A model generated the notes under the pieces. The model was not told where the DNA came from and did no database searches. It saw only the letters and a list, made by a program, of their open reading frames with translations. A DNA stretch of 64,000 nucleotides from Methanospirillum lacunae (lineage in GTDB: Archaea > Halobacteriota > Methanomicrobia > Methanomicrobiales > Methanospirillaceae): NCBI RefSeq assembly GCF_003173355.1, contig NZ_QGMY01000002.1, forward strand, positions 682,001 to 746,000, read 5' to 3'. How positions within the stretch are numbered: the first letter of the stretch is position 1; each line of letters opens with the position of its first letter. Of this stretch, positions 1 through 64,000 are shown in pieces. Position numbers and translations under genes: made by a program.

Positions 1-1
1 C

Positions 2-643
2 CTAAAAGAGCGGGGAATGGGATTTGATATCAATCCGGATAATGCAATTATCACCTCTGATATCTGGTACCGTGATTATTATGACGTTAAAGGTCATGAT
101 CAGGCTATCATTAAAGCATCAGATATCAAGGAGATAGAACAGATTAAAGGATCAATCGAGAAACAACTCAACAAAAGGGAAACTGAAGTTGATGTGTATG
201 ATACCAGAATGATCCTTAATTCGATATCAACTACATTCAGTCAGATCACTCTGTTTACGATGGCAATAGGGGGGATTTCTCTTATCGTTGCCGGTGTATC
301 AATCTTTAATGTGATGATGATGTCTGTTATGGAGCGATACAAGGAGATTGGCATTCTCAGATCCATCGGGACAAAAAGAGCAGAAGTAAGAAGTATGTTT
401 ATTTATGAAGCGTTTCTCCTTGGATTGACAGGATCTGTGGTAGGAGGAATTCTCAGTTTTGGAGCCGGTTACCTGGTGGTTGCTCTGCTCCTTAAGGATG
501 TATCATATCTGTACAATCCGGCTTCCCTTATTCAGATTCCTTATGGTATGGCTTTTGGTATTGTCACAAGTATGTTATCCGGTTTGTATCCGGCATGGAA
601 AGCATCAAGTCTTAATCCAATAGATGCTCTCAGACATGAATAA
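2..643 (+). CDS. MacB/FtsX-type ABC transporter permease, C-terminal part
   Basis: The reading frame is open from base 2, so the true start lies left of the window and this is the C-terminal ~214 residues. After an extracytoplasmic segment there are three membrane helices: one following FSQITLFTMAIGG, one around YEAFLLGLTGSVVGG, and one near the end. The junction VMERYKEIGILRSIGTKRAE is the classic cytoplasmic loop after the first of these helices in FtsX/MacB permeases, and the end SGLYPAWKASSLNPIDALRHE is the family C-terminus. These permeases work with a MacB/LolD-like ATPase in export or envelope stress functions; the ATPase is presumably just upstream, outside the window. Substrate unknown. 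Confidence 0.9.
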   Translation, partial: LKERGMGFDINPDNAIITSDIWYRDYYDVKGHDQAIIKASDIKEIEQIKGSIEKQLNKRETEVDVYDTRMILNSISTTFSQITLFTMAIGGISLIVAGVSIFNVMMMSVMERYKEIGILRSIGTKRAEVRSMFIYEAFLLGLTGSVVGGILSFGAGYLVVALLLKDVSYLYNPASLIQIPYGMAFGIVTSMLSGLYPAWKASSLNPIDALRHE

Positions 644-668
644 TTTTTTATCTGCAACTATTTTTTTT
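644..668 (+). terminator. oligo-T terminator after the ABC permease
   Basis: Two T-tracts, T6 directly after the stop codon and T8 at 661-668, follow the permease gene. Euryarchaeal polymerase stops at oligo-T on the non-template strand, so this is a likely transcription end. There is no clear stem. Confidence 0.45.
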
Positions 669-740
669 GATTGATGATCCGGAGTATCTGATTGTCATTC
701 CCGTGATACATGAAGCAACTTCGTTCTCCAGATAAAGAAA

Positions 741-1616
741 TTACTCTCCACCGGTTTTCTCTATTGTTTTTCCATATTTCACTGCGATTATTACACCGGA
801 AAATACCAGGATTACTCCGATATATCCCTGGACCGGCAGTACTTCCTGGAGAAAAACATATCCAAACAGGGATGCAAAAACCGATTCAAGAGTGTAAATC
901 AAACCGGTGTGTTCCGGAGAGGTGAATTCCTGGGCTATGGTCTGAAGAACAAAACCAATCAACGTACAAAATATTGCAAGATAAAGAATAATTCCCCAGC
1001 TTTCCAGAGGTGCCTGCGGGAATGGCATTTCAAAGATAAGCATTGCTCCGAGTGAGAAGAGACTGGTAAACCCAAGCTGGAGCACACCGATGGTGAGAGC
1101 GTTTTCTCCGCTGTTCAGGACCCATTTGGTAGTTATAATTACTATTGCATAGCAGATTGAACAGAAGAGACAGAGTATCGCACCAAAATCCAGTGCCAGA
1201 CCATTTTTGAGTGTCATGAGGCCTACTCCGGATAAACAGAGACACACCGCTAAAAGAATAAAGGTATTTGGAATTCTCCGGAAGAATAGAATCTGAAGAA
1301 GTGGAACGAATACAACCGTTGTTGCCATAAGAAATCCGGCTGATGTCGTAGTGGTGGTTTTCATACCATAAAGGAGAAGTGTAAATCCACAGAAGTATCC
1401 AAATCCTAAAAGAGCACTGGATGCCAGTGTATGCAGATATATCGAAGAGCGACATTTCAAGAGAATGAAAATTCCGATACCAAATGCGATACTAAAACGA
1501 AGTGCTATCAGGGTGAAGATTCCGAAACTTTCCATTCCCCATTTCATCGCAAGATATGTTGAACCCCATATCAGGACAATGAAGATAAGGATGATATCTG
1601 CAGATTTTTGATTCAT
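741..1616 (-). CDS. EamA/DMT-family transporter (RhaT-like)
   Basis: 291 residues with about ten hydrophobic helices arranged as two EamA repeats. The start (IILIFIVLIWGSTYLAMKWG) and the second-repeat features (GAILCLFCSICYAIVII, then SPEHTGLIYTLESVFASLFGYVFLQE) are typical of the drug/metabolite transporter superfamily. Members export small metabolites or amino acids; the substrate cannot be read from sequence. The gene stands alone, convergent with the ABC permease. The ATG start at 1616 gives a normal-length protein with a short cytoplasmic N-terminus. Confidence 0.88.
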   Translation of the reverse strand: MNQKSADIILIFIVLIWGSTYLAMKWGMESFGIFTLIALRFSIAFGIGIFILLKCRSSIYLHTLASSALLGFGYFCGFTLLLYGMKTTTTTSAGFLMATTVVFVPLLQILFFRRIPNTFILLAVCLCLSGVGLMTLKNGLALDFGAILCLFCSICYAIVIITTKWVLNSGENALTIGVLQLGFTSLFSLGAMLIFEMPFPQAPLESWGIILYLAIFCTLIGFVLQTIAQEFTSPEHTGLIYTLESVFASLFGYVFLQEVLPVQGYIGVILVFSGVIIAVKYGKTIEKTGGE

Positions 1617-2021
1617 GAGTTTTTATGGGACTGGTTTGTATGGATATGCAGTATCTTGTTTCAGACTTAATCCGGTAATTAGGTATTGATGGATTGATCC
1701 AGGGTATAAGAGGGATTTCTGATAAAAATCAGATCCTTTGAGATAGTAAAACCGGAATATGATAGATTGATTCAAATATAAATTGTATCGTGACACAACC
1801 AGCAACAGATTTTCACTCAAAAAGATCATCCGAAAACATAATTACAGGATTTAATCCTGATTTTAACCTTACTTGGTTATGGTTTCTTGAAATTAGATAA
1901 ATAAACAGATCAAGAGAATATATTGGCCCATAGAAGGAATATATGATCTAAAAAACTAATGTGATATATCACTTTCAAAATCCATTCCGGTTATTGAAAC
2001 AAGAGGTGAATCTTCGCAATC
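1617..2021. other. intergenic region between DMT exporter and hicBA
   Basis: AT-rich divergent intergenic region. It must contain the promoters of the DMT gene (leftward) and hicBA (rightward). An A/T box (AGATAAATAAAC, about 1895-1906) could be the hicBA TATA element. A 68-codon minus-strand open frame here has low-complexity composition and no visible ribosome site; I do not regard it as a gene. Confidence 0.35.
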
Positions 2022-2282
2022 ATGATTATTGAATATATTAATACTGCTCTCGCACAAGCACATTATGAATTGATTGATGACGAAGAGCCTTATTACGGTG
2101 AAATCCCGGATCTACCCGGTGTGTTTGCTACCGGAAAAACTCTCGAAGAATGTAGAAAAAATCTCATGGAGGTCGTTGATGGATGGCTTATCATCCGTCT
2201 TCGAAGAGGAATGTCTATCCCCTCGATACAAGGAATAAGTATAGAAGAAATTCAACCTATAGATACTCATGTCAGGGCATAA
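2022..2282 (+). CDS. hicB: HicB-family antitoxin
   Basis: 86 residues with the HicB signature: an N-terminal strand region, then YYGEIPDLPGVFATGKTLEEC and a helix RKNLMEVVDGWL. This is the degraded RNase H-like fold that covers the HicA toxin. The protein ends just after this fold, so it lacks the C-terminal helix-turn-helix or ribbon-helix-helix DNA-binding domain of longer HicB proteins. A GAGGTG Shine-Dalgarno element lies about 13 bases before the ATG. Its 3' end overlaps hicA by 14 bases, as expected of a co-translated antitoxin-toxin pair with the antitoxin first. Confidence 0.85.
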   Translation: MIIEYINTALAQAHYELIDDEEPYYGEIPDLPGVFATGKTLEECRKNLMEVVDGWLIIRLRRGMSIPSIQGISIEEIQPIDTHVRA

Positions 2283-2496
2283 ATTAGGTCCTGTAACATG
2301 GGATGAACTCGTTAAAACACTTTCTCGTTTAGGATTCGATGGTCCGCATCAGGGTGGAAAACACCCTTATATGATAAAAAACGGTCTTGTTTTGACATTA
2401 CCGAATCCTCATCGAAAAGAGATCAGTGTAGATCTTTTAAAACGTATACTCAAACAGGCTGATATTTCTCGAATTGAATGGGAATGTATAGAATAG
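2269..2496 (+). CDS. hicA: HicA-family mRNA interferase toxin
   Basis: 75 residues matching the small double-stranded-RNA-binding-like HicA fold: helix TWDELVKTLSRLGF, strand region with catalytic His32 in GGKHPYM, then LPNPHRKEISVDLLKRILKQ, the usual proline/histidine strand and C-terminal helix. HicA cleaves mRNA when not bound by HicB. There is no clear ribosome site of its own, and the overlap with hicB suggests translational coupling. Family assignment is firm; activity is inferred. The sequence around the histidine (GKH rather than GSHH) is a modest variation. Confidence 0.85.
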   Translation: MSGHKLGPVTWDELVKTLSRLGFDGPHQGGKHPYMIKNGLVLTLPNPHRKEISVDLLKRILKQADISRIEWECIE

Positions 2497-2542
2497 GTAC
2501 AATTATTCCTATTATCAAAAATGGGAATCAATCGAAAATAAA

Positions 2543-2549
2543 TTTTTTT
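2543..2549 (+). terminator. T7 tract after hicA
   Basis: A run of seven T about 45 bases after the hicA stop. This is a plausible archaeal oligo-T terminator separating hicBA from the biotin operon. Confidence 0.35.
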
Positions 2550-2660
2550 GGTACCCTGTATTTGATTCTATAATAATCAATTCTTCATATTTCCTGCTTT
2601 ACTCCTAGGTTTTAAATTTGTATTCACTCCTTTTTGTTACACTATCTGGAATGCATGAAA

Positions 2661-2690
2661 GGAATTACATATTATAGAATTATGTATTCC
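2661..2690. promoter_or_regulatory. imperfect inverted repeat upstream of bioB
   Basis: GGAATTACATA and TATGTATTCC flank a 9-base centre. The arms pair over ten positions with a single unpaired T. The element lies about 90 bases before the bioB start, upstream of the A/T promoter boxes, where a repressor or activator of the biotin operon might bind. It does not match the bacterial BirA box (TTGTAAACC arms). The role is inferred. Confidence 0.3.
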
Positions 2691-2728
2691 ATATATATCA
2701 AATAAAAACTAATCGGTAAATCTCCTAA

Positions 2729-2751
2729 ATATTTTTATTTACGTATATTTA
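2729..2751 (+). promoter_or_regulatory. candidate TATA region of the bio operon
   Basis: Two A/T boxes, AATATTTTTATTTA and TATATTTA, lie 30-50 bases before the bioB ATG. The first would place the transcription start about 2755-2765, leaving room for the AGGCGG ribosome site at 2773-2778. Inferred from position and composition. Confidence 0.35.
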
Positions 2752-2780
2752 TTGGCCTTCAAGTTAATCATTAGGCGGAA

Positions 2781-3758
2781 ATGTTTAATCATATTCTTTC
2801 GGCAGGGCAGAAAGTTCTGAATGGAGGTCTCATTACCCGGAACGAAGCCCTGGATATTGCACAAGCCACCGGGGCAGATATCTATATTCTTGCAGCACTT
2901 GCATCCAAAATTCGCGAACAATATACAGGGAACCAAATTGATCTCTGCTCAATTATTAATGGTAAATCCGGGAATTGTTCTCAGGATTGTAAGTTCTGCT
3001 CACAATCAATATTCCATACATGTGCTATTGATACGTACCCACTGCTGGATGACGAAAAAATTATTGAATATGCCCATAGTGTTGAAAAAGCCGGGGCACA
3101 CCGGTTTGCAATAGTTACCAGTGGAAGAGGTATTACTGAACATGATAACGATTTCATCTCAATAATCAGGATAATCCGTCGTCTTAAAGCAGAAACCAAT
3201 CTCCGGTTATGTGTATCACTGGGAGAATTAACAGAGGAATCTGCGTTTATGCTCAAGGAAGCCGGCGTTTCGCGGTATCATCATAATCTTGAAACATCTG
3301 AAGAATTTTTCCCTCACATTGTCACAACTCATACATACCAGGATCGGATTAAGACTATCCAATGTGCCAGATCAGGAGGGCTTGAAATCTGTTCAGGAGG
3401 TATTATTGGACTTGGAGAAAGTATGGAACAGAGGATAAATTTGGCATTTGCACTTCGTGATCTCAATGTCGACTCAGTTCCTGTCAATATGTTGCATGCA
3501 GTACCGGGAACCCCGCTCGAACATGAACCCCCTCTATCACCCTTGGAGATAATTAAAACAATTGCTCTCTTTCGGTTTATTCTCCCGACAACCAGTATCA
3601 GATCTGCCGGTGGTCGTGAGAAATTACTTCGGGATATGCAATCTGTTGGTTTGATGGCTGGCCTGAATGGCATGATGGTTGGTAACTATCTCACCACGAA
3701 TGGCCGGAGTATTTCAGAAGACATCTGTCTGCTTAATGATATGGGATACTCCTTGTAA
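2781..3758 (+). CDS. bioB: biotin synthase BioB
   Basis: 325-residue radical SAM enzyme that inserts sulfur into dethiobiotin. The CxxxCxxC motif for the SAM-bound [4Fe-4S] cluster is Cys66, Cys70 and Cys73 (NCSQDCKFC). Other BioB landmarks are YHHNLETS after the SAM-binding region and PVNMLHAVPGTPLE. The end, with IRSAGGRE and GLNGMMVGNYLTTNG, is also diagnostic. The ATG at 2781 is preceded by AGGCGG at good spacing. It is the first gene of bioBWAFD; the bioW start lies one base beyond its stop. Length is normal for the family. Confidence 0.96.
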   Translation: MFNHILSAGQKVLNGGLITRNEALDIAQATGADIYILAALASKIREQYTGNQIDLCSIINGKSGNCSQDCKFCSQSIFHTCAIDTYPLLDDEKIIEYAHSVEKAGAHRFAIVTSGRGITEHDNDFISIIRIIRRLKAETNLRLCVSLGELTEESAFMLKEAGVSRYHHNLETSEEFFPHIVTTHTYQDRIKTIQCARSGGLEICSGGIIGLGESMEQRINLAFALRDLNVDSVPVNMLHAVPGTPLEHEPPLSPLEIIKTIALFRFILPTTSIRSAGGREKLLRDMQSVGLMAGLNGMMVGNYLTTNGRSISEDICLLNDMGYSL

Positions 3759-3759
3759 C

Positions 3760-4587
3760 ATGACCGGGTATTTCAGCATAAAAATGCGGGCATCCCGGAT
3801 TTTGAATCCGGATGAGCCTGATATGCAACCAATACAGGAGCATGTATCCGGAGCAGAACGGATCATTCTGAAAGAAGAGATAGATGAGATTAGTACAGCA
3901 CTCATTCATCGTGCCCAGAACCATGATAACGGAGTACCTGATTTTATCAATCTGAAAATTCAGGGTATCAATCCTGAAACGATTACATATGTTCCATCGT
4001 TGCCGGTATACCTGGTTCAGGTTTCTGATCATATTGAAGCTCAAAAGGTCTGTAAAACGTTACTTGAGATAGCAGGGATATCTCCTCATTCTATTGATCA
4101 TGCTTGTGAATTTTTAGAGAATGGGGATACACATGGAAGAGGTTTAGCCGGTGCCCTGGTTATGGATTCCTCTTCAGCTGCAATAAGAAATCCTGATGAT
4201 AAAGGCATCAGGGCAACGACCATGGATTTTACTCCTTCTGCCCATCACAAAATACAAGAAATTTTAACTTTGTATGAACTTTCTCACACCCGCCTGAAGG
4301 AAGCCCTGGTTCTGGCCACCAAAGTTGCTTATGCACCCTGCGCCAGGGCAGAATTATGTTATTCTGATAATCCTGACTACCATATCGGTTATATCTCTAT
4401 TACCGGAAAGGGATATTTTAGAATTCCTTATTTAAAAAGTTTATCTGCAAAAGGAGGAAGAGTCTTTTTTGTTGATACTGTTGATTTTTCATGGGAATCT
4501 TATTCCCGGTATATCAGGAGTACTCCGGTCCTTATCGATCGAATATCACCATTTAACAGGAATTTCTCATTAGATCAAATTGTATGA
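3760..4587 (+). CDS. bioW: 6-carboxyhexanoate-CoA ligase BioW (pimeloyl-CoA synthetase)
   Basis: 275 residues from the ATG at 3760. The upstream in-frame extension to 3679 lies inside bioB and is rejected. The start FSIKMRAS, then VSGAERI, PDFINLKIQ and the ending block AELCYSDNPDYHIGYI align with Bacillus BioW. The enzyme joins pimelate and CoA using ATP to give the precursor for BioF. Its presence means this archaeon makes pimeloyl-CoA by the BioW route rather than BioC/BioH. It is separated from bioB by one base, so it is certainly co-transcribed. Confidence 0.93.
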   Translation: MTGYFSIKMRASRILNPDEPDMQPIQEHVSGAERIILKEEIDEISTALIHRAQNHDNGVPDFINLKIQGINPETITYVPSLPVYLVQVSDHIEAQKVCKTLLEIAGISPHSIDHACEFLENGDTHGRGLAGALVMDSSSAAIRNPDDKGIRATTMDFTPSAHHKIQEILTLYELSHTRLKEALVLATKVAYAPCARAELCYSDNPDYHIGYISITGKGYFRIPYLKSLSAKGGRVFFVDTVDFSWESYSRYIRSTPVLIDRISPFNRNFSLDQIV

Positions 4588-4615
4588 CGATATAATTGAA
4601 CACCGGGATATTATC

Positions 4616-5971
4616 ATGAAAAATCAAACCATCGAAACTATCGACAAACAGTATGTCTGGCATCCATTTACACAGATGAAGGAATGGCAGGAAGAGAGTC
4701 AACTTGTCATAACCGGAGGAGAAGGGGTCAGGCTCTGTGATGAGAATGGGAACTGGTATTATGATGGCAACTCATCAATGTGGGTAAACCTGCATGGACA
4801 TAGAAAAAAGGAACTGGATGATGCAATCATTCATCAACTGACATCTATTGCACACTCGACATTTCTTGGCCTGTCCAGCCCTCCGGCGGCTCTTCTGGCA
4901 AAAGAACTCATTTCAATTGTTCCAGAAGGGTTATCACGGGTTTTTTATAGTGATAGTGGATCAGAAGCCGTTGAGATAGCCTTGAAAATGGCATTTCAAT
5001 ATTGGCAGCAGCGGGAAAAACCTGTTCCGACTAAAACTATGTTTCTTCATCTGGTAAATTCGTATCATGGAGATACGATTGGTTCTGTATCAGTAGGAGG
5101 AATTGATCTTTTTCATTCTACATATCATCCACTGCTCTTTCCTACCATCAGTGTTCCCTGTCCATACTGCTATAGATGTCCGTTTGAATGTGAACCAAAT
5201 TCCTGCAAAATGGAGTGCCTCGAATCCCTCACCAATGTAATTAAAAAGGAACATGAACGGATTGCTGCATTTATTATCGAACCACTGGCCATGGGTGCAG
5301 CTGGGATGATCACCTTTCCTGACCGATACCTCACCAAAGTCAGAGAATTGTGCAATACCTACAATATCCTCCTCATCGCCGACGAAGTGGCTACCGGGTT
5401 TGGGAGAACCGGGAAGATGTTTGCATGTGATCATGAAGAGATCAGTCCTGATATCATGACTGTTGCAAAAGGATTGACCGGAGGATATCTGCCTCTTGCC
5501 GCAACCATTACGACGGAAGAGATTTTTAATGCATTTCTTGGTGATGCAAGCGAATCCAAAACGTTCTTCCATGGTCACAGTTATACCGGGAACCAGCTTG
5601 CCTGTGCTGTTGCCCGTGCAAATCTGGAATTATTTCAAAAAGACCAGATAATTCCGGCATTGTGTGAGAAAGTTACGCTAATTGAATCTGAATTAAAATG
5701 GTTTTATACATTATCCCATGTTGGTGATATCAGGCAGATTGGCATGATGGTTGGAATTGAACTGGTCAAAAACCCTGATTCCAGGCAGCCGTATCTCCCT
5801 GAAGATGGAGTTATCAAGTCTGTAATTCTAGAGGCGCAACAACGTGGTATGATAACCCGCCCTCTTGGAAATGTCATTGTTTTTCTTCCACCGCTCTCCT
5901 CTACATTGAAAGAATTACACGAGATGCTCAATATTCTGTTTGAATCAATTACATCAGTTACACGTGATTGA
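4616..5971 (+). CDS. bioA: adenosylmethionine-8-amino-7-oxononanoate aminotransferase BioA (or lysine-dependent BioK)
   Basis: Class III PLP aminotransferase, 451 residues from ATG 4616. A TTG at 4580 would add 12 residues and overlap bioW by 8 bases; it is the less likely start. Landmarks are YVWHPFTQM at the start (substrate site), GNSSMWVNLHGH, YSDSGSEAVE, SYHGDTIG, IADEVATGFGRTG and the PLP lysine Lys285 in TVAKGLTGGYLPL. It converts 8-amino-7-oxononanoate to 7,8-diaminononanoate. A cysteine-rich segment with six Cys (CPYCYRC then CEPNSCKMEC) sits near residues 182-201. The amino donor (SAM or lysine) cannot be decided here. Confidence 0.93.
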   Translation: MKNQTIETIDKQYVWHPFTQMKEWQEESQLVITGGEGVRLCDENGNWYYDGNSSMWVNLHGHRKKELDDAIIHQLTSIAHSTFLGLSSPPAALLAKELISIVPEGLSRVFYSDSGSEAVEIALKMAFQYWQQREKPVPTKTMFLHLVNSYHGDTIGSVSVGGIDLFHSTYHPLLFPTISVPCPYCYRCPFECEPNSCKMECLESLTNVIKKEHERIAAFIIEPLAMGAAGMITFPDRYLTKVRELCNTYNILLIADEVATGFGRTGKMFACDHEEISPDIMTVAKGLTGGYLPLAATITTEEIFNAFLGDASESKTFFHGHSYTGNQLACAVARANLELFQKDQIIPALCEKVTLIESELKWFYTLSHVGDIRQIGMMVGIELVKNPDSRQPYLPEDGVIKSVILEAQQRGMITRPLGNVIVFLPPLSSTLKELHEMLNILFESITSVTRD

Positions 5972-7138
5972 ATGATTAAGGACGCTAAATCCAGGATAGA
6001 TGAAATACAAAGATCAGGGAAATATCGTCAGCTCCGGTTGGTAGAACAGACATCAGGACCTGAAATGGTCATGGACGGAAAGAAGTTACTAAATTTTGCA
6101 TCCAATAATTATCTTGGACTCAGTAATCATCCGGTCATCTGTCAACGGGCATCAGATAGTATCGCCACCTGGGGGACAGGTTCTGGTGCATCCCGGTTAA
6201 TTACCGGGAATACATCCATTCATGAAGAACTGGAAAAAAAGATAGCAGATTTTAAAAAACAGGAATCTTCTGTAGTCTTCAATTGTGGATACATGGCTAA
6301 TGTGGGGGGAATTACTGCTCTCACAGATAAGGATTGTATCATCTATTCGGATTCACTCAATCATGCAAGCATTATAGATGGCGCCCGCCTTTCAAAGGCT
6401 AAGATAGTCGTTTATGATCATTGCGATCTTCGGGACCTTGAAGCAAAGATACGAGCTCATGGGAAAACAGGCGGACTTATTGTATCAGATGGAGTCTTCA
6501 GCATGGATGGGGATATTGCTCCTGTTCCCGAACTGGCAGAAATTTCCAGCCAATATGAATGTGCTTTGATGATAGATGATGCCCATGGTACCGGTGTACT
6601 GGGAAAGGCCGGAAGAGGAGTTTGTGAATATTTCAACCTCGATGATGGTGTAGATCTTCACATGGGCACATTATCTAAAGCTCTTGGGTCTGAAGGAGGT
6701 TTTATTGCAGGATCAGATCTCCTGGCTGAAATACTCAGGAATGTTGCACGCCCATTCATTTTTTCAACTGCACTCACTCCTTCTTCAATTGCTGCCTCTT
6801 CAGCAGCCATTGACATTTTACTGGAAGAAAACTGGAGAATTAGAAAATTATCAGATAACTCCCGGTATCTTCGTGAGGGAATACAATCCATGGGGCTGGA
6901 TGTTCCAGATGGGATAACTCCGATAATTCCTGTTATTATTGGGAAAAACGATGACACGGTTTTATTCAGTTCAATTCTGGAACAGGAAGGAATATTTTCT
7001 CCAGCCATCAGACCACCCACTGTTCCTGAAGGTTCAGGAAGAATCCGGCTTACGGTTATGGCGACTCATACTCGTGATCATCTTGATCAGGCAATTTCAT
7101 CCTTTGAGACAGCAGGAAGAAAAACAGGACTGATCTAA
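5972..7138 (+). CDS. bioF: 8-amino-7-oxononanoate synthase BioF
   Basis: 388 residues, alpha-oxoamine synthase family. It condenses pimeloyl-CoA and alanine. Landmarks are FASNNYLGLSNHP, GSGASRLITGNT, DSLNHASIIDG, IDDAHGTGVLG and the PLP lysine in GTLSKALGSEGGF. The ATG directly abuts the bioA stop and the gene overlaps bioD by one base (TAATG). Length and motifs are normal. Confidence 0.95.
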   Translation: MIKDAKSRIDEIQRSGKYRQLRLVEQTSGPEMVMDGKKLLNFASNNYLGLSNHPVICQRASDSIATWGTGSGASRLITGNTSIHEELEKKIADFKKQESSVVFNCGYMANVGGITALTDKDCIIYSDSLNHASIIDGARLSKAKIVVYDHCDLRDLEAKIRAHGKTGGLIVSDGVFSMDGDIAPVPELAEISSQYECALMIDDAHGTGVLGKAGRGVCEYFNLDDGVDLHMGTLSKALGSEGGFIAGSDLLAEILRNVARPFIFSTALTPSSIAASSAAIDILLEENWRIRKLSDNSRYLREGIQSMGLDVPDGITPIIPVIIGKNDDTVLFSSILEQEGIFSPAIRPPTVPEGSGRIRLTVMATHTRDHLDQAISSFETAGRKTGLI

Positions 7139-7830
7139 TGAATGGATTTTTCATAACCGGGACAGATACAGAGATCGGAAAAACTGCAGTCACAGCAGCT
7201 CTTGCACAATATCTATCGGCCCGATACCGGGTTGGAGTATTTAAGCCGGTTCAGTCAGGTGTAACAAATCTTTTTGAAAGTGATGCATCCTATCTTTCCC
7301 GGGCTATAGGATATCCTGGACCGTGTCAAGATTCTTTTGCGTATTCATTCACAAAACCCCTCTCTCCCATTCAGGCGGCAGAGTTTGCTCACGAATCTAT
7401 CTCTCTGGATAAGATTCTGGATATGTATGAGCGTGTTAGAAAAAGATCTGAATTCGTTCTGGTAGAGGGAGCCGGTGGATTAATGGTTCCGGTTGCAGAG
7501 AATCTCCTGATGGCAGACATTGCCATCAAATGCAATCTTCCGCTGCTGATTATTGCAAGACCGGATCTTGGAACTATCAATCATGTGCTGCTGACCATTC
7601 ATACGGCCCGGTCATTAGGGATCCAGGTGAGAGGTGTGATAATTAACGGTTACCGGGTTCACTCTTCCGGTCCTGATATTGAAAAAACTGTGTCACTGAT
7701 CCAGGAGTTTGGAGATATTGAGGTGCTCGGAGTGATTCCATGGATCGAAGCTCCCGATACCATGTCATTGATTGATCTGATCTCACAGTGGATACAGAAC
7801 TCAAATCAACCAATCGCAAATCTGGGATGA
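7138..7830 (+). CDS. bioD: dethiobiotin synthase BioD
   Basis: 230-residue ATP-dependent carboligase. The P-loop is GTDTEIGKTA near residues 8-17, followed by FKPVQSG and VEGAGGLMVPV, all conserved in BioD. It closes the ureido ring of dethiobiotin from 7,8-diaminononanoate and CO2. It is the last gene of the operon, starting within the bioF stop codon. No terminator hairpin is visible just after it; T-rich sequence appears only near 7978-7984. Confidence 0.95.
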   Translation: MNGFFITGTDTEIGKTAVTAALAQYLSARYRVGVFKPVQSGVTNLFESDASYLSRAIGYPGPCQDSFAYSFTKPLSPIQAAEFAHESISLDKILDMYERVRKRSEFVLVEGAGGLMVPVAENLLMADIAIKCNLPLLIIARPDLGTINHVLLTIHTARSLGIQVRGVIINGYRVHSSGPDIEKTVSLIQEFGDIEVLGVIPWIEAPDTMSLIDLISQWIQNSNQPIANLG

Positions 7831-8063
7831 ATGTATTCGTAAACCATGAAGGTTTGCAAAAACGATGATCGTTGTTGGTTTCTGAATTGTTACGGGAATT
7901 TTAATATCATGAAAATCTTAAACGTATTATTCAGGATATGAGATTCTGACGTATATGATTCGTTTTCAAATATCATGTTTTTTTAATCATATGTGTTTAT
8001 GTTTTAATTCAAACGAATAAAATGGATGTACAGAGATGATACTACTAATGAGGAATTAGATCC

Positions 8064-8510
8064 ATGAACATTGTAAAGGTAAAAGATACCGATAAAACAA
8101 AGTATATGGAATTGCTGCTTATTGCAGATGAGCAGATAAGTATGATTGAAAAGTACTTGTATCGCGGTGATATGTTCGCTTTGTATGATGATGATGTCAG
8201 GGCAATTTGCGTTGTTACTCAAGAACAGCCAGGAATATACGAACTCAAGAATATTGTCACTGTTCCACAATATCAACGCAGAGGATATGGACAAACGCTG
8301 ATTCAGTTTATTGTTAATTATTACAAAAACTCAGATAATGAGTTATTTGTTGGAACAGGTGATACTCCTACAATACTTCGTTTTTACGAACGATGTGGAT
8401 TTGTAAAATCACATGTTGAAAAAAATTTTTTTATCGATAATTACGATCATCCTATGTATGAAGACGGGCATCAGTTAATTGATATGGTTTACCTGAAAAG
8501 ACATTTATAA
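8064..8510 (+). CDS. GNAT-family N-acetyltransferase
   Basis: 148 residues with the acetyl-CoA pyrophosphate loop QYQRRGYGQTL and following helix, preceded by the strand ELKNIVTVP. The C-terminal part has LRFYERCGF, a standard GNAT strand-helix element. Substrate unknown. A single gene with its own upstream region after the bio operon. Confidence 0.85.
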   Translation: MNIVKVKDTDKTKYMELLLIADEQISMIEKYLYRGDMFALYDDDVRAICVVTQEQPGIYELKNIVTVPQYQRRGYGQTLIQFIVNYYKNSDNELFVGTGDTPTILRFYERCGFVKSHVEKNFFIDNYDHPMYEDGHQLIDMVYLKRHL

Positions 8511-8696
8511 TGGGGAATAAACATCACCTAATGTGAATATATCAACCGTTTGTAGTCGTTCGATAAACCTGGACATGAGTCATGATATAAAATCGGGTGG
8601 CTCATGCCTTCATAAGGAAAAGAACCACGATGATGCCATATCAGACATCACAATTCTGATTCATCTTTTCATTTCCTCTCATTTTCTCAGTTATGG

Positions 8697-10107
8697 TCAG
8701 ATAGCGACTATCTTTTGTTCTCGTCCTACTGCACATATTGTAAGATCCAGGAGAAATAGAACAAACCCTATCGTCATTGTAGAGTGAAAATCCTGCAAAA
8801 TATGTCTAACCTAAGATCAGAAGATGCAGTAATCCCATTTGTCGTAGTTCCCATCGTGAAACATGTTGCATAGAGAGCAGTTCCAAAAACGCTGCAGAGA
8901 AACATAGCAGTGACCATCAGTGATGATCCTGTTCCTTCTTCTCCTTGCGGAGCATCTCAACCATCCTGCTGGCAACCGGTCCTCCTGCACAGCCCCAAAA
9001 AAAACCCATGCATAATAAAACTGCAAGAAGAGGAATAATCCCTGCTCCCGGTTGTATCACCATAAGAATTCCTGTCACTATAATAATGAAAAGAGATCCT
9101 GCAATGGCAAAAGGTCTTCGACCAATACGATCTGACCATGTTCCCATCGGAATCCCGATGACTGCTGTCAGGACCGGGGGAATAAGCAGATAAAGCCCTG
9201 ATATTACAGGATCATACTTCATCCCAGCCTGTAGAAAAAAAGGGAGAAGATAGAGAACGCCCATGTACACACATCCAAATAAAAGAAATGCAATGAAAGT
9301 TGCTGTGAACGCCCTGGTTTTAAATATCCGAAGATGTATCAATGGAATCTGGCATGTTTGTTCACGAAGAATAAATAAAATTAAATTGATTATACAAATT
9401 GCCGTCCAGATAATGATTTGTGGATCTAATATACCCAGATGGGGTACACGCTCAAGAACATACACCCCGGATGCCATGATACCAAAAAGAAGGGCTGCAC
9501 CGAGGATATCAAAAGACTGATTATCACGTTTGATATCAGGTGGAATTACATATACTGCCAGTATTACAATACCGATGCTAATCGGGACATTGATCAGAAA
9601 TGCCCAGTGCCAAGAGAGATACTGGGCAATAAATCCGCCAATTGCAGGTCCGGCAGCTACACCAATAGATACAGACATGGATATTGTTCCAAAAGCCATT
9701 CCAAGCATATCTTTTGGAAGATATGTAACACAGAGGAGCGTTGCGGTTGCTGCTATCATGGCTGCCCCGATTCCCTGGATGATTCTGGATACGAGAAGTA
9801 ATTCTAGGTTTATAGAAAATCCACAGGAAGCGGACCCGAAGGCAAAAACACACAGTCCCAAAAGAAATATTCTCTTGATATGTCCCCGCTCGGCAGTTTT
9901 TCCTATAATGAGGATGAGTCCTGCCATCATCAGAAGGTACGTGATGATGACCCAGGATACCGTTCCGGTATCAGTGCCGAATGATTCTGATATCTGAGGA
10001 AGTATGATGGTCACGATGGATCCATCAAGCCCGTCTAGAAACATTCCAATGGCAATAACAGCAAGAAGAAGTTTCTGGTGGAGATGATTGGAGGTGATTG
10101 AAAACAT
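8697..10107 (-). pseudogene. DHA2-type MFS drug efflux transporter, two frameshifts near the 3' end
   Basis: From ATG 10107 the frame encodes a normal 14-helix major facilitator (FLDGLDGSIVTIILPQI, then GWRG-like TAERGHIKRIF) but stops at 8917 after 396 residues (KEKKEQDHH). The missing C-terminus is present in other frames. A shift at about 8925-8932 restores SSLMVTAMFLCSVFGTALYAT. A second shift at about 8786-8796 restores FHSTMTIGFVLFLLDL and ends with GREQKIVAI at a TGA at 8697-8699. Together the three pieces give about 470 residues, the usual length. Each break fits loss of one base. The product is therefore probably truncated by two helices, unless these are sequencing errors. Confidence 0.85.
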
Positions 10108-10313
10108 GGGGTATCACGTTGTGTTGATTAATGTAATAAGGATTACTTGTGAAAAATCAGGTAAGGTTAAAGATGCTTGTTGCTATTAAGTTACCTGGTA
10201 ATATGAGAGTTGATCATCGCACTCTGGTAACAACTGATCTCCTTATCATGCAAAGTATACCTGGATTTCGAAAGATGTTTGGATTTTTCTGGTATGAGAT
10301 TCTATGATGAATG

Positions 10314-10712
10314 TTACATCTCAAATGGTTGCAACATACCTACCCGGTTACCTTCTGAATCAATAATTGCAACATATTGACCGATACTCGGGATTTCTAC
10401 CGTTTGTCCAAGTATCTTTCCGCCAGCGTTAGTAACCCGCTTAATTGCAGCATTAATATCTTCTACTGCTATCACCACTGATGGACTTTTTGGCATATCC
10501 GGGCTATTTGGATAAAATCCTCCTCCAATTGCTCCTGATTTTATGGGCATATGGTTTTCATCTGTTTCAGTAGTTGAGGCGACAACATACTCTCCCATCT
10601 CCTTCCCGAGATAATTCATATCCCATCCAAAAACCTGCGTATAAAATTGAACCAGTCGTTCTTTTTCTTCGTATGGCATCTCAAAATGCACTACCGGGTT
10701 CATTGTTTTCAT
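10314..10712 (-). CDS. VOC-superfamily (glyoxalase-like) protein
   Basis: 132 residues with paired beta-alpha-beta-beta-beta modules: PVVHFEMPYEEKERLVQFYTQ then GWDM, and the second module VVIAVEDINAAIKRVTNAGG with IPSIGQYVAIIDSEGNRVGM. This resembles the COG3324 lactoylglutathione lyase-related group. The reaction is not known. A GAGGTG ribosome site lies before the ATG at 10712. Single gene. Confidence 0.82.
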   Translation of the reverse strand: MKTMNPVVHFEMPYEEKERLVQFYTQVFGWDMNYLGKEMGEYVVASTTETDENHMPIKSGAIGGGFYPNSPDMPKSPSVVIAVEDINAAIKRVTNAGGKILGQTVEIPSIGQYVAIIDSEGNRVGMLQPFEM

Positions 10713-11091
10713 TAATGATTCACCTCTGATGATGATCTATCTGATGTCCTGAAAGGATATATCTGTTACATTGGATTTACTAAAAAGATGAAACCCTCGA
10801 AAATTATCATGACTTAAAAGAAGCATTTTTTATAGATTATTGCTTTTCGGGACAATTTAGTGTTTAAACGAGAAACGTCGTAATGAGTCCCACACTATCT
10901 CTCAAATATTCAGGTAATCCTGATTATCAGATTTATCTAATAACTCACAAAAATGAGCGGGTAAAAATAAAATAGGGTTTTTTCTCTGAAAACAATGCAA
11001 CCAAATCAAGAATTTTGGTCACGTACATGTTAGAGAAAAACCATGATAACTGGTAATGTTTATGCCATCAGTTCTCATGGTTGTAGATATA
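10713..11091. other. intergenic region between VOC gene and ferredoxin
   Basis: AT-rich. It holds the VOC promoter and the ferredoxin 3' end. I see no gene, tRNA or strong repeat in it. Confidence 0.3.
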
Positions 11092-11316
11092 TTAATCTAA
11101 AATCTCAATAATCTGGACTGGACAGGCATCAGATGCATTGAGTGAACAATCTTCAAGTTCAGGTGTAGGTGCTCCTTCAGCAATGTTTCCATTAATCCTG
11201 AACATCTCAATAATCTGACTCAATGAGTCATCCGGGTTTTGTTCAAACACTTTTGGGCATGTTTCCCAGCAGGTTCCGCAACTGGTACAATCTTTCCTGT
11301 CAATTTTTATGTTCAT
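11092..11316 (-). CDS. single-cluster [4Fe-4S] ferredoxin
   Basis: 74 residues. Cys10, Cys13 and Cys16 (CTSCGTC) with the distant Cys65 (DACPV) form one [4Fe-4S] site. Cys20 (ETCP) and Cys57 are left over from a second cluster whose CxxCxxC motif has been lost; in known one-cluster ferredoxins such cysteines can form a disulfide. A soluble electron carrier. It is 417 bases from the next minus-strand gene, so probably a separate unit, at the edge of the redox-rich region. The partner enzyme is not identifiable. Confidence 0.88.
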   Translation of the reverse strand: MNIKIDRKDCTSCGTCWETCPKVFEQNPDDSLSQIIEMFRINGNIAEGAPTPELEDCSLNASDACPVQIIEILD

Positions 11317-11733
11317 GTTTATTACTCTCGTTCATACATGTTCATCATTCATATGGTATATGAAATATATTCCATCCAGATTCCCATTTGGATTGATTAT
11401 CTCATCTGACTGAATTATTTACACCATCCAAGAATAATCCCACTGAATCACTGAAGATAGGATCTGAATTGAAACCATGGATCGAGTATTTCTTCAATCT
11501 TTACCAGTGAAGAATGTATGAGAAGAGAATTTATTTATTAGTATTCCATCATTCAAAAACTGTAATCAGATGAAGAAATCTCTTATGGTTCATACCCAAA
11601 AAACCAGATTGACATTTTTCGAATCAGATTTTTTATCAATACCGGAATATATTTCTCATTCAGAATTCCTGGTTGTATACAATTCAAATTCGGTTGAATC
11701 TATTTTAAAAAAAGAGAATATTTTGTTCATTAT
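11317..11733. other. intergenic region upstream of ferredoxin
   Basis: Contains an inverted repeat at 11348-11364 close to the ferredoxin start. An A/T box near 11529-11541 precedes a plus-strand frame of 73 codons (11570-11791), whose end overlaps the mini-cytochrome gene. I do not accept that frame as a gene. Confidence 0.3.
11348..11364. promoter_or_regulatory. inverted repeat upstream of ferredoxin
   Basis: TTCATAT-GGT-ATATGAA, a perfect 7-base stem with a 3-base centre, 32-48 bases before the ferredoxin ATG. The position overlaps where a TATA box or operator would lie. Function inferred. Confidence 0.3.
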
Positions 11734-11988
11734 TCAATTATTATCTTGTTTCAGGTTTCCTGATCTAGGTCTTCTTGCCATTGAAAGATAAATGTGGATA
11801 ATAAGAAAAATAACCAATGGTCCCCACAGGAAGGAATGTATACGATTTGAAATCATTTTTCCGAGAATTCCCCCGGTAAGCGGTTCAATAATTCCCGGAT
11901 GTGTGATCCCGAGGCCAGTTAAAACCATAAGTATACTGAGAAACAGGATTGAATATTGAACAAATTTTTTAATTTCTTGTATTTTCAT
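11734..11988 (-). CDS. two-helix mini cytochrome b-like membrane protein
   Basis: 84 residues with two membrane helices, about 10-29 and 51-69. The second helix carries His51 and His65, 13 residues between them, the spacing used by transmembrane b-type cytochromes to bind two hemes across the bilayer; His30 lies at the end of helix 1. The basic tail MARRPR suggests a cytoplasmic C-terminus. It starts 3 bases after the stop of the molybdoprotein gene, so the two form an operon. By analogy to MsrQ/YedZ-type partners it may pass electrons to or from that enzyme. Too short to be MsrQ itself. Heme binding is inferred. Confidence 0.7.
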   Translation of the reverse strand: MKIQEIKKFVQYSILFLSILMVLTGLGITHPGIIEPLTGGILGKMISNRIHSFLWGPLVIFLIIHIYLSMARRPRSGNLKQDNN

Positions 11989-11991
11989 GCT

Positions 11992-12675
11992 TCATCCATA
12001 AAATGAACGATTGAGATCCCCACCTTGTGCATATCCCCTGCTTTCCCAATATCCCCGGTATGTCGGATCATTGGTTACTTCAATACCGGTTATCCATTTT
12101 ACCCATTTGTATCCCCATTTATCCTCAGCAACCAATTGGAATGGGAAACCACGTTCTCTGGGCAGAGTTACATTGTTCATCTGATAGGCCATTAATATTT
12201 GATTATCTATAAGGTATGACAAAGGGAATGAGGTAGTATATCCATCATCAGCGTGGAAAACAACAGTATTTGCTTCCTGTTTCAACCGTGCCAGATTAAG
12301 AATATCTTTCACCAGAATCCCATCCCAGAGGATCGTTACGTCCCATCCTTCAACACAATGGATCGTTACAACCTTACGGTATGAGGGGAATGATGTAAGA
12401 ACCTCATTATATGAAAGATTCAGCGGGTTTTCTATAAGCCCGGTAACCAACAGATGGTATGTCTGCGGATCGACTGTTCTAGGTCCTTTTATCGAATTTT
12501 CACGAAAATCATCCAAATTTCCGAGAGGAGTTCCCTCATATTCATGAACTTCAACAGAAGAAAGAACATTGTTCCCATTGTCAGAAAGAGAAGGACCACT
12601 ATTGAGTGTCATAATCCATATCCCCGTAACGAATAAAATTAGTAAAATTGTAATGACCAGACCTTTTCTTATCAT
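11992..12675 (-). CDS. sulfite-oxidase-fold molybdopterin oxidoreductase, membrane-anchored or secreted
   Basis: 227 residues. An N-terminal hydrophobic helix (about 5-23) is followed by the SUOX/MsrP-type Mo-pterin domain: LLVTGLIENPLNLSYNEVL, then Cys107 in TIHCVEGW, the expected molybdenum ligand, and VAEDKWGYKWVKWITGIEV near the end. The signal region starts MIRKGLV and lacks the twin-arginine motif usual for exported molybdoproteins. It is shorter than MsrP (about 330 in E. coli). Followed after 3 bases by the mini cytochrome b. Substrate unknown; candidates are sulfoxides, sulfite or similar small molecules. Confidence 0.85.
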   Translation of the reverse strand: MIRKGLVITILLILFVTGIWIMTLNSGPSLSDNGNNVLSSVEVHEYEGTPLGNLDDFRENSIKGPRTVDPQTYHLLVTGLIENPLNLSYNEVLTSFPSYRKVVTIHCVEGWDVTILWDGILVKDILNLARLKQEANTVVFHADDGYTTSFPLSYLIDNQILMAYQMNNVTLPRERGFPFQLVAEDKWGYKWVKWITGIEVTNDPTYRGYWESRGYAQGGDLNRSFYG

Positions 12676-12696
12676 ATATCATCTCATTATATACCG

Positions 12697-13779
12697 TCAT
12701 AATTCACGATTCAAGGTTGGATAATCGATATAACCTTTATCTTCACCTGCATACCATGTCGAGATATCCGGAGAATTCAGCGGGGCATTTCTGAGGAAGC
12801 GTTCCGGGAGATCCGGGTTTGCAAGAAAAGATGTGCCAAATGAAATTAAATCTCCCTGGCATTCATTAATAGCATTATCTCCAGTTTTTTTATCATACCC
12901 GCCGTTAAGGATAAGGGTTCCACTAAATTTGGTTCGTATGGTAGAGGCCAGCTGTGCATTTTTAGGAGTAGCCCCAAACCTGCCTCCTACCGGTTCAATG
13001 AGATGAATATACCCAATTCCTAATCTATCCAATTCCTGTGCCAGATATGAATAGGTATTCTGCGGGTTGGAATCTGCCATACCATGCTGGAAAAAATGTG
13101 GCGATATCCGGTACCCTACACGGTTAGCATCCCATTCTGAAATGACTGCTTTTGTAATTTCAAGGGGCAAACGTGCCCTGTTCTCTAAACTTCCTCCATA
13201 CATATCGGTGCGGGTATTTGAACTGTCACGAAGAAACTGATCCAGTAAATACCCGTTTGCACCATGGATCTCAACTCCATCAAATCCAGCTGCTTTTGCA
13301 TTGCGAGCTCCGGCCCAAAATTGTTTAACAACCCCGGATATCTCTTCTGATTCAAGAGCCCTTGGAACGAGAATTTTCTTCTTCCCAAGAGGAGTGTGAA
13401 TTTCTTCATCAATCGGCAGAGCAGATGGTGCAACTGGAAGAGCACCATTAAGAAAGTCAGGATGTGACATCCTGCCTACATGCCAGAGTTGGAGAAAGAT
13501 CTTCCCTCCTGCTTTATGGACCCCGTCTGTCACTATTTTCCAGCCTTTTATCTGATCCTTTGAGTGTATACCGGGAGTCCGGTAAAACCCGATTCCCATA
13601 GGATCAACTTGGGAACCTTCGGAGATAATCAGACCGGCTGATGCTCTCTGTTCATAATACATGACAGACAACGGGTTTGGAATATTTCCGGCTACAGCAC
13701 GACAACGAGTCATCGGTGCCATCACCATCCGGTTATTTAGTTCTAAATCATTGAAAATATATTGAGAAAAAAGATTCAT
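12697..13779 (-). CDS. Old Yellow Enzyme-family NADH:flavin oxidoreductase (alkene reductase)
   Basis: 360 residues from ATG 13779. A TTG 16 codons upstream is possible but gives a non-homologous extension. FMN barrel motifs are RMVMAPMTRCRA, ISEGSQVDP, QLWHVGRMSHP, FDGVEIHGANGYLLDQFL, RTDMYGGSLENRARL and the phosphate site LILNGGYD. The active-site histidine/asparagine pair is HGAN and the proton-donor tyrosine is in MYGGS. It reduces activated C=C bonds using NAD(P)H. It ends 21 bases before the molybdoprotein start and may lead the same operon. Confidence 0.93.
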   Translation of the reverse strand: MNLFSQYIFNDLELNNRMVMAPMTRCRAVAGNIPNPLSVMYYEQRASAGLIISEGSQVDPMGIGFYRTPGIHSKDQIKGWKIVTDGVHKAGGKIFLQLWHVGRMSHPDFLNGALPVAPSALPIDEEIHTPLGKKKILVPRALESEEISGVVKQFWAGARNAKAAGFDGVEIHGANGYLLDQFLRDSSNTRTDMYGGSLENRARLPLEITKAVISEWDANRVGYRISPHFFQHGMADSNPQNTYSYLAQELDRLGIGYIHLIEPVGGRFGATPKNAQLASTIRTKFSGTLILNGGYDKKTGDNAINECQGDLISFGTSFLANPDLPERFLRNAPLNSPDISTWYAGEDKGYIDYPTLNREL

Positions 13780-14219
13780 GAGGCTTGATAAGTGCTGCCA
13801 TCTGATATATTTTTGTGTGTTATTCAATTATTGCTATATGGGATCTAAATCTAACCGTTTCTCCATGGTCATTAACATAAAATCATTACAATATGTATAA
13901 AATTACTAAATAACCTGAATTCATATCATGACAAGAAATTCAGAATAAAATAGTAAGATTTTTTTGCAATAATCTTATTCTGATACAATTACAAATACAG
14001 ATACGTGTGCAAACAGAAAGAATCTGCTATGATTTTGGAAAAAAATTCATCATATGATGACACTTGATAATGTATGGAATTCCCGGGACTAGGGTTGTTT
14101 GTATTAACATCCGTATTCTCTATGAATATTAGATTCACCCGTTTAATCTAAAGATTCCATAGGTGGTTGATGGCGATTGAATTGATACTTCATCCTGGAG
14201 AGGTATAAAGAACAATATT
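13780..14219. other. divergent intergenic region
   Basis: Between the leftward OYE gene and the rightward membrane-protein gene. Strongly AT-rich and with the promoters of both. A GGAGAGGT element at about 14195 is too far from the ATG at 14220 to be sure of a ribosome site. I see no additional gene. Confidence 0.3.
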
Positions 14220-14690
14220 ATGTCACTGAATGATTCACAACAACTGTTCGGGTTCTTTTTTACGATCTATTTTTTCATAATTATCGATCGTTCCCATGTT
14301 ATGTACCAGACATGGGATACGTATTCTGCCTGGATGGGAAAAACTCACAACCTGAATCGTCTTGTATTGGGTTGGTTGATTCTCGTTATACTGCCCATAA
14401 CGCACTTTGCTATTCTCTTCACTCTCCTGGGTTTATTTAATGTCACCTTAAATCCGACGATTTCAGGAGTTATTATAATTATCCTGATCAGTATCAGTTC
14501 GTTCTTTACTTTTGGTTACTTCAGACTCTATGAGTCATTAGTTCATGGATTTCCTGTAAAATTTTTTACTTATGAAGATCAAACCAGAGAAACGACAAAG
14601 ATTCGCCCTCATTTCTTAGCACATTTTATTCCGGGAATACTTTATGTGATACTGTCAACACTTCTCCTGGTAATTACTCTTTATCTCTGA
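14220..14690 (+). CDS. four-helix membrane protein of unknown function
   Basis: 156 residues with four membrane segments: 9-25, 49-75, 80-100 and 136-155. Between helices 1 and 2 is a polar stretch with RSHVMYQTWDTYSAW. Between 3 and 4 is a charged loop FFTYEDQTRETTKIRPH. I recognise no family. It is the only plus-strand gene in the 11-17.8 kb redox-rich block. Confidence 0.65.
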   Translation: MSLNDSQQLFGFFFTIYFFIIIDRSHVMYQTWDTYSAWMGKTHNLNRLVLGWLILVILPITHFAILFTLLGLFNVTLNPTISGVIIIILISISSFFTFGYFRLYESLVHGFPVKFFTYEDQTRETTKIRPHFLAHFIPGILYVILSTLLLVITLYL

Positions 14691-14823
14691 CATATATCAC
14701 AATAAAGATAAAAATTTTAATTTGAAACTAGGGAAATTGTTAGTTCCTGATTAAACGTGAATGACTCATTGGTTTTTCTTTAAGAAATTGGACTTGAAAT
14801 ATTAACTGAAAATGGAGGGTATT

Positions 14824-15483
14824 TTAGAGTACAGCTTTTCTAAACGTATCGAAACCTAATCTCTCAATTGTTGCACCCAGACGTTCAGGAGCTATTCCAT
14901 TCTCCCTGTAGAAGGTGATGATCTTTCTGGCGAGATCAATAGCCTGATCCGGAGTCAAATCGTTAGCCAATTCTTTTCCAGCTTTTGGTGTCCCTCCACC
15001 CTTGCCACCCACAATCACATTGAATCCTGTATCTGTGCCGAAAAATCCAATATCTTTCATCCAAGAATCACTACAGCAGTTAGAACACCCTGAAACACCC
15101 ATCTTGAATTTTGCCGGTGCTGGTTTGCCGTAAAATTCTTTGTCTAGGGCTAATCCAAGACCCGGGCTATCCTGTTTAGCCTTTTTGCAGGCTCTCGTAC
15201 CTGGGCACATCTGAATGCTCCGGATTGTCAGACCAATGGCCTTGGAACTGTCAGTAAATTCAGACCAGGCATTGTCCAGATCTGCCTCGCTGATACCAAT
15301 GATGGCAATACGCTGAGCACCAGTAAGTTTTATAAATTTTGCACCATATTTTTCGGCAACATCTGCTATCTTTCGTAACAATGCAGGATCTGCAAATCCA
15401 CCCGGTATATGTGGTGAGATAGAGAATGTCATTAGATCTCTTTGAACAATTGCTCCCTTTTCGGGGATATTTGTTTGAGTCAT
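14824..15483 (-). CDS. small siroheme sulfite/nitrite reductase-like protein
   Basis: 219 residues, one half-repeat plus cofactor domain of the sulfite reductase family. The cysteines for the coupled siroheme-[4Fe-4S] centre are Cys93 and Cys99 (CPGTRAC, spacing C-x5-C) and Cys133 and Cys137 (CSNCC, spacing C-x3-C). An N-terminal ferredoxin-like half domain includes HIPGGFADP and KLTGAQRI. Single-repeat proteins of this size occur in methanogens as small assimilatory-type sulfite reductase-like proteins; real substrate is uncertain. It has no ferredoxin domain fused as in Fsr. Confidence 0.85.
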   Translation of the reverse strand: MTQTNIPEKGAIVQRDLMTFSISPHIPGGFADPALLRKIADVAEKYGAKFIKLTGAQRIAIIGISEADLDNAWSEFTDSSKAIGLTIRSIQMCPGTRACKKAKQDSPGLGLALDKEFYGKPAPAKFKMGVSGCSNCCSDSWMKDIGFFGTDTGFNVIVGGKGGGTPKAGKELANDLTPDQAIDLARKIITFYRENGIAPERLGATIERLGFDTFRKAVL

Positions 15484-15729
15484 TTTTTTACTCCTTTGGT
15501 TACTTCACTATTTATTGATAAAAAATGAAGAGTATCCATTTGGATAGTATGTATATTTTCAATATACTTTAAGGATAAAAGAATTGAAATTTGCCAGATA
15601 TGATATATTGAATAAAACTATGATGAATTTTCAGATAATGAATTTTTATGCGTAAGTAAAAAAATTTAAATTTTCAGATCCTATTTCATTGGAATCTGAT
15701 AATTTTTTTTTCAGAATCTTTCTCAATTA

Positions 15730-16110
15730 TTAAGGATTAACATGTATTATTCCAACCATAGACGGGTGGGCACCGCAGTGATATGGATAATCACCGGCCT
15801 TGGTGAAATTATATGTAAACATTTCTCCTTTATTCAGGAGAGATGACTTGATTTCTGATACGGCTCCAGCGTCACTTATGATGTCATGACGGGCCGTGTC
15901 ATTATTTGTCCATGTTACTAACGAATTTACAGTTATATTTAGTTCCTTAGGTTCAAATGCAAAATTGGATATATTAACTGAATAATTTGTCAGATTATTA
16001 TCAACCTGAATTGTCTGATTTGTGTCAGTTACTGCTGAAACAGATATACCTAGCATTATAACTATAGTCAAACTTGTAACCAAACCATACATCACAACTT
16101 TTGAGACCAT
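15730..16110 (-). CDS. secreted type I copper protein (plastocyanin/halocyanin-like cupredoxin)
   Basis: 126 residues. A signal or anchor helix (about 5-26) is followed by a cupredoxin fold: ISNFAFEPKELNITVNSLVTWTNND, then His75 (TARHDI), and the C-terminal loop with Cys112, His115 and Met118 (HCGAHPSM). These are the four classic type I copper ligands. It would shuttle single electrons outside the membrane. It lies just 93 bases downstream of the quinoprotein-like propeller gene on the same strand, which suggests that the two are co-expressed. Confidence 0.9.
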   Translation of the reverse strand: MVSKVVMYGLVTSLTIVIMLGISVSAVTDTNQTIQVDNNLTNYSVNISNFAFEPKELNITVNSLVTWTNNDTARHDIISDAGAVSEIKSSLLNKGEMFTYNFTKAGDYPYHCGAHPSMVGIIHVNP

Positions 16111-16203
16111 ACTATCTCATCATCTATCCAATACATAAATCCTTTTATGCATTCTTTTTTTTATCATGATGAAAAAGAAAAAAATGAGGAATTCGAATAC
16201 ACT

Positions 16204-17793
16204 TTAAGAAATCGGAAGACTGAGTGAGAAAAGAACCGGGTTTGACGCTGCTCCTGCTGGCCAGATGATGCTCTTCTTTCCGATAGCTGGCCAACCATTA
16301 ATTCCGGAAGGGGCTTTATACTTTAAAACTAAGTCTCCGGTTTTTATCTTATATGCATAAATCGTTCCATCATAGGTTGCAGTAAAAACGATATCAGAAG
16401 CTATGGTAGCCCCTCCGAGATTCATTGATGGATATTCTTTTTTCCATAATTCGGTACCGTTTGATGCATCAAGGGCCACCAGTTCACCAGTTCCCGAAGA
16501 TAGATCAAATGAACCCGTATCCATCCCGGTTGAAGAATAATTAGAGGCAAAATTGACAACAGGCACAAATAGTATTCCATCTGTATAGGCCATTGGTGTT
16601 TCAACTCCTCCAAAAAATCCTGGTAAAACCTGTATGGTTTCTCCTTCCGGTATTGTGCTTAGATCAGCATTTCCATTATGAATGCCAACTGAAGTATTCC
16701 AGATTATTGATCCATCTTTTCTATCAAATGAGTATACTTTTCCGAGTTTTCCTGCACCGAACACAACATCACGTGTTTTTGATTCATCAGTACTATCCGG
16801 GATGGATGCAAGGATCGGGGAAATCTGAAAATCAAGATCAAAAAGATCATGAGGTTTTACCTGATTATACCAGACAATCTCTCCGCTCTTTCCATCCACA
16901 GCCATGATACTATCTGTATAAAGATTTGGTCCAGGCCTGCTCAATCCGGCAGGATAATCAGGTGTTCCCGGGATTGGGGCAGGATTTCCAATACCCCAGT
17001 ACGTAATACCGGTTCTGGTATCAATACCCGGGGAATACCAGGCCCCTCCTCCACTGTTCACTGATTTATTTCCCCAGAGGTCAGGTGTATCAATCGTGCT
17101 GGTATTCCAGATGATGGCTCCGGTTTCTTCATCAAGGGCATACAATTCACCAAATTGACCTCCTGCATAAAAATCATTGGCCGATGTACCCGGGACTGTT
17201 GCAACATACACTTTTTTATCAAAGACAATAGGCTGAATATTAATTCCGGTAGAATTTGAAGGAGATAAATGAACGGACCATCGTTCAGTGCCGTCTTTCA
17301 TATCAAGGGCAGATAGTGAATACACATCGGGAGAAATAAAGACTTTTCCGTATCCTATAGCAGGTCCATTCGGGCCCAATATTGTAGAACTATTATAATT
17401 ATTAGTCCAAAGTGGAGTGCCTGTTTGCTGGTTAAGAGCAATAATATTTCCTGCCAAATCCTGAAAATAGACAGTATTATTGGTAATTATTGGGGTTGTT
17501 GCCGCAGAACCAAAAGCGGAATGACCGGTTATTGGATAAGTCCACGATAGATTGAATTTTCCAACCGACTCTGATGAGATATCTGTCTCCTGTTGGTCTC
17601 GTGTATTTGAATAGTCCTTATTAGCGAGAGGCCAGGACTGATTCGTATCCTGTATCTCTGGCGGTGCAAGTGTCAGATCTTCGGAAGATGCCTTTTCTTG
17701 GATATTTACTTCGGCGATACAGCAAAATCCTGCTCCAATGAAAGAATACAGGAGAATTATCAAAAAAATATTTCTGAACCAGGAATGCGACAT
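16204..17793 (-). CDS. secreted quinoprotein-dehydrogenase-like beta-propeller
   Basis: 529 residues with an N-terminal hydrophobic helix and an eight-bladed propeller of the PQQ alcohol dehydrogenase type. Docking repeats such as LYALDEETGAIIW and IMAVDGKSGEIVWY are clear. Residues 269-273 (GNPAP) and 313-319 (KPHDLFD) match methanol-dehydrogenase-like enzymes. At 286-290 the sequence is RPGPN where active enzymes have RPGDN, so the catalytic Asp is replaced by Pro. There is no vicinal Cys pair in the propeller. It may bind no quinone, or act as a scaffold. Upstream of the cupredoxin. Confidence 0.85.
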   Translation of the reverse strand: MSHSWFRNIFLIILLYSFIGAGFCCIAEVNIQEKASSEDLTLAPPEIQDTNQSWPLANKDYSNTRDQQETDISSESVGKFNLSWTYPITGHSAFGSAATTPIITNNTVYFQDLAGNIIALNQQTGTPLWTNNYNSSTILGPNGPAIGYGKVFISPDVYSLSALDMKDGTERWSVHLSPSNSTGINIQPIVFDKKVYVATVPGTSANDFYAGGQFGELYALDEETGAIIWNTSTIDTPDLWGNKSVNSGGGAWYSPGIDTRTGITYWGIGNPAPIPGTPDYPAGLSRPGPNLYTDSIMAVDGKSGEIVWYNQVKPHDLFDLDFQISPILASIPDSTDESKTRDVVFGAGKLGKVYSFDRKDGSIIWNTSVGIHNGNADLSTIPEGETIQVLPGFFGGVETPMAYTDGILFVPVVNFASNYSSTGMDTGSFDLSSGTGELVALDASNGTELWKKEYPSMNLGGATIASDIVFTATYDGTIYAYKIKTGDLVLKYKAPSGINGWPAIGKKSIIWPAGAASNPVLFSLSLPIS

Positions 17794-17977
17794 ACATGCA
17801 GTATAATTTCATAACATTATGAAGATATGCATGAAAAACACATTTTGGAATATGTTAAATAGATCCATATTTATATGCATTCTGGAATAAAGAACAGAAT
17901 TAAGGATATTTGTTCTGATATTAAATAGTGGGATATAAGATATTCTCATGAGAGAATTGTCAAAAATGTATCCCCTG

Positions 17978-18172
17978 TTATTTCTTACTAATTATCTGAC
18001 GTTTATCTACGTCCACACCATAATAATTTGGATTTTCCAGTAGATCGAGTGCATTAATCTTCATATCAATAAGTTCAGCATAATTAAATGATACGAATTC
18101 TCGGGCAGCCATACCTCCATAATATAATGCAAGTCCATTTTCCATTCGTTTTACATCAGTTATTTCTTTCAT
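17978..18172 (-). CDS. small protein of unknown function
   Basis: 64 residues, acidic/basic mix with no membrane helix. A GGAG ribosome site lies about 10 bases before the ATG. Sequence such as ENGLALYYGGMAAREFVSFNY suggests a real folded small protein rather than random frame. It is alone between the quinoprotein-like gene and the acyltransferase. No family recognised. Confidence 0.55.
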   Translation of the reverse strand: MKEITDVKRMENGLALYYGGMAAREFVSFNYAELIDMKINALDLLENPNYYGVDVDKRQIISKK

Positions 18173-18354
18173 TATTGATTACACTCCACGTTACCTTTTA
18201 CTTTTTTTTACCTTCTTACGAATTCAACTATCATCCTTTTCTTTGTATATACAAATCTTTTTCCCTTCTTTACTGTGGAAGTTACAAATATTTGAAATAT
18301 ATAATGAAACATTTGTTACAAATATGTAGCACTGAGATTTTAAAGAGCAATTAC

Positions 18355-19713
18355 ATGAATACGATGATACCAAACCATTCTCATGATACTCTTCAAAATG
18401 AACGATATCCGGTAAATCCATTTGATCTTTCGACAGACCTCTTTTGCACATTCTCTAATCAGATTATTCACATGGTGATCCATCTCGATGGTCAGGTACG
18501 ATTTGATCTCTTAGAAAAAGCAGTAGAAATGGCATCTTTAGCAGAACCTATTACCAGATGTAGAATTATCAGAGATCAGAATACTCTCTTCTGGCAGGAA
18601 TGTTCGGATTTTTATGTTCCAGATCACATTCTTCTATTATCTTCCCGGACTCCTTTGAAACTTCTGTTTCAGGCTCTTTCCTATCCGCTTGATCCTTACC
18701 TTGGAAAACTATTTCAGATTATTCTGTTAGAGAATTCGGCCAAAACAGGAGACATTGTTGTTATCAATGTTCATCACATCGTAATGGATGCTCGCGGTCT
18801 CAAAGATTTTGTTGAACTTATAATAAGGTGTTATAATGATTATCAGTCCGGATTCTTGACTGAAATTCCCATAACTCCAATCCAATCTCATCAATTACCA
18901 CGTGTTACAACCTTCATTACGGAAAAAAATCCGATAGAAACTCCAAAACCTCCAATTGGCTGGTCTTCCCCAATATCAGTTCCGTTGCAGTCCCTTCATG
19001 CAGAGAAGTATCGGTATTCTATAATGATGTTTCATCCAGACCGGACAGAAATTATCCAAAAAACTCGACGAAAATGGGGCATTACCGTGAATGATTTTAT
19101 GATTGCAGTCCTTGTACGTGCAATAGCCTCTGTACTCAATGAAAAATTAAAGGTAACAATCCCATTATATACTACCATTGATCTCCGGAGATATCTTCAA
19201 ATCATACCCAGAAGATCTCTGGTTAATGTCTCAACCTCATTTGAAATCAGAATCCCCTTAAACCCTGTGGAATCTATTGAGGATACCGGAAAAAGAATCC
19301 ATGTCCTGATGAATGAGATAAAATCCAGAAGGTCAGGACTTTATGAGATGGTTGAAAGCGAGATCCTTTTCGATTCTGGATATACAGCTGCCCAGAAGCT
19401 TATCAACTCTGTGTGGAACAACATTAAGGAGGGTAAAAGTAAAACTACTATATTCTCAAATACGGGCATCATCAATCGTGAACAGGTGAATCCAGGTGAA
19501 CTATCAGTCCGCAATGCCTATATTCTTCCAAGTTTTTTTCAACCTCCGGGTTTTTTCTTTCTCCTCTCTACGTTTGAGGATATTATGACATTATCTGCCA
19601 GTTACGCAATATCTGCATATGATCCGGATCTGGTAAACAGAATGTTTCATTACATTGACCGTGATATTCCTGGTTTTACCAAGTTTCCAGGAGAATATAA
19701 GATTATTGAATAA
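18355..19713 (+). CDS. stand-alone condensation-domain acyltransferase
   Basis: About 453 residues from ATG 18355; ATG 18304 is also possible. The open frame runs back to 18088, but that extension lies over the 64-codon gene and has non-coding composition. The motif HHIVMDA is the HHxxxDG catalytic motif of NRPS condensation, PapA and wax-ester synthase/DGAT enzymes, with Ala for the last Gly. Later features are VNDFMIAVLVRAI and TIDLRRY. These enzymes move an acyl group from a thioester to an alcohol or amine. There is no adenylation or carrier domain nearby, so the donor and acceptor are unknown. Confidence 0.75.
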   Translation: MNTMIPNHSHDTLQNERYPVNPFDLSTDLFCTFSNQIIHMVIHLDGQVRFDLLEKAVEMASLAEPITRCRIIRDQNTLFWQECSDFYVPDHILLLSSRTPLKLLFQALSYPLDPYLGKLFQIILLENSAKTGDIVVINVHHIVMDARGLKDFVELIIRCYNDYQSGFLTEIPITPIQSHQLPRVTTFITEKNPIETPKPPIGWSSPISVPLQSLHAEKYRYSIMMFHPDRTEIIQKTRRKWGITVNDFMIAVLVRAIASVLNEKLKVTIPLYTTIDLRRYLQIIPRRSLVNVSTSFEIRIPLNPVESIEDTGKRIHVLMNEIKSRRSGLYEMVESEILFDSGYTAAQKLINSVWNNIKEGKSKTTIFSNTGIINREQVNPGELSVRNAYILPSFFQPPGFFFLLSTFEDIMTLSASYAISAYDPDLVNRMFHYIDRDIPGFTKFPGEYKIIE

Positions 19714-20334
19714 ATGAACAATCTCATGTTTTAAGCGTTCGCATATTTGAAACCAATTGAATTACTCTGAAAGGGTATGAGAGATATTATAATTATTACT
19801 CATAGTTTCTAATCACTCACATCCGGCATAATAAATCCAGATTTAGTTGTATAGCATTATGAAATAATAATCCGGACTTAATTTTTACCTATCCTAACAT
19901 ATGTGGTTTTCACATAAATCAATCTGAAATTGAATATTTTGTTCAGACAGTAAGAGGGGATACAACGATACCAAATAGTACATATAATTATTTCTTAGAA
20001 AAACTGAATATACATTCAGATTTGACACATACCAGAATATTAATGAATATTTTTTTATTAAAATCGAATTATAATTTTGAAAATGACTTGATGGTTTTCA
20101 TCAAATTTTAATGATGAAAAATATCGAGCTTTTCATGGTAAAATTGAGGATTAAAGAGAATCATATCATCTTATCACATAGCGGATTCATCTCTGTCCTA
20201 TTGATGACCGGATTTATGTCGAAAATTTTTGATGATTATATTATCATTGTAATGATAGAGTTTATTTGCAAAATCAACAACTTCATAGATTATATCTCTT
20301 TTAATAGCAATAGTTATCTAAATTAAATACCTAC
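19714..20334. other. long AT-rich intergenic region
   Basis: More than 600 bases with very high A+T. A 71-codon plus-strand frame at 20111-20326 (about two hydrophobic stretches) has no ribosome site and ends just before the next gene; I do not accept it. The region carries the promoter of the winged-helix gene. No clear repeat or RNA. Confidence 0.3.
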
Positions 20335-20715
20335 ATGTTTCTAGATCCGAATAATAATACTCAAAATACCATATCAATGAGACGAAATGTCTGGTGGCTG
20401 ATTGCCGGGTCACGGGGAGGTGAAAACAGGGCACGTATAATTGAGACCCTTCATGAAAAACCCCTCAATGCACATCAACTCGCCGAAATTTTAAATCTAG
20501 ACTACAAAACAATTCGTCATCACCTGGATCTTCTCATCACAAACCAGATAGTAATACCTGAAGGATCCGGATATGGCAAAATTTTTTTTCTGACAGAGGT
20601 GTTCGATACTGAGTATAATGAGTTTATACAGATTCGTAGCAATCACAACGAACCATACACAAATGACAAAACAGAATCATGTGACGACCAAGAAAATAAA
20701 GATGAGAGGTTTTAA
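20335..20715 (+). CDS. winged-helix transcriptional regulator (ArsR-like)
   Basis: 126 residues. Residues about 25-85 form a winged-helix domain: GGENRARIIETLHEKPLNAHQLAEIL, recognition helix LDYKTIRHHLDLLI, and wing VIPEGSGYGKIFFLT. The C-terminal 35 residues are polar and disordered. Followed after 3 bases by a membrane protein, so the two are co-transcribed. Such wHTH/membrane pairs are common in methanogens and often autoregulate. Ligand unknown. Confidence 0.8.
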   Translation: MFLDPNNNTQNTISMRRNVWWLIAGSRGGENRARIIETLHEKPLNAHQLAEILNLDYKTIRHHLDLLITNQIVIPEGSGYGKIFFLTEVFDTEYNEFIQIRSNHNEPYTNDKTESCDDQENKDERF

Positions 20716-20718
20716 CGA

Positions 20719-21144
20719 ATGGATAAAAAGGATTTTCTAATACTATTTGTCATTTTCATTATATTACTTGTACCAATTTTGTATCTTATTTGCTCCTTGT
20801 TCTTTCCTGATCTGTTGCCGTTGTTACCATTTTATCAGAAATTTGAGCATTTTATCAAAAAAGATCCCTATCTACCTGCAAAAACCTTTTTTACTCTGAT
20901 AAATATTGGATTATTAATTCCTCTCATTGTTATTTATACAAAATTATACCGTAATATTCCGAACCGGTTTACATTAGGACTTATATTGATAATCGTATCG
21001 CTTCTTTTTAATGTAATAACTGCAAGTCCTTTTATGATACATCTTTTGGGATTGGTTTCATTCAGAGATGGGCCCTTTCAGTTTATTCCCACAATATTTA
21101 CTACAATAGCCTTGATCTTGTTAGTCAGATTAAGTATTGAATAA
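20719..21144 (+). CDS. four-helix membrane protein paired with regulator
   Basis: 141 residues with four membrane helices at about 7-31, 53-73, 83-103 and 119-138. A short loop RNIPNRFT lies between helices 2 and 3. No recognised family. It follows the winged-helix gene by 3 bases and could be the regulator's sensor or target. Confidence 0.6.
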   Translation: MDKKDFLILFVIFIILLVPILYLICSLFFPDLLPLLPFYQKFEHFIKKDPYLPAKTFFTLINIGLLIPLIVIYTKLYRNIPNRFTLGLILIIVSLLFNVITASPFMIHLLGLVSFRDGPFQFIPTIFTTIALILLVRLSIE

Positions 21145-21321
21145 TTATTTGTAGTTTTTTTCTGATCATTCGCGTCAGAAGAAAATATCCTCTTAATTTG
21201 GGTGAGATTTGGGTCTAATTGAGAGGTGACTTTGGCATAATGGTTTTTTAATGAAGATATAATGTAGGGAGTGCAATGTGATGTCAATGATGTCACTTTT
21301 GCAAAGCATCACTGATTCGAA

Positions 21322-21343
21322 ATACCGGTTTTATAACCGGTAT
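21322..21343. promoter_or_regulatory. perfect hairpin just upstream of secreted repeat protein
   Basis: ATACCGGTT-TTAT-AACCGGTAT, a 9-base stem with a 4-base loop. The GGGAAG ribosome site follows directly, and the ATG is at 21356. In RNA the hairpin would sit against the ribosome site. In DNA it could be an operator. Confidence 0.5.
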
Positions 21344-21355
21344 GGGAAGTAGTTT

Positions 21356-21799
21356 ATGAAAGAATTCTTGATTGGGAGTCTCTTCACACTGGTAATCTTC
21401 ACGACATTGTTGATATCTACCTGTGCTGCAGCTCCTGATGATCAGCAGACCGGTGGAGCACATTATGCTGATCATATGAAAGACACTCTGGCAAATCTTT
21501 CTGCAAAGGGCTATGATGTCTCTCAAATTCAGGCTGCTATAGACAAAGGAGATAACCAGGGTGCGTTTAAACTTTTAAACGACCTGTATGATCAACATCC
21601 TGAAGCACGACCGCCAATGTCCATGGACCGGATAAAGCAGACAGTTACAAACCTTACTGCTAAAGGGTTTGATGTTTCACAGATTCAGGCAGCAATTGAC
21701 GGTGGGGATGCTGGTAAAGCAACAACTGCTCTGAATGATTTCTGGAAAGCACATCCTGATGCAAGACCTGCACCAAGGGACCAGGCAAAAACTTCATAG
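21356..21799 (+). CDS. secreted protein with two tandem ~60-residue repeats
   Basis: 147 residues. A signal peptide (about 1-25, ending near TCAAAP) is followed by two similar modules. Module 1 has LSAKGYDVSQIQAAIDKGD and LYDQHPEARP; module 2 has LTAKGFDVSQIQAAIDGGD and FWKAHPDARP. The modules are helical with a shared pattern of gap and turn residues. It is probably secreted or surface-associated. No known family is recognised. Ribosome site GGGAAG is well placed. Confidence 0.75.
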   Translation: MKEFLIGSLFTLVIFTTLLISTCAAAPDDQQTGGAHYADHMKDTLANLSAKGYDVSQIQAAIDKGDNQGAFKLLNDLYDQHPEARPPMSMDRIKQTVTNLTAKGFDVSQIQAAIDGGDAGKATTALNDFWKAHPDARPAPRDQAKTS

Positions 21800-22019
21800 T
21801 TCTATATAACAAGAACATCCTTACAATCTTCAGCAAGGTATTCTCAGAAATAGAATACACACCTGCAGTATTATGATACCATAATACTGCATTTATCCAA
21901 AGAAATTTTCTTTCCTCTCTTGTGTCCAAAATCTCAGGACATTGGTGTTTCCGATTTTTTGGATAATTTTTTGCTAAAAAATCATCATGCTCAAATACTT
22001 CCACATCAGATATCCCCTT

Positions 22020-23327
22020 ATGAATTATCGGTATCTGGTCGGATTCATTTTCATGCTGATTATTGTCATCAGCTGTAATGGAATTTCAGGTGAAAAAACT
22101 CAGCCAGAAAAAAATATTTCAACAGTCTCGGATCTTGTTCATTTTGTTGATGAAGCTGTTGTGTACAGTCAACGTGCAGGAAAAGATTCTGCACTCAAGG
22201 CTTTTGCAGATCCAAATGGATCATTCACAAGAGGCGACGCATATATCTGGGCGTATGATTTTTCCGGAATAAACCTCGCTCATCCATTTCACCCTGAATA
22301 CACAGGCAGCAACAAACTTTCGCTTGTCGACCCTGACGGTCTTCATATGATTCAATTGATGCAGGATACTGCATTAAATGGAAGTGGATTTGTATCATAT
22401 AAATATGAAAATCCTCTGACAGGTAAGACTGAATCCAAACTTGCGTACGTAAAGCGAGTCGATGACTCCTGGTGGCTTGGTTCAGGTATCTATGGAGAAA
22501 ATCTTTCAATTCCAGATACGATTCCTGAATCTATAGGAACCTCACTAAGCACTACAGTTGATAATGCTGTCAGGTACGCTGAAAAGGTTGGAAAAGAAAA
22601 AGCAGTAGATGAATTCAATAATCAAAGCGGATCATTTACCACGAATGATTCGTACATATTTGCTTTTGATCTAAACGGGACAACTCTTGCTCATCCGTTC
22701 CACCAGGATAAAATCGGAACAAATGAGTCTACTTTTACTGATGTAAATGGTGTCTCAATTGGTGGGGAAAAACTCACTGTTGCAAAAGAAGGTGGCGGAT
22801 TCTGGTATTATGTCTTTGATAATCCGGATATCGGAAACCAGCCTGAGTTCAAGGCATCATATATCAAAACAATAAATAATTCCTGGGTCGTTGGAACAGG
22901 TAGGTATCTCTCAGATATTCCGGTAAATTTTTCAGATGAAAACCGGGAAAAACTAGTAAATCAAGTTCACGATGCAGTATCATATGTCAATGAACACGGA
23001 AAGGATGCTGCAATTAAAGAATTTAATAATCCAAACGGATCATTTTCAAATCCTGATATGTTTATTTTTGCTTTTGATCTGAATGGAACTTTACTAGCCA
23101 ATCCTTATCTTCCCGGCCTGGTTGGAGAAAACCGTCTCAATGATCAGGATCCATATGGAAAATATCCGGTAAAGCAGTTGATTACTAATGCAGAACATGG
23201 AGGCGGATATACCTATTATTTCTTTTCTGACCCAGGATCTGATTATGACATCAGACTCAAACTAGGATATACAGAATTGGCAGGAAAAGATATGATCATT
23301 GGATCCGGGATTTTTCCCCGGACATAA
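22020..23327 (+). CDS. secreted protein with three Cache domains
   Basis: About 435 residues from ATG 22020; ATG 21987 would add 11. A signal peptide (about 1-24) is followed by three repeats of a single-Cache (sCache_2-like) domain, each about 135 residues. Each contains an A-x-x-x-F-N/D-x(5)-GSF element, an aspartate-rich D-F/L-N/S-G segment, a HPF or NPYLP box and a final W-x-x-GSGIY/GTGRY strand. Cache domains bind small ligands outside the cell, usually at the head of a chemoreceptor or kinase. Here there is no transmembrane anchor or signalling domain, so it is a free binding protein. Confidence 0.85.
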   Translation: MNYRYLVGFIFMLIIVISCNGISGEKTQPEKNISTVSDLVHFVDEAVVYSQRAGKDSALKAFADPNGSFTRGDAYIWAYDFSGINLAHPFHPEYTGSNKLSLVDPDGLHMIQLMQDTALNGSGFVSYKYENPLTGKTESKLAYVKRVDDSWWLGSGIYGENLSIPDTIPESIGTSLSTTVDNAVRYAEKVGKEKAVDEFNNQSGSFTTNDSYIFAFDLNGTTLAHPFHQDKIGTNESTFTDVNGVSIGGEKLTVAKEGGGFWYYVFDNPDIGNQPEFKASYIKTINNSWVVGTGRYLSDIPVNFSDENREKLVNQVHDAVSYVNEHGKDAAIKEFNNPNGSFSNPDMFIFAFDLNGTLLANPYLPGLVGENRLNDQDPYGKYPVKQLITNAEHGGGYTYYFFSDPGSDYDIRLKLGYTELAGKDMIIGSGIFPRT

Positions 23328-23360
23328 ATATCCTGTAACAAAAAAATAACAGGCAGGATC
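23328..23360. terminator. convergent terminator between Cache protein and GNAT genes
   Basis: CCTGT and ACAGG flank an A7-containing loop (23332-23353). The A-run gives a T-tract on the minus strand, ending the GNAT gene. Confidence 0.4.
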
Positions 23361-23822
23361 TCACAATTGATCCTGCGAGAGCCGGTATGTATACCAGCCA
23401 AGACGTGACCCACCTATTTTTTCGTAAAACTGAATTGATGGCTCATTCCATGTCAGCACCATCCAGTCCATTCTTCCACATCCCCTGACCTTTGCTTCAT
23501 TTCTACAAAAATCAAATAGTTTTTTCCCATATCCATTTCCCCGGTATGACTCAAGAACAAAAATATCTTCAAGAAATAGGGTAGGTTTTGCAAGAAACGT
23601 TGAATAGGAAAAGAAGAAAGTTGCAAACCCGATTGGACTGCCTTGATATCTGGCTATATATGCTTCAAGCCGGGGATGAGAATCAAGGAGATCGTGCTTA
23701 AGTCTGGATTCTGCATCAACATCTGGTGGAGTAAGATGTTCATACCTTGCTAATTCGCAGAGTAACTTAAAAAAATCAGAAAATGATTCTGATGTTACCT
23801 GTTCTATAGAGCACTCACTCAT
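23361..23822 (-). CDS. GNAT-family acetyltransferase (SSAT-like)
   Basis: 153 residues. The acetyl-CoA loop is ESYRGNGYGKKLF, preceded by PTLFLEDIFV; then a strand DWMVLTWNEPSIQFYEKIGG. The ordering and the ELARYEHL start resemble diamine/spermidine acetyltransferases. Amine acetylation is a reasonable guess but not shown. Start ATG 23822, convergent with the Cache protein gene. Confidence 0.85.
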   Translation of the reverse strand: MSECSIEQVTSESFSDFFKLLCELARYEHLTPPDVDAESRLKHDLLDSHPRLEAYIARYQGSPIGFATFFFSYSTFLAKPTLFLEDIFVLESYRGNGYGKKLFDFCRNEAKVRGCGRMDWMVLTWNEPSIQFYEKIGGSRLGWYTYRLSQDQL

Positions 23823-24120
23823 AAGCCTGTCTCCTTGTTATTTTTAGAAAAATGAGAAATCAAATTCAGGTTTCCATCTCCATAACAGGTATTGCCTGTT
23901 TCTATTATGAAGTATGGCCTGATTATGGTGTATAGATTAACTGTTGATTCCAAATACCAGGACTTTCGGGGATATTCGTTCAGATATATTTCACTGAAGT
24001 CCTTTCATAATTAAAACCCGGGGTTTCTTTTCAGATACTATGAAAGATATATAGATTCAGATAAAGAAATAACGTGCATAGTAGGGATTACTCTCAAAAG
24101 GATCTCTTCCAGGCAGGGTT

Positions 24121-24798
24121 ATGACTCGGTTTTCATTCTTATCACCACATGAGCGGGATACACCTTTCAACAAACCTATTGGAGAAATGTGCATAGATCT
24201 CGCAGCCATAAAAACCGTTGGTGAACTTGGAGCAAGCATTGCTGATATCGTACTTGCATATTCTCCACGCGATCTGGAACAGATGAGATGGAATTTTTCA
24301 GAAAAAATTAAGGATTATTCTCCGGACCTCAAAACGCGTCTCGAAGAAACTATTACCGGCCATCTTCATGGAACATTCCAGAAGATCCGTCTTATGAATC
24401 AACAGGGTATTTTCATAACTCTTATTGAACAACTTTCAGATACTTCATCTGATTACTGGATCATGGTCTCATCTCATTGTTCTCAGGATCAAAACAAAGA
24501 AAATCAGATCCGGTTTCTCAAATTCTTGTTATCCGGGTTCTGCATGTTTGTTCTAAAAATTCCAGGGCATCCTGTTGGTATGCCTTTTCCAGGTGGAGAT
24601 AAAGTGGATTTCATAGATGGCACGTATTTTTGTCCGGTCAGAAACAAATCAAACGATGTTGATTCAGCATTATGTCCGTTCTGCCCTGCAGAGCAGACTC
24701 CTGAAATAGGGTATCTTAAACCACCAGTGCATGCAAGCGAAAACAGAAAGCAGGAATATATAAAAAATTGTTACGATTATCACCATTTTAATGGATAA
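24121..24798 (+). CDS. UPF0305/DUF2115-family methanogen protein
   Basis: 225 residues with the conserved end GHPVGMPFPGGDKVDFIDGTYFCPVRNK and LCPFCPAEQ typical of this family, split here by short variable segments. The CPV/CPFC cysteines could bind a metal or cluster. The family is seen in methanogens and has no known function. The N-terminal half is helical. Single gene; ATG at 24121. Confidence 0.75.
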   Translation: MTRFSFLSPHERDTPFNKPIGEMCIDLAAIKTVGELGASIADIVLAYSPRDLEQMRWNFSEKIKDYSPDLKTRLEETITGHLHGTFQKIRLMNQQGIFITLIEQLSDTSSDYWIMVSSHCSQDQNKENQIRFLKFLLSGFCMFVLKIPGHPVGMPFPGGDKVDFIDGTYFCPVRNKSNDVDSALCPFCPAEQTPEIGYLKPPVHASENRKQEYIKNCYDYHHFNG

Positions 24799-24951
24799 GA
24801 CATATTTTTCCAGAAAAACGTGATAAGATCTATTTCAGGAAATAAAGATTCATATATTTTGTAATCTTTTGCAACTAATCTCTGGTTGTAACATTTCTCA
24901 TATTTTCGATCTTTTTCTCAACTTGAGAAATATTATAGGCAATTGGTACCA

Positions 24952-25308
24952 ATGGAATATTTGCATACCAGTATGCCAAAAAAACGAATATATATCTGTT
25001 CAGTAGAGGCAGCAATGGATGTTATCGGAGGCAAGTGGAAACCACTCATATTGTGGAAAATAAAAGATAATCCACTTCGATTCGGAGAAATTCAAACGAA
25101 ACTTCCAAATATTTCTCAAAAGATGCTGACTCGTCAGCTCAGGGCTCTTGAAGAAGATAACCTGGTCTCACGTACAGAATTTCCCGGTAAAATCCCTCAT
25201 GTAGAGTACGCTCTGACAAGGCGGGGTGAAAGTGTCATACCACTCCTCATGTCTCTCAAAGACTGGGCTAGTGAAGAGTTAGCAGACCAGATACGTGAAC
25301 CATTATAG
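24952..25308 (+). CDS. HxlR-family winged-helix regulator
   Basis: 118 residues from ATG 24952; a TTG three codons upstream is possible. The signature is CSVEAAMDVIGGKWKPLILW, then RFGEIQTKLPNISQKMLTRQL and wing RTEFPGKIPHVEYALT. HxlR regulators often respond to reactive electrophiles or disulfide stress. Cys16 near the start (ICSVEAA) is at the position of the redox-active cysteine seen in many members. It is followed by the Fe-S aldo/keto reductase at 109 bases, a plausible target. Confidence 0.9.
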   Translation: MEYLHTSMPKKRIYICSVEAAMDVIGGKWKPLILWKIKDNPLRFGEIQTKLPNISQKMLTRQLRALEEDNLVSRTEFPGKIPHVEYALTRRGESVIPLLMSLKDWASEELADQIREPL

Positions 25309-25416
25309 GTATACTCTTTCTCACTGCCTTCATCATAACCGGCATATACTGACATTTTTGTCCCTGATTCTTATTTACCTCTACAAGATCTTTGTAATCT
25401 AAAGGCAGGTACAAAA

Positions 25417-26571
25417 ATGCTGTATCGGAAATTTCCACGATGTCAAGATGAAATTTCAATTCTTGGGTTTGGGTGCATGAGGCTTCCACAGATTCCTGAC
25501 CAGCAGAACGGAATATGTGTTGACGAAAAAAAGGCCATTGATATGATCCATGCAGCTATTGAAGGAGGGGTCAATTATATCGATACTGCCTATCCGTACC
25601 ACAATGGAGAAAGTGAGCTGATTGTTGGAAAGGCACTCGAAGGATACCGGGACAGGGTTTTTGTGGCTACCAAACTTCCGAGCTGGCTCATTACAAAACG
25701 CGAGGAGATGGACACATATCTGGATGAACAACTCTCCCGACTGAATACGGACTATATCGATTTTTATCTTCTCCACGGACTTGGCGGAGAAACATGGGCT
25801 AATCTTACCCGGTTGGGGGTACTAGATTTTCTGGATGAAGCCAGAAAAGACGGCAGAATAAAATATCCGGCATTTTCTTTTCACGATCAGTTTCCAGTTT
25901 TTCAGGAGATTGTTGACGCATATGAATGGACATTTGCCCAAATCCAGTACAATTACATGGATGAGCATTATCAGGCAGGAACACAAGGTCTTGAATATGC
26001 ATCTGAACGCGGCCTCGGGGTAGTTGTTATGGAACCACTCCGGGGCGGTCTTCTTTCAGGAGATATTCCACTAATTCATCAATATTTACTAGATGCTCCG
26101 GTCAGGAGAACTCCATCAGAGTGGGGACTTCGGTGGGTATGGAACCATCCGGAAGTAACTGTCGTACTTTCTGGAATGTCAGCAATGGAACAGGTCAAAG
26201 AAAATCTTGCCAGTACAGATCAGGGACTTCCTGATTCTCTTTCAGTGGAAGAACTTTCAGTTATAGAAAAAATGCGGGACACTTTTGCCTCCAGGACTAA
26301 AATTTCATGTACCGGCTGCCGGTACTGTATGCCATGTCCAAACAACGTAGAGATTCCTGATTGTTTTACCTATTATAATCAGGCGTATACATACGATGCG
26401 AAAGAAAAGGCCCAGGGAGTATATCTCTGGGCATTAAATGGTGTATTTTCAGGAGGAATTCCTGGGTATGCTTCATGCTGTATCGAATGCGGAGAATGTG
26501 AGGACAAATGTCCACAAAAACTTCCCATCAGGGAATATCTAAAAGAAGTTGCTGAATTCTTTGGAAAATAA
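25417..26571 (+). CDS. aldo/keto reductase with C-terminal Fe-S domain
   Basis: 384 residues. The TIM-barrel part has the AKR catalytic set: Asp and Tyr in YIDTAYPYHNG, Lys in FVATKLP, His in YLLHGLG. The C-terminal 90 residues carry CTGCRYCMPCP and CCIECGECEDKCP, which suggest [4Fe-4S] binding. This Fe-S group of AKR is frequent in anaerobes and likely takes electrons from ferredoxin-like donors. The ATG has an AGGCAGG ribosome site upstream. Substrate not known. Confidence 0.92.
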   Translation: MLYRKFPRCQDEISILGFGCMRLPQIPDQQNGICVDEKKAIDMIHAAIEGGVNYIDTAYPYHNGESELIVGKALEGYRDRVFVATKLPSWLITKREEMDTYLDEQLSRLNTDYIDFYLLHGLGGETWANLTRLGVLDFLDEARKDGRIKYPAFSFHDQFPVFQEIVDAYEWTFAQIQYNYMDEHYQAGTQGLEYASERGLGVVVMEPLRGGLLSGDIPLIHQYLLDAPVRRTPSEWGLRWVWNHPEVTVVLSGMSAMEQVKENLASTDQGLPDSLSVEELSVIEKMRDTFASRTKISCTGCRYCMPCPNNVEIPDCFTYYNQAYTYDAKEKAQGVYLWALNGVFSGGIPGYASCCIECGECEDKCPQKLPIREYLKEVAEFFGK

Positions 26572-26628
26572 ATATTATAATTAATTAAAAAACTGTAACT
26601 TCAATAAAAAACTGTTTAAAATTTTTCC
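26572..26628. terminator. bidirectional terminator between AKR and nucleotidase
   Basis: AT-rich spacer with a direct repeat of AAAAAACTGT and a T5 run, between convergent genes. Confidence 0.35.
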
Positions 26629-28395
26629 TTAAACTCGCATTATCCTTCCGTCCTGTACGATACTGAGTGGGACAAGGAGTTCTTTGATATACGATGTCAA
26701 TACATCAACATCTAACGGCCCGGTAACTCCAGGTATTGCCTGAGTCATCATGGAATATCCGTCACCACCAGAAGCCAGATAATTTATTGTTGCAACAGAG
26801 TATTCCTTATCAGGATCCATCACTGAACCATTGAATGAAAGTGACTGAATTTTATTATTAACTGGCTTTGTTTCATTATAGGTATAGGAAAATCCGGAGA
26901 TCTGAATATTGTGATCTGTTGCAACTGTTCTGTTCCATTGTTCTTCAAGAACAAGCCTGATTTGATCACCGGTCATGTTGACGGCAATAATATTATTGCC
27001 AAAAGGAAGGAGTTCATACATCTTTTCTTCTGTAATATTTCCCGGATATATATCGGCCCTGACTGCTCCTTCATTAAGAAGACCAATATCAGTTTTCATA
27101 GCATTTCGCATTGAATCAGTAACAAGGTCGTACATATTTGACTCTCCATTCTCATCACGTGCTGTGTTGATGTTCATATCAGTGTATGAAATAACAGTGT
27201 TGAGTAGTGGATTTGTAAGATTCAACGTGTCATTGAGCAGAAATGAAGCCTCCTGATTTGGCTGGGTTCCCGGATACTGGTTTGTGTAGGGTATAACAAT
27301 TGATGCACTTTTCCATTCGATCTCATCGTCTGAAGTATTAACTGAAAAACTAACATTTGCAAACCCTTTGCTGTATGAATACGCCTGGGTAACCAGTACG
27401 GATTTATTTTCAGAATTATTCAGATATACATTGGTAAAATTATGAGTATGAGCAGACAGGACAATGTCAACATCTCCATCCAAATGAGATACGATATCTA
27501 CAACCCTGCCTGTCACATTCACGTTATCTCTTGTCTGACCATCATAGGGATCCTGAGAACCACCTTCATGTAAAAGAACAACAAATGCGTGAATCCCCTG
27601 ATTTTGAAGAATTTTTACCTGTTCATTGATTGCATCTGCTTCATCTCTGAAGACAAGATCTTTGACATTATCATGAGAAACAATTGAAGGAGTAGAAATT
27701 GTAGTAGCACCAATAAATGCAACTGGAACAGAATCCACAATTTTCACAGTATATGGCGTAAGCAATAGGTTTTCAGGATTATATGAGTTCAGGGATGAAT
27801 TATTATAATAAATATTGGATGAAATGAATTTAGCCTCTGACCCAGGATACGGATCCTGCAAATGGGGAATTGACGTATTTCCATTCCCCCCATTAATCTT
27901 TCTTAAAAGTTCTGATACTGAATGATCAAACTCATGATTTCCCACCGTGGCGATAACAGGGCATGAAGTTATCGGATAATATGGCTGATCTTTTGAGATA
28001 TTTCCTGAAAAAAGGTTATAGAAGATCAAAGATGGTTCATCCAGAAGTAATCCCGATTCAGGTGTTGATGCCCCGGTAAGATCTCCGGGGAGGGCAATGA
28101 TCGTGTGGTTGGGACCTGCATTGTGGATTATCCCGGTCAGATATGATGCGAGAGATCCAAGCCCGCCGACAGGAGTATTATTTACCTGTTTCCCGGAAGT
28201 TATCTGGCCATGAAAATCATTAATGGCAAGAATTGTGATGTTAACAGAACTCTCCGCCTGTAAAGCATGAGACTGATCAGGAGCCGGGGTTTCTGCCAGA
28301 GAAAGTTCTGATGCAATCAATAATGACAGAAAAAGAATTTGCATTATTAAACGGCATCCTTTATGTTTGAATAAAAAACTCATATTTGTGTACAT
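26629..28395 (-). CDS. secreted 5'-nucleotidase/2',3'-cyclic phosphodiesterase (UshA-like)
   Basis: 588 residues. An N-terminal signal helix precedes the metallophosphatase domain with NDFHGQI, GNHEFDHS and the metal motif SAHTHN, and a C-terminal 5'-nucleotidase domain with YSVATINYLASGGDGYSM. It hydrolyses nucleotides outside the cell to release phosphate and nucleosides. The start ATG 28395 has GGGAG about 10 bases upstream; later in-frame ATGs are less well placed. Normal family length. Confidence 0.92.
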   Translation of the reverse strand: MYTNMSFLFKHKGCRLIMQILFLSLLIASELSLAETPAPDQSHALQAESSVNITILAINDFHGQITSGKQVNNTPVGGLGSLASYLTGIIHNAGPNHTIIALPGDLTGASTPESGLLLDEPSLIFYNLFSGNISKDQPYYPITSCPVIATVGNHEFDHSVSELLRKINGGNGNTSIPHLQDPYPGSEAKFISSNIYYNNSSLNSYNPENLLLTPYTVKIVDSVPVAFIGATTISTPSIVSHDNVKDLVFRDEADAINEQVKILQNQGIHAFVVLLHEGGSQDPYDGQTRDNVNVTGRVVDIVSHLDGDVDIVLSAHTHNFTNVYLNNSENKSVLVTQAYSYSKGFANVSFSVNTSDDEIEWKSASIVIPYTNQYPGTQPNQEASFLLNDTLNLTNPLLNTVISYTDMNINTARDENGESNMYDLVTDSMRNAMKTDIGLLNEGAVRADIYPGNITEEKMYELLPFGNNIIAVNMTGDQIRLVLEEQWNRTVATDHNIQISGFSYTYNETKPVNNKIQSLSFNGSVMDPDKEYSVATINYLASGGDGYSMMTQAIPGVTGPLDVDVLTSYIKELLVPLSIVQDGRIMRV

Positions 28396-28647
28396 TTATT
28401 CATTCTCCCAAATATCCATGATATCACTATCATCATCTCTCTCATATATTAAAATGCAGAGAAGTAGAATAATTGAACCATCATTGATACACTATCCTAT
28501 TCTCAATATGAACTAATGAATTAAGGGAACAGAAAGACTCCTTTTTATCAGAAATTTCTCAATAATCTTTGTGTCCTCTTGTTTTATGTGCAGTAATCCT
28601 GTGCCTCAACCGCGACCATTGTATAGTTTCCCCTCAAAATTGTAAAG

Positions 28648-30114
28648 GTGTTATTCAAAAATCCTCCCCTCTCCCAATCATCATCTGATGATCGATATAA
28701 ATGGGTGGCACTTACAGTTGCTTCACTAGGAACGCTGGTTGGTATTCTCAATGCCAGTACCCTCATTATTGCCCTTCCAACAATGATGGTTGGTCTGAAC
28801 ACCACATTGGTGAACGTAATGTGGGTTCTCATCAGTTACATGCTTGTTATGACGATTCTTGCCCCAGCATGTGGCCGTCTTGCAGATATGTACGGGAGAA
28901 AAAAGATCTATGTCTACGGTCTTGTGATCTTTACATGTGCTTCACTCCTCTGCGGTATTGCCGCCGATGTGTATCAATTAATTGGATTTCGTGTCATCCA
29001 GGCAATAGGCGGAGCAATAATAGTTGCAAATGGAACAATCATCGTTGTAGATGCATTTCCAAAACATGAACTCGGTCGTGCCATGGGAATTCTCTCAATG
29101 ATTATGGCAGGAACATTCGCAATTGGTCCGGTGATCGGAGGTTTTCTGACACTGATTGACTGGCGCCTGAACTTCTTTCTCAATATTCCAATAGGCCTTT
29201 TTGCCAGTTATTATGCAATAAAAAATCTGAAAGAAGTAAGGGAATTCTCAGGCCTCGAATCATTTGATATCAAAGGTATGATCCTGTTTGCAATTGCATT
29301 TCTCACCCTGACGGTTTATGGTAGTGCTGCAATCATGATTGGACTCTTTGATCCTCTCATGCTGGCATTGTTACTTATTGGACTGGTTTCTCTCTGGGGA
29401 TTTATAAGACAGGAACTTACCTTTCCCTATCCAATGGTAGATCTGTCCCTTTTTAAGAGCAGGATCTTTTTATTTGGTCAGTCAAGTGCATTCATCAATG
29501 CCATCGCACGAGGGGCTGTGATGATGCTTCTTATTTTGTTTTTCCAGGGTCTCCAGGGATATGATCCATTGGTTGCAAGTATTCTTGTTGTGCCTATGGC
29601 AATTGGAATTGTTGTGGCAGGGCCGATTGGTGGATCCCTTTCAGACAGATATGGCTCACGTCTGATTACCACAATTGGTCTTGCAGTTTCACTTATCGGA
29701 CTTATTGGTTTAGCAATGATGCAGTATGATACTGCATATTATTCAATTGCTGTCTGGCTCTTTATCAATGGATTTGGATCTGGTCTATTCCAGCCACCAA
29801 ACACAAGTGCGATTATGACTTCAGTTCCACTGGAACGCCGGGGAGCAGCTTCTGCTATGCGGGCATTTTTCCAGAATACTGGTATGGTCATTTCCATGAC
29901 CATAGCGATGCCTCTGCTGATTAGTACTGTTCCTCTTGATGAAATGATGAACATGTTTGTCTTTGGAGGAGTTCATCAGCCAATTGCTATCCAGGTTGCC
30001 TTTACTCACGGCATTACTCTTGCTTTCTGGATTTCATCAGTAATTACAATATTTGCAATAATTGTCTCGGCATTGCGGGGAACAGGAGATACTGTCAAGG
30101 GAATACAGGCATAA
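28648..30114 (+). CDS. DHA2-family MFS drug efflux transporter
   Basis: 488 residues, about 14 membrane helices. Motifs are LADMYGRKKIY (motif A), GFRVIQAIGGA, DWRLNFFLNIPIG and GSLSDRYGSR. Start is a GTG at 28648; upstream sequence is short of a strong ribosome site, so a later start is possible. It probably exports toxic organics using the ion gradient. It is an intact relative of the frameshifted transporter at 8.7-10.1 kb. Confidence 0.9.
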   Translation: MLFKNPPLSQSSSDDRYKWVALTVASLGTLVGILNASTLIIALPTMMVGLNTTLVNVMWVLISYMLVMTILAPACGRLADMYGRKKIYVYGLVIFTCASLLCGIAADVYQLIGFRVIQAIGGAIIVANGTIIVVDAFPKHELGRAMGILSMIMAGTFAIGPVIGGFLTLIDWRLNFFLNIPIGLFASYYAIKNLKEVREFSGLESFDIKGMILFAIAFLTLTVYGSAAIMIGLFDPLMLALLLIGLVSLWGFIRQELTFPYPMVDLSLFKSRIFLFGQSSAFINAIARGAVMMLLILFFQGLQGYDPLVASILVVPMAIGIVVAGPIGGSLSDRYGSRLITTIGLAVSLIGLIGLAMMQYDTAYYSIAVWLFINGFGSGLFQPPNTSAIMTSVPLERRGAASAMRAFFQNTGMVISMTIAMPLLISTVPLDEMMNMFVFGGVHQPIAIQVAFTHGITLAFWISSVITIFAIIVSALRGTGDTVKGIQA

Positions 30115-30184
30115 TATTAATCTTTCTTTTTCTCTAATAAAAAACCAAAGGAATCTTTATCCCGGACAGTAACAAACGCTCATT

Positions 30185-30751
30185 GTGAACCCACTAACGT
30201 TGCTTATTTCATTTTCTCCGTGGATCGTATTTGGTGTTCTTGCTGGACATTCATTAGTTCAGCTTGAAATCTGTCTGGTCATCTGTCTTCTTCTTTCTGT
30301 TGTATTAAACTGGACTGACCTGAAGAATAAACTGATTGTTCCCTGGGCAACTCTGCTTTATTTCATCATAGTTTGTCTGCTGGTTATACCGCTTCATGTG
30401 TATGAAATAATTCCATTTATCGGTCTGGCATCCAATGTTGTTCTGACATTAATTGCATTTGGATCAATTGCAGTCGGTAAATCATTTACTATTCAGTATG
30501 CAAGAAAGGAAGTTCCACAAGAGAGATGGAATGACATACATTTTATCAGGATAAACCAGGTAATAACTGGATTTTGGGGGCTTCTATTTTTGCTCGGAAC
30601 CATAAAAAGTATTATTGAATTATATATTCCCGATTATTTCGGGGTATTTGGTGATGCTTTCTTATGGATCTCCATGATTGTGGGAATTGTTTTCACGGTC
30701 AAATATCCGCCATATGCGAAAAAGAAAATTGCACAGAAAAATTCATCATAA
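30185..30751 (+). CDS. six-helix membrane protein
   Basis: 188 residues with about six membrane segments, GTG start at 30185. The layout weakly resembles septation/VC0807-like membrane proteins. A loop ARKEVPQERWNDIHFIRIN lies between helices. It follows the DHA2 transporter by 70 bases and may be co-transcribed. Function unknown. Confidence 0.7.
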   Translation: MNPLTLLISFSPWIVFGVLAGHSLVQLEICLVICLLLSVVLNWTDLKNKLIVPWATLLYFIIVCLLVIPLHVYEIIPFIGLASNVVLTLIAFGSIAVGKSFTIQYARKEVPQERWNDIHFIRINQVITGFWGLLFLLGTIKSIIELYIPDYFGVFGDAFLWISMIVGIVFTVKYPPYAKKKIAQKNSS

Positions 30752-30795
30752 TTTTTAATTATGCAGATCTAAATTCCGATTTTTTTTATTTTTTA
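30752..30795 (+). terminator. oligo-T terminator after the membrane protein
   Basis: Three T-tracts (T5, T8 and T5) in 44 bases after the stop codon. Typical of a euryarchaeal transcription end. Confidence 0.45.
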
Positions 30796-30938
30796 TGATA
30801 AATCCCTTATGTATGATTCATGCACTGTTTTGTCATCTGATTATTCAAATCTGGAATAAAAGGCATTTCAGTGCATAAAATTTCCGGTTTTTCTTCTCCC
30901 ATCTCTGAAGAATATCTTACCTTTGTGCCATCTTTGAA

Positions 30939-32240
30939 ATGAATAGTCAACCATATACACAAACATCGCTTCCCAAAACTGCTTCACTCAATCTCAAGCA
31001 GATAATAGCCTTATATATCGGATCTGTTTTAGGCTCCGGCATACTTTTACTACCCGGACTTACTGCAGAATTAGCAGGCCCGGCTTCACTCCTTGCCTGG
31101 CTTATTATGAGTCTTCTGGCAATACCAATGGCTTTGACCATGGGATTTCTTTCAATCAAATTACCGAATGCCGGAGGAGTATCATATTTTGTTTCACGTG
31201 CTTATAATCCTGCAATCGGATCGCTTGTAGGATATTATTTTTTACTATCAGCGATTATGGCTGTTCCGGTCATAGCCCTGACAGGTGCGGGATATACGTG
31301 TAATGCCTTTGGACTTGGAGATACTGCCAGAATCCCGGTCACGATCTGTATTCTTACCATCGGGTTAATATCAAATTACCTTGGGATGAAATTAACCGGA
31401 CAGATTCAACTTGCAGTTGTTGTGGCAACCATTGGAATCCTTGTCGGTGCCGTTCTGGGAAGTATTCACTCTATTAATCTTACAAATCTAACTCCCTTTC
31501 TTCCACACGGATGGATGAGCGTGGGCCACTCAGCTACTCTGATTTTCTGGTGTTTTTTAGGATGGGAAGCGATATCCCATGTTACAGAAGAGTTTGAAAA
31601 TCCCAGGCGGGATGTACTGAAAGGAACAATAATCGCATCAGTATTGATTAGTATCCTGTATCTGGCGACGGTGGCTGCAGTTATTGGAACACATAGTTAT
31701 GGTCCGGGCATCTCTGAAGTTTCCCTGATTCATCTGATAGGAATTGCAGCCGGACAGTATGGGATGTATATTGCTGGATTTATTACCCTGTTTATCACCA
31801 TTGCTCCATCAATTGCTTATATCGGGGCTGCTTCGCGTCTTGCATATACACTTTCACAATCCGGTAGTGCACCCCGGGCATTATCACGTATTTCTCCCAG
31901 ATTTTTAACTCCGGTAGGCGGATTATATCTTTTAATAGCATGCTTTGCATGTATTCTTCTGGTATACAGCACAGGTATTGTCTCACTTGCAACACTCATT
32001 CAGATTCCAAATGCAACCTTTATTCTGACCTATCTTGGTGGTTCAGCTGCTGGATTAATTCTATTAAAAGATAATCGGCTCGGTTTGATAGTGAGCGGGA
32101 TATCTTTTCTACTGACAGGTGTCATTCTGCTTTTTGTCGGATGGGCAATTATCTGGCCTGTTCTTGTTACTGTCCTCTGGTGGATATACCGGAAAATCAC
32201 TATACTTGATCTGCAGAATTTTTACAAGAATCGGATATGA
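30939..32240 (+). CDS. APC-family amino acid permease (YjeH-like)
   Basis: 433 residues, 12 membrane helices. The substrate-binding unwound helix 1 is LGSGILLLPGLTAELAGPAS, followed by PNAGGVSYFV. WEAISHVTEEFENPRRD is the usual APC loop. It probably imports or exports amino acids. Its stop overlaps the ATG of the DNA glycosylase (ATGA), so they are translationally coupled though unrelated in function. Confidence 0.9.
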   Translation: MNSQPYTQTSLPKTASLNLKQIIALYIGSVLGSGILLLPGLTAELAGPASLLAWLIMSLLAIPMALTMGFLSIKLPNAGGVSYFVSRAYNPAIGSLVGYYFLLSAIMAVPVIALTGAGYTCNAFGLGDTARIPVTICILTIGLISNYLGMKLTGQIQLAVVVATIGILVGAVLGSIHSINLTNLTPFLPHGWMSVGHSATLIFWCFLGWEAISHVTEEFENPRRDVLKGTIIASVLISILYLATVAAVIGTHSYGPGISEVSLIHLIGIAAGQYGMYIAGFITLFITIAPSIAYIGAASRLAYTLSQSGSAPRALSRISPRFLTPVGGLYLLIACFACILLVYSTGIVSLATLIQIPNATFILTYLGGSAAGLILLKDNRLGLIVSGISFLLTGVILLFVGWAIIWPVLVTVLWWIYRKITILDLQNFYKNRI

Positions 32241-33220
32241 AATATTCAAAAATTATCAGACAGGATTTCCAATCAGATGTCTGGCTTTATGAAATATTGG
32301 TATATCCCAGGGAGCCTTATGACTTCAATGAGAGTGCCCTTATTTTTACGGGTGGAGATCCTGTAATCAGGACATTTGATGGTAATGAATTAGTTCTTAC
32401 TGTGTCAGTTCAGGATATTCCGGTTCATCTTAAGATTCGATCATCAGGTAGTGTATCATCTCCCTCTCTCTCTCTTACCATTACCAGCATAAGCAGTATA
32501 TCCTCAGAAGTTTTATCCCAAATTGAGGATCTGATAAAAAATATTCTTAGTCTTGATGATAATTTAACGCTCATGTATGACGAATTTAAAGAAGATAGAG
32601 AACTTATGACTCTTTTCAATAATTGTTATGGATTAAAAAGTCCCAAAACGCCAACTGTTTTTGAAGCTCTTGTTGATTCAATAATAGAACAGCAGATCTC
32701 TTTATCTGTAGCATATCAACTTGAGCACCGTCTGATAAAAGAGACCGGATCATCCCTGACTCTTGATAACGAAATATATTACTGCTATCCGACTCGGCAA
32801 CAACTTGCCAATACATCTATTGAAGTTTTTCGAAAATGTGGATTAACACAAAGAAAGAGTGAATACATCAGGGATGTGTCAAATCTGATTGCTTCTGGAA
32901 AACTTGATCTTGAATCTATGCAGGATATCCCAGAAACAGAAAAAATAATAGAGAAACTCTGTTCAATCCGGGGTATAGGCAGATGGACTGCAGAACTTAC
33001 AATGATTCGTGGATTTCACCGACCGGATGCTTTCCCGGCAGCAGATATAGCTCTTCGAAGAATGATTGGAAACCGTTTTTTTAATGGAAAAAAGATCTCA
33101 GAACAAGAGGCAAGAACCTTTGCAGAAAACTGGGGCTCATGGAAAGGGTTGATCTCCTTTTATCTGGAAGTCTCTGAAAAGAAAGAAAATCTCAAAAAAA
33201 GGTCAAATATTACTCAGTAA
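32237..33220 (+). CDS. AlkA-type DNA-3-methyladenine glycosylase
   Basis: 327 residues. An N-terminal beta domain is followed by the HhH-GPD fold: EALVDSIIEQQISLSVAYQL, helix-hairpin-helix LCSIRGIGRWTAELTMIRG (about 241-259) and catalytic Asp270 in FPAADIALRR. It removes alkylated bases from DNA. Starts within the stop codon of the permease gene. It has no iron-sulfur cluster motif at the end. Confidence 0.88.
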   Translation: MKYSKIIRQDFQSDVWLYEILVYPREPYDFNESALIFTGGDPVIRTFDGNELVLTVSVQDIPVHLKIRSSGSVSSPSLSLTITSISSISSEVLSQIEDLIKNILSLDDNLTLMYDEFKEDRELMTLFNNCYGLKSPKTPTVFEALVDSIIEQQISLSVAYQLEHRLIKETGSSLTLDNEIYYCYPTRQQLANTSIEVFRKCGLTQRKSEYIRDVSNLIASGKLDLESMQDIPETEKIIEKLCSIRGIGRWTAELTMIRGFHRPDAFPAADIALRRMIGNRFFNGKKISEQEARTFAENWGSWKGLISFYLEVSEKKENLKKRSNITQ

Positions 33221-33253
33221 TATAAATAAAAAAATTTGAGACTTTTTGACTTT
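33221..33253. terminator. bidirectional terminator between glycosylase and phosphoesterase
   Basis: A7 followed by two T5 runs between convergent genes; works as a T-tract for each strand. Confidence 0.4.
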
Positions 33254-34216
33254 TTAGTCCTGTATTCTGTTAAAAAGTGAATCGAAAATATTTTCGGTCT
33301 TAGGATAGTCTGATGACTCATTAAAAAAATTTGTTCCGGGTTTTATCTGTGACATATCTGAAGAATAAATAATTTGGTCAGGTCCCAGATTCTGCTCAGG
33401 GTAAATTGTGATGGTCCGAGCTGAAACATGAGATATTGTTCCATTACGGGATTGTATTGTATATAATGTACCGGCAGAATAATCCTTGCCTGTCGGTCCA
33501 TTCACCCCATTCTGAAAGTCAGTTATCTCCTGTATCACTGGAAACGAATCGTTCGTATTATTTTTAATAAAATGGGCACTTTTATGTCCGGCCATGATAA
33601 TTGTCGGACCCTGAACAATTTTTTCTCCGATGTCTTTTCCTAATTGTGATAAAATGCCATCTTTATCCATATAATAATGAGTTGCAATGATGGTCATCGA
33701 ATGAGGAGACTTATTCAAAGCATTCTTGATATTCATGAAATCATTTGATGGAATGCTTTTTTTGACATATGGAATTGTTACGAGATTGAAATCATTTATA
33801 GAAGTGATAGAGTACCGATCGGTATTTCCAGTATATGTTGAATAATATCGGTCATCTTTTCCATAATTTGTATCATGATTGCCAGCAGTGACATATATGG
33901 GAATTGATGTTTTATTAATCGCATTCGCGTATGCTTCCCATTCCTTTTTGCTATCGTATGTATTTACCAGATCTCCGGTGATAATAATCGCTGAAATGTT
34001 GTATTTTTCTTTGTTTGATTCTAGATATTGAAATGTATAATTATATGTTCCCGGATATTTGGTTGCGAGGTTTTGTGTATCTGAAAGGTGAACTATCGAA
34101 TAGGTATGAGTACCTTCTGATTCATTCAAAATATCAAACCCGTGCTGCTCATCTGCATAGACCTGAAATTGCATAAAGGCAATAATCAGGAAAACAAAAA
34201 CCCCGATTGTTCTCAT
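33254..34216 (-). CDS. secreted calcineurin-like metallophosphoesterase
   Basis: 320 residues with a signal helix (about 1-21, ending VYADEQ). Metal motifs run in order: HLSDTQN, GDLVNTYDS, GNHDTNYG, ATHYYMD and GHKSAH. This is a two-metal phosphoesterase of the extracellular type. Substrate unknown. The protein is rich in N-x-S/T sites, typical of a secreted archaeal protein. Confidence 0.9.
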   Translation of the reverse strand: MRTIGVFVFLIIAFMQFQVYADEQHGFDILNESEGTHTYSIVHLSDTQNLATKYPGTYNYTFQYLESNKEKYNISAIIITGDLVNTYDSKKEWEAYANAINKTSIPIYVTAGNHDTNYGKDDRYYSTYTGNTDRYSITSINDFNLVTIPYVKKSIPSNDFMNIKNALNKSPHSMTIIATHYYMDKDGILSQLGKDIGEKIVQGPTIIMAGHKSAHFIKNNTNDSFPVIQEITDFQNGVNGPTGKDYSAGTLYTIQSRNGTISHVSARTITIYPEQNLGPDQIIYSSDMSQIKPGTNFFNESSDYPKTENIFDSLFNRIQD

Positions 34217-34386
34217 AATAAAAATCTCTGTGACATTTCGGTAAATTATTCAGATAAATAAGATAAATGACCTTCTCTAAGTACACATTAGAGGATAGTA
34301 AAAGAAGAATTTTCTTGTATCAGCAAAATGAAAAATGAGATTGCAATGTAAAAGACAGATATCAGGAAACCTGAATGTGAAATGAA

Positions 34387-34569
34387 TTATGCCTTTTTTC
34401 GGTACACATTCAGCCCAATTTTGATGTCATCATTATCAGGTATGGAAATATTTCCTTCTGATGAACCTATAACAATTGATTTCCCTGATTTTGATTCGCC
34501 AAATTCTTTTGAAAGATCAACAGTTATCGTGAGGACTGACCCCTCAACCTTCATCTCCATATTTTTCAT
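34387..34569 (-). CDS. small conserved-type protein of unknown function
   Basis: 60 residues, charged and beta-rich: VLTITVDLSKEFG, SGKSIVIGSSEG and IGLNVYRKK. It looks like the small cytoplasmic protein family of methanogens that share SGK-IVI-S-G and IGLN-Y elements. Alternative frame on the plus strand (34382-34573) is a shadow. Two nearby ATGs; the first is used here. Function unknown. Confidence 0.6.
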   Translation of the reverse strand: MKNMEMKVEGSVLTITVDLSKEFGESKSGKSIVIGSSEGNISIPDNDDIKIGLNVYRKKA

Positions 34570-34825
34570 ATAAGTAGTGTTTACCCGGTAAAGAATATCT
34601 TTTTCGATTATTCAGAGCCTGATTGGAAAAAATGTTCTCTGAAATATACCACCGCCGAAGGAATTTAAACAATTATTAAACCTATTCCCTATATATTCAA
34701 CTCTTATCAGAAATCAACCCGGGATGCATTATACCAATATGCGAAAGATAACATTTAAATAAATTCAATATTTTACACAACATCATAGCCACGAAGCATA
34801 TAACATTTCAGACTGACAACTACTG

Positions 34826-35674
34826 ATGTCATTATCGTATGCTTTTATTGGTCTTTTAGTTATTTTTTTTATTATATTTCCCGTTTCTGCTGATCTCAAA
34901 GTTCATTTTCTTGACGTAAATGAAGGTGATGCAGTATTATTGCAGGCTGATGGAAAAAATATGTTAATTGATGCCGGAACAGCTAATTCCGGAAATCTCA
35001 CAAAATACTATCTTCATTCACTTGGAATAACAACTCTGGATCAGGTACTTCTGACCAGTCCGGAAGAAGGAAAATCAGGTGCTTTAACAAATATTCTCAA
35101 TACTACCCCGACCAGGGAATACTTTGATGGAGGATGGAATGTATCTGATGGTTCATACCGGGATGTCCTCACAATGATAGATGAAGAAAATATTTCACAT
35201 ACAACAGTCAGAAAAGGAAATGAAGTACCATTTGCCGAAGGAGTGAATATCTCTATCATCAGTTCTGAACCTGATGGCAACACCGGGGCAGAGACCCTGA
35301 TCCCCCTGATTACGTACGGTAATATCCGGTTCCTTCTCATGGGTAAAGAACAGACAGTTCCTGGTAATGTAAGTGCCCAGATTTTGAGAGTAGCTGATCA
35401 TGGATCAAGGCAGGGAACAGATCCTGGGTTTGTTATGAACGTCCATCCAGATATTGCCATAGTCAGTAGTGGTGACGGAAATCCTGATGGAAATCCAAAC
35501 CAGAATACTCTCAACATTCTTCAGACAGTAGGAGCGAAGTTCATGAGAACAGACATAGATGGAACCATCACAATCAGTACTGATGGAACTATTTATTCAG
35601 TTGGAAATCTCAGAATGGAGCCTGAGATTACCCTCTCGCTTGTAAGTGTAGTTGAAACCAGAGCGCCGGTATAA
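34826..35674 (+). CDS. secreted ComEC-like metallo-beta-lactamase-fold protein, metal site lost
   Basis: 282 residues. A signal helix (about 1-22) is followed by the ComEC-type fold: FLDVNEGDAVLLQADGKNMLIDAG, then VLRVADHGSRQGTDPGF-like sequence ILRVADHGSRQG and TLNILQTVGAKFMRTDIDGTI. The catalytic HxHxDH motif is replaced: residues 77-85 read TSPEEGKSG, where enzymes have THPHADHIG. All four ligands are lost, as is one of the two histidines at VADHGS. The protein is probably not a hydrolase and may bind a ligand or nucleic acid. Confidence 0.82.
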   Translation: MSLSYAFIGLLVIFFIIFPVSADLKVHFLDVNEGDAVLLQADGKNMLIDAGTANSGNLTKYYLHSLGITTLDQVLLTSPEEGKSGALTNILNTTPTREYFDGGWNVSDGSYRDVLTMIDEENISHTTVRKGNEVPFAEGVNISIISSEPDGNTGAETLIPLITYGNIRFLLMGKEQTVPGNVSAQILRVADHGSRQGTDPGFVMNVHPDIAIVSSGDGNPDGNPNQNTLNILQTVGAKFMRTDIDGTITISTDGTIYSVGNLRMEPEITLSLVSVVETRAPV

Positions 35675-35710
35675 CAAATGCATTTTTTCTAGAAAATATT
35701 TCCGGAAAAA

Positions 35711-37522
35711 TTACATTTCTACTCTTGTTACAACACCATGAACCTTGTGGGGAGGAAGACGGTAATATTGTACAAATGATGGACAAAGACGTTTGATAAT
35801 GTAAAAGATCTGCCAGATAATATTCCGGGTCACGATCTCTTCCATTCCATAAAAGATCGTTTTTTCCTCAATACCGGCTTTTCGAATAATAAACATCAGG
35901 TCTATGACCTGCATGTATCCATACCTGATTGAGAGGGTCGCAAGACCTGGTGCAATCTCTTTACTCACACTATATTCGAGCCCATATGGTTTTTCAGTGA
36001 TATCTATTGATACAAGAACATTGTTATGATAAATAATCTCATTGTTGAACATGGTCCGGGATATGTAGGTGGGAACATTCTCTATTGATCGTGCAAAGAA
36101 GATGGCAGTTCCTTTCAGATGTCTTCCACTAAAGTATGCACGGGTATACCTTCGTAAAAACTGATCCTGAGTCATCGGATGCATTGCCTGGTATAATTTA
36201 CGTTGCCCGTGAGTGTAGATTAAAATAAGAGAGAACGGAATTGAAGCAATAATCAATGATAGATATCCACCGTGAGTTACTTTGCTGAATGTTGACATGA
36301 AATACGTTACATCAAGAGTTGTAACCAGTACAGCAACCATTGCGTGAAGGTACTGCCTCCTTGCAAGGAATATAGAGATCATAAAAGTCCCGGTAATTGA
36401 CATCGTCCCGGTTACTGCCAGACCATAGGCATTTGCAAGTCTGTCAGAGTACTGAAACATTAAAAGCACAAGAATCACCGCGATGCATAAGAGCCAGTTC
36501 ACGGTATTGATGTAGATTTGAGTTCTGAGTTCGTCTGATGTGTAATCAATATGGAGCATCGGAAGAAGATGGGTTGTGATAGCCTGATAGATAATTGAGA
36601 AAATACCACTGATAACGGCCTGTGAAGCTATCACTGTTGCTGCTATCATAAGGATCAAAAAGGGAATATACAATATTTCAACTTCAGTGAAAACCATTTG
36701 AAAGAGAGGATTCGCAACATTAGCATGTCTCAGGAGAAATGCTGCCTGACCAAGGTAAGATGCAAGAACAGATATGAAAACGAGGGCCCAGGCATATTGT
36801 ATCGGCTCTCTGCCAAGGTGGCCCATGTCAGCAAAAAGTGCTTCAGCACCTGTTGCACAAAGAACTATAAGAGACATGGCAAAAAAACCGTGAACACCGT
36901 TATGCAGGAAAAATTTAGCTGCATAAACAGGATTAATAGCCGTTATGATCTCAGGACTTAATATTATTGAGAAGAGGCCAGTAAGAAAAAGGGATATAAA
37001 CCAGATTATCATAATTGGGCCAAACGTTTTTGAAACTCCCTCCGTTCCTCTTCTCTGGAAAAAAAAGAGCCAGCATGCAATAAATATCGCCAGAAGAATA
37101 AGCCACTCCTGAGCGATACTCTCCATTCCCGGGATCTGCCTGATTCCTTCAACTGCTGACAAAATACTGATGGCAGGAGTTATTACACATTCTCCTATCA
37201 TGAGTGAGATACCAAGAATGGCAAGAAGAGTGAAAATTGAAGCCCCTCGTGGATGTTTGATGAGTGGGAGCAGAATTCCTTTCAGAACAAGAGTTCCTCC
37301 TTCTCCGGTCTGAGAAAGTTTCATAGCAAGAATAGTATATTGCACAGTAACCATTACTGTCAGAGTCCAGAAAATGAGCGAGATAGTGCCCATAATATTG
37401 GCACGGGTTGGTTCTATAAAAAGGAAGAGAACAGCAAGTGTATAGATGGGACTTGTACCGATATCACCAAAAACAAGTCCTGTAGCTTTTTTGATAGACG
37501 CTGCCGAGGGGAGAGGCTCCAT
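35711..37522 (-). CDS. kup: KUP-family potassium transporter (second of pair)
   Basis: 603 residues, 12 membrane helices with the KUP start KATGLVFGDIGTSPIYTL and GEGGTLVLKG, and a C-terminal cytoplasmic domain. High-affinity K+/H+ symport. It shares most of its length with the gene at 39369-41180 and ends with the same PPHKVHGVVTRVEM-type tail. It sits 75 bases after the K+ channel gene on the same strand, so it is the last gene of a three-gene potassium operon. Confidence 0.95.
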   Translation of the reverse strand: MEPLPSAASIKKATGLVFGDIGTSPIYTLAVLFLFIEPTRANIMGTISLIFWTLTVMVTVQYTILAMKLSQTGEGGTLVLKGILLPLIKHPRGASIFTLLAILGISLMIGECVITPAISILSAVEGIRQIPGMESIAQEWLILLAIFIACWLFFFQRRGTEGVSKTFGPIMIIWFISLFLTGLFSIILSPEIITAINPVYAAKFFLHNGVHGFFAMSLIVLCATGAEALFADMGHLGREPIQYAWALVFISVLASYLGQAAFLLRHANVANPLFQMVFTEVEILYIPFLILMIAATVIASQAVISGIFSIIYQAITTHLLPMLHIDYTSDELRTQIYINTVNWLLCIAVILVLLMFQYSDRLANAYGLAVTGTMSITGTFMISIFLARRQYLHAMVAVLVTTLDVTYFMSTFSKVTHGGYLSLIIASIPFSLILIYTHGQRKLYQAMHPMTQDQFLRRYTRAYFSGRHLKGTAIFFARSIENVPTYISRTMFNNEIIYHNNVLVSIDITEKPYGLEYSVSKEIAPGLATLSIRYGYMQVIDLMFIIRKAGIEEKTIFYGMEEIVTRNIIWQIFYIIKRLCPSFVQYYRLPPHKVHGVVTRVEM

Positions 37523-37597
37523 AAATCTGTATACTCAGTCAGAAGCATACAGATATGATTCTTATCGCTCTCTGTGAGAAAAATGGAAATATGCCAG

Positions 37598-39316
37598 TTA
37601 TAGAAAACCTATAAAGCGACTGATTTGATCCGGTGTTCCGAATGAATATACTGCATCACCAGGGACGATCTCATGGTCAGTGTTTCCTGGAAATATCAGG
37701 TCCCCTGAATGATCTATTGCAATTACAGAGGAACCGGTAACTGTTTTTATTGCTTTGGTGCAAGTAATTTCAGTACTTTTTATATCATAATATCTTACCA
37801 CCAGAAGGTTTTCCCCTCGCATATTCATCAGTACCTGGGATGAGTCGTAGAGAATAAGTCTACCCAGAGCCTGGGCTATAATTGTTGGGACATTAATGAC
37901 ATAATCAGCTCCTGCCTGGTACATCCAGGAGACAGACTCAGGATCATTTGCCCGACAGAAAATTGTCAGATCCGGATTCAACTCCCGTGCCATAAGAGTG
38001 GTAAAAAGATTGATATCATCGTCATTGGTGACTACCAGAAGAAAGTGTGCATCATTAACTCCGGCTTCTATCAGAACTTCTTCTTTTTCGGCACTCCCAA
38101 GAATGGTCGGATTTGATGATATATTTGAATCAATTGTCCGGGTTACAATACCCAGTTTTGTCAGATCACGATTTATCATCATCCCCATATCTCCATATCC
38201 TGCGATGATAGCAGTGAGTTGTTTTTTATGAGGAGTAATGAATTGATTCATAACCATTTTAAAAAGATTTGCATTATTTCCAAGGAGGATGAGGACAGAT
38301 GATTCTTTGAGGACGAATGAATCTGGTGGGAATAATATAATCTGTCCTTTATCCATAATAGCAAACGGAGTGAATTGAAATTTTTCCGGTAGATGAAGGT
38401 CGCCAAGGGTTCTACCTATCGCACAACTTTTACGAATAATGGGAATGCGGACAATCTGACAAGATCCCAAAACAGTGGAAGTCTTAGTAAGGACATCTTT
38501 CATCAGTTCACTATTTTCCAGGATAGCAGGGTCCACATTGAGTAATGCATGCAGAGCAGTTATGGCACCGAGAATATCCTTAGTCGAAATGACCTGATCA
38601 GCACCACATATTTTCAGGTATTTTTCAAGTGAATTGTCGGTAATAACTGCAATGATCTCTGTTGATGAGATCTTTTTAATTCCAAGTGTGACCCGTGCAC
38701 TTATCCGCTCTTCTAGAAAGAGGATGATGTATCCGGCCTGAGTGACACCGGCTGCCTTCCATGTCTTCTCTTCATGGTAATCTCCCCAGATAACCTGAAT
38801 ATCAGGAGCCATCTTCGTTGCAAGTTGCAATGCCCGATCCTGATCAGCTTCTATAAGTACTACGGTTGTTCCGATGACTTTCAGGTTATCAATAACCTCC
38901 TGAATAACGCGAGAATACCCAAATATTACTACGTGTTCTCTAGGAATGAATGAGAGTTTTTGTGGCGGAGTTGGTCTTATTCGCGATTGTATCATCGGTG
39001 TAATAAGAATATTGATGATCCCGAAGAATGCAACAATCCCGGAGGACATAATAATGATGGCAACAAATGCCATCTGGTCTGTTTTAAATGGAACAAACTC
39101 TCCGTACCCAACGGTAGTAATTGTCTCCATGACAAAGAGGAGAGATTTCATCAGGGAGACTTCTTTTCCCTCATATATTGGATAATAGAACCAGAAAATC
39201 AAAACGTACGATAAGATTACCAGAAAAAAGGCTAACAGGTAGAGGAGTAATTGCAGGTGATATGAATGAATAATCCGGGTTTTTGTTCGGATGATAAATT
39301 TTTTAAGGAAATTCAT
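37598..39316 (-). CDS. potassium channel with two RCK (TrkA-N/C) domains
   Basis: 572 residues. Two membrane helices flank the filter TTVGYGEFVP (residues 67-76). RCK domain 1 starts near residue 130 (HVVIFGYSRVIQE), and a second starts near residue 364 (LTAIIAGYGDMGMMI), each with the Rossmann GxGxxG-like turn (here GYS.V and GYGDMG). This is a two-helix-per-subunit channel related to MthK, but with two RCK halves in one chain. RCK domains bind nucleotides or calcium and gate K+ release. Located between two kup genes. Confidence 0.93.
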   Translation of the reverse strand: MNFLKKFIIRTKTRIIHSYHLQLLLYLLAFFLVILSYVLIFWFYYPIYEGKEVSLMKSLLFVMETITTVGYGEFVPFKTDQMAFVAIIIMSSGIVAFFGIINILITPMIQSRIRPTPPQKLSFIPREHVVIFGYSRVIQEVIDNLKVIGTTVVLIEADQDRALQLATKMAPDIQVIWGDYHEEKTWKAAGVTQAGYIILFLEERISARVTLGIKKISSTEIIAVITDNSLEKYLKICGADQVISTKDILGAITALHALLNVDPAILENSELMKDVLTKTSTVLGSCQIVRIPIIRKSCAIGRTLGDLHLPEKFQFTPFAIMDKGQIILFPPDSFVLKESSVLILLGNNANLFKMVMNQFITPHKKQLTAIIAGYGDMGMMINRDLTKLGIVTRTIDSNISSNPTILGSAEKEEVLIEAGVNDAHFLLVVTNDDDINLFTTLMARELNPDLTIFCRANDPESVSWMYQAGADYVINVPTIIAQALGRLILYDSSQVLMNMRGENLLVVRYYDIKSTEITCTKAIKTVTGSSVIAIDHSGDLIFPGNTDHEIVPGDAVYSFGTPDQISRFIGFL

Positions 39317-39368
39317 AATATCTAAAATTTAATTTTTTAAGTTCTTTGTAGAGTTCAGTTGAATATAA

Positions 39369-41180
39369 TTATAATTCTACCCTGGTAATTACACCATGTA
39401 CCTTTTGGGCTGGCAGCTTGTAATATTGAACAAACGATGGACAAATCCGCTTGATAAGATAAAAGACTTTGTATAAAATTTTCCTACTTACAATCTCTTC
39501 CATTCCATAGAATATCGTTCGTTCTTCGATACCTGCAAGATGAATTATCTTCATCATATCGATTACTTCCAGATAGCCTCGCGAAATAGTTAGAATCGAA
39601 AGGCCGGGCTCCAGATCTTCTTTAAAAGATGATGTCTGTCCAAATGGTTTTTCGGTAATATTCATGGTTACAATTATGTTTTTTTCATACAGGATTCCGC
39701 TTGTGAAAATGGTTCTGGATATATATGGGGGAATCTGGTCAAATGATCTGGCAAAAAAAATTGCAGTACCGGTTATATGGGATGCTCCTTTGTAGGCTTT
39801 TGAATATTTGGTTATAAATGATGACCAATCCATCGGGCGCATTCTCCGATACAGGGCCTTCTGCCCGGTGGTGTAGATGATGATAACCGAAAAGGGAACT
39901 GCAGCAATAATCAACGACCAAAACCCTCCGGAAGGAATCTTGGTCATCATAGAGATGAAGAAAGCCAGGTCAACAAGTGTAACAAAGACAGATAGAAGAA
40001 AAAAAGATGATTGCTTTTTGTGCCAGAATATTGCACTCATTAATATTCCGGTTATCAACATGGTCCCTGTTACTGCAATACCGTAGGCTTCAGCAAGTCT
40101 TTCAGAGTACTGGAAGATTAGAAGCATCAGTATAACAGATCCACAAAGCATCCAGTTTACCACATCAATATAAATCTGGGTTCTGACCTGCGATGAAGTA
40201 TAATCTATATGTAACATAGGGAGCAGATGGGTGGAAATCGCCTGAAATGTAATTGAGAATATCCCGCTGATAACTGCCTGTGAAGCTATCACACTCGCCA
40301 TAATCATGACAAGAAGAAATGGAATGTACAGGAATGATGCTTCTGAATACACCATTTCAAAAAGGGGATTTTCTACATTTCCGGTTCTGAGAAGATATGC
40401 TCCTTGGCCCAGATATGAGACAAATATTGCAATGAATACTAATATCCAGGCATACCGAATTGGATCTCTTCCAAGATGACCCATATCAGCAAACAGGGCT
40501 TCTCCTCCTGTTGCACAGAGGATCACAAGAGATAATGAAAGAAAAGCACCTATGGGATTATCTGCAAAAAACCTGAATGCAAATGATGGAGAGAGAGATA
40601 AAAGAATTTGTGGACTTTGTACGAGAGAATATAGCCCGGTTCCAAACAGCATCAGGAACCAGATAGTCATAGCAGGCCCAAATGCAGATGCTATCTTTTC
40701 AGTTCCACGCTGCTGAGCCCAGAATAAAATGACAGTAATGAGAATTGCAATTCCTATTAACAAACTTTGATTGATATTCTTCATAATCGGAAGCAGAGGG
40801 ATTCCCTCTACAGCTGAAAGTATGGTAATTGCGGGTGTGATTACGCAATCACCTATCATCAGAGAGATTCCAATGGTAGCGAGTAGGGTTACTATTGCAA
40901 GACTTACTGGATGTTTCAACATCGGCGTTAGGAGTTCTTTAAGCACTATAGTCCCTCCCTCACCATTATGAGATAGTCGCATTGCGAGAACTGCATATTG
41001 AAGTGAGACAAGGATGGTTAGTGTCCAGAAAATGAATGAAATTAGTCCCATGATGTCCTCCTCATTAGGAGGAACCAAAGCAAAGAGAACTGAAAGTGTG
41101 TAAATAGGACTTGTCCCAATATCTCCGAACACAAGTCCTGTAGCTTTTATTATAGATGATAGCGGAGGAATTTGCTCCAT
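39369..41180 (-). CDS. kup: KUP-family potassium transporter (first of pair)
   Basis: 603 residues, the same length and architecture as the downstream paralogue: KATGLVFGDIGTSPIYTLSV, GEGGTIVLKE, SLMIGDCVITPAI and ATGGEALFADMGHLG. Imports K+ with protons. First gene of the operon kup-channel-kup; 52 bases separate it from the channel gene. Duplicate sequences suggest a local tandem duplication around the channel. Pairing uptake with a gated channel fits osmotic adjustment. Confidence 0.95.
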   Translation of the reverse strand: MEQIPPLSSIIKATGLVFGDIGTSPIYTLSVLFALVPPNEEDIMGLISFIFWTLTILVSLQYAVLAMRLSHNGEGGTIVLKELLTPMLKHPVSLAIVTLLATIGISLMIGDCVITPAITILSAVEGIPLLPIMKNINQSLLIGIAILITVILFWAQQRGTEKIASAFGPAMTIWFLMLFGTGLYSLVQSPQILLSLSPSFAFRFFADNPIGAFLSLSLVILCATGGEALFADMGHLGRDPIRYAWILVFIAIFVSYLGQGAYLLRTGNVENPLFEMVYSEASFLYIPFLLVMIMASVIASQAVISGIFSITFQAISTHLLPMLHIDYTSSQVRTQIYIDVVNWMLCGSVILMLLIFQYSERLAEAYGIAVTGTMLITGILMSAIFWHKKQSSFFLLSVFVTLVDLAFFISMMTKIPSGGFWSLIIAAVPFSVIIIYTTGQKALYRRMRPMDWSSFITKYSKAYKGASHITGTAIFFARSFDQIPPYISRTIFTSGILYEKNIIVTMNITEKPFGQTSSFKEDLEPGLSILTISRGYLEVIDMMKIIHLAGIEERTIFYGMEEIVSRKILYKVFYLIKRICPSFVQYYKLPAQKVHGVITRVEL

Positions 41181-41374
41181 AAATGTCTAATGATACATCA
41201 CCGCTGGATGAATATGAGTGTTTGTTTTTGAATGGTAAACATCAAATGCTACTAGGATATACCGGGATAATTATTGTAGGATGATTCGAAAAAACAATCC
41301 TAAATACTACTATATAAAACGAGCAATAATAAAAGATTAAAATCAGAATGCCAGTAAGATAATAATTATTAGAA

Positions 41375-42829
41375 TTATTTCCAATCTGAATTACATGTCG
41401 TCTTTTCTGAAGGTCTTGGATATACTTCAGAATGCTTACGCAGAAAGTTCAAAATTTTTTCTGATTCTGCCCATCTCCGATCTACTCTGGATATCATATC
41501 ATCGATAAATTCAACCTGTTGGAGAATTTTCTTTGTGATATCTGAGTTTTCATACAGTTCTGCGTATCCGGAAATAGCCATTAGGGGATTTCTTATTCCA
41601 TCATTTAGTATTGCAAGTTCGGCAAGGTTTTGTTGAATCTGAACCTCTGCCACATCTCGCTGCCGTTCCAGGCGAAGTTGTTCAGTAATATCCTGTCCCT
41701 GGGCAATTGTAGCAACAGGTGTTTTACCATCTGAATCATAAAGGGTTGCAGAGTTCCAAAGAACAGTCTTAATCATCCCGTCTACATGAAGGAGATCAAG
41801 TTTTATTGCTTTTCCTGTACTACATGAAGTATTAAGAATTGATGCCATATCTGCTTCTGATTGGCCTGGTGGAAACAGATCCATTATCGATATCCCGACG
41901 ATCTGTTCTGGAGGTAACCCAATTAATTCTGAACAAGAATGGTTGATTCTGGTAATTATTCCTTGGGGATCTAGAATAATAATTGGAACAGAAGCTATAG
42001 AAATAAGATTTTCCAGATAAGAATTTGTTTTACTCAAGGCTTCTTCTGTTTTTTTCCTCTCAGTAATATCAAGAATAGTTCCGAAAACAATATTTTTTCC
42101 ATCTTTTTCAGATTTAAGCAGATGACCTTGAGTCTGGATATACTTTAATTCGCCAGTGTCATTTCTGAATATTCGTATATCAATGTTGTAAGGTTCACCG
42201 GTTTTCTTCAGCCGTTTCAGAGATGACTGAGCCAATTCTCTGTCTTCTGGATGAATTGAATTATTTATTTCAGAGATTGTTGGTTTATGATTAGGAGGAA
42301 GACCAAATATTGCTAATACCTCTTCAGATCCCGAAAATTTGCGTTTCTCGAAATCTAACAACCAGTTACCAATATGTGCTATCTGTTGGCTTCGTTTTAG
42401 GTTAGTTATTGCTTCATCAAGTTCACGTTTAGAGATTCTTCTCTCGACCGCATATTTTATTTTACTGGCAAGTTCAGTAAATTCTGCTTTTGCGTTTCCT
42501 GATTTCTGAATATAAAAATCTGCACCTTTATTGAGAGCTTCTATGACAACCTCTTCACGCCCTTTTCCGGTATAAATTATAAAAGGGGTATCATTATTAT
42601 TTTTTTTCAGCCATGTAAGAAGACCCAGTCCATTCATGTTTGGCATATGGTAATCTGATACTATTGCATCAAACGCACTCTGTGAAAGCATGTCCATGGC
42701 TTTACATACATCAGTAATTGGTGTGATCCTGAGTGTACCTTCTTTTTCAAGATATAACTGGGCGACGTTTAATAGCCAGGGATCATCATCAATAAAAAGT
42801 ACCTTAAAGGGATCTTCAATTCCAGTCAT
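41375..42829 (-). CDS. response regulator receiver-PAS-PAS protein with a degenerate histidine kinase core
   Basis: 484 residues. A receiver domain at 8-125 has Asp59 as phosphate acceptor (VSDYHMPNMNG) and Lys109. Then two PAS domains (about 150-265 and 268-390), ending IVFGTILDITERKK and IAQGQDITEQ. The final segment has ILNDGIRNPLMAIS at 407-420, where related methanogen kinases have ILNHDIRN; the phospho-accepting His is gone. There is no ATPase domain after it. So this is not a working kinase; it may be a phospho-receiver and ligand sensor that acts through a partner. Confidence 0.88.
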   Translation of the reverse strand: MTGIEDPFKVLFIDDDPWLLNVAQLYLEKEGTLRITPITDVCKAMDMLSQSAFDAIVSDYHMPNMNGLGLLTWLKKNNNDTPFIIYTGKGREEVVIEALNKGADFYIQKSGNAKAEFTELASKIKYAVERRISKRELDEAITNLKRSQQIAHIGNWLLDFEKRKFSGSEEVLAIFGLPPNHKPTISEINNSIHPEDRELAQSSLKRLKKTGEPYNIDIRIFRNDTGELKYIQTQGHLLKSEKDGKNIVFGTILDITERKKTEEALSKTNSYLENLISIASVPIIILDPQGIITRINHSCSELIGLPPEQIVGISIMDLFPPGQSEADMASILNTSCSTGKAIKLDLLHVDGMIKTVLWNSATLYDSDGKTPVATIAQGQDITEQLRLERQRDVAEVQIQQNLAELAILNDGIRNPLMAISGYAELYENSDITKKILQQVEFIDDMISRVDRRWAESEKILNFLRKHSEVYPRPSEKTTCNSDWK

Positions 42830-42898
42830 GGTGTATGGGGGTAGTAATCTGATCTAAGTAATATCAGAAATAAATATATCAATGCTGTTGCTATTTGA

Positions 42899-43210
42899 TC
42901 AGATCTCAATGTGTTGAATAGTTAGTACTTCATAAAGGGATAATCGAACAGGTTTAGCGGCCCAAGTTGCTGCTACGTTTTTATGATTAACCATGTGAGG
43001 GGTTTTAAGATGTGCATTAAAATGCTCTTTACTTTCCCATTCTTCAATAATATAGAATAAACCTGGTTCCTCAATACTTGTTGTCGTATCGTATCGCAGA
43101 CATCCTGATTCAGATTTAACCAATTCTGTAATTATTTCCATCTCTTCTTCAAATTCTTGCCAATGATCTGGAAGAATTCTACACTCTGCGATAACAACAA
43201 GCATGCTCAT
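42899..43210 (-). CDS. ABM-superfamily quinol monooxygenase-like protein (YgiN-like)
   Basis: 103 residues of the ferredoxin-like alpha-beta barrel: LVVIAECRILPDHWQEFEEEM, ESGCLRYDTTTSIEEPGLFYIIEEWESKEHFNAHLKTPHM. This is the dimeric ABM fold. Activity uncertain; members act on quinols or stress products. Single gene. Confidence 0.85.
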   Translation of the reverse strand: MSMLVVIAECRILPDHWQEFEEEMEIITELVKSESGCLRYDTTTSIEEPGLFYIIEEWESKEHFNAHLKTPHMVNHKNVAATWAAKPVRLSLYEVLTIQHIEI

Positions 43211-43269
43211 CCTTATTTATCTGGTACTATTTATCTAGACTATATCAAAGATTCTATTCAATATAGAGA

Positions 43270-44040
43270 TCACCTGGGAGGTAACTTCATATCGGCAATA
43301 ACTCCATATGTCCCATCCTGATAATACATGGTCATTATCAGGTGTTTTTCTTTCCCCGCAAAGGGATCGTCTATAGCATAATATACATTGTTTTGCGGAT
43401 TTGTGACCGGAGGAAACGTAACTTGAGAATCATCTTTTCCTTTTGGTGTTGTAATCACAGTTTCAATCCTATCAACTGAAGAAAGATCCTGATCTTTATT
43501 AAATAAGAATTCAATTCGTTTGTCTTCAACTTGTACAGTAACAACAGGCAGAATGTGTATTTCCGGCTCCTCAGATTGCATCCATGGAACCAGTAGTCCT
43601 TGTTCCAGAGTTCCACTCAACATTGTCCCCATATGTGGTTGAACTTCTGACATAAACTGAAAACCAAGAACCAGAATCAGAATGGAAATAATCAGCGTAA
43701 CACTGAGCATAATGAGGACATTTGTTCTCTTAAGTGATTTTCTGGGCTTATGTGGAACTATCGCTGGTTTATTTTTTTCCGGAATCTTTTCGCAAATTTT
43801 TTTCAGATTACGTCTATATGTTTCATTGGTAGGATCAAGAGCATAAGCCTTTAAAAAACATGCTTTAGCCTCTTTTATTTTTCCAATTTTAGAATATGTA
43901 ACTCCTAGTGCATTGAAGGATTTATGCATTACAGCATGATCCTGAATCGCTTTTGAAAAATGAGCAGCTGCTTCATCATACTGCTTGTCTTTGAAGGCTG
44001 ACATTCCTGATCTGAATGGCAGTTCCTCCTTATCAGGCAT
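43270..44040 (-). CDS. TPR protein with transmembrane helix
   Basis: 256 residues. Two TPR units (about 8-75) contain AFKDKQYDEAAAHFSKAI and NALGVTYSKIGKIKEAKACFLKAYALDP. A basic linker precedes one membrane helix (about 108-130). The C-terminal 120 residues would lie outside the cell. The TPRs are likely cytoplasmic and recruit a partner. No family name beyond this. Confidence 0.75.
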   Translation of the reverse strand: MPDKEELPFRSGMSAFKDKQYDEAAAHFSKAIQDHAVMHKSFNALGVTYSKIGKIKEAKACFLKAYALDPTNETYRRNLKKICEKIPEKNKPAIVPHKPRKSLKRTNVLIMLSVTLIISILILVLGFQFMSEVQPHMGTMLSGTLEQGLLVPWMQSEEPEIHILPVVTVQVEDKRIEFLFNKDQDLSSVDRIETVITTPKGKDDSQVTFPPVTNPQNNVYYAIDDPFAGKEKHLIMTMYYQDGTYGVIADMKLPPR

Positions 44041-44104
44041 AATGAGCGTTAGTAGGGAGATCGGTTAAGGGCTTCGATATATAAAAAAAACTGATATGAT
44101 AAAA

Positions 44105-44608
44105 TCAGGTACTTGTTAATTGATGAACTATCACAGGAATAGTTTCAGCATCAGTAAATGATTCAGAATATCCATCAGGGAAAACTACTTTCGAGATATG
44201 TGGAGTAAAATCGATATTAAATTTCTGGATGATCCAGTATAAACTTGGTTCTAGAAGAGATTCAACAGGAACATAGGTAAATGATGGGGTAGTAATAGTA
44301 CCACTATCTATTGTGGCCATATTGTATACTGATAACTGGACTGATTCGGGAGTTATTGATTGAACCTGAACTTCGCGTTTTAATGCTTTTTCAAGCTCTT
44401 TTTTTCCAATACTCTTTAAGTCAAGCACCTTGGTAATGAGATCATACTGGAGTTTTTCAGTGCTATTTAATTGATAATTCATATCAACTGTACCATTTCC
44501 ATCCTGTTCGACAGTGTAGGTTATCTGCGATATTGAAAGTGCAGAAACGCCAGCTACTGAAAGAAGAAAAATGAGTCCGATAATTATAATCCTGGTAAAT
44601 GGGAACAT
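44105..44608 (-). CDS. secreted protein of unknown function
   Basis: 167 residues from ATG 44608. The open frame extends 36 codons further, but the GAGGAG ribosome site just before 44608 and the signal peptide that begins there (FTRIIIIGLIFLLSVAGVSA) fix this start. The mature part is beta-rich with many T/S residues and TYVPVESLLEPSLYWIIQKF. No domain recognised. It follows the rubrerythrin-like gene by 64 bases. Confidence 0.7.
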   Translation of the reverse strand: MFPFTRIIIIGLIFLLSVAGVSALSISQITYTVEQDGNGTVDMNYQLNSTEKLQYDLITKVLDLKSIGKKELEKALKREVQVQSITPESVQLSVYNMATIDSGTITTPSFTYVPVESLLEPSLYWIIQKFNIDFTPHISKVVFPDGYSESFTDAETIPVIVHQLTST

Positions 44609-44672
44609 AAGCTCCTCAGCATAGATCGTTATTATATATACGGTTCCTGGTAAAAAAAGAATAAATGCCTGA

Positions 44673-45128
44673 TTACCAGGCTTCCACAAATGCTGAGTTA
44701 GTATAAATATCTTCAAGGCGTGCCTTATGACCTCGTTCCATCTTTGCTAACTCAACAAAAATTTTCTTTTGGTCTTGGTCTGCACTTGCATCGGCAAGTT
44801 TTTCGTACATCTCCATTGCTTCCTCTTCTTTCTTAATAGCGAGTTTGAGCCCGTCAAGAGGTTTCATATCAGAAGAAGGAGAAGGGCTTTCGATGAGATT
44901 AGATAATTTGTAATCCTTTACTTCATCAAATCTTAATTCCTTCTTTGTACCTGAAAGATACTCCTGGAGTGTCTTACGATGATATGTCTCTTCTTGTGCT
45001 AATTCTCTAAATGTACTCTTAAGTACACTATCTTTTACTTTTTCTGATAGAGCTGTGTATAGTGCATACGAGTCGACTTCACGGTCAATCGCCTTGAGTA
45101 AAATTTGTTTAAATTCTTCAGTTCTCAT
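44673..45128 (-). CDS. rubrerythrin-like ferritin-family protein
   Basis: 151 residues forming a four-helix bundle. Iron-binding carboxylates and histidines are in REVDSYALY, QEETYH (ExxH), EEEAMEMYE and MERGHKARLED. There is no C-terminal rubredoxin domain, so electrons must come from another protein. The expected role is peroxide removal or iron storage in an anaerobe. It has a GGAG ribosome site. Confidence 0.88.
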   Translation of the reverse strand: MRTEEFKQILLKAIDREVDSYALYTALSEKVKDSVLKSTFRELAQEETYHRKTLQEYLSGTKKELRFDEVKDYKLSNLIESPSPSSDMKPLDGLKLAIKKEEEAMEMYEKLADASADQDQKKIFVELAKMERGHKARLEDIYTNSAFVEAW

Positions 45129-45284
45129 AACTAATTCTCCACATTACCCGGTTAATTTCTAATTAAAAGGGAAATGAGTATTATATATCTGATACTCTGG
45201 AATCCCAACATGTAATATTTGAGAGATTTCTTGGCTTAATACATGATATTTAAATTGGTAGATCGCATGAGATGAGTGTTTTTT

Positions 45285-46436
45285 TTAATTAGAATAAACC
45301 GGTTTTCCAAGTTTTGGTTCAAATGCATTGTCAGCTTCAACCCTAATTGCATGAGAGAAGAGGGCCAGCGGGATCTCCATGGGACATAATTCTTCACATT
45401 GTCCGCAGTTGATACAACTATCTGAAATATGTGCAAATCTTCTGAGGTGGAACATCGGGTCTGATGGTAGTTTACCCCTTCGGACCATCAACGATTCGTC
45501 CCTGCCTTTGAATGCCGTTGCAGTACATACCGGACATTTCTCGATACAGGAATAGCATTTCACACACCGGGAAGTCTCTTTGTTGATGGTGTCCCAGAGG
45601 TTGTCTCTAAGTGCTGTGAAGTCATGTTGCCTCCATTTGGCTCCGAGTTTGAGCATGGCTCCCTCAACCTTACCCCTGATCTCGATACCTTTCGGGTTTG
45701 CAACTTCAACATCGAGCTTCTTTGCAGCTACTGCCTTGGTAAGCAGATCTGCACCTTTTTCACTGCAGACCTCAACAAATGTTGCCTTTCCTGCCTTGTC
45801 GCCGATGACTCCCCAGTTACCACAGGCAAGATCGGCCTGACGGGGAACTTTATACAGGCACCGACGACAGTTAGAGCGTCTACCAAACCCTTCTTCTTCA
45901 AGTTCATCGACTGATATGCCTTTATGCCCGCCTTCATACTCGATGATAAACTGACCCTTGTCGATCTCTTCCTTGTGTACAGTGTCCGGGTCTACGCCGT
46001 ATTTTGCCTTGATCATCTTCCGGGCTACGCCTGGACTGACTGATCCACCACAATTGACACCGATGGTGATGATGTTCTTCATGTCGACATCATTGCGTTT
46101 TGCTTCTTCAAGCAGGCCCATAAGGTCGCATCCTTTCACCACAACACCGAGCTTCATCTTCTTTGCCCCGTCCAGGTAGTTCTTGATGAACGTGGCCAGG
46201 AGCAGGGTTCCGCAGTGAAGTGATCCAGCTGTCATATCAAGTTCTTTGGGATCAGTAACTGCAACCGGGATAGCATCATAAATATCATATCCCTTTGTCA
46301 CCGCCACTACGGCATCAACCATTTTGGTCTCCAGAGCATGCCGTAAAAGGGCGGTTACTGCACCTCCACATTCAGCTTTGCTTGCAAGTCCGCTGTCTGT
46401 GGTCCATGCATACAGGAGATCTCCTTTTGTTGCCAT
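45285..46436 (-). CDS. fdhB: formate dehydrogenase subunit beta FdhB (F420-reducing)
   Basis: 383 residues of the FrhB/FdhB family. It begins with the F420/FAD domain (KGDLLYAWTTDSGLASKAECGGAVTALL split by AWTT) and VVVKGCDL, has the cysteine-rich region RRSNCRRCLYKVPRQADLACGNWG, and ends with two [4Fe-4S] motifs, CVKCYSCIEKCP and CINCGQCEELCPM. It passes electrons from FdhA to F420. Its start is 2 bases past the fdhA stop, so the genes form the fdhAB operon. Confidence 0.95.
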   Translation of the reverse strand: MATKGDLLYAWTTDSGLASKAECGGAVTALLRHALETKMVDAVVAVTKGYDIYDAIPVAVTDPKELDMTAGSLHCGTLLLATFIKNYLDGAKKMKLGVVVKGCDLMGLLEEAKRNDVDMKNIITIGVNCGGSVSPGVARKMIKAKYGVDPDTVHKEEIDKGQFIIEYEGGHKGISVDELEEEGFGRRSNCRRCLYKVPRQADLACGNWGVIGDKAGKATFVEVCSEKGADLLTKAVAAKKLDVEVANPKGIEIRGKVEGAMLKLGAKWRQHDFTALRDNLWDTINKETSRCVKCYSCIEKCPVCTATAFKGRDESLMVRRGKLPSDPMFHLRRFAHISDSCINCGQCEELCPMEIPLALFSHAIRVEADNAFEPKLGKPVYSN

Positions 46437-46438
46437 GA

Positions 46439-48505
46439 TTATTTCCCTCCTGCAATCTTACCAACCGAAACTGCACAGTGCTTCAGCTCCGGCATCTTTG
46501 ACAGGGGATCGAGTGCCGTGTTTGTCAGGTTGTTTACACCTTCTGCAAAGTGCATGGACATGTACAGGACACCTGGAGCAACATCCTCGCCGACCCATGC
46601 AACTGTCTCGGTCTGACCCCTGCGGCTCTTGAGAAGAACCTTCTCACCCTGGACAATTCCAAGTCGATTGGCATCAGAGGTGTTCATCTGTACATACGAT
46701 GCGGGTACCTCATAGTCGAGAGCTCCACATCTGCCCGTCTGGGTCCGGGAGTGGTAGTGGAAGATCAGCCGTCCGGTCATCAGTGTGAATGGATACTCCT
46801 TGTCAGCCACTTCTGCCGGTGGTTTGTATTCAAGACCAAAGAACTGACCTTTACCGTTAGGTGTTGCAAATTTTTCTCGATGGAGAATTGGTGTTCCCGG
46901 GTGATCAACGGTTGGACATGGCCAGATGGTAGATTCCGGTTTTTCCATTCGTTCATATGTACAACCGAACATAGAAGGAGTAACAGCCCGCATATCGTCC
47001 CAAACATCCTTTCCTGTTGGGAGATTGAAAGTCTTAAGACCGAACCGTTTTGCCAGTTCAGCAATGATCCAGATATCTTCTTTTGCTTGCCCTGGTGGGT
47101 TTACTGCTTTTCGAACACGGTTTACGCGACGTTCAGCACTGGTAAAGGTTCCATCTTTTTCAGCAAAACAGGCTCCCGGCAGTATTACATCAGCATATTG
47201 ACAGGTTTCTGTCATGAAGATATCCTGGACAACAAGGAAGTCAAGTTTCTCAAGTTGTCGTTTCACATGATTGGAATCAGGATATGTAACAGCCGGATTG
47301 ATCCCAAGCATATATAGTGCCTTAATTTCGTTGCCGCACTGATTGATCTGTTCGGTAAGGGTAACTCCGTACCAGTCAGGAAGATCAGTAACTCCCCAGG
47401 CTTTTTCCATCTTTGCCCGGTTCTCTGCGACTTCGCATTTTTGATATCCGGAATACACATTCGGATATGCACCCATATCACAGGCACCCTGCACATTGTT
47501 TTGTCCACGAAGAGGGTTGACACCTACTCCTTCGCGACCAATATTACCACAAAGCATGGCAAGATTACCGAGGGATCTAACGTTATCAGTACCTGTAGTC
47601 AGTTCAGTGATACCAAGACAGTAGATGATTACTGCATTTTTGGCATCTGCATATCTAAATGCAAGTTCTTTTACTCTTTCGAGTGGAACACCATGGATTT
47701 TTTCTGCATCTTTATAATTTTCTACAACTTTCTTCAGGTCTTCAAAATGTTCGGTTCTATCTTCTATGAATTTCTTGTCATGTTTGCCCTCTTTGATGAT
47801 CCAGTACATCATAGAATTTATGAGAGCAATATGAGTGGATGGGTTGAACTGATACCAGGTATCTGCAATATGTGCAGTTGTTGAAAATCGTGGATCAACA
47901 ACTAATACGGGTATCCCTTTCATTTTAGCCTGGGCAACACGTCTTCCGGCAAGAGGATGTGCTTCCATTGCATTTGATCCCCACATCAGGATGAGATCAG
48001 AATTCAGGGCATCTTCAAAACCGTTTGTAGCTGCCCCTGAGCCAAACGAAAGAGACAGGCCAGCTACTGAAGGACCATGGCAGATTCGTGCACAATTGTC
48101 GACATTATTAGTCTTAAAAGCACACCGTGCAAATTTCTGGAAGATATAGCAATCTTCATTTACGGTTCTGCATGAGGTATGAAATCCAAGTCCTCTGGAT
48201 CCATACTTATCCCATGTTTCTTTTAATTTCTTGGCAACCAGATCTAATGCTTCATCCCATGATGCTTCCACGAAAGAACCATTTTTCTTTATCAAAGGAG
48301 AGACAAGTCGATCAGGACTGTGAACAGATTCCCAGCAGGTTACACCTTTAGGGCAGAGTTTACCCTCATTGATTGGACTTCGTTTGCAGGGTTCAACCCC
48401 AACCACTTTTTCATTTTTGACGACAAGATTCAGTGCACACCCGACACCACAATATGGGCAGGTAGTCTGAATATATCGAACAAGACTAGTAGGCTTTGTA
48501 GTCAT
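46439..48505 (-). CDS. fdhA: formate dehydrogenase subunit alpha FdhA (molybdopterin)
   Basis: 688 residues from ATG 48505, which has a GGGG site upstream; an in-frame ATG 13 codons earlier is less likely. The start has the [4Fe-4S] motif Cys16, Cys19, Cys23 and Cys51 (CPYCGVGC then LCPKG). The active site Cys142 (RICHGPSVAG) replaces the selenocysteine of E. coli FdhF. Later motifs are LRGQNNVQGACDMG and DYEVPASYVQMN. Oxidises formate to CO2. Forms a unit with FdhB. No fdhC transporter is adjacent; the nearest transporter is the divergent LctP-type permease. Confidence 0.95.
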   Translation of the reverse strand: MTTKPTSLVRYIQTTCPYCGVGCALNLVVKNEKVVGVEPCKRSPINEGKLCPKGVTCWESVHSPDRLVSPLIKKNGSFVEASWDEALDLVAKKLKETWDKYGSRGLGFHTSCRTVNEDCYIFQKFARCAFKTNNVDNCARICHGPSVAGLSLSFGSGAATNGFEDALNSDLILMWGSNAMEAHPLAGRRVAQAKMKGIPVLVVDPRFSTTAHIADTWYQFNPSTHIALINSMMYWIIKEGKHDKKFIEDRTEHFEDLKKVVENYKDAEKIHGVPLERVKELAFRYADAKNAVIIYCLGITELTTGTDNVRSLGNLAMLCGNIGREGVGVNPLRGQNNVQGACDMGAYPNVYSGYQKCEVAENRAKMEKAWGVTDLPDWYGVTLTEQINQCGNEIKALYMLGINPAVTYPDSNHVKRQLEKLDFLVVQDIFMTETCQYADVILPGACFAEKDGTFTSAERRVNRVRKAVNPPGQAKEDIWIIAELAKRFGLKTFNLPTGKDVWDDMRAVTPSMFGCTYERMEKPESTIWPCPTVDHPGTPILHREKFATPNGKGQFFGLEYKPPAEVADKEYPFTLMTGRLIFHYHSRTQTGRCGALDYEVPASYVQMNTSDANRLGIVQGEKVLLKSRRGQTETVAWVGEDVAPGVLYMSMHFAEGVNNLTNTALDPLSKMPELKHCAVSVGKIAGGK

Positions 48506-48591
48506 CTCGTATCCCCGAGTTTTTATATACAAGCGAAAGGACACTTCTGTGCCCCTGGTTTACCATGGTTCATACATTTCATCTAAAAACC

Positions 48592-48655
48592 AGGATTCTT
48601 CCCGTTGAATCCTAGAAAAATCACTCCACAGTCTAGACAAATCTGTCAGTCCTAG
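48592..48655. promoter_or_regulatory. stem and three phased CTAG sites upstream of fdhA
   Basis: A 7-base stem AGGATTC/GAATCCT (48592-48598 and 48607-48613) is followed by CTAG cores at 48612, 48633 and 48652, 21 and 19 bases apart. Two of them are inside 8-base and 6-base perfect palindromes (GTCTAGAC and CCTAGG). Phasing is near two helical turns. CTAG is usually rare. These might be sites for a regulator of fdhAB. Confidence 0.3.
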
Positions 48656-49318
48656 GATTGATCTGATGAACGTCCGTTACCGGAAAGAAACATCGCAAAC
48701 ATACAATCTGTTTAAAGGACAGGGGATAAATTTATCGATACGGAATTCTTATTCTTGAAAAAAAGATCCTATTTGTAATAACCAAAGGTAATCAAATATG
48801 GTTATATATATTGTGAAAAAAATCGAACCAAATATTATCCAATGGTAGAGCCTTTGAAAGAGACACATTTTCGCGATTTTTTTTTGCGCTACGAAAGTGT
48901 GAATATTTTGATGAGTATGGATGAGATATAAATCTCATCCCAGATTTTCCGCTTGTATATGATAGTCCTCGGGAAAGGAATATCACCAGAAATACTGATT
49001 ACTCACTATTAAGCATTTGAACCTGCTTTGTAGTTGAGTACATGTGTTTTCTCCTTTGTTTGTAATATGCATAAAAAGTTTGGAGGCCGATTACAATAAA
49101 TTTAAATAAATATCTATGAATTATAGAAATATTTCAAAAACTTAGATAAAATCAAGTTTCTAGAAGTTCTTCACATTTAAAATTCTATACCATATTTTTT
49201 CTCATTAAACCTAACCTAGGATAAAAGATAGAATTTTTCATAATTTAGAAACTCTTTTTTTTAATTTAATATTCCATTCCTGGGATTTGAGTACAATTCT
49301 GCTTTACTAATTTTTCTA

Positions 49319-49338
49319 TGACATGCTAAAGCATGTCA
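49319..49338. promoter_or_regulatory. 8-base hairpin upstream of LctP-type permease
   Basis: TGACATGC-TAAA-GCATGTCA, a perfect 8-base stem. A TTTATAAT box follows at about 49342-49349. The location directly upstream of the TATA-like box fits an operator for the permease. Confidence 0.4.
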
Positions 49339-49461
49339 AGGTTTATAATGCCTAACAGATTAATGATCTATGGGAAAATAGATGTTCATGATCAATCAGG
49401 ATAATGTTCCTGTATCAAAATGAATATCTTTCCGGTATCTGATAATGGATGGTAGATTGGA

Positions 49462-51030
49462 TTGGAACAGATAACCCTTTTTATTCTTGCAATTATTCCA
49501 ATATTGGTAATATTTGTCGGTCTTGTATTCTTGCGACTATCAGGGACATTGATGAGTATAATTGGATGGATAGTAACCGCTATCATCGCAATCCTATTCT
49601 TTAACACTGCTCCTGATATTGCAGTTTATGCATCCTGGAATGGAATACTGGCCTCATTTGGTATTTCACTGATGGTTCTGTTTACTATCCTTCAGGTAAC
49701 AATGATGGACGTAACCGGAGCAATTACCGCAATAACAGTATACATCAAATCAATCGCTGCTGAACGTTATGAACAGATTATGATCCTCAATGTGGGATTT
49801 GGATCATTTCTCGTTTCTATTGGAGCAACTCCGGTAACAATGCTCCCACCAATCATGTTAGCATTAGGGTTTTCTCCTCTCGCAGCAGTTGCTTTACCCT
49901 GTCTTGGATATGATCCACTAACTTCATTCTCTCTTCTTGCTGTTCCAATTACACTCCCGGCAACTGTTTACAATCTAGATGTAAGTCACCTTGGAAACAA
50001 CATCGCTCTCTTTCTTCCGATTATTTCTACAGGATTCGCACTTAGCATGCTCTGGGTTGCTGATGGAATTGCAGGAGTCAAAAAAGGTCTGGTTCCAGCT
50101 ATAATAGCAGGGCTGACTCTGGGATTTTCCTGTATATTATTTGTCCATATTCTTCCACCATCTGCTATCGGTCTGGTAGGAGTTTTCTCAGGTCTTGTTA
50201 CCATCTTTGTCCTTTTCCTGCTCCGGGCTCTCAAAGGAAAACCAATAATTGCAAGACTTGATAAAGAGGAAATTGCCAGGGCAGGAATGCCACTATGGAA
50301 AGCAGTCTTACCATGGCTCTTACTCGTGGTCTTCTGTATCATAATCAGTATCCCGGTTATTCAGACTGGTCTGTATGGATTACTTGGACCACTTCAGAAA
50401 ATTACAATAGTAGCCAACAAATCAGTAGATCTGAAAATTCTTAACCAGGCATATTTCTGGGTCATGATTAGTACTCTGATCGCAGCACCGGTACTGATTC
50501 GGACAAAAGAAGAGGCCCAAAAGATTGTCACTGTTTGGGCAAGAAGAGCATGGGCCCCAACGGTTGCTGCTGCAGCCCTTTTTGCAGTTGCTTACATTAT
50601 GGACTGGTCAGGGCAGAGTGTAATAAACAATACCCTCACGTTTGCACCGGGAATGTCTGATTTAAATATGAATGCAGTAATAGGCCTGACACTGGCACTT
50701 GTATTTGGAGTTGGATTCCCTGCAGTAAGCCCGATTCTTGGATTGTTTGGTTCCTTTGTATCAGGTAGTGAAACATCGTCCAATGTTATGTTTTATGGAA
50801 TCCTCAAAAAATCAACAGATGTATTAAATCTGGATTTCATGAAAGTATATGCAGCACATGCTGTAGCAGGTGGTATTGCATCAGGTATCGCTCCTGCAAA
50901 AATTATCAATGCAGCTGCAGTTATTGACAGCCTTGGTATAGAAGGTGAAGTTATCAGAAAATGTGCATCTGTTGCAATTATTTTAACTCTGATAACCGGA
51001 GCTATGCTTGTAGCATTTATTTATCTCTAA
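49462..51030 (+). CDS. LctP-family (L-lactate permease-like) transporter
   Basis: 522 residues, about 12-14 membrane helices. Features that match LctP/LldP are ILNVGFGSFLVSIGATPVTMLPP, GYDPLTSF and SPILGLFGSFVSGSETSSN near the end. The start is a TTG at 49462; an in-frame TAG three codons upstream blocks any longer product. It is divergent from fdhAB and shares the long regulatory region. Lactate is not a known substrate of hydrogenotrophic methanogens, so it may move another small carboxylate such as formate; this is an inference. Confidence 0.85.
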   Translation: MEQITLFILAIIPILVIFVGLVFLRLSGTLMSIIGWIVTAIIAILFFNTAPDIAVYASWNGILASFGISLMVLFTILQVTMMDVTGAITAITVYIKSIAAERYEQIMILNVGFGSFLVSIGATPVTMLPPIMLALGFSPLAAVALPCLGYDPLTSFSLLAVPITLPATVYNLDVSHLGNNIALFLPIISTGFALSMLWVADGIAGVKKGLVPAIIAGLTLGFSCILFVHILPPSAIGLVGVFSGLVTIFVLFLLRALKGKPIIARLDKEEIARAGMPLWKAVLPWLLLVVFCIIISIPVIQTGLYGLLGPLQKITIVANKSVDLKILNQAYFWVMISTLIAAPVLIRTKEEAQKIVTVWARRAWAPTVAAAALFAVAYIMDWSGQSVINNTLTFAPGMSDLNMNAVIGLTLALVFGVGFPAVSPILGLFGSFVSGSETSSNVMFYGILKKSTDVLNLDFMKVYAAHAVAGGIASGIAPAKIINAAAVIDSLGIEGEVIRKCASVAIILTLITGAMLVAFIYL

Positions 51031-51031
51031 C

Positions 51032-51038
51032 TTTTTTT
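51032..51038 (+). terminator. T7 terminator after LctP-type permease
   Basis: T7 one base after the stop codon; a standard archaeal terminator. Confidence 0.45.
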
Positions 51039-51156
51039 GATCTCTATTTCTCGTATCTGATTACCAAGTTGATTATCATAAAAGAAAAACGGTACATGAT
51101 CTTTTTTTTATTACCCATACATCAAGTGTGATTTCCACCATTGACCAAAAAATTTA

Positions 51157-51170
51157 GGTTTAATTAAACC
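51157..51170. promoter_or_regulatory. perfect 14-base palindrome before a small gene
   Basis: GGTTTAATTAAACC, identical on both strands, 13 bases before the ATG at 51183. Candidate operator. Confidence 0.35.
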
Positions 51171-51182
51171 GGAAATAAAAAA

Positions 51183-51404
51183 ATGAGTTATCAAAAGGGA
51201 TTCGAAAATTCCTTTGGTTTCAGACATTTTTACTACGAGAATGAACAATTGAGACGATTTAGTTTGCAACCTCCAAATACCGACCAAAAACCAGATTCCA
51301 ATAAGGCTATTTCATTATCAAGAAAAATATATTTGAAATTCAAAGATATTGAAAACAATCTTATTTACAATTTGGAAAATCGCAGATATTTTAAGACAGA
51401 ATAA
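51183..51404 (+). CDS. small hypothetical protein
   Basis: 73 residues, polar and basic, no membrane helix. No family recognised and the ribosome site is weak. Isolated between the permease and the CorC-type gene. It may be a gene because of the palindrome upstream, but support is thin. Confidence 0.35.
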   Translation: MSYQKGFENSFGFRHFYYENEQLRRFSLQPPNTDQKPDSNKAISLSRKIYLKFKDIENNLIYNLENRRYFKTE

Positions 51405-51500
51405 AGCCTCTTTATCATGATATATATCTCCTCTTCCGTAAAGTTCCTGACTTAAGCATGCATATTAGTATATAACCGGGGATATGTCCCCAGATTTCTT

Positions 51501-52850
51501 ATGGCTGTAACTATTGAAATTCTTATCATTATTCTCTTAATTATCCTGAATGGCCTTTTTTCTATGGCTGAATTTGCCCTTGTCTCTGCAAGGAGAATTC
51601 GATTGCAACAGATGCTTGATCGTGGAGAAAAAGGGGCAGATATCGCCTTATCTCTCTCTGAAGATCCAAACACATTTCTTTCAACAATTCAGATTGGAAT
51701 AACACTCGTCGGCATCCTTGCTGGTGCATTTGGTGGCGCTGCGATAGCTAAAGAATTAGAGGGAACCTTTACTGTAATTCCTGAAATTGCTCCATATGCA
51801 GGAATTATAAGTCTGTTTGTGGTCGTTCTCATAATCACCTACTTTACTCTTGTATTCGGAGAGATTATTCCAAAGCGTATCGGACTTGTATATCCAGAAC
51901 AGATCGCAGTAAAGGCTGCTGGATCAATTGTCATCATTTCCAGGATATTTGGTCCTATCAATAAAATGGCAAGTTTAACAACCGATGCAGTTCTCTGGCT
52001 TTTTAATTCACATGCACCACAGGACCCGGTAGTGACAGAAGAAGATATTACCTCTCTGCTAGAGGAAGGTACACAGGCAGGGGTATTTAATGAGGCAGAA
52101 CAGGAACTTGTTCAAAGTGCTTTCAAATTTGGTGATCGTGAAGTTACCACTCTCATGGCTCCAAGGCCCGATGTTGTCTTCCTGGATCTTGAAGATTCTT
52201 TTGAAGAAAACAAAGAAAAGATACTGACTAGTGGTCACACCCGGTATCCGGTCTGCCGAGGTGGACTTGATTCAGTAATTGGTGTTGTTTCTGTCAGAGA
52301 TCTCTGGTCTCAGATGACAGCTGGAGAAAAACCAGACTTAACATTACTCATTCAGGAAGCACTTGTAATTCCAGAGCATATTACTGCTCTCCGACTGCTT
52401 GAACTATTTCGAACAGCTACCACTCCCTTAGCAGTTATTATGGATGAATACGGGTCAGTAGCAGGCATTATTACACTACACGATCTGCTTGAGGCAATAG
52501 TCGGAGACCTCTCTACCGTAGATGAGCCAGACGAAGAACCGGGAATTATAGAACGAGAGGATGGATCCTGGTTTATAGACGGAATGCTTCCTGCTGAAGA
52601 ACTTCGATTATTACTTGAACTCGAAATCCTTCCCGGAGAAAATGAAGGAGTTTATCGTACAGCTGCCGGGTTTGTCATGTCTGAACTTGGAAAAATACCC
52701 ATTCCTGGTGATCACTTTGTATTGAATGGAATACGATTCGAAGTAGCAGATATGGATAAACGACGAATCGATAAGATCATAGTCTCAAAAATCAGACATC
52801 GGGGTGATGAGAACCCTGATGAGAAAACAGATAATCATACTACTTCCTGA
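51501..52850 (+). CDS. HlyC/CorC-family (CNNM) transporter
   Basis: 449 residues: a DUF21 membrane domain (about 1-170, GLFSMAEFALVSARRIRL), a pair of CBS domains (LMAPRPDVVFLDLED and YGSVAGIITLHDLLEAIVGD), and a C-terminal CorC_HlyC domain. Members transport or regulate divalent cations such as Mg2+ or Co2+. It is followed after 5 bases by a small membrane protein. Confidence 0.93.
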   Translation: MAVTIEILIIILLIILNGLFSMAEFALVSARRIRLQQMLDRGEKGADIALSLSEDPNTFLSTIQIGITLVGILAGAFGGAAIAKELEGTFTVIPEIAPYAGIISLFVVVLIITYFTLVFGEIIPKRIGLVYPEQIAVKAAGSIVIISRIFGPINKMASLTTDAVLWLFNSHAPQDPVVTEEDITSLLEEGTQAGVFNEAEQELVQSAFKFGDREVTTLMAPRPDVVFLDLEDSFEENKEKILTSGHTRYPVCRGGLDSVIGVVSVRDLWSQMTAGEKPDLTLLIQEALVIPEHITALRLLELFRTATTPLAVIMDEYGSVAGIITLHDLLEAIVGDLSTVDEPDEEPGIIEREDGSWFIDGMLPAEELRLLLELEILPGENEGVYRTAAGFVMSELGKIPIPGDHFVLNGIRFEVADMDKRRIDKIIVSKIRHRGDENPDEKTDNHTTS

Positions 52851-52855
52851 ATTGT

Positions 52856-53326
52856 ATGACATATAATTCCTTTTTTCAGACTCCTTTTTTTCTATCACTC
52901 ACCATTGGTGTCCCTTTTTGTATCTTTAAGATTCTCTTTGGTATTCTGTCCATCAGAGTTGGTGAAGCAGGGACAATCTGGCCTCTTGTAGTATCTGGAG
53001 TAATAATCATGCTCTGGGCTTGTGCAGATCTTCTTATGAATCTAACACGTGCAACCCTTGATATCTTTGGAAAAAGTCAATTGATTGAGTTTTGCACTAT
53101 AGCCCAAATTGGAAGAATCCTTAACGCACAAGCAATATTTTTAGCATTTGATACGGTCATCACATTTACAATCATCTGTTTAGTACTGTGGTCTGGTTGG
53201 ATAGTCCAACTTAATCGGATTGAGTCATATCTTTGGTACTTTGCAACCACGCTTAACCTAATCAGCCTATCACTTGTAGGATTATATACCGAAATTACCA
53301 GATATCAGGAAATGAATAAAGGATGA
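52856..53326 (+). CDS. four-helix membrane protein
   Basis: 156 residues with four membrane segments near 10-30, 43-61, 91-121 and 127-147. Begins 5 bases after the CorC-type gene and is likely co-transcribed. No family recognised. Confidence 0.6.
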   Translation: MTYNSFFQTPFFLSLTIGVPFCIFKILFGILSIRVGEAGTIWPLVVSGVIIMLWACADLLMNLTRATLDIFGKSQLIEFCTIAQIGRILNAQAIFLAFDTVITFTIICLVLWSGWIVQLNRIESYLWYFATTLNLISLSLVGLYTEITRYQEMNKG

Positions 53327-53335
53327 TAAGAATTA

Positions 53336-55441
53336 TTATATGATAAATTTGTTCATTTCTCCTGAAATATGACCAACTGACACAGTGGCTTTGCCAATTA
53401 CCTGAGTTATTTGGTCTAGGGCTGCAGATGCCTGCTCTGTTGCAGCTGATGAATCCACCGCTTCTTTTGCAGTTTTTTCTACAAGAGATCCAACATCATG
53501 CACTCTTACACTGATCTCCTGCACTGATGCTGCCTGCTCTTCGGTTGTTCCTGCAACCTCATTCATTCGTTTCGTAATCTCAGCAATATCTGCGGCTATC
53601 TTCTCGAATACGCCTAGAATTTCTTTAACTGCTACATCACCAGCTGTAACATCATTTAGTGAACGATCCATTGATAATGTAACATTATTTGATTTTTTCT
53701 GAAGATCTGAGATCAGATTTGCAATTTTGTCGGTTGATGTACGTGATTCTTCTGCTAAATCCTTTACTTCATCAGCTACAACTGCGAATCCCATTCCAGC
53801 CTCACCAGCCCGTGCTGCTTCGATGGCAGCATTTAAGGCAAGAAGATTAGTCTGTTCAGCGATTCCTCCGATAACATCAACAATAGATCCGATTTCTTTC
53901 ATCTGTTGGTTGATTTCTGTTATTACTAAACTTGTTTCCTGAAATGATTTTTTAATATTCTCCATCCCACTTTCTGTCTTCCCAACGATTCGAGTTCCTT
54001 CATCTGCAAGTAAATCTGTATTTTGTGCTAAGTTAGCCACACCGTTCGTATCTGTAGCTACAGCGGTGACTGCGACTGACAAATCATCCATAGAATCAAG
54101 TATTTGCTGAATACTTTGTAGGGAACTTTCAGAAAATCCACTAACCTGTGATGCATTTTGAGCTAAGTTGTGGGCTCCTGCTGATATTTCTTCAATACTT
54201 GCATTCACTTCCTCCATTCCGCTCATCAGGTCCATAACTTCTGACACGACCAGGCTTATTGCAACCCCAGTCTCCTTCCCGATGGTATCCATAGCTTGTT
54301 TAAAGGGAATGAAGTCGCCACTGACCACAACAGAATCTGAAAATCGTTTAGAAAAGTCACCTCTGGCATACATGCCCGCAAGTTTCATACTTTCATTAAC
54401 AGGACGGACAATATTTTCGAGAGTAGTGTTTATACCAGTAATAATCTCCTTGTATGCACCCAAAAATTTTGTCTCATCCCCTCGTTTAGATAGTTCTCCA
54501 TGGATTGCGGCTTCGGTGAGAGATTTAGTTTCAGAAATAAGATTATTGATAGTATCCACTGTAGCTTTGAGAGCAGGTCCAATCTCATCACAATCATCAA
54601 TAATCGGGACATTACTAATCTTCTCTCCAATTGATATCCTCTTCATGATACCTATAACTGAAGTCTGGAGTATATCAGCAAAATTATCCATCTCATATGC
54701 CATCCTCCCTACTTCATCGTTCCGAGTCATTTTAAGCCTCATTCCCAAATGGCCTTTACCCATCTCTTGAATCATATTCATCGTCCGACCCAGAGGGCTG
54801 GTAATACTATTTGTAAGAATGAATGCGAATGATAGCCCAAATATAAGGGCAAAAAGGGTTATAAACAAAAAAATAAGGGATGATTCCTGATAGAGCTTAG
54901 TAATATCATCCTTTAGAATTCTTGACTGTTCTTGATTATATATTTCTAACTGATCAATGGCATCTTGAGCAGCATCTCTCGGTGTTTTAAAATCCTCACT
55001 GTAGATTCCAGTTAGGGCACTTTCCTCATTGCCCGCCTTCATGTTTTCTATAACCTTGCGCAATGAATTCTCAAAAATGGGCCAATTTGTATTAAATGTA
55101 GAAAGAAGGTTTAGTTCCTTTTCTGTTGTGGCATTTTTTTGATAGGCCGCAATCTTATCTTTAATATTTGCTACTTCGGCGTCTACTTCAGCAAATTTTT
55201 CTATTCTTTCATCATTAGCGAAGACAGTTTTATAAATATTAACCCTTATATTCAAAAAACTGGTATCTGCATTCATAAGGCCATCCAGCGCCACTAACCT
55301 TTCAGAATACATTTTATCGGCTTTTTCAGCCATTATACCCATTGAGAAGAATCCAATCACTGAGATTATGACCGCAATGAGAATCATTACACAAAAACCA
55401 CCAAGTAATTTCGGTTTTAGTGCGATATTATCCAAAATCAT
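53336..55441 (-). CDS. methyl-accepting chemotaxis protein
   Basis: 701 residues. TM1 about 12-35, a four-helix-bundle sensor domain, TM2 about 186-208, then HAMP with further HAMP-like linker units (GELSKRG and RGDFSKRF), and the signalling domain with the hairpin tip [19 protein letters not shown] and [15 protein letters not shown]. Senses an extracellular ligand and controls the archaellum through CheA. The C-terminus has no CheR tether. No chemotaxis partner genes are adjacent. Confidence 0.93.
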
Positions 55442-55704
55442 TCATTTACCCCCAATAAGAACTGCGCGATAATGTGCTGATTCTAATAATGTAAGCGAGG
55501 CATATAAATACTTCCCATTCAAAAAAATAAAATTGAAATATAAATAAATTTAATTGCGATCTTAATCGTGATAAATCTCAATTGAATTAATATAATTTTC
55601 TCCTGATACGCCACAAATGATTATCAATCTGGTAGTTAGAAAGAACATTGAAAAAGGTGAAAATAATACGAAAGATTTGGAAAAAGAGTAATTCGTGGAC
55701 CTAC

Positions 55705-60253
<4,549 letters not shown>

Positions 60254-60508
60254 TTACGATAGTACCCTATTATATCGTCCTCTGGAGACTTAAAACTCGG
60301 GTTTTATAATAATCAGAACAATCCAGATATTCTATACACAGATCACCCGCTATACGTTATAGCAGACAAAAGACTTTCAAATAAAAATCTTTGAAAAATA
60401 TCATCCTTAATTTCCTGTTTGTCATTTGTTGAAATATTTTTATGAATTTATAAAAAAAGAGTGGATGATCATCAGGATTGATCATCAGAAAAAAGGGTAA
60501 TTAAAAAA

Positions 60509-61435
60509 TCAGCAGACTGGCTGTGAATATAACGGATCTCTCATTGATTTAATAAGGAAATACCCAACTACCCCGAATGTGATTAGCGGTGATACATAAG
60601 TCGGGATATGAACACCAAATGAATCGATGACCATGATACAACCAAGACACAGAATTGAATACATAGCCCCATTCTTCAGGAACCGGTAACGCTTGATACG
60701 ATCGACATTACTCACGGTGAGTTGCCTTACTACAATCGCACCCAGAGCATTGCCAACAAGAATCAGAGGAACAGACATAGTAAAAGCAAAAGCGCCGAGA
60801 ACTCCGTCTATTGAGAAAGTTGCATCTATCACTTCAAGATAAAAGATCTTGCTGATATCAGACATATTTCCTCCAATGAGTTGTTGTTCCTGAGCCTCTG
60901 CATTCTGCCTGAACCCATGGACAATAAAAAAAGCACTTGAGCCTACAACAGCCCCAAATGCCATTAACGGATGTTGCTCCAGGGCGAACCAGACAATAAC
61001 GGCCAGCAGTAGAGATACTACAGCAAAGAACCATACCCCTTTGGATTCAAAAAATCGTTCTCCCCGTAGCCCGTATTCCTTGTCTTCAAGAAAAATCCAG
61101 TGAAGAAACAGAAATATCAGGAAAATTCCACCACCAATAAGAAGCATCGGAGATGATGCTTCTATCGCTTCTTTTATCTCCGGGCTGTCACTGAACATTG
61201 CAGTGAAAACTTCCCAGGGAGTAAGTGTAGGGGTTGCTGCCCAGACTAGTATCAGCGGGAGAAGTCCTCTTACAACAAAAACCGCAAACAGGATTCCCCA
61301 TAACAGAAACCATCGCCTGAATTGAGGTTTCATGGTAGAGAGAACTTCAGCATTGATAATAGCGTTATCAATGCTCGAAATGATCTCAAAGAGACAAAGA
61401 CCAAAGATGATCAGGATGATAGAAACAATATCCAC
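60509..61435 (-). CDS. DUF475/TerC-like integral membrane protein
   Basis: 308 residues, about eight membrane helices. The start EIISSIDNAIINAEVLSTMKPQFR and the internal IDATFSIDGVLGAFAF are the two acidic repeats of the TerC/DUF475 family, thought to bind metal. VVRGLLPLILVWA also fits. A role in metal handling (Mn or similar) is suggested by relatives. Single gene on the minus strand. Confidence 0.85.
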   Translation of the reverse strand: MDIVSIILIIFGLCLFEIISSIDNAIINAEVLSTMKPQFRRWFLLWGILFAVFVVRGLLPLILVWAATPTLTPWEVFTAMFSDSPEIKEAIEASSPMLLIGGGIFLIFLFLHWIFLEDKEYGLRGERFFESKGVWFFAVVSLLLAVIVWFALEQHPLMAFGAVVGSSAFFIVHGFRQNAEAQEQQLIGGNMSDISKIFYLEVIDATFSIDGVLGAFAFTMSVPLILVGNALGAIVVRQLTVSNVDRIKRYRFLKNGAMYSILCLGCIMVIDSFGVHIPTYVSPLITFGVVGYFLIKSMRDPLYSQPVC

Positions 61436-61549
61436 AGTAAATATTCGACTTTTGGATCTATTAATCTCCCGTCAGAAATTATCATCTGGGGAGATTATGG
61501 TAACAATGAAATCACGAAAATTTAAATAGTCCGGATCCAATCCAATTGT

Positions 61550-62245
61550 ATGAATTATACCATACTTATTACGGCGATTCTTCTTACCGGTTTCATATTC
61601 TCTGGAGGATGTACATCAGTAAAGCAGGTAAATACTTCTGGAAATATTGGAGTACAACCTGCGACGACTTCTTCAGTTGTGATACCGACTCCGAATGTAG
61701 TTGAAAAACCTGAAACTACAAAATCTGTATCTGAATCGTCTCAGTCTATTAACATTCCCTCCACTTCTATAGAGAAATCTTCAGATATGGCAGGTTTTAT
61801 ATCAACAAGTTTCCCGGCAATTACTGAGAAATATGTAGAAATAAAAAAATCAAGAAATGCACTAGACTGGAAGAAAGTACAGGAACAGGCCTTAAGCCTT
61901 CAGGTACAGATTCAAACCCTTAAAAAAACATACATACTCGACGTACCTAACCCTGAGAAAACTGTTTTTCCAAATCTTAACAGTAGAGAACAGATAGTGT
62001 TTCTGAAATATGTCGGCTATCTGAGCGATATGGAGAGTTACGCAACAAATCTAAAGAACGCTGTTTATTATCAGGAAAAAGGTGGCGATTCTGAATCTCT
62101 TCAGACAGCACGCAGATATCAGAACCTTGCAGATCAATTTGAAAAACAGGCTATTGCAGAAGTAAAAACAATTTCTGATTATTGTACCGACTTTAAATAT
62201 ACTTTTATAAACCCGATTACGGTTCAGGCATACAGATATGTATAA
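61550..62245 (+). CDS. lipoprotein of unknown function
   Basis: 231 residues. Signal region LITAILLTGFIFSGGC ends in a lipobox with Cys21. A Ser/Thr/Pro-rich linker (residues 22-75) leads to a helical domain with KSRNALDWKKVQEQALSLQ. It is probably tethered to the outer face of the membrane. No family recognised. Confidence 0.75.
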   Translation: MNYTILITAILLTGFIFSGGCTSVKQVNTSGNIGVQPATTSSVVIPTPNVVEKPETTKSVSESSQSINIPSTSIEKSSDMAGFISTSFPAITEKYVEIKKSRNALDWKKVQEQALSLQVQIQTLKKTYILDVPNPEKTVFPNLNSREQIVFLKYVGYLSDMESYATNLKNAVYYQEKGGDSESLQTARRYQNLADQFEKQAIAEVKTISDYCTDFKYTFINPITVQAYRYV

Positions 62246-62289
62246 ATCTTCTTTAATAATTTTTAAATAAAATAATCCTTTAAAAAAAT

Positions 62290-62685
62290 TTATGAGAAAC
62301 TAACTATACCGGATGTTCCATTTACTTCTGCAATAGTTCCAGAGGGAAGATCCATGAGAGGAATGCTCAGGCGATCAACCATGGGAATATGCCCTATAAT
62401 GGCACCTACTACAATGATTGGTTCAGCTTCTGTATTTATGATGGCTGCAGGAGCATGACCGCTTCTTGATAACGCATACAGAATATAACTTCCTACTGTG
62501 GAACCTTTTCCATATTCAAATGCTAAAACGGTACCGGTTATATCTTTTCCCTCAAGAGGATGACCTTTCTCCATTACAATACCAGTTTCAGGATCAACAC
62601 CTGATAAAAATGAGATGGGATCCGGCCCGATCAAAAGAGGCCCTGTTGCCGTTCCCTGGGAAATACCTCGGCCATGAAGTATCAT
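62290..62685 (-). CDS. phosphomevalonate dehydratase small subunit (DUF126, AcnX swivel domain)
   Basis: 131 residues: RGISQGTATGPLL, then DITGTVLAFEYGKGSTVGSY, APAAIINTEAEPIIVVGAII and DLPSGTIAEVNG. GKGSTVGS is the signature of the swivel domain of aconitase X. In archaea this protein pairs with a large AcnX subunit to dehydrate phosphomevalonate in the modified mevalonate pathway. The large subunit is not in this window. Convergent with the lipoprotein gene. Confidence 0.9.
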   Translation of the reverse strand: MILHGRGISQGTATGPLLIGPDPISFLSGVDPETGIVMEKGHPLEGKDITGTVLAFEYGKGSTVGSYILYALSRSGHAPAAIINTEAEPIIVVGAIIGHIPMVDRLSIPLMDLPSGTIAEVNGTSGIVSFS

Positions 62686-62806
62686 GTGTAAAATAATTGG
62701 ATAATATCTGGTATTAGGCTATCTTAATTCAGGATAGAATCTGACAGTTATTTCTCTTGTTACACATTTTTTCATTTTTTTCAGTGAATAATTATTAATA
62801 GAGAGA

Positions 62807-63982
62807 TTATCCTTTTATCAGTGAATAAGTGAGCAGGGCCGTGTTGTTTCGATCCGCCATTGTAAGGTTTTTATCTTGACCAGAAACCATCATTACCTGA
62901 TTTAGAAGTTTGATGTATGCAGACTCTGTCTCCATAATTATCTGATCCTGACATGTTGTTCGAGTCATCGAAATGCGGGAGAATGAGAGATTGTTACCGG
63001 ATAGACTATATTGACCATTATATAAGTTACATCCGGATGTTCCTGAAATGGAACCATTTTTATCAAATGTAACTGAAATCCGGGTATCATTGGATAGTCG
63101 GACAGGAATACCATCCTTGCGAAGATATGTAGTGAGATACCAGGCCGTGTTACTTAATGTTCTATTGGAATTAATTGGTGAAACAGTGTATTGTTCAAGA
63201 ATTTTATCAAGATGAATAATCATAGGTTCGAGGAGATTAGGTATTGATCCATTCGTTGCTTTAATTGTCTGATTCTTGTATCTTATAGTATAGATAATAG
63301 CATTAGGAGATGGGTTTGTTAACTGAGTCTGTGGTTTTATCGCTGTAATATTCATTTTATTACAGATTGATGTCAGGTTATCCATCTCATTATCAGATAA
63401 GTTTATTGAATGGATTTGTGACCATTTGGTTATCTCTCCGTGTTTATCTGGAAAAATTTTTAGTTCTTCATACGACCCTGTTGTTCCTCCTGACTTTTCA
63501 AATGAAATTAACGATTCAGATCTATTTGCAATCCTGCTACCATCTACTGGTTCGATAGAAATAACTTCTACTGGATCACCGGACATTATAATTGAAACAG
63601 CATCATGTACTGGTCGTAACTGAAATGTAACTTTGGTCCCGTTTACTTTAAGATCTGGAGGAAGAGATAATGGCTGATAGTGATGACCGTCATCACTTTT
63701 AATTATATAAGCCCCTCCTTCAAGATCCTGAAATTGTATTATTCCTGTTCCGGTAATTATAGATAGGTTACTATCTGATGAATCAGATCCACCAACTGAA
63801 ACATTATGAGAAGAATTTATATCTTTATCCATGGTTGGGATAACTGTTGATGTAGATGAATGGGTCTGATTTTGAACTCTCTTGTTCAGATCTGTGGAGA
63901 AATATACTGTAAGAAGGCAAATTACTACCAGTATCAGGATAATTATCAGAAGAAGACGTTTATACTGTTTCATATTATTCAC
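62807..63982 (-). CDS. membrane-anchored protein with C-terminal META (HslJ-like) domain
   Basis: 391 residues. One membrane helix (about 9-30), a disordered Ser-rich linker, a middle region with ELKIFPDKHGEITKWSQI and, after about residue 275, a META domain: TAWYLTTYL, RISVTFDKNGSISGTSGCNLYNGQYSL, MTRTTCQDQIIMETESAYIKLL. META/HslJ domains are small envelope proteins sometimes linked to stress resistance. Function unknown. A start at Met4 is also possible. Confidence 0.82.
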   Translation of the reverse strand: MNNMKQYKRLLLIIILILVVICLLTVYFSTDLNKRVQNQTHSSTSTVIPTMDKDINSSHNVSVGGSDSSDSNLSIITGTGIIQFQDLEGGAYIIKSDDGHHYQPLSLPPDLKVNGTKVTFQLRPVHDAVSIIMSGDPVEVISIEPVDGSRIANRSESLISFEKSGGTTGSYEELKIFPDKHGEITKWSQIHSINLSDNEMDNLTSICNKMNITAIKPQTQLTNPSPNAIIYTIRYKNQTIKATNGSIPNLLEPMIIHLDKILEQYTVSPINSNRTLSNTAWYLTTYLRKDGIPVRLSNDTRISVTFDKNGSISGTSGCNLYNGQYSLSGNNLSFSRISMTRTTCQDQIIMETESAYIKLLNQVMMVSGQDKNLTMADRNNTALLTYSLIKG

Positions 63983-64000
63983 AGATTACCATTAGGTTAC

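Follow-up and report, generated by a model that had tools for sequence, protein, structure and literature searches.

Results and discussion

The window, by which I mean the whole 64,000-nucleotide stretch of Methanospirillum lacunae DNA that was analysed, encodes a pair of proteins that I am inclined to read as an MsrP-like, extracytoplasmic methionine-sulfoxide reductase module in which MsrQ is replaced by half of a cytochrome b561, probably as a dimer. The two open reading frames lie on the minus strand, at 12675..11992 (227 aa) and 11988..11734 (84 aa), with 3 nt between them. The first is a gene for a sulfite-oxidase-fold molybdoprotein with an MsrP-like active site and an N-terminal signal anchor, assigned from PF00174, an alignment with MsrP and profile matches; the second, assigned from PF01292, an alignment of homologues and an AF2 model, is a gene for a two-helix half-b561 cytochrome of what is called class A below. 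The first-pass annotation had already proposed a sulfite-oxidase-fold enzyme with Cys107 at its active site and a partner with His51 and His65 in H-x13-H spacing, and the reading frames, the PF00174 match and the located codons bear this out.

Twenty-one nucleotides upstream of the Mo gene lies an old-yellow-enzyme family gene (12697..13827, minus strand; PF00724, E=2.3e-74) that is probably co-transcribed with the pair at this locus, and downstream of the pair is a gene for a single-cluster 4Fe-4S ferredoxin (11092..11316, minus strand; PF13370, E=4.3e-14), a possible local electron donor. Both were considered as members of the module and dropped because neither is conserved beside the pair: the old-yellow-enzyme gene has no relative in the other fetched neighbourhoods, and the ferredoxin gene, weakly conserved, has relatives in only three. 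Also near the pair in the window are genes for a protein with a NirB-like sulfite/nitrite reductase domain, a secreted cupredoxin and a PQQ-type beta-propeller protein (14824-15483, 15730-16110 and 16204-17793).

The molybdoprotein

The Mo protein matches PF00174 with E=5.5e-35 and 120.9 bits, above the curated cut-off of 24. Among 34 aligned Mo-protein sequences the invariant residues include Cys107, G110, W111, D144-G145 and W187-G188-Y189-K190-W191. Cys107, the predicted Mo ligand (codon 12355..12357, minus strand), is thus invariant, and it also aligns with the Mo-ligand cysteine of E. coli MsrP; the two proteins are 23% identical, and the ligand stands in CVEAW in E. coli and in CVEGW here. 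I take the glutamate of this CVExW motif to be characteristic of MsrP (1xdq). The closest solved sequences in a profile search are the SorA sulfite dehydrogenases, SoxC, MsrP (1xdq) and sulfite oxidases. Against the MsrP equivalog NF003767 the Mo protein scores 55.4 bits where the cut-off is 207, and it is therefore labelled MsrP-like rather than MsrP. The long insert that MsrP carries before the aligned YVEG stretch is absent, which, like the low identity, weighs against the reductase reading; the sulfite-oxidase dimerisation domain is absent too. Structures were compared with a fused homologue (see below) modelled by AF2 at a mean pLDDT of 80.6. Its predicted Mo domain superposes on SoxC (Z 19.5), SorA (Z 18.7) and MsrP 1xdq (Z 16.2, 174 residues, 3.0 A); for the pterin-binding PruR proteins the match is weaker (Z 12-14). 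Judged by these sequence features, the protein would bind Moco and be catalytically active.

Other genes with this fold were seen along the way. About 973 kb into contig C2 of the same genome is a gene for an exported lipoprotein (L045:1510-2094, minus strand) that matches PF00174 at E 1e-8 and has no CVExW Mo-ligand motif; it overlaps a gene for a solute-binding protein (SBP_bac_11), lies near one for an ABC ATPase, and possibly encodes a PruR-like binder of pterin or oxyanion. About 4 kb from it, near 977 kb of C2, is a gene for a 703-aa secreted protein (L046:391-2502, minus strand; PF00174, E 1.6e-7) with apparently repeated similar domains. Very long open frames of roughly 1000-2350 aa with weak sulfite-oxidase-like domains occur in many Methanomicrobiales (for example G096:C1:1583870, G058:C1:2342121 and G042:C1:1322726), and these are perhaps non-Mo binding domains of surface proteins.

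The small protein

The 84-aa protein matches PF01292 at profile positions 100-168 of 179 (E=8.9e-7), which is the TM3-TM4 half, and the 29.3 bits that it gains from this half of the profile leave it 0.8 bits short of the gathering score of 30.1. PF01292 is matched at E<0.1 by 17 of 18 aligned class A members and DUF4405 (PF14358) by 14 of the 18, the window protein itself not being one of the 14. An alignment of 36 class A proteins shows no variation at G25, K44, H51 or H65, and the two histidines, spaced H-x13-H, are thereby conserved far above chance. A profile of the small protein matches FdnI of formate dehydrogenase-N (E=0.0076) and places H-x13-H on His155 and His169 of FdnI TM4, which are heme ligands there; the first half of FdnI also matches. 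His51 (codon 11836..11838, minus strand) is the predicted outer heme ligand, equivalent to FdnI His155, and His65 (codon 11794..11796, minus strand) the predicted inner one, equivalent to His169. Two helices, at residues 3-29 and 44-70, make up the AF2 model (pLDDT 86), and the four or more helices per chain of the PF01292 type are not found. Comparing termini with the interhelix loop, net charges are +2.7, +0.8 and +2.2 in class A and +0.5, -0.1 and +3.0 in class B, a second, DUF4405-like class of partners that has H-x13-H in common with class A; this pattern suggests that both termini are inside and the loop outside. An 84-aa hairpin proved too unspecific for structure search to count as proof (best Foldseek E 3.1, with TM3-TM4 of HyaC amid many helical matches), and when the small protein by itself was searched directly against PDB sequences, it gave only chance matches, to peptidyl-tRNA hydrolase.

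By its sequence the small protein is half of a cytochrome b561. The partner had been described at first pass as small and cytochrome-b-like, which the half-profile match to PF01292 and the FdnI alignment uphold; it is no unknown kind of cytochrome, such halves having been known as arCOG04002/DUF4405 since 2015 (PMC5898192). In that paper Makarova and colleagues describe the two-helix arCOG04002/DUF4405 proteins as half of cytochrome b561, and heme b binding has been shown for one DUF4405 protein after purification (PMC11334425). Heme b binding by the window protein is a plausible prediction. Since the other two ligands come from a TM1-TM2 half that is missing here, a dimer would be needed; each chain would probably give one ligand at each heme level, and the dimer would hold two bis-His hemes.

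The same genome carries a second two-helix DUF4405 cytochrome-like gene (L130:1453-1713, minus strand, about 202 kb into contig C7; E 7.3e-9), followed by a gene for a 106-aa secreted protein with the motif CPKGFHCSCPGCPLYSDLDEDSFCDRG and no Pfam match (L130:1123-1443, minus strand).

Pairing across the Methanomicrobiales

The neighbourhoods of 81 Mo genes of Methanomicrobiales (80 fetched loci and the window) were examined, neighbour families being assigned by scanning the closest genes with Pfam. A half-cytochrome partner adjoins 58 of the 81, and every one of these partners has H-x13-H. Class A accounts for 36 of them, on the same strand as the Mo gene. The other 22 are class B and lie on the opposite strand, in most cases converging with the Mo gene, typically at a distance of 14-57 nt (L054-L114). 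At two loci on MAG contigs with bacterial titles (L013 and L027) the class B domain is fused ahead of the Mo domain, and in the L013 fusion each domain scores above its cut-off (DUF4405, E 4.8e-8; PF00174, E 2.2e-35). On a weakly supported FastTree phylogeny of the Mo proteins the partner type switches between A and B about four times, which suggests that a two-helix H-x13-H partner has been kept while its type and orientation changed.

The association also holds for whole genomes. Among the 229 genomes of the order, a half cytochrome occurs in 71 of the 83 with the Mo gene and in 21 of the 146 without it (Fisher p=2e-27, a statistic uncorrected for phylogeny). Some genomes without an adjoining partner have their cytochrome gene elsewhere, and 12 of the 83 have no detectable half cytochrome anywhere. 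One genus (g25, L092-L112) has Mo genes without an adjoining cytochrome and with a rubredoxin gene divergently upstream; many of its loci also have a gene for an AMP-binding enzyme downstream. Several bacterial Mo homologues have no partner nearby. The 12 genomes, the partnerless genes of this genus and these homologues weigh against the module as read here. At one further locus the Mo gene is followed by a different two-helix H-x13-H protein (L012:4652-4882), weakly Ferric_reduct-like (E 0.015), which is possibly a third partner type.

Direction of electron flow and substrate

The Mo protein would leave the cell by the Sec route and stay signal-anchored (often as a lipoprotein in relatives), its active site outside. 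The 84-aa protein would span the membrane twice, N- and C-termini inside and the two histidines of helix 2 near the outer and inner faces, and two copies would form a four-helix bundle with two bis-His hemes. Electrons would then pass from the cytoplasm through the inner and then the outer heme to Mo, where an oxidised substrate would be reduced, as by MsrP with MsrQ; the likeliest is methionine sulfoxide in proteins of the cell surface. From cofactors (Moco and heme b) and dimer to topology, electron direction and substrate, this scheme is deduced rather than observed.

Gene neighbourhoods bear on the reaction. At five unrelated loci msrA or msrB adjoins the Mo gene: msrB at L013 (overlapping the fusion), L034 (in the order msrA-msrB-Mo), L016 and L110, and msrA at L043. 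If the background is assumed to be about 2 msr genes per 2500 genes, the expectation for 109 loci is just 0.17. Rubredoxin relatives occur in 18 neighbourhoods and are the nearest upstream gene in 13. An MsrP-type active site, a b-type membrane partner and the msr and rubredoxin neighbours together favour sulfoxide reduction, and extracytoplasmic reduction of methionine sulfoxide (or a related S- or N-oxide) is the best-supported reaction. The original suggestion of a new reductase or oxidase type was too strong: with its CVExW motif and msrA/msrB neighbours, the enzyme looks like a reductase of the MsrP kind that has another membrane partner.

The reverse direction, in which the Mo enzyme would oxidise a small external substrate such as sulfite and send electrons inward through the half cytochrome, seems unlikely to me. 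SorA, SoxC and animal sulfite oxidase do match as well as MsrP in profile and structure comparisons, and b cytochromes of the FdnI and HyaC type carry electrons inward. However, the active-site motif is that of MsrP, a protein of 227 aa in total has no sulfite-oxidase dimerisation domain, msr and rubredoxin genes are the neighbours, and these methanogens are not known to use quinones or methanophenazine.

Heme and Moco supply

If the half cytochrome of the reductase module holds heme b, the source of that heme is an issue, since no known heme pathway is found in the host: its genome lacks AhbA/B, and it lacks AhbC/D, the best match reaching 130 bits against about 300 in relatives. AhbA/B is also absent from 40 of the 71 genomes with both the Mo and the cytochrome gene, single-contig genomes included, and presence of the pair does not correlate with the heme operon (p=0.24). 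These observations speak for a small protein that has no heme b in the host and carries either another siroheme-derived tetrapyrrole or no cofactor, yet I consider this doubtful: both histidines remain invariant, and supplied heme can be used without synthesis, as it is for the catalase of Methanobrevibacter arboriphilus, a methanogen that does not make heme (PMC5467289).

AhbA/B is patchy in the Methanomicrobiales as a whole (87 of 229 genomes) and varies within the genus of the window. The literature records heme genes as absent in Methanospirillum hungatei and present in Methanoculleus, Methanoregula and Methanosphaerula (PMC3004389). Moco synthesis, in turn, is likely in the host because its genome has eight MoeA-like places, on contigs C8 and C21, several of them in tandem.

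Proposed export without Tat

An exported-type Mo enzyme without a Tat signal, as claimed by the first-pass annotation, is what the data continue to indicate. No twin arginine occurs in the N-terminal sequence MIRKG-LVITILLILFVTGIWIMT, and the hydrophobic helix at residues 6-27 (12595..12660, minus strand), identified from the translation and from homologues with signal anchors or lipoboxes, is a predicted Sec-type signal anchor. Only a single codon separates the upstream stop from the ATG (the open frame has 228 codons), so an upstream Tat-type start is impossible. Of the three outcomes that the first-pass annotation had named as refuting (unconserved His51 and His65, no co-occurrence of the pair, such a start), none turned up. 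TatC exceeded its cut-off in 0 of the 229 Methanomicrobiales genomes, in a search with positive controls that included Methanosarcina acetivorans. The N-termini of 104 homologues are mostly plain signal anchors, with a lipobox match in 28. A loose RR-x-hydrophobic pattern occurs in five, always ahead of the probable start or the hydrophobic core; a Methanoculleus homologue, for instance, begins MRIGRRTG, which is not a canonical Tat motif. None of the five, judged by eye, appears to be a convincing Tat signal. In the fusions, three helices and a basic cytoplasmic loop come before the Mo domain, and this loop precedes the third helix, which would place the Mo domain outside.

I know of no bacterial or archaeal precedent for Sec export of a Moco enzyme, and without Tat there is no known way to export a folded one, which counts against the reductase module as read here. 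Two systems are relevant: mitochondrial sulfite oxidase receives Moco after translocation across a membrane (PMC10574614), and PruR demonstrates that the sulfite-oxidase fold can be exported and bind pterin in the periplasm (PMC13259868). Tentatively, and with rather more doubt than belief, I suggest that in this Tat-less order the Mo enzyme is exported unfolded by Sec, receives its cofactor outside, and is coupled to a half-cytochrome-b homodimer whose heme or other tetrapyrrole the cell does not make.

PruR also suggests a redox sensor, in which the Mo protein would contain no Mo in vivo and would bind a pterin picked up outside. Tat would not be required, PruR is likewise a small exported protein of this fold that binds pterins in the periplasm (PMC13259868), its structures match the fused model at the Z of 12-14 given above, and the same genome has the exported lipoprotein without the Mo-ligand motif. 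I nevertheless regard the sensor as improbable: in PruR a tryptophan stands in place of the Mo-ligand cysteine (PMC13259868), but here Cys107 does not vary and the active site is still CVExW. A Mo domain held on the cytoplasmic side by its N-terminal membrane anchor would fit the lack of Tat in 229 genomes, but is very improbable in view of the positive residues ahead of the anchor, the lipoboxes of homologues, and the three helices and basic cytoplasmic loop that precede the domain in fusions.

Comparison with known systems

The proposed reductase module most resembles MsrPQ (YedYZ) of Gram-negative bacteria, which also combines a sulfite-oxidase-fold catalytic subunit, lacking a dimerisation domain and bearing Cys-Val-Glu-x-Trp, with a membrane b-type cytochrome, in an extracytoplasmic location that is predicted for the window pair. 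It differs in that the window Mo protein has no Tat signal, is shorter (227 versus 334 aa) and shares only the 23% identity noted above, that the partner is an 84-aa two-helix half-b561 rather than the larger, ferric-reductase-like MsrQ, and that the host is quinone-free. The arCOG04002/DUF4405 (PF14358) proteins share two helices with H-x13-H on the second and a relationship to PF01292, and class B partners and the fusions match DUF4405, whereas the window protein, being class A, is nearer PF01292. The DUF4405 protein shown to bind heme (PMC11334425) has six helices and not two. The helix with H-x13-H and the one before it align with TM3-TM4 of FdnI (FdnI/HyaC, PF01292), but the window protein is half as long and has no TM1-TM2 half. 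PruR is similarly a small exported sulfite-oxidase-fold protein, but with Trp for the Mo-ligand Cys that the window protein keeps (Cys107), and with signalling-protein partners. Mitochondrial sulfite oxidase likewise matures from apo-enzyme with Moco outside the cytosol (PMC10574614), but it has cytochrome b5 and dimerisation domains and resides in the intermembrane space rather than at an archaeal cell exterior.

In the sections of PMC5898192 and PMC11334425 covered, no mention was found of a Mo enzyme paired with DUF4405, a term search of PMC9478090, a survey of cytochrome b methanogens, did not find the pair, and no description of PF00174 paired with DUF4405 or half b561 was found in the open-licence PMC literature. 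That literature appears to contain no report of a Tat-less enzyme of the MsrP kind paired with a half cytochrome, of the distribution of such pairs in the Methanomicrobiales or of their mismatch with heme synthesis.

Significance

Methanomicrobiales are treated as methanogens without cytochromes. Despite this view, 83 of 229 genomes of the order have the Mo enzyme and 71 of these the half cytochrome as well. If the export scheme suggested above is true, molybdoenzymes would be exported by a route that does not involve Tat, and methanogens regarded as "cytochrome-free" would have a cytochrome of the b type. Half cytochromes are one possible use for the heme genes of cytochrome-free Methanoculleus, Methanoregula and Methanosphaerula (genes listed in PMC3004389). 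The pair poses two testable questions: how a Moco enzyme leaves the cell without Tat, and where the heme comes from in cells that do not synthesise it. Finally, it suggests a simple, quinone-free counterpart of MsrPQ, which in strict anaerobes may guard surface proteins against damage by oxygen.
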